Assembly (NCBI GenBank): GCA_018065025.1
Contig: JAGHUB010000017.1
Location: 1-19,189 of the forward strand
Direction of reading: 5' to 3'
DNA length: 19,189 bases
DNA from: Candidatus Equihabitans merdae
GTDB lineage: Bacteria > Bacillota > Clostridia > Lachnospirales > Lachnospiraceae
Shown here: piece after piece, positions 1 through 19,189 of the stretch
Position numbering within the stretch: position 1 is the first letter of the stretch
How the letters are laid out: the number at the start of each line of letters is the position of its first letter
Program-made: the position numbers and the translations under genes
Notes under the pieces: model-generated
Database searches by the model: none
Seen by the model: only the letters and a program-made list of their open reading frames with translations
What the model was told of the DNA's origin: nothing

Positions 1-1310
1 TAGTTGCTGATATCGATTCCTTTATCAGTAAGGGCTATGCCTTCTGCTGTTCTTCTAAGAAGACCATCCCGGATATGACCCTTGATCACATCCCCAAAGA
101 CCTCTTCCATAGAAGAGGCAAATCTCTCTTGAAATACTTCAGACGAGACACCTTCCATAAGACGCAAACCTGTGATCATGAACTCTTCCATCTGATCCTG
201 CGAAGAGGAGACTTCAAGTTCTTCCACCTGGTTTTTCTCGGCCTTCTTCTGAAGATAATCTCTGAGAGTTGATTGAGGATCCATCCCGGAATCCATTTGA
301 TATGCGATCCGATGATGTTCATTCTGTGAGTTCTGAGAATCCGAACAGTTCTTGTCTCCGTCCGGAATATCCATATCACCGAATTCAGTCATCATGCAAG
401 AGTCACAAGAATAGTTGACTCTCGAGATGCTCAGATAAGTCTCCATATCTGAGGTATTCTTCCATCTCATCTGATCCATGTAGGAAGAAGCACCAAGACC
501 CAGGCCAAGATAGGGCTTTCCTGTCCAGTAGCGCTTATTATGGCGGCATTCGTAACCATCCCGGGCATAATTGGAGATCTCGTAGCGATGATAACCGCCA
601 TCCCTCAGGATCTCTGCTACTCTCTGGTACATCATGCGTTCTGTCTCTTCGTCCGGCAAATCTAGCAGCCCATCTTCTTCCATCTTGGCAAATGGTGTCC
701 CCGGCTCAATGATCAGTGAATAGGCACTGATATGCTCCGGTTTCATGTCTACAACCTTTTTCAAAGTTGTCTCCCAATCAGACAAAGTCTGTCCGGGCAG
801 GGCATTCATCAAGTCGATGTTGATATTAGTAAGACCCAAATCCCTAAGATGTGTATAAGTGGATCTGAAAGCCTCAAAATTGTGAATACGTCCCAATTTG
901 GCAAGCAAAGCATCTTCTGTGGATTGAAGGCCGATACTGACACGGTTAATCCCGGCCTTGATCAAGTCCCCCAGATCCTCCCTGTCGGTGCCGGGATTCA
1001 TTTCCATGGAAACTTCTGCATCTTTATCCACACTGAAGGCTTTATTGACGGCCACCAGGATGGCGCAAAGCTGTCTGGTTTCCAGCACGGTAGGGGTGCC
1101 GCCACCAAAGAAGACAGTATCTACCCGACAATGGTTTAATCGGTCTCCCCACTCCTGAATCTCAACAAGCAGCTGTCTGACATTTGCTTCTCTCGTTGCC
1201 TGGTCAGAGGGAAATGACAGAAAATCGCAATAGCGGCATTTCCTGATGCAGAAGGGGATATGGATATATAATCCCAGCCCACCAGCTTTCCAAGACCGGC
1301 TGTCAGCCAT
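1..1310 (-). CDS. hemW: HemW-type radical SAM protein (coproporphyrinogen III oxidase-like, heme chaperone family), 3' end cut by window edge
   Basis: This frame runs open from ATG 1308-1310 to the window edge, giving about 436 codons, so the C-terminus is missing. The iron-sulfur motif FCIRKCRYCDF (C21, C25, C28; CxxxCxxC) lies just after a strand ending in LYIHIPF, followed by VDTVFFGGGTPT and EMNPGT, all typical of the HemW/HemN radical SAM family. HemW proteins bind heme and SAM and are thought to deliver heme. True HemN carries a further cysteine after the third one, and this protein has aspartate there, which favours HemW. The gene starts one base after the lepA stop codon, so the two are probably translated together, as in the lepA-hemW pair of other Firmicutes. 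Residues about 296-365 form a long polar insert rich in S, N, D, Q and H between the radical SAM core and the C-terminal domain. The family is usually near 380 residues, so this copy is long. Confidence 0.93.
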   Translation of the reverse strand, partial: MADSRSWKAGGLGLYIHIPFCIRKCRYCDFLSFPSDQATREANVRQLLVEIQEWGDRLNHCRVDTVFFGGGTPTVLETRQLCAILVAVNKAFSVDKDAEVSMEMNPGTDREDLGDLIKAGINRVSIGLQSTEDALLAKLGRIHNFEAFRSTYTHLRDLGLTNINIDLMNALPGQTLSDWETTLKKVVDMKPEHISAYSLIIEPGTPFAKMEEDGLLDLPDEETERMMYQRVAEILRDGGYHRYEISNYARDGYECRHNKRYWTGKPYLGLGLGASSYMDQMRWKNTSDMETYLSISRVNYSCDSCMMTEFGDMDIPDGDKNCSDSQNSQNEHHRIAYQMDSGMDPQSTLRDYLQKKAEKNQVEELEVSSSQDQMEEFMITGLRLMEGVSSEVFQERFASSMEEVFGDVIKGHIRDGLLRRTAEGIALTDKGIDISN

Positions 1311-1311
1311 A

Positions 1312-3117
1312 TTATTCTTCATCCAGTTTCAATACATTAAGGAAGGCATCCTTGGGAATAGAAACATTACCAATCTCACGCATCTTGCGCTTACCTTCCT
1401 TCTGCTTCTCCAGCAGTTTCTTCTTACGGGTAATATCGCCGCCGTAACATTTGGCCAGAACGTCTTTACGCAGCTGACGAACGGTTTCACGGGCGATAAT
1501 CTTAGAACCGATGGCAGCCTGAATGGGAATATCAAACTGCTGACGGGGAATCTCTTTCTTAAGACGCTCACACATCTGACTGCCCCTCTGATAAGCACTG
1601 GGGGCATGAACGATGAAAGACAGAGCATCCACAGCGGTGTGATTGACCAGAATATCCAGCTTAGTCAGCTCAGAACGTTCATAGCCATCCAGCTCATAGT
1701 CGAAGGAGGCATAGCCTCGTGACTTACTCTTCAGGGCATCGAAAAAGTCATAGATAACTTCGTTAAGAGGCATGCGATACTTAAGGACAACACGGTTGGT
1801 ATCCAGATATTCAGTACTCTCATAGACACCGCGGCGTTCCTGACACAGGGTCATGATAGGACCGATGTATTCCTTGGTCAGCATGATCTCAGCTTTAACC
1901 ATGGGTTCTTCCATATAATCGATCTCAGTGGGATCGGGCAGGTTGGAAGGATTGGTCAGTTCGATGAGCTCACCATTGCTCTTATATACCTTATAAATAA
2001 CGCTGGGGGCAGTGGTAACCAAATCCATGTCATATTCACGTTCCAGACGCTGTGTAACGATATCCAGATGAAGCAGACCTAAGAAGCCGCAACGGAAACC
2101 GAAGCCCAGAGCGATGGATGTTTCCGGTTCATACTGAAGAGCGGCGTCATTTAACTGAAGCTTCTCCAGAGCATCTCTCAGATCCGGATAACGGGCATTA
2201 TCAGCGGGATAGAGACCACAGTAAACCATGGGCTGGGGTTCCTGATAACCCGGCAGGGGTTCGGGAGCCGGATTCTCTGCATCGGCGATGGTATCACCAA
2301 CACGAGACTGCTTCAGTTCTTTAATGCTGGCAGTCAGGTAACCTACTGAACCGGCATTTAACTCATCACAGGGCAGGAAACGGCCGGGACCAAAATGGCC
2401 TACCTCGATAACTTCGAATTCAGCGCCTGTAGCCATCATGCGGATCTTGGAACCCTGACGGATCTTACCATCCATAACACGGCAGAAAACGATAACACCG
2501 CGATAAGAATCATAAAGTGAGTCAAAGATCAAAGCCTGCAGAGGCTTGTCATCATCACCTGTAGGAGGCGGCAGCTGTTTAACAATGGCTTCCAGCACAT
2601 CGTGGCAATTGAGACCTGTCTTGGCAGAGATACGGGGTGCTTCAGAAGCATCCAGACCGATAACGTCCTCGATCTCGTTGGCTACTTCATCGGGACGGGC
2701 TGAAACCAAGTCTACCTTATTAATAACAGGAACGATCTCCAGGTCGTGATCCAATGCCAGATAAACATTTCCCAGAGTCTGAGCTTCAACGCCCTGAGTA
2801 GAGTCAACTACCAGAACGGCACCGTCACATGCTGCCAGGGAACGGGAAACTTCATAGTTAAAGTCGACGTGACCCGGTGTGTCGATGAGGTTGAAGACAT
2901 ATTCTTCGCCATTGTCCGCTTTGTAGATAGTACGGACAGTCTGAGCCTTGATGGTGATGCCTCTCTCACGTTCCAGATCCATATTGTCCAGAACCTGAGC
3001 CTGCATCTCTCGGGCTGTCAGAAGGCCTGTCATCTCGATAATACGGTCAGCCAGAGTAGACTTACCGTGGTCAATGTGGGCAATAATACAAAAATTTCTA
3101 ATATGCTGTTTATCCAT
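1312..3117 (-). CDS. lepA: Elongation factor 4 (LepA), translational GTPase
   Basis: A 601-residue protein of normal length for LepA/EF4, a GTPase that binds the ribosome and is linked to back-translocation, initiation or subunit maturation. The G motifs are plain: AHIDHGKS (residues 13-20, P-loop), RGITIKAQT (switch I region), DTPGH (79-83) and NKVD (133-136). The EF-G-like domains II, III and V follow. The LepA-specific C-terminal domain is seen in the basic stretch with the [23 protein letters not shown] pattern near the end (quoted only as a landmark). The ATG at 3115-3117 is preceded by an AAAGGG ribosome site at suitable spacing. hemW begins one base downstream. The gene is transcribed away from rpsT. 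In Bacillus the gene just upstream would be a sporulation gene, which is missing here. I could not pick a convincing promoter in the 268-base gap. Confidence 0.97.
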
Positions 3118-3288
3118 TAAAATAACCCTTTTATTTCTTGTTATTTTCTGTTATGCTGTCTTAGTCTCAGTGACAATTCGTAAATGAAAATACTAAGTAG
3201 TACCCTCTACGCGGTGAGACTCGATTATCTTACCATATTCCACCCAAAAAATCTTGTGCAGGGGAAGCTTTTTCTTTGATTTTGCGTA
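3118..3288 (-). other. lepA upstream leader with two inverted repeats
   Basis: This is the lepA-proximal part of the gap between divergent lepA and rpsT. It holds a 7-bp inverted repeat, AGTCTCA at 3163-3169 with TGAGACT at 3215-3221. Inside it is a small palindrome-like element, TACTAAGTAGTA at 3191-3202. If transcribed toward lepA, the outer arms could pair in the RNA. No matching regulatory RNA family is recognised, and no good -35/-10 pair was found for lepA. The function is unknown and the pairing could be chance. Confidence 0.3.
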
Positions 3289-3318
3289 TTGACAACCAAA
3301 GCCCTAATATCATAGAAT
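3289..3318 (+). promoter_or_regulatory. Sigma-A type promoter of rpsT
   Basis: A perfect -35 TTGACA at 3289-3294 is followed, after 18 bases, by a -10 TAGAAT at 3313-3318. This is the expected strength for a ribosomal protein gene. Transcription would start near 3325, leaving a leader of about 60 bases before the rpsT ATG. Confidence 0.8.
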
Positions 3319-3326
3319 ACTTGAAG

Positions 3327-3350
3327 TGCCCGTTTGGGCGGTTATTTTTT
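3327..3350 (+). promoter_or_regulatory. Small hairpin plus T-run in the rpsT leader (possible attenuator)
   Basis: GCCC at 3328-3331 can pair with GGGC at 3336-3339 across a GTTT loop, with one wobble pair extending it. It is followed by GGTTATTTTTT to 3350. The stem is short, so termination would be weak. It lies between the promoter and the ribosome site of rpsT, a place where ribosomal-protein genes are often feedback regulated. A role here is inference only. Confidence 0.35.
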
Positions 3351-3385
3351 GATGCAATCACATTTTTAGTGGAGGTTAATTGATA

Positions 3386-3652
3386 ATGGCTAATATCAAA
3401 TCCGCCAAGAAAAGAATTCTTGTAAGCGCTAAGAAAGCTATGCGCAATAAAGCTGCTAAGTCTGCTGTTAAGACACAGATCAAGAAGGTTGACAGTGCTA
3501 TCGCTGCTGCCGATAAGGATCTGGCCGCTCAGGAACTGAACAACCTGAAGAGCATCCTTAACAAGACAGCTTCTAAGGGTATCCTTAAGAAGAGCACAGT
3601 TGCCCGCAAGATTTCTCGTATGGCTTTGGCTGTCGAAAAAATCGGCAAATAA
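3386..3652 (+). CDS. rpsT: 30S ribosomal protein S20
   Basis: An 88-residue, lysine- and alanine-rich protein beginning MANIKSAKKR, the signature start of bacterial S20, a primary binder of the 5' and 3' minor domains of 16S rRNA. The ATG at 3386-3388 is chosen over an in-frame TTG at 3380. The GGAGG at 3371-3375 sits 10 bases from the ATG but only 4 from the TTG, and the family begins with MAN. It is the only clear plus-strand gene in the window. It has its own TTGACA promoter and an intrinsic terminator. Its stop codon lies one base from the stop codon of convergent holA. The holA-rpsT convergent layout matches that of Bacillus and other Firmicutes. Confidence 0.97.
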   Translation: MANIKSAKKRILVSAKKAMRNKAAKSAVKTQIKKVDSAIAAADKDLAAQELNNLKSILNKTASKGILKKSTVARKISRMALAVEKIGK

Positions 3653-3653
3653 T

Positions 3654-4667
3654 TCAGTCGGATAACTGAATAAGTAGTAATTCAACTGCAAGACGGTCGC
3701 TTAGGCGACCGTTTTTTACGTCCTCTTCTAAGGCAATGCAGCGCTCTACAGCGGCACGAAGGGCATTTTCCTTATAGCTTCTGCTGATGACAGAAAGTTT
3801 TTTGACAACAAAAGAAGACAGATGCATCTGCTCTGCTACAGCATCACGGCCCAGGCCGTCTCCATATAATTCACTGATGGTCAGCATCTGACGGAACTGA
3901 CGCTGAATCAGAGAAAGGATCTTCATGGGAGGTTCTTTCTTGGCCAGTAAATCATGATAAAGACTGATAGCCAGCTTCTTCTTATGTTCAGATACAGCGC
4001 TGACCAGGTCAAAGACATTGTCGGACAGTTCCCGGGCCACCAGAAGCTCTATATCTTCTTTTGTGACCTCTTCTCTCTCATCCACGTAGTTGACCAGCTT
4101 ATCCAGTTCATTGTTGATACGGCCCAGATCATTGCCTGTACGCTCCAGTAAAAGGTTACAGTTAGCCAATGTGATGCGCTTGCCTCCGCGACCCAATGTC
4201 CCCGCTACATACTGTCTCAGATCATCCTCACCCAAAGCTGTGAATTCCACCACGCGACCATTCTTGTCGCAGGCCTTATAAAGGCGGCTCTTCTTGTCCA
4301 CCTCATCTTCATCAAATACGATGACCACATAATCCGGCAGATTGCTCATATAATCTGCCAGTTCATCGCTGCCGCTTTTGAAAAGACCGCTGTCACGAAC
4401 ATAGATCAGACGCTTCTCTGCAAAGAAAGGCATGGTCTCAGCCTGTTCAATGATGTCTCCCTGCCGGGTATCAATGACTGAAAAGACATTGCGATTCATG
4501 GTATCGTCATCAGACACCACAGCCCTGCACAGACGCTGGCGATAAGCCTGACGCAGGTAAGCCTCCGGTCCAAACAAGACATAGACCCGCTTAATATCGC
4601 CGGCCTTAATATCCTGTGCAATTGTCTTATAGGCAGCTGAATCCTGCTTCTGCTTTCTTGGTGCCAT
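3654..4667 (-). CDS. holA: DNA polymerase III subunit delta
   Basis: A 337-residue protein matching the HolA family in length and layout. It is the clamp-loader subunit that opens the beta sliding clamp. The N-terminal segment VYVLFGPEAYLRQ corresponds to the family's nucleotide-fold start (usually L-G-x-E-x-x-L). The middle has the helical region around NDLGRINNELDKLVNYV, and the C-terminus ends in the helix IALEEDVKNGRLSDRLAVELLL. The ATG at 4665-4667 has an AGAGGT ribosome site upstream. The gene converges on rpsT with one base between stop codons, and its last codons contain the rpsT terminator. In Bacillus holA follows comEC closely; here two accessory genes lie between them. No terminator of its own is visible. 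Confidence 0.93.
   Translation of the reverse strand: MAPRKQKQDSAAYKTIAQDIKAGDIKRVYVLFGPEAYLRQAYRQRLCRAVVSDDDTMNRNVFSVIDTRQGDIIEQAETMPFFAEKRLIYVRDSGLFKSGSDELADYMSNLPDYVVIVFDEDEVDKKSRLYKACDKNGRVVEFTALGEDDLRQYVAGTLGRGGKRITLANCNLLLERTGNDLGRINNELDKLVNYVDEREEVTKEDIELLVARELSDNVFDLVSAVSEHKKKLAISLYHDLLAKKEPPMKILSLIQRQFRQMLTISELYGDGLGRDAVAEQMHLSSFVVKKLSVISRSYKENALRAAVERCIALEEDVKNGRLSDRLAVELLLIQLSD
3693..3717 (+). terminator. Intrinsic terminator of rpsT, located inside holA coding sequence
   Basis: A perfect 8-bp stem, ACGGTCGC at 3693-3700 with GCGACCGT at 3705-3712, has a TTAG loop and runs straight into a T-run at 3712-3717. The tail is on the plus strand only; on the minus strand the hairpin is preceded by the A-run and has no U-tail, so it should not stop holA transcription. 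On the minus strand the same bases encode NGRLSDR near the HolA C-terminus. Confidence 0.9.
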
Positions 4668-4715
4668 AGAATGACCTCTGTTCCTCTTTACTTTATATCC
4701 AACAAATCAGTTAAT

Positions 4716-5546
4716 TCAAATTATCGGCAGTTCATCCTCCGGAGATTCATCAGACTGCTCCAAAGTCTGATTCATAAGTTGCTCAGCCATAGCAGCTGCC
4801 CCGGAAAAATCGATAGCAATTTCTCCATCATAGATTCCAAGTGAAATCGTTGAACTCAAAGGATGAATGGTCGCCTGATCTGTCTTCTCCAAATGATAGG
4901 TGATGACATACTTAGCATATGGATCCACGATCCAATACTCTCTGGTTCCCGCCACTTCATACTTGTAGCGCTTCAGATAATAATCCTTTGATTTTGAGCT
5001 AGGAGAAATCACCTCCATGACAAAATCAGGCGCCCCTTCTATATTCCGACCGGTTACCTTCTTTGGATCACATACGATAATAACATCCGGTTGAACCATT
5101 GTTTTATTATTCATCTCCAAACGAACATCGATAGGCGATATAAACGGGATACATCTTCCACCTTTTGATGCAATCTGATTCACAAGTTGAGCATAAGCAC
5201 TTCCTGCAATATACTGATGGAATGTCGTCGGTGCTTCCATATAATAATAGCGACCATCGATCAACTCAACTCGAAGATCATCAGGCAATGCCCGATAATC
5301 TTCCACAGTATAATCACCAGGCTGTTTAGTCAGATACGGTGCTGTGTTATCTCGCACCTGTATAGCCTTCTCTTCTCGTGAAGCAAACACCTTTTGAAGG
5401 GCTTGTAAGGTATCATATCGAGGATGTTTGGTTTCTCCTGAGAAAATCTTCTGAACCGTCCTTACCGGCACACCGGATAACTCAGCGATACGCTCATTAG
5501 TATAACACACCTCTCTTTTCAGCTTAATCATCTCATCCAGGAACAT
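4716..5546 (-). CDS. HTH (XRE-like) and Uma2-type PD-(D/E)XK nuclease-like fusion protein
   Basis: A 276-residue two-domain protein. Residues about 5-55 look like an XRE-type helix-turn-helix (TNERIAELSGVPVRTVQKIF then PRYDTLQALQKVF). Residues about 78-250 match the Uma2 (DUF820) family of restriction-endonuclease-like fold: ELIDGRYY (E95), QPDVIIVC (D154), FVMEVISPSS (E178), then KRYKYEVAGTREYWIVDP. The putative metal-binding D and E are intact, with lysines at 185, 187 and 192 nearby. Uma2 proteins are widespread, but their substrates are poorly known. The tail (about 255-276) is acidic. The ATG is preceded by GGAGGTG at 5551-5557. The gene has its own strong promoter flanked by a perfect inverted repeat, which suggests that the HTH regulates its own gene. 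It is inserted between comEC and holA, where Bacillus has no such gene. No antitoxin or methylase partner is adjacent. Confidence 0.85.
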   Translation of the reverse strand: MFLDEMIKLKREVCYTNERIAELSGVPVRTVQKIFSGETKHPRYDTLQALQKVFASREEKAIQVRDNTAPYLTKQPGDYTVEDYRALPDDLRVELIDGRYYYMEAPTTFHQYIAGSAYAQLVNQIASKGGRCIPFISPIDVRLEMNNKTMVQPDVIIVCDPKKVTGRNIEGAPDFVMEVISPSSKSKDYYLKRYKYEVAGTREYWIVDPYAKYVITYHLEKTDQATIHPLSSTISLGIYDGEIAIDFSGAAAMAEQLMNQTLEQSDESPEDELPII

Positions 5547-5616
5547 ACTACACCTCCGCTATGTCTCCGGCTATTAAGGCAAGATCCATCTGTACCTTAT
5601 ATCTTCCATCCACAAA

Positions 5617-5645
5617 AATATATACCCAAATCAAATTCTTGTCAA
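5617..5645 (-). promoter_or_regulatory. Promoter of the HTH-Uma2 gene
   Basis: On the minus strand, TTGACA (5640-5645) is followed by a 17-base spacer and TATATT (5617-5622). This is close to the sigma-A consensus. Transcription would start near 5610, about 64 bases before the ATG. One arm of the 17-bp inverted repeat covers the spacer end and the -10. Confidence 0.8.
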
Positions 5646-5664
5646 TCTGATTTGGGTATATATT
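5617..5664. repeat. Perfect 17-bp inverted repeat around the HTH-Uma2 promoter (probable operator)
   Basis: AATATATACCCAAATCA at 5617-5633 is the exact reverse complement of 5648-5664, with a 14-base spacer that contains the -35. One arm overlays the -10 and the other lies just upstream of the -35, the usual layout of a repressor-controlled promoter. Further TTTGGGTATATA-like copies follow outward at about 5663-5673 and 5673-5684, each about 11 bp apart. The minus-strand RNA of the repeat would form a long stem followed by TTTTT, so it may also end transcripts coming from the upstream cell-wall gene. Confidence 0.75.
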
Positions 5665-5705
5665 GGGTATTATTTGGTGTTATATCGTTTTATCGGGTTT
5701 TCTCA

Positions 5706-7640
5706 TCACCCTACAGTGGGTCTGAAGATGCGTACCCAGCCGCCATAGTCGTTGGTGAAGGCTACTTCTCTGCCGGTCTGGTCACCGGGAGTGGGGGCGG
5801 CGAATTCCATACCAAGTTCATTCATGGTGGCTTCAGCGATCCATCCTGAACCCAGGCTCATAGCCACGTGGCTATTGGAAATCAGAATATCGCCCGGCTG
5901 GAGTCCATACCAGGGTGTGCCGGTAATATCTCTAAATGAATTATTGGCATAGGTCAGAATCCAGGCAAATGACGCAAAGTTAACACCAACGCCATAATTA
6001 CATCTGATTTGATGGCGAACAGCTATATCACGCATGTTGCAGACCCCTGCCAGTTCATAGGCCATAGCTATATAAGTTGAGCAGGAATAGTCGCCGTACA
6101 TGCCCCACCTGGCGTATTTCAGATCATAGTTGTCCGGTGTCTGTTCACCGATACAGCCGTAACCATGTCGAGAATCCATGGCAATAGCTCTGACCCAGGC
6201 TTCTACGCGTTTAGTAGGGGATGCCCAGTTCTTCAGCACATGCTCTGTGAGATTATCATAGATATACCACTGGCCTCTGATACTCTCAGGCTGTGAATTT
6301 ACTGCCGCCAAAGCCCCTGAATAACTGGAATACTTGCCCAGACGATTATAGTTATTGTCATAATAGTAATTGCTGGTAACAGAATATCTTGCACTATCAG
6401 AACCCGGCCATACCTGACGGTGAGCATACTGACCTTGTGAAGGTGCCACCTTGGCAGCTGTTTCATCCGAGACCGCTGCCTGACCGCCAAGTAAGGTCAT
6501 GGCACGGACCTTCTGATGGGTCTCCAGATACCAGGCAGCCTGATGTTCATTGACAGGAGCTGCCAGAAGAATAGGAGCCCCACTGATGCAAGCCAAAGGT
6601 CCACCGGCCAGTGCATCCGGGAAATTATAGCCGTTGGCCAGCATAACCTGTGTGGTCTCTTCCGAAGAATAAAACTCCGCTGCAATAAATGCACTGGTAG
6701 AAAATCGATCCGGGCCGGCTACGCGCTTTACCTCTTTTCCGGTAACTTCCTTAACCTGATTCTTAAAGCTTGAAGTCATTACAGCCTTGCCGCCAATGAT
6801 ATAGATTTCCGAAAAATCATTTTCTTCAAGAAATGCTATCTGGTCTTCTGTCAGACTATTGCCGTCAGATAACATGATATTTCCCGGAACAGCTGAAGCC
6901 GATACAGCATCAGGATAATTCCAACCGTAACAGATCAGAAGTCTGTCGGCCTGGTCATCCTGGTTGCGGACAGCAGCCATTTCCTCCAGGACCAGATTAT
7001 TGGTCTCAAAACGATCATTACCGGCCAATCGCTTGACTTCATAATCCGCCAGTTGTTCTTCCCAGGCTGCAGACACAGCTTTTGTCCCGCCAAGGATATA
7101 AATGGTGCTTCCCTCAACCAATTTCTCTTTGATGAAACCAAGCTGAGAATTAAGAGCAGAATCATTAACCAGAAGAAGGGGATACCCCATAGCGACAGAC
7201 AAGCTGCCTGCACTTAAGGCATCCGGGTAATTATCGCCGGATACCAGAATCATGCCGTTGATTCCGGTAGTATTATTGAACTTCTCATATCTGGCTATAT
7301 ATTCCCCTGCCAGACGTCTGGATGTCTCGTAACGATCATACCCCCAGATGCGCTGAAGGGCAGATACATCAGGCATACCGGTAACATTTGCCTGGTTAAG
7401 TTCTTCCTGAACCTCTGCGCTGGCAAGATTAAGCTCAGCCTCCACAAGCTGATACGCCTGCTCCCACTCAGTATCTTCAACAGGTTCCGTCTCATCTGCT
7501 ATATATTCTTCTATCTCGGGAAATGGACCTTCATAAGTGTAAGTTCCATCCGCATAAGTGCATATACTCCCACCCTGTACAGCCAATGCAGCGCCCAGCA
7601 CAAGGGCTGTTGCCTTTCCAAAAAAATATCCTTTCCTCAT
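5706..7640 (-). CDS. Secreted protein with three CWB2 cell-wall-binding repeats and a C-terminal NlpC/P60- or CHAP-like cysteine peptidase domain
   Basis: A 644-residue protein with a signal peptide (MRKGYFFGKATALVLGAALA, cleavage likely near residue 30). A short acidic helical region (about 40-90) is followed by three CWB2 (cell wall binding repeat 2) units at about 97-198, 202-298 and 304-398. Each has a GxDRYET-type start, a NYPDA core and an IYIIGG-type end. Such triplets anchor clostridial proteins to the wall by binding an anionic polymer. Residues about 455-644 resemble an NlpC/P60 or CHAP-like cysteine peptidase/amidase: GDYSCSTYIAMAYELAG with probable nucleophile C520, then LQPGDILISNSHVAMSLG with H591. 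It probably cuts peptidoglycan. The ATG has TAGGAG upstream and its own TTGACA promoter. It lies between comEC and the HTH-Uma2 gene. The exact peptidase family and bond cleaved are not certain. Confidence 0.87.
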   Translation of the reverse strand: MRKGYFFGKATALVLGAALAVQGGSICTYADGTYTYEGPFPEIEEYIADETEPVEDTEWEQAYQLVEAELNLASAEVQEELNQANVTGMPDVSALQRIWGYDRYETSRRLAGEYIARYEKFNNTTGINGMILVSGDNYPDALSAGSLSVAMGYPLLLVNDSALNSQLGFIKEKLVEGSTIYILGGTKAVSAAWEEQLADYEVKRLAGNDRFETNNLVLEEMAAVRNQDDQADRLLICYGWNYPDAVSASAVPGNIMLSDGNSLTEDQIAFLEENDFSEIYIIGGKAVMTSSFKNQVKEVTGKEVKRVAGPDRFSTSAFIAAEFYSSEETTQVMLANGYNFPDALAGGPLACISGAPILLAAPVNEHQAAWYLETHQKVRAMTLLGGQAAVSDETAAKVAPSQGQYAHRQVWPGSDSARYSVTSNYYYDNNYNRLGKYSSYSGALAAVNSQPESIRGQWYIYDNLTEHVLKNWASPTKRVEAWVRAIAMDSRHGYGCIGEQTPDNYDLKYARWGMYGDYSCSTYIAMAYELAGVCNMRDIAVRHQIRCNYGVGVNFASFAWILTYANNSFRDITGTPWYGLQPGDILISNSHVAMSLGSGWIAEATMNELGMEFAAPTPGDQTGREVAFTNDYGGWVRIFRPTVG

Positions 7641-7675
7641 ATGAAATATGCTCCTATTTTTTTAACGCAATCCTT

Positions 7676-7705
7676 ATGATACCCCTCCTTTTACAACAAT
7701 GTCAA
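7676..7705 (-). promoter_or_regulatory. Promoter of the CWB2/peptidase gene
   Basis: On the minus strand TTGACA (7700-7705) and TATCAT (7676-7681) are 18 bases apart. Transcription would start near 7669, about 30 bases before the start codon, with the TAGGAG ribosome site inside that short leader. The promoter sits directly after the comEC stop codon. Confidence 0.7.
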
Positions 7706-7740
7706 AGTTTTGTAAAAATTTTAGCGTTTAGCTTTCCACC

Positions 7741-10047
7741 CTATGCCCATTCTCCTCCACGGTAAGTTGCTGCTTGATATGATTTCCCATCAGTCTTGAT
7801 GCGAATAGCTCCGTTCCAATCGGTACGGTAGACATGACTGCCGATGTTCTCGAGACGCTGCAGAGTCTGATCATGGGGATGACCGTAACGATTATGATAT
7901 CCCACCGAGATCAGGGTAACCCTGGGCTGCAGTGCTTGAAGAAAAGATGTAGACGAAGAATAGCGAGAACCGTGATGGCCTGCTTTTAAGACTTCTATAG
8001 CCGGCAGTCTAACCTCCGTCTCTTCAGATTGGTTGTCTTCAAGTCGATAATCTTCAGGTCCATAGTCTCCAGTGCCATAATCTTCCGATCCATAGTCTTC
8101 AGATCGATAACTTCTGTAACGACTCATCAGCGTTTTCTCCTCCTCCAGGTCACCGGTAAAGAGCATATCAAAGTCGCCGTATGACAGCAGCCACACCAAT
8201 GAAGCATCGTTCTCATTATCATAAAGATCACCACTAGCCGGCGAGAGAACATGAATCTTAGTTAACTCATCTATTCCTCTTCTGCCCCTGAAAAGGATTT
8301 CATCCTCAGCTGAAAGCACCTTTACTTTTACTTGAGCCCTTTCCGCCAGATCCAGCATTTCTTTCATAGCATGGGACATTTCCTGGCGATAGGGCAAAAT
8401 CAAAGTCCCTATACGCAGGGACGTTCTGTGGTCGGCAACATTTTCCAGAAGTTCTGAAATGCCGCTTACGTGGTCCTCATCGAAATGAGATACCATCACG
8501 AAGTCCAAGCTCCTGATGCCCTCCATGATCAGATAAGGCTGAATACGATTAGTCCCCACAGCCTTAACCGAAGAGGAGCCCCCGTCTGAAAGCAAAGTAA
8601 TGCCATTTGGCATCTGAATCACGCAACAATCTCCTTGCCCTACATCCAGCATGGTGACTTCCAGTCCCTTTGGTGGAAAATGGTAAAAGACCATCAGCAG
8701 CAATGGCAAAACAAGAACAAGACTATAACGTCTCAGCTTCCGCTGCCATTTCTTAAAAACAAAGATGACCCCGGCCAAAAGCAGATAATAAATGAGGATC
8801 TGATACCACTTAGGTCGACCCAGAATGGCCGTCAGCCGTATCCTAGTGTTGAAAAACTCTATCAGCCATTCATAGATGCGGAAAATAAAAACCGCCGGAT
8901 AGGCTGCCATACCGCCAAATGCTGTCCCTATAGCAGCCATACAAAAGGCCACCGGCAACAAAGGAACCAGCAACAGATTAAAGAAAATGCCCAGTAGTGG
9001 CAGTTCTCCGTAGTGGTAAAGGATCAAAGGCACCGGCACCAGGTACATCATCAATGCCCCTTGAATGGGCCCTCTTCCTGCGAAAAATGACAGAGTCACC
9101 ACAGCACAGAAGGACAATTGAAAACCGGCATCCAATATGTAGGCCGGATCACCCATCATGATCAGCAGAAAGGCTATAGCCAAACTGTTATAGGTATCAG
9201 GATCCTCTCCAAGCAGACGACCTCCCATGTTGTATAAGAACATGATCAAAGCTCGCAAGGCTGAGATAGGTGCTCCCACCAGACAAGTGTAGAAACACAA
9301 AGCGCCGCAAGAGAGACCTATGGACCATGGCATCCCCATGCCTCTACGCCGCAGGAATCTAAATAAACCCATGCCCACCAAGGTCAGATGCATGCCGGAT
9401 ATGGCCAGCATGTGGGCAATGCCGCTTCGCCTCCATAAGGAAGAATCTTCCCAGGACATCAAAGACCGATCACCTATCATCAAAGAGGCAACCAAGCCGG
9501 TGGACTCTTCAGGATAGACAGAACAGATCCGCTGCCGCAGGAGAGCACGAAGACGCTCCGGCAGAGATAAGAGGCTTCGCAGACCGCTGCGATCCGGCTC
9601 CCCAAGCAGAACAGGATCTGTCATGGTATAGGCCACACTCCTTATAGCCTGATAAGTACGGTAGTCAAACTGGCCGGGATTGGTAGGCGACTTAATCGTA
9701 TTTAATCTGCCTTTCAACCTAACCCTGCTGCCCGGCATCCTGGAGTCGTAGGTGCTGTCTTTACAGGTCACTTTGATATTGGAGAGACTTTGATACCCAC
9801 CCTCATCGTTCATTAATAATCTAACATGAGTCAAAGTGAATCCTGTATTCTCGTCCTTACTTGTATAAGCTGTCACCAGGCCTTCTACAACAACACTTCC
9901 CTCAAGCAAGTTTCTCTCTACGTCTGATTCTTTCTCACCCAATACCTCCAATTGAGTAGCCAGAAGCAAGGAGGGCTTGATCAAGCCAATCAAAGTCAGA
10001 CACACCAGATAAAAACAGGCCACTACCCACAGTGGCCGCTTAAACAT
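7741..10047 (-). CDS. comEC: ComEC/Rec2 family DNA-uptake channel with metallo-beta-lactamase-like domain
   Basis: A membrane protein of about 768 residues, the channel through which one DNA strand enters the cell in natural transformation. From the longest possible start, residues 15-160 hold the N-terminal membrane segment and OB-fold-like DUF4131 region. Residues 190-440 hold the ComEC competence domain with many membrane helices (GLVASLMIGDRS, HMLAISGMHLTL, DAGFQLSF). Residues 470-779 hold the metallo-beta-lactamase-like domain (MLDVGQGDCCVI, SHFDEDHVSG, FTGDLEE, KAGHHGSRYSSS, YGHPH). All expected metal-binding motifs are present. Start choice: the farthest ATG (10080) directly abuts a terminator T-run and has no ribosome site. 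GGGGG at 10058-10062 is about 10 bases from ATG 10047 (MFKRPLW) and only 4 from ATG 10053, so 10047 is preferred. An in-frame 15-bp tandem repeat adds EDYG-like units at about 659-683. No dedicated promoter was found. Confidence 0.95.
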   Translation of the reverse strand: MFKRPLWVVACFYLVCLTLIGLIKPSLLLATQLEVLGEKESDVERNLLEGSVVVEGLVTAYTSKDENTGFTLTHVRLLMNDEGGYQSLSNIKVTCKDSTYDSRMPGSRVRLKGRLNTIKSPTNPGQFDYRTYQAIRSVAYTMTDPVLLGEPDRSGLRSLLSLPERLRALLRQRICSVYPEESTGLVASLMIGDRSLMSWEDSSLWRRSGIAHMLAISGMHLTLVGMGLFRFLRRRGMGMPWSIGLSCGALCFYTCLVGAPISALRALIMFLYNMGGRLLGEDPDTYNSLAIAFLLIMMGDPAYILDAGFQLSFCAVVTLSFFAGRGPIQGALMMYLVPVPLILYHYGELPLLGIFFNLLLVPLLPVAFCMAAIGTAFGGMAAYPAVFIFRIYEWLIEFFNTRIRLTAILGRPKWYQILIYYLLLAGVIFVFKKWQRKLRRYSLVLVLPLLLMVFYHFPPKGLEVTMLDVGQGDCCVIQMPNGITLLSDGGSSSVKAVGTNRIQPYLIMEGIRSLDFVMVSHFDEDHVSGISELLENVADHRTSLRIGTLILPYRQEMSHAMKEMLDLAERAQVKVKVLSAEDEILFRGRRGIDELTKIHVLSPASGDLYDNENDASLVWLLSYGDFDMLFTGDLEEEKTLMSRYRSYRSEDYGSEDYGTGDYGPEDYRLEDNQSEETEVRLPAIEVLKAGHHGSRYSSSTSFLQALQPRVTLISVGYHNRYGHPHDQTLQRLENIGSHVYRTDWNGAIRIKTDGKSYQAATYRGGEWA
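8036..8110. repeat. Five in-frame copies of a 15-bp tandem repeat within comEC
   Basis: Five imperfect units (8036-8050, 8051-8065, 8066-8080, 8081-8095, 8096-8110) begin tcttc or tctcc and end cgataa, catag or cataa. The unit length is a multiple of three, so the frame is kept. They encode a string of EDY- and DYG-type five-residue units in the metallo-beta-lactamase domain, between the FTGDLEEE and KAGHHGS motifs. This looks like a surface loop able to gain or lose copies. Confidence 0.85.
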
Positions 10048-10080
10048 AACCATATTTCCCCCAGTGCAAAATATGAACAT

Positions 10081-10110
10081 AAAAAAGGAGCAGAGCTTTC
10101 GCTCTACTCC
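10081..10110 (-). terminator. Intrinsic terminator over the GerMN stop codon, just before comEC
   Basis: On the minus strand GGAGTAGAGC (10101-10110) pairs with GCTCTGCTCC (10087-10096) around a GAAA tetraloop. The 10-bp stem has a single wobble pair and is followed by six T residues (10081-10086). The stop codon TAG of the GerMN gene is inside the left arm. The comEC start region begins about 34 bases after the T-run. Confidence 0.9.
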
Positions 10111-11045
10111 ATAACAATGTCGTTATTCTTTTCAAAGCTTTGGGACAGGTCCAAGCTGTCTCCATACAGGATGGTGTGGGCACCTTCTACAGAAATCTGT
10201 ACCCTCTCCAGATTGCAATTCCTCAGGATAGAATCCACGATGGAATAAACCGCTGCCTCCGGTGAAACGCTGCCGGAATAGCTCCTTGTGAACTCCTGAC
10301 TCAGATTAACGTAGCAGCAATTCTCCTGAACCGATACGGATATAATTCGAGTATCCGCCGGAATGGTTCGAATACTGGTGGGTGTCTTAGGTCCGGCAAT
10401 CAGACGCTCTACAATAGCCCATTCCAGTGATTTGTTATTGTTGTAGTAAATGGCACGACCTTCCGGCACCAACCATCTTCCTTCGCTGTCCGCAAAATAA
10501 AGCACGATGTCACTTCGGATAAATGTATTAACGGACTTACCGGAGTTCTCGGCAAATGAATCATTAGTCATGCGGCCGATGACTTTGCCTTCAGCATTGG
10601 TCAGGCCTTCACCATCTACGAAAAATGTAACAGCTCTTACATCAGGAACCTGCATCAGTGTTCTGACGTATCCACATCTGGCCAACACTTCCCGAGATGT
10701 GCTCATGTTGTAATACTGGCCGGAGAAGTCAACCTTCAGAATGCCATCTTCTATACCTGTCTGCAAAACAGTAACATCTTCCGGCATCAGGGTTTGCAGG
10801 GTGCTTCCTGCAGGGACCTCCTTCAATTTGTTAAGAAGATCATTTTTAACAGTCTCTGCATCCCCTTCCGGCAGGTCATAGTCCACAAATGTGATACCCA
10901 TGCCATCCGCTTCCAGGTAACAGACCATGGTGCCATCCTGCACCACCGGCGCATCTTCCTGCTTGCCGCAGGACATGAGAATAAGACCGGTCAGTATGAC
11001 CAGACCTGTTATCATTATTCTCTTGATATGTTTAAGATGCTTCAT
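10104..11045 (-). CDS. Lipoprotein with two GerMN domains
   Basis: A 313-residue predicted lipoprotein: basic start, hydrophobic stretch and lipobox LMSC with C26 as the lipidated residue. Two GerMN (sporulation/spore germination) domains follow. The first is about residues 55-150 (AGSTLQTLMPEDVTVLQTGIEDG, LKVDFS). The second is about 205-300 (SLEWAIVERLIAGP, CYVNLSQEF, AAVYSIVDSIL). GerMN domains also occur in many non-spore proteins, including LpqB-type lipoproteins encoded next to MtrAB-like two-component systems. Its ATG overlaps the kinase stop codon by four bases (ATGA), showing tight coupling with the two-component system. An extracytoplasmic accessory or sensory role for the kinase is inferred, not shown. 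The terminator over its stop codon ends the operon. Confidence 0.88.
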   Translation of the reverse strand: MKHLKHIKRIMITGLVILTGLILMSCGKQEDAPVVQDGTMVCYLEADGMGITFVDYDLPEGDAETVKNDLLNKLKEVPAGSTLQTLMPEDVTVLQTGIEDGILKVDFSGQYYNMSTSREVLARCGYVRTLMQVPDVRAVTFFVDGEGLTNAEGKVIGRMTNDSFAENSGKSVNTFIRSDIVLYFADSEGRWLVPEGRAIYYNNNKSLEWAIVERLIAGPKTPTSIRTIPADTRIISVSVQENCCYVNLSQEFTRSYSGSVSPEAAVYSIVDSILRNCNLERVQISVEGAHTILYGDSLDLSQSFEKNNDIVME

Positions 11046-12421
11046 TCTTCCTCACAATTTAAAGGAATACGGACGGCAAATGTTGTGCCTTCGCCTACGC
11101 GACTATAGATACTGATACTGCCGCGATGCTGTAAAACAGCCTGCTGGCAAATATAAAGACCAAGACCTGTTCCTTCGATAGCAGATGAATGTGACTTATC
11201 TACCCGATAGAAACGTTCAAAGATGTGATCATGCTGATCTTCCGGAATACCGGGACCTGAGTCGGAGATGCTGACCAGGAAGGAATTCTTATCCTTGCGA
11301 AGATCAACGCGAACCCAGCCGCCTTCAATATTGTACTTAATACCGTTTTCAATCAGGTTCTGGAAAGCAGTTTCCAGTTTCAGTTCATCGATATTGGCTT
11401 CGATCTTAGTATTCAATTCCAGCATCAAAGAAATGCCCTTCTGATCAGCGATAGGTGTCAGACGGCGAATGATCTGTTCCAGAACACCACCCACATCTAC
11501 CATAGCCAGGGATAAACCGCCGGCTTTACGGTCCATACGAACCATATCCAACAAGTCACCGATGATACGGTTCTCACGGTCGATTTCATGGACGATATCT
11601 GCCATAAACTCCTGATACATCTCAACCGGAATATTTTCCTGACCTACCAGAGAGTCTGCCAGAATCTTCATGGAAGTCATGGGTGTCTTCAGTTCATGAG
11701 AAACGTTGGAAACGAAATCATTTCGAGAATTATCCACATTTCGAACACGGGACAGCATGGTGTTGAAAGCATCTGTAATCTGCTGGGTCTCTGTATAGTC
11801 CGGAACAGAGATAGCATTTTCCGCATAACCATCTGTAATGTCTTCGATGGCTTTGGTAACCCGACGGAAAGGCTTCATCAGAATGCCGGCCATAAAATAG
11901 CCAACCACCAGAACTACAATACTAATCAGAAGAATAATTAATAAAGCCTGCTTCTCCATCAGGCTTACTGTTTGATTAATTTCGTTAGTGGAAACAGATG
12001 CCACCAATACACCATCGATATTGCCATCGGCACGTTGAATGGGCATGATGATCTCTATAAAGAGATTATCGGCATCATAAAGAGAGGACGCTCCGTTACC
12101 CTCCATGCAGCTTACAACTTCACGGGATACGGAGGTCTTGCCTGCATCCAGATCGTAGGTATCGCGGACCACGTTGTAGTTGCTGTCTACGATCAGGATT
12201 CGGCCATTATAGATATTTGATAGAAATGTCAGCTCATTATTAATGAGGTTATTATCGGGATGATGGACATAATCTTCCGATTCCAGTGTATCAGAAAGAA
12301 TCTCGCACTGATTCTGCACGTTACTGGTGCGCAGAGAGACAGCCCGATTTGTATAGCTCCGAACCACGATGGCCCCGGCGATGACGCTGGGAATGATACC
12401 ACTCAGGATCAGAATGATCAT
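11042..12421 (-). CDS. Membrane sensor histidine kinase, HAMP/HisKA/HATPase
   Basis: At least 459 residues. A first membrane helix (about 1-20), an external sensing region (about 21-155), a second helix (about 158-181), a HAMP linker (about 181-232), a HisKA domain with FVSNVSHELKTP (H242 is the phosphorylated histidine) and an ATPase domain with N355, DSGPG (387-391) and GTGLGL (417-422). There is no PAS domain between HAMP and HisKA, unlike Bacillus WalK. The stop overlaps the GerMN start by four bases, and the response regulator gene is just upstream. Start problem: ATG 12421 has no ribosome site and sits at the membrane helix. The frame stays open upstream to a stop at 12485-12487 and reads NLRFFKSLRFRI, a natural basic N-terminus, yet contains no ATG, GTG or TTG. 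CTG 12436 or CTG 12454 are candidates. The signal sensed is unknown. Confidence 0.95.
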   Translation of the reverse strand: MIILILSGIIPSVIAGAIVVRSYTNRAVSLRTSNVQNQCEILSDTLESEDYVHHPDNNLINNELTFLSNIYNGRILIVDSNYNVVRDTYDLDAGKTSVSREVVSCMEGNGASSLYDADNLFIEIIMPIQRADGNIDGVLVASVSTNEINQTVSLMEKQALLIILLISIVVLVVGYFMAGILMKPFRRVTKAIEDITDGYAENAISVPDYTETQQITDAFNTMLSRVRNVDNSRNDFVSNVSHELKTPMTSMKILADSLVGQENIPVEMYQEFMADIVHEIDRENRIIGDLLDMVRMDRKAGGLSLAMVDVGGVLEQIIRRLTPIADQKGISLMLELNTKIEANIDELKLETAFQNLIENGIKYNIEGGWVRVDLRKDKNSFLVSISDSGPGIPEDQHDHIFERFYRVDKSHSSAIEGTGLGLYICQQAVLQHRGSISIYSRVGEGTTFAVRIPLNCEEE

Positions 12422-12464
12422 AATCCGGAAGCGCAGGCTTTTGAAAAACCTCAGATTTTTCTGA

Positions 12465-13154
12465 TTATCCCTGGAAATAGTAACCTACACCCCACTTAGT
12501 ATGTACATAATGCGGATCGCTGGGATTCGCTTCGATTTTTTCTCTTAAACGACGGATATGAACGTCAACGGTTCTGACATCGCCCGGATACTCATAGCCC
12601 CAAACCAGGTTCAGCAGGTTTTCACGGCTGTAAACCTTGTTGGGATTGAAGGCCATCAGCTCAAGGACATCGAATTCCTTGGTGGTCAGATTGACTTCAC
12701 GATCGTTGACGAAGACTCGACGGCTGTCGCAGTCCAGACGCAGACCATCGTATTCAATGCTGCGGGGCTTCTCTTTGGTATCAGAAGCTTTCTGAGTACG
12801 TCTCAGGATGGCTTTGATTCTGGCCTTCAGCTCCAGTACGTTGAAGGGCTTTGTCATGTAGTCATCTGCGCCGTATTCAAGGCCCAGGATCTTATCGATA
12901 TCCTCGCCCTTAGCTGTCAGCATGATAATGGGAACGCTTGAGAATTCGCGGATCTGCTGGCAAACTTCCAAACCGGAGATCTTGGGCATCATCAGATCAA
13001 GGAGAACCATATCGAATTCGGTTTCCTTTGCATACTGAAGAGCCTCTTCACCATCATAGGCGCAAGTCACTTCATAGCCATCCTGCTCTAAAGCAAAACG
13101 GATGCCTTTGACAATCAGTTTTTCATCATCTACTACCAGCACTTTTTTAGCCAT
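12465..13154 (-). CDS. OmpR/PhoB-family response regulator
   Basis: A 229-residue response regulator. The receiver domain (1-120) has the acidic pair D9-D10, phosphoacceptor D53 (LLDLMMP), T80 and K102 in the order expected for an active receiver. The winged-helix DNA-binding domain (about 130-229) includes VNLTTKEFDVLELMAFNP and VDVHIRRLREKIE. It resembles the WalR/PhoP subgroup, but the sequence alone does not fix its regulon. The ATG has a CAGGAG ribosome site upstream. It follows comEA by 24 bases and precedes its partner kinase, so comEA, regulator, kinase and GerMN probably form one transcript from the promoter upstream of comEA. Confidence 0.95.
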   Translation of the reverse strand: MAKKVLVVDDEKLIVKGIRFALEQDGYEVTCAYDGEEALQYAKETEFDMVLLDLMMPKISGLEVCQQIREFSSVPIIMLTAKGEDIDKILGLEYGADDYMTKPFNVLELKARIKAILRRTQKASDTKEKPRSIEYDGLRLDCDSRRVFVNDREVNLTTKEFDVLELMAFNPNKVYSRENLLNLVWGYEYPGDVRTVDVHIRRLREKIEANPSDPHYVHTKWGVGYYFQG

Positions 13155-13178
13155 CTTGACTCCTGTTCCTGATACTAC

Positions 13179-13940
13179 CTAAACCGTAATATCATCTTTT
13201 ATACGTGCATACATGCCATCTCCTATACCGGAGACCCGCATGATATCTTCCTTAGTCTGAAAGGGACCATTTGTATCCCTATCCTTTATAATTGCTGTCG
13301 CCTTAGCTTCCCCGATGCCCGACAATGTCATCAATTGGGAAATGTCTGCCGTGTTGATATTGATCAAGGCTTGGGCTGCTTGACCACTGCCTGCCGAAGA
13401 AATGTCCGGGCCACCGCTATCTGCCGGCACCTGGCTTTCCCCTTCCATATAAACAATGATCTGTTCCCCGTCTGATAAGACTCTGGCTTCATTCAATCGC
13501 TTGCGATCAGCTCCCTCAGTTAAGCCGCCGGCCATCTCGATAGCTTCATGAACACGGCTTCCCTCGGGTAATGAATAAACACCTTCCACAGCCACCGCTC
13601 CGCAGACATCAACGATGATCTGCTTCCTGCTGACAGAGCTTTCGTTCCCTGTCTCTACGGCATTGCCTGTACCCGCGTCACCTGTACCGGATTCAGTCCC
13701 TGCACGATCATCAGCAAGGTCATCCGAGCTTCCGGAAGCATTTTCCGCAACTCCATCAGCACTTCCATCCCTGTAGGCGGCAACCGAACCTCCATCATTT
13801 TCCGAGGAAGTCTCTTGGGCATTCAGCTCAGTTTCGTGGGTTTTGAAGATAGCTTGATCTTCTGCACTGCCACATCCTGTAAGGCATGTCAGCATCAACA
13901 GGCTCAGGCTGTATAAGGCGATCTTTATGATATTTTTCAT
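13179..13940 (-). CDS. comEA: ComEA family DNA-receptor protein, lipoprotein form
   Basis: A 253-residue protein. The N-terminus has a hydrophobic segment ending in the lipobox LTGC with C23, so it is probably a lipoprotein rather than a membrane-helix-anchored ComEA. Residues 24-105 form an acidic, S/G/D/E-rich linker. Residues about 107-167 are an SLBB domain (IIVDVCGAVAVEGVYSLPEG). Residues about 192-253 are the double helix-hairpin-helix DNA-binding domain (ININTADISQLMTLSGIGEAKA then VSGIGDGMYARI). The family binds double-stranded DNA outside the membrane and passes it to ComEC. ATG 13940 is chosen; an in-frame GTG at 13946 lies inside the GGAG ribosome site, so it is unlikely. The gene heads the block with the two-component genes. 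No comEB is seen. Confidence 0.93.
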   Translation of the reverse strand: MKNIIKIALYSLSLLMLTCLTGCGSAEDQAIFKTHETELNAQETSSENDGGSVAAYRDGSADGVAENASGSSDDLADDRAGTESGTGDAGTGNAVETGNESSVSRKQIIVDVCGAVAVEGVYSLPEGSRVHEAIEMAGGLTEGADRKRLNEARVLSDGEQIIVYMEGESQVPADSGGPDISSAGSGQAAQALININTADISQLMTLSGIGEAKATAIIKDRDTNGPFQTKEDIMRVSGIGDGMYARIKDDITV

Positions 13941-13958
13941 GTGCACTCCAATTCACAG

Positions 13959-13974
13959 CAGGTCCTCAGACCTG
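13959..13974 (-). promoter_or_regulatory. Hairpin in the comEA leader, next to the ribosome site
   Basis: CAGGTC and GACCTG form a perfect 6-bp stem with a 4-base loop. In the minus-strand transcript it lies about 10 bases before the GGAG site of comEA. It could tune translation; no family is recognised. Confidence 0.4.
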
Positions 13975-14032
13975 GGATCCTCTCGCTATGAGCCGTAAAT
14001 ATACCTTCACAGCTATATGTGCACACACTGCT

Positions 14033-14061
14033 ATTTTACCCAATGCTTTCCTCATTGACAA
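14033..14061 (-). promoter_or_regulatory. Promoter of the comEA-response regulator-kinase-GerMN operon
   Basis: On the minus strand TTGTCA (14056-14061) is followed by a 17-base spacer and TAAAAT (14033-14038). Transcription would start near 14026, leaving a leader of about 86 bases that contains a short hairpin. No clear regulator site is visible around it. The rest of the 13941-14207 gap holds the argD terminator and no supported gene. Confidence 0.7.
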
Positions 14062-14146
14062 GGGGCTAGCGTGAAAGATTCCCCACGCATTCTCTCCCGC
14101 CAAGTACACATTCTTCACGCGGCCACCGATTGCAGATGAGGGTATG

Positions 14147-14179
14147 CATAAAAGAACACCCTCCCATACGGAAGGGTGT
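14147..14179 (-). terminator. Intrinsic terminator of the arg operon (after argD)
   Basis: On the minus strand a 10-bp stem (14170-14179 with 14156-14165, one wobble pair, GTAT loop) is followed by TTCTTTTAT. It lies about 28 bases past the argD stop codon and separates the arginine operon from comEA. Confidence 0.88.
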
Positions 14180-14207
14180 GCAGACTTCATTTATAATTAA
14201 TATTTTC

Positions 14208-15401
14208 TTACGGCAGGCACTTATCCAGAATCTCAACACAAGCATCTACATCAGCCTCGGAGATAACCAGAGGCGGAACCAGACGAAGGACATTGCCGCC
14301 GGCAGAGATAACCAGAAGACCCATATCTCTTGCCTTGGTAACGATGTCGCCTACCGGTACTTCTGCTGTAAGCTCGAGACCTCTCATGAGACCCATGCCG
14401 CGGTGTTCCTTAACGCAGGCATGCTTTGCGGTAATCTCATCCAGCTTAGCAGCCAGATAAGAACCGACTTTTTCAGCCTGTCCAACAATATCGTTAGCAT
14501 TAAAGAGATCAAAAACAACAGAAACAGCAGCCATAGCCAGGGGGTTGCCACCGTATGTTGTACCATGATCACCGGGCTTGAGAGAATGCTGGGCAGCTTT
14601 ATCATTTAAGACAAAAGCACCTACCGGTACGCCGCAGCCAAGCGCTTTGGCAGTTGTCATGATATCCGGTTCGACGCCGTACTGCTGCCATGCCCACAGA
14701 GAACCTGTACGACCCATACCACACTGGATCTCATCCAGAATGAGGATGATGTCTTTCTCATCACAAATGGCTCTGACAGCCTGAAGGAATTCTTTATCAG
14801 CAGGATGAATACCACCTTCACCCTGAACAGTTTCCATGATAATGGCACATGTCTTATCTGTAATAGCAGCTTTGACACTGTCAATGTCATTGAAATCAGC
14901 GAACTTAACACCGCCCATCAGAGGTCTGAAGGGATCCTGATAATGGCTGTTGCCTGTTACGGACAGAGCACCGATGGTACGACCATGGAAGCTGTGGTTC
15001 ATGGCAATAATCTCATGATCTGCGATACCATCACGTTCGAAAGCGTACTTTCTGGCGGCTTTTACAGCACCTTCGATAGCTTCTGCACCGGAGTTGGTGA
15101 AGAAGGCCTTGGACATGCCTGTGGACTTAACCAGCTTCTCGGCAGCGTCAGCCAGGGGAACATTATAATAGAGATTTGATGTGTGGATAACATTATCGAT
15201 CTGAGCCTTCAGAGCTTCATCAAATCCCGGATAATGATAACCCAGAGCAAATACAGCGATACCGGCTGCAAAGTCCAGATATTTCTTTTCGTCTGTATCA
15301 TAGAGGCAGACGCCTTCGCCCTTCTCAAGAACGATGGGGAAACGATTATATGTATGAAGAACGTATTCTTCTGTTGTTGCCTTAATTTCTGTTGTATTCA
15401 T
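14208..15401 (-). CDS. argD: Acetylornithine aminotransferase
   Basis: A 397-residue class III PLP aminotransferase, normal length for ArgD. It converts N-acetylglutamate semialdehyde to N-acetylornithine with glutamate as amino donor. Visible motifs: FTNSGAEAIEGAVKAAR (PLP phosphate site, about 101-117), NHSFHGRT (135-142), LDEIQCGMGRTG with D223, and TAKALGCGVPVGAF with K252 as the PLP lysine. It is the last gene of argC-argJ-argB-argD and is followed by a strong terminator. The ribosome site (GAGAGAAG) before ATG 15401 is weaker than those of its neighbours. Close relatives such as ornithine or succinylornithine aminotransferase look alike, but the operon settles the role. Confidence 0.95.
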   Translation of the reverse strand: MNTTEIKATTEEYVLHTYNRFPIVLEKGEGVCLYDTDEKKYLDFAAGIAVFALGYHYPGFDEALKAQIDNVIHTSNLYYNVPLADAAEKLVKSTGMSKAFFTNSGAEAIEGAVKAARKYAFERDGIADHEIIAMNHSFHGRTIGALSVTGNSHYQDPFRPLMGGVKFADFNDIDSVKAAITDKTCAIIMETVQGEGGIHPADKEFLQAVRAICDEKDIILILDEIQCGMGRTGSLWAWQQYGVEPDIMTTAKALGCGVPVGAFVLNDKAAQHSLKPGDHGTTYGGNPLAMAAVSVVFDLFNANDIVGQAEKVGSYLAAKLDEITAKHACVKEHRGMGLMRGLELTAEVPVGDIVTKARDMGLLVISAGGNVLRLVPPLVISEADVDACVEILDKCLP

Positions 15402-15455
15402 TTTGCTTCTCTCTTTTATGTTTTATTTCCATTCCTGCTTTAGCTATCCACAGAA

Positions 15456-16355
15456 TTAGTCTTCGTTAGCCAGCTTATCCACTACCAGAGCTGTACCGAC
15501 ACCCTTGTTGGTGAAGAATTCCAGCAGTAGGCAATGATGGAGACGACCATCCAGAATATGTACACGGGATACGCCATTTTTCAGGGCGTGGATGCAGTTC
15601 TGCAGCTTGGGAAGCATACCGCCGCCGGCATTACCTTCAGCAATGAACTGTTCAGTTTCCTCGATGGTCAGGACTGACAGCAGCGTGGAGGGATCCAGGG
15701 GATCACGATAAACGCCTTCGATATCGGACAGGAAAGCCAGCTTTTCAGCGTTGACAGCCATAGCTACGGCACAGGCTGCATCGTCGGCATTGATATTGTA
15801 TGTTCTGTAGTCATCTTCGCCGATACCAATGGGACAGATAACGGGAACGAAATCCTGCTCAATCAAAGTATCGATGAGTTCGGTGTTGACCTTGGTGACT
15901 TCACCGACAAAACCGATATCCTCGTTAACGCCGGGCAGTACTTTCTTCTTAACCTGAAGAGTAAGCCCATCTTTACCGGAGATACCGACAGCCTTAACGC
16001 CGTCACCTTCCATGTACTGAACCAGACCCTTGTTGACCTTGTTCAGAACCATTTCGGCAATTTCCATGGTCTTCTCGTCAGTGACACGCATGCCGTTGAC
16101 AAAACGAGGTTCCATACCTGAAAGCTTGACCCACTTGCTGATTTCCTTACCGCCGCCGTGAACGATGATAGGCTTCATACCAATCAGCTTAAGCAGGGCT
16201 ACGTCCTGGATAACTCTCTTCTTCAGTTCGGAATTGGTCATAGCAGAACCGCCGTATTTAACAACGATTTTCTTGCCGCTGAATTCGCGGATATAGGGAA
16301 GAGCCTCGATCAGAACGTCAGCCTTCTGGATCCACATATTCATATTTTCATTCAT
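15456..16355 (-). CDS. argB: Acetylglutamate kinase
   Basis: A 299-residue amino-acid kinase that phosphorylates N-acetylglutamate in the second step of arginine synthesis. Motifs include VVKYGGSAM (K33, G35, G36), [11 protein letters not shown] (GGG 67-69), [19 protein letters not shown] and the C-terminal GGGMLPKL. Residues 1-25 form an N-terminal helix ([18 protein letters not shown]) before the kinase fold. This helix is the feature of hexameric, arginine-inhibited kinases, so feedback inhibition is likely. The frame is open to 16466, but ATG 16355 is chosen because TGGAGT at 16362-16367 is at proper spacing and the upstream extension is not kinase-like. The 145-base gap to argJ holds no other gene. 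Confidence 0.95.
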
Positions 16356-16500
16356 AATATAACTCCATTCTTGCGGTATATATTTTCTGAGGAAATGTCT
16401 TCTGTGAATCGATGTTGCTTCATCACAGATACATTTCAACGCAGGTATATTTCTCCGAAGATGCATCTCATCTCAAATGCATTTTCCTAAACATATCTTT

Positions 16501-17775
16501 TCAGGATCTGTAGTCACCGTTGATCTTAACATAATCATAGGTCAGATCGCAGCCCCAGGCTGCAGCTTCTGCATCGCCGCACTTCATGTCGCAAAGCAAT
16601 GTAAGATTTCTGTCGCCCAGGATCTCAGAAGCCTTGTCTTCGCTGTAATCGGTGGCAACGCCATCTTTAACGATAACCAGCTGATCATTAGTGCCGCAGA
16701 TAGTGATATCCACAACTTCCGGATCAAACTGAGCACCGGAATAACCAAGAGCACAGAGGATACGACCCCAGTTGGCATCCTTACCGAAGATAGCGCACTT
16801 TGTCAGGTTGGAACCTACAACGGAACGAGCCAGCTTTCTGGCGGACAGTTCATCAGAAGCGTTAACTACCTTGCATTCGAACATCATGGTAGCACCTTCG
16901 CCGTCAGCAGCCATCTGCTTAGCCAAAGATTCATTGACATAATGCAGAGCTTCTACAAAGACAGCGTAATCAGCATCTTTTACTTCAATCTTCTTGTTGC
17001 CGGCCAGACCATTGGCCAGAACCAGACAAGTGTCGTTGGTAGATGTATCACCGTCAACGGATACCATATTATAGGTGGTTTTGATATCTTCTTTCAGTGC
17101 TTCCTGCAGCAGTGCCTGGTCGATGGCGGCATCTGTTGTCACGAAAGCAAGCATGGTGCACATGTTGGGATGGATCATGCCGGCACCCTTACACATACCA
17201 CCGATGTATGCTTCTGTTCCATCGGAAAATGTCATCTTGCAACATGCTTCCTTGGGAACGGTATCTGTAGTCATAATGGCGCAAGCGGCGTCATGACCGG
17301 CTTCTATAGAGCCCTTAACCAGTCCTGCCAGCTTCTTGGTACCTGCAACAATGCGATCCAAGGGAATCTGCATACCAATAACACCTGTGGAAGCTACCAG
17401 AATATTTTCCGGAGCAATACCATCAGTCATGCCCTTCAGTTCTTCTCCGCGAAGTGCGACATCATTGAGGATACCGGCAGCTGCTTTGGCTGTCTCTTCG
17501 CAGATGTTGAAACCTTCCTTACCTGTGCAGGCATTGGCGATACCGGAATTGATAACAACAGCCTGACCGCACTTGGATTCTGTAACGATCTTCTTGTCAT
17601 ACTGGACACAAGCAGCCTTAACTACATTGCTGGTAAATGTACCGGCGATGGCGCAGGGAACGTCGCTGACGATCATGGCCATATCGGTACGGTTTTTGTA
17701 TTTAATATTGGCTTCTGTACTGCCTGCGTAAAAACCCTTGGCAGCTGTAACGCCACCCTTGATTACTTCGATCAT
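16501..17775 (-). CDS. argJ: Bifunctional glutamate N-acetyltransferase/amino-acid acetyltransferase
   Basis: A 424-residue ArgJ, which moves the acetyl group from acetylornithine to glutamate and so closes the acetyl cycle. The family cleaves itself before a threonine that becomes the N-terminus of the beta chain. Here the site is KGAGMIHPNMCTMLAFVTTD, with T207 as the nucleophile. The residue before it is C206 rather than the more usual alanine. The oxyanion-hole region ASTGVIG (128-134) and the C-terminal YVKINGDYRS are typical. Start ATG 17775 follows a GAAGGT site. It lies second in the operon, after argC. No separate N-acetylglutamate synthase (argA) is seen in the window; whether ArgJ also starts the pathway depends on its specificity. 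Confidence 0.96.
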   Translation of the reverse strand: MIEVIKGGVTAAKGFYAGSTEANIKYKNRTDMAMIVSDVPCAIAGTFTSNVVKAACVQYDKKIVTESKCGQAVVINSGIANACTGKEGFNICEETAKAAAGILNDVALRGEELKGMTDGIAPENILVASTGVIGMQIPLDRIVAGTKKLAGLVKGSIEAGHDAACAIMTTDTVPKEACCKMTFSDGTEAYIGGMCKGAGMIHPNMCTMLAFVTTDAAIDQALLQEALKEDIKTTYNMVSVDGDTSTNDTCLVLANGLAGNKKIEVKDADYAVFVEALHYVNESLAKQMAADGEGATMMFECKVVNASDELSARKLARSVVGSNLTKCAIFGKDANWGRILCALGYSGAQFDPEVVDITICGTNDQLVIVKDGVATDYSEDKASEILGDRNLTLLCDMKCGDAEAAAWGCDLTYDYVKINGDYRS

Positions 17776-17876
17776 ATCTATACCTTCTATACTATTAGTT
17801 AATCAGAACCAAACACATTGGATTGATTCAGGATATTTCCTCTGGAAAATGTTTTGTCATCTGAAAATGTCACATT

Positions 17877-18917
17877 TTAGAAAACCATAGGAATGGCTTC
17901 CAGACCGGCATCTTCTCTGAGACCAAACATAATGTTCATATTCTGAACAGCCTGACCTGCAGCACCCTTAACGGTGTTGTCAATAGCACCCATGGCGACA
18001 ACGCGTTTTGTTCTCTGGTCAACAACAGCGTTAACGTCTACATAGTTGCTGCCCTTAACATTTCTTGTTTCAGGAGCTTTGGCACCCTTGAGGAAACGTA
18101 CGAACTTTTCATTCTGGTAATACTTCTGATAAGCCAGATCTACCATTTCCTGAGTCACACCTTCCTTAAGAGATGCATAGGCTGTCACCAGGATGCCTCT
18201 GTTCATGGGAACCAGATGAGGTGTAAAGTTCAGTGTCAGTTCGTGACCGGCTGCATAACCCAGCTGATCTTCGATCTCCGGAGTATGACGGTGAACAGTA
18301 ACACCGTAAGCCTTGATGCTTTCATTAACTTCACAGTAAAGGTTGGCTACTTTAGCACCGCGACCGGCACCTGATGTACCGGACTTGGCATCGATGATGA
18401 TGCTGTTCTCGTCGATAAGTCCTTCCTTAACCAGCGGATAAAGTGAAAGAACGGAACATGTGGGGAAGCAGCCCGGATTGGCGATCAGTCTGGCATTCTT
18501 GATATCCTCACGATTGATCTCACACAGACCATAGACGGCTTCCTCCAGGAATTCCGGTGTGGTGTGGTGGATCTTGTACCACTCTTCATAACGCTGCGCA
18601 TCTTTAATACGATAGTCAGCAGACAGGTCAACAACCTTGGCATTGCTGAGGATTTCTTCGTTCAATGCACCCAGCAGATAACCCTGAGGTGTTGCTGTGA
18701 AGATGACATCTACTGTCTTGGAAAGTTCTACCAAATCTTCTCCGTCACAATCAGCATCGACGATTTCAAACATGCTGCCGTAAATATCTGCATAAGGCTG
18801 TTCAATATAAGATCTGGAGCCATACCATTTGATTTCTACATCCGGATGGTTGGTCAGCAGTCTGACCAATTCAGCACCGGCGTAACCTGTAGCTCCGATA
18901 ATACCTGCTTTAATCAT
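17877..18917 (-). CDS. argC: N-acetyl-gamma-glutamyl-phosphate reductase
   Basis: A 346-residue NADPH-dependent reductase, third step of arginine synthesis. The nucleotide-binding start GIIGATGYAGAELVRLL (residues 5-21), the TATPQG strand (74-79) and the catalytic segment NPGCFPT with C150 are intact, as is the histidine-containing HRHTPEIEDQ stretch. Length is normal for the type with about 345 residues. ATG 18917 has a GGAGA ribosome site 8 bases upstream. It is the first gene of the arg operon, about 225 bases downstream of a promoter overlapped by two ARG-box-like sites. A 101-base gap separates it from argJ. Confidence 0.97.
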   Translation of the reverse strand: MIKAGIIGATGYAGAELVRLLTNHPDVEIKWYGSRSYIEQPYADIYGSMFEIVDADCDGEDLVELSKTVDVIFTATPQGYLLGALNEEILSNAKVVDLSADYRIKDAQRYEEWYKIHHTTPEFLEEAVYGLCEINREDIKNARLIANPGCFPTCSVLSLYPLVKEGLIDENSIIIDAKSGTSGAGRGAKVANLYCEVNESIKAYGVTVHRHTPEIEDQLGYAAGHELTLNFTPHLVPMNRGILVTAYASLKEGVTQEMVDLAYQKYYQNEKFVRFLKGAKAPETRNVKGSNYVDVNAVVDQRTKRVVAMGAIDNTVKGAAGQAVQNMNIMFGLREDAGLEAIPMVF

Positions 18918-19139
18918 ATCTTTATCTCCATTATTTTTGCTCGATCATTAATCTCAAAAAATGCTGTTGAAGAAGAATCAAAGGACTGTTCTCCATGTCT
19001 CACCATATCGTTTGGACCATCTGATTCAGTCCACAATCAATGAAAATGCTTTCAACAATGCATAGAATATTGAAATCAACTCAAGATTCTACCACAAAAT
19101 GCCGATGATTTCTTATATTTTTTTCAGCGGACACATGTG
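18918..19139 (-). other. Long argC leader region
   Basis: About 220 bases lie between the likely start of transcription and argC. No T-box hallmark, strong terminator or convincing leader peptide was seen. Very short open frames exist, for example MVQTIW near 19021, but they lack ribosome sites. An A-rich tract and scattered short inverted repeats such as TTGATTTCAA are present. A second, closer promoter (TAGAAT on the minus strand, near 19089-19094) is possible but lacks a good -35. Confidence 0.45.
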
Positions 19140-19140
19140 A

Positions 19141-19170
19141 TTGTATAATTATACATTTTCAATGTATAAT
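19141..19170 (+). promoter_or_regulatory. Divergent promoter toward a gene beyond the window
   Basis: On the plus strand TTGTAT (19141-19146) and TATAAT (19165-19170) are 18 bases apart and overlap the same two ARG-box-like sites. It would start a transcript near 19177 that leaves the window, so its gene cannot be seen. Confidence 0.5.
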
Positions 19171-19176
19171 ATGCAA
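19148..19176 (-). promoter_or_regulatory. Promoter of the argCJBD operon
   Basis: On the minus strand TTGCAT (19171-19176) and a perfect TATAAT (19148-19153) are 17 bases apart. The -10 is inside the first ARG-box-like palindrome and the -35 is inside the second, so ArgR binding would block RNA polymerase. Confidence 0.75.
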
Positions 19177-19189
19177 GATAGTAATGAAT

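Follow-up and report, generated by a model that had tools for sequence, protein, structure and literature searches.

In the window, by which we mean the whole 19,189-nucleotide stretch of Candidatus Equihabitans merdae DNA that was analysed, a minus-strand gene joins a helix-turn-helix (HTH) domain to a Uma2 domain. The best explanation of this gene, at a probability of about three in four, is that it encodes a partnerless, self-repressing HTH-Uma2 protein which would act through a phased operator. Judged from sequence, the conserved unit of this operator is a half-site repeated at exactly 11 bp, and not a long repeat. The gene and the parts of its product are as follows.

4716..5546, minus strand: HTH-Uma2 coding sequence, 276 aa, stop included (ORF listing and Pfam)
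5370..5546, minus strand: XRE/HTH_3 DNA-binding domain, aa 1-59 (Pfam and AF2 model; 17 aligned sequences conserve the HTH)
5343..5369, minus strand: linker, aa 60-68 (pLDDT below 50)
4872..5306, minus strand: Uma2 (DUF820) PD-(D/E)XK nuclease-like domain, Pfam aa 81-225 (Pfam, AF2 model and solved chains)
4971..5219, minus strand: putative active-site stretch with H110, (P)D154, E178 and a migrated K192 (alignment of 57 sequences)

Both Pfam and the AF2 model placed one HTH and one nuclease-type domain in a single chain. Pfam matched HTH_3 (PF01381) at aa 15-54 with 24.5 bits (cut-off 23) and Uma2 (PF05685) at aa 81-225 with 101.2 bits, above the gathering score of 27. The HTH fold in the model was helical, with helices at aa 3-13, 17-24, 28-36 and 44-62, the third of which is the recognition helix. 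The Uma2 part presented a PD-(D/E)XK fold like that of 1wdj and 3ot2, and the alignment with the solved chains 6okh, 1wdj, 3ot2 and 9y1l was restricted to this part. H110, P153-D154, E178 and K192 were invariant across the 57 aligned sequences and match the H-PD-EXX-K pattern given for the Uma2 family in a passage of PMC551604; on these alignment counts the putative catalytic residues are intact, as had been proposed for the acidic ones. The earlier note was also right about the two domains of the fusion, as seen with Pfam. HTH_3 was annotated beside Uma2 in 101 of the best 120 protein matches (counted from the listing); the architecture is common, not unusual. Identity to the window protein among these best 120 matches, the query itself excluded, was 44-57%, with none above 57%, so that conservation of the promoter was tested over a wide divergence. 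HTH_3-Uma2 proteins named 'Uma2 family endonuclease', many of them in Lachnospiraceae, have the same architecture as the window protein, which differs in that its sites combine an inverted pair with direct repeats. The window gene is the sole copy in its own genome, where there is one HTH of this kind. The span of 4716..5684 first attributed to the gene holds in part, since the coding part stops at 5546 and 5547-5684 is promoter, with the following features.

5640..5645, minus strand: -35 hexamer TTGACA (promoter scan)
5617..5622, minus strand: -10 hexamer TATATT, after a 17-bp spacer (promoter scan)
5621..5631, minus strand: half-site ATTTGGGTATA, the inverted partner, which overlaps both the spacer and the -10 edge
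5650..5660, plus strand: half-site 1 of the 11-bp array, ATTTGGGTATA
5661..5671, plus strand: half-site 2 of the 11-bp array, TATTGGGTATT
5672..5682, plus strand: half-site 3 of the 11-bp array, ATTTGGTGTTA
5617..5664, no strand assigned: inverted repeat around a 6-nt centre, with arms of 17 bp when perfect and of 21 bp when one mismatch is allowed
5553..5557, minus strand: ribosome-binding site GGAGG (by eye)

The promoter, TTGACA-17-TATATT, has 11 of 12 consensus matches. The description of it in the earlier note proved accurate on three points. The perfect 17-bp inverted repeat is present, both arms (TGATTTGGGTATATATT, 5648-5664 on the plus strand and 5617-5633 on the minus strand) being exact matches, and it scored 18, a value that 2000 mononucleotide shufflings of the 159-bp intergenic sequence never approached beyond 12; it lengthens to 21 nt at 95% identity (5617-5637 / 5644-5664). 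The repeat lies on the promoter, with the -10 inside one arm and the -35 between the arms. Further copies stand one helical turn apart, the first G of TTTGGG, ATTGGG and TTTGGT being at 5654, 5665 and 5676, a spacing of exactly 11 + 11 bp. A fourth half-site, on the minus strand with its first G at 5627, adjoins the -10. Compared with the forward arrays of the family, the direct array of the window is reversed in direction and its inverted partner reaches the -10.

Conservation of the inverted repeat in orthologues had been set beforehand as the test of the self-operator, and the long repeat was not kept; the half-site array was kept instead in most of the promoters tested. When the best palindrome was searched in the 220 bp upstream of the gene in 54 relatives and the window, 10 of the 54 relatives scored at least 10, with sequences unlike that of the window by eye (e.g. 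L012, L095, L108), and this search ruled out the literal 17-bp inverted repeat as the conserved element. For the analysis of the array, 91 HTH-Uma2 ORFs, among them that of the window itself, gave 85 non-redundant training promoters with at least 120 bp upstream, 82 of which had at least 200 bp, and 66 HTH-less Uma2 genes gave 62 promoters for comparison. In word counts made with no prior motif, the top 7-mer was AAACGGT, with a count of 27 versus 1.6 in shuffles and 0 in the HTH-less set; the ribosome-binding site surfaced beside it and served as a built-in positive control. Exact 6-mer self-matches, for which no motif was assumed either, peaked at a lag of 11 (109 versus 15.6 in other genes, scaled).

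With the half-site pattern (A/T)(A/T)(A/T)(C/T)GG, which was picked after inspecting the same training promoters, 53 same-orientation pairs at 11 bp were counted in the 85 promoters versus 0.8 in shuffles, and harmonics were present at 22 bp (21 versus 0.9) and 33 bp (12 versus 0.7). Only 2 such pairs occurred in the 62 HTH-less Uma2 promoters. The pairs were concentrated near the gene: 41 were located in the 16.7 kb between -1 and -200, 3 in the 8.0 kb between -200 and -300, and none in 51 kb of coding sequence or in 17.8 kb downstream. A motif of 11 positions was then trained, a promoter passing when its score exceeded the 99th percentile of shuffles. This was the case for 53/82 training promoters, for 244 of the 410 scorings in cross-validation (82 promoters x 5), and for 3/62 of the whole HTH-less Uma2 set. 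Applied at other spacings (7-16), the trained motif passed 0-8/82, and the background of the whole procedure, retrained on shuffled sets, was 4-8/82.

A held-out set was drawn from 397 sampled genomes of the family, 96 of which had an HTH match (E <= 0.001). Its loci are the upper part of the match list and not all matches (26 by search and 60 by region); 83 of these 86 promoters were used for motif scoring and all 86 for the register and covariation counts. The frozen motif passed in 65/83 held-out promoters, and on re-scoring at spacings 8-14, 64 passed at 11 and 2-15 at the others. The controls gave 0/109 for further genes in the training-set loci and 0/12 for HTH-less Uma2 genes of related records, or 0/11 without L124, which is a fragment of a frame-split HTH-Uma2 gene; another of the twelve, L156, falls within the HTH clade on the Uma2-domain tree. 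Clustering of the training proteins at 60% identity left the array in 33 of 46 clusters. The promoter of Lachnospira eligens ATCC 27750 passed with a score of 18.3 (threshold 14.4) with the annotated start, which fell to 8.4 if the start was set 12 bases upstream. These sequence statistics establish the array and its link with the HTH-bearing gene. At the 1% threshold, no array was detected in 29/82 training and 18/83 held-out promoters; some of these loci (L015-L017, L022) seem to lie directly behind another gene and may not have a promoter of their own. An especially clear array was observed in the L103 promoter, with five ATGGT half-sites in a row at 11-bp spacing.

The position of the array relative to the promoter was recurrent. 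In forward arrays, a half-site tended to stop right in front of the -35 box, its first G being at -2 in 28/58 held-out and 16/37 training arrays, and in phase with the -35 (-2 modulo 11) in 34/58 and 17/37, respectively. The footprint of the array overlapped the -35 to -10 stretch in 42/59 held-out and 28/43 training cases. By these counts the array usually keeps phase with the -35, a register that is non-independent evidence and partly built in, as the promoters were consensus matches and the motif had absorbed part of TTGAC. This placement would suit repression by occlusion, and an array beside the -35 could instead activate.

The same HTH was found almost exclusively on Uma2 proteins. In the training loci, 94 ORFs carried it, of which 91 were Uma2 proteins, one was cut by a contig end and two were class II aldolase fusions; in the held-out loci, Uma2 was present on 86/86 HTH ORFs. 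In the two exceptions (L149 and L150, from genomes G022 and G020), the partner of the HTH is not Uma2 but a class II aldolase/adducin domain, recognised as PF00596 in L150, and the 11-bp array was absent upstream of both (scores of 1.9 and -0.8). Residue 29 of the recognition helix (G/S) tracked the base before GG (C/T), with p 0.004 in training and 0.005-0.010 in held-out promoters. Fisher p for this residue, with relatedness ignored, was 0.0004 for the base before GG and 0.058 for the base after, and counting relatedness on the tree left just 4 usable independent pairs and makes the link a tentative one. An association at position 35 was observed in the training set only and did not replicate in the held-out set. 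The number of held-out positions with p < 0.01 was 6/41 in the HTH and 4/128 in Uma2 for the base before GG, and 4/41 and 6/128 for the base after.

In the window, the gene lies nearest to a CW_binding_2 gene, to comEC and to a gene that by eye is holA-like, and the neighbours are chromosomal genes by Pfam. As proposed earlier, a partner antitoxin or methylase was not seen among the window genes (three neighbours examined by Pfam, the others by eye). No small partner ORF of a two-gene toxin-antitoxin operon was recognised by eye beside the gene, and no adjacent methyltransferase was found among the window genes, the neighbours of the relatives having been checked for recurrence only. Counted over 57 loci, the only widely recurring family was the HTH-Uma2 protein itself, the next reaching 6/57. 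The protein of 5706-7640 has repeats of the cell-wall-binding type CW_binding_2 as well as an endolysin-like match that stays under its cut-off; comEC and holA flank its gene and the HTH-Uma2 gene. In the genus, 29 loci around holA were covered over at most 1.5 kb per side, several of them being truncated at a contig end. None gave an HTH-Uma2 match, and in 4 of the 29 comEC was directly upstream of holA; the HTH-Uma2 gene therefore looks like an accessory insertion. A tree of the Uma2 domain was built from 81 HTH-bearing rows and 20 HTH-less ones, on which the HTH label required 3 changes versus 18.5 when shuffled, with the bootstrap unsettled.

A mobile-element origin was considered and provisionally set aside: there was no downstream array, no recurring neighbour and a single phage match to Uma2 only, and a scan of IMG/VR with two peptide patterns confirmed 0 of 51 candidates. 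The one phage record matched the Uma2 part alone (aa 79-245). In this record, Dorea phage DO134P1 (L201, OP172779.1, 23745-29242), the match lies between an HTH_3/peptidase M78 pair and an NYN gene plus recombinase, a setting that hints at a role in phage-host conflict.

Two other explanations turn on where the array occurs. The array might be bound by another regulator of the cell and not by the fused HTH, whose binding is itself deduced from sequence; the aldolase fusions, with the same HTH and no array, would agree with this. Against it, the array tracks HTH-bearing Uma2, being found in none of the 11 true HTH-less Uma2 genes or 109 other genes, and in the genome of the window, which has one such HTH, the array pattern matched the window alone. 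A strict double site, scanned for in 99 genomes as a sign of a wider regulon, turned up 12 times, against 13 for the reversed control. Six of these 12 sites precede an HTH-Uma2 gene by no more than about 200 bp; at the other six, one of which is at a contig end, no HTH-Uma2 gene was seen by eye in the ORF listing. Another regulator is quite improbable. Still less probable is a nuclease that its HTH would steer to a defined site, genomic or on invading DNA, and that would cut there. The invariance of H110, D154, E178 and K192 is in its favour, but the only place in the genome with the array pattern is the gene's own promoter, where cutting would be self-destructive. The genomic version of this idea, put forward in the earlier note, found no support, as near-copies were also few: beyond the two arms, a single operator-like 17-mer at one mismatch and six at three mismatches were detected, against 3 matches in the reversed control. 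The one-mismatch copy (G000:C30:6966-6982, L004:1501-1517) precedes an HTH gene by about 190 bp, and the C-terminal part of that gene is nucleotidyltransferase-like by eye. Two of the three-mismatch copies, at G000:C181:3012-3111 (L007), are 83 bp apart within a repeated stretch and are probably due to chance.

The remaining explanations concern the long repeat and the Uma2 domain. That the repeat is mainly an intrinsic terminator of the 5706-7640 cell-wall-binding gene, only the half-sites being operator, is a serious possibility at somewhat less than even odds, and it is compatible with self-repression. On the minus strand it gives a 20-pair hairpin with TTTTG behind it, about 41 nt past the stop of the upstream gene, and was terminator-like in the scan; the RNA fold of a 101-nt stretch was -28.5 kcal/mol (z -6.2), and the repeat exceeds one half-site in length and is not conserved as such. 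However, G-C pairs make up just 4 of the 20 and the run of T is a short one; moreover, the arms hold the half-site of the family and the repeat holds the -35 and -10. A plain transcription factor, with a Uma2 domain for assembly or ligand sensing only, is unlikely: the gene is chromosomal with a regulator-like promoter, and nuclease-inactive PD-(D/E)XK folds are known according to a passage of PMC551604, but the four putative catalytic residues do not vary in the 57 sequences and the genome of the window yielded no second target for the array.

The explanation we prefer is that of a self-repressing HTH-Uma2 protein. The autorepressor idea of the earlier note was well supported, through the 11-bp half-site array and not through the 17-bp repeat that it had stressed. 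The 434-Cro/XRE-like HTH would bind WWW(C/T)GG half-sites every 11 bp, so that protomers would be aligned along a single helical face of the promoter DNA, presumably in a co-operative manner. An assembly bound to the three direct half-sites just upstream of the -35 and to the inverted fourth reaching the -10 would exclude RNA polymerase, which we infer to mean repression over activation. The flexible linker would carry the nuclease-like domain, which may be active as a nuclease and whose low dose would be set by its own operator and not by an antitoxin or methylase. As to biological role, our guess is a chromosomal stress or defence effector.

The closest precedent is the fusion of a C protein with a restriction enzyme. 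In CR.NsoJS138I, as described in passages of PMC3850674, a regulator of its own promoter and a restriction-enzyme domain are likewise joined in one polypeptide, and both functions were demonstrated. The type represented by CR.NsoJS138I has, in the same passages, a methyltransferase gene, symmetrical C boxes and a regulator that both activates and represses. Unlike such fusions, the window gene has no adjacent methyltransferase, carries a Uma2 domain and has 11-bp direct repeats; symmetrical C boxes were not found upstream, the family sites being direct repeats to which the window adds one inverted partner. HTH-effector fusions of the AcrIIA11/AcrIIA15 type (8jfu; PMC13131331) are, in the passages available, anti-CRISPR proteins, and AcrIIA15 was solved with palindromic DNA; HTH-Uma2 differs in its nuclease fold, chromosomal setting and phased direct array. 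Uma2 was called a likely solo toxin in a passage of PMC2701414, and the passages on Uma2/DUF820/COG4636 in PMC551604 and PMC2701414 do not describe a regulatory site. A literature search found no HTH-Uma2 operator or 11-bp array of the HTH-Uma2 family in print.

Uma2 is heavily multiplied in some genomes, making up more than 2% of Gloeobacter genes in a passage of PMC551604, and in passages of papers from 2005, including this one, its function was given as unknown or only predicted. The presence of the operator in most of the HTH-Uma2 promoters tested, within one bacterial family, would provide a large Uma2 branch with a defined DNA target, and would also enable a reporter assay and a mutational test of this branch. 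XRE-type domains usually bind palindromes as dimers. An 11-bp direct-repeat array in register with the -35 would be an unusual operator design for such a domain, and it suggests a way to carry a predicted nuclease without an antitoxin or methylase. A further, doubtful idea is that of a one-gene toxin with its own operator as the only antidote, the array being both dose limiter and sensor. If true, protein drawn off the array would raise the dose of nuclease, the triggers would be many extra copies of matching DNA, promoter loss or a damaged chromosome, and HTH-Uma2 would be a one-component counterpart of a toxin-antitoxin pair.
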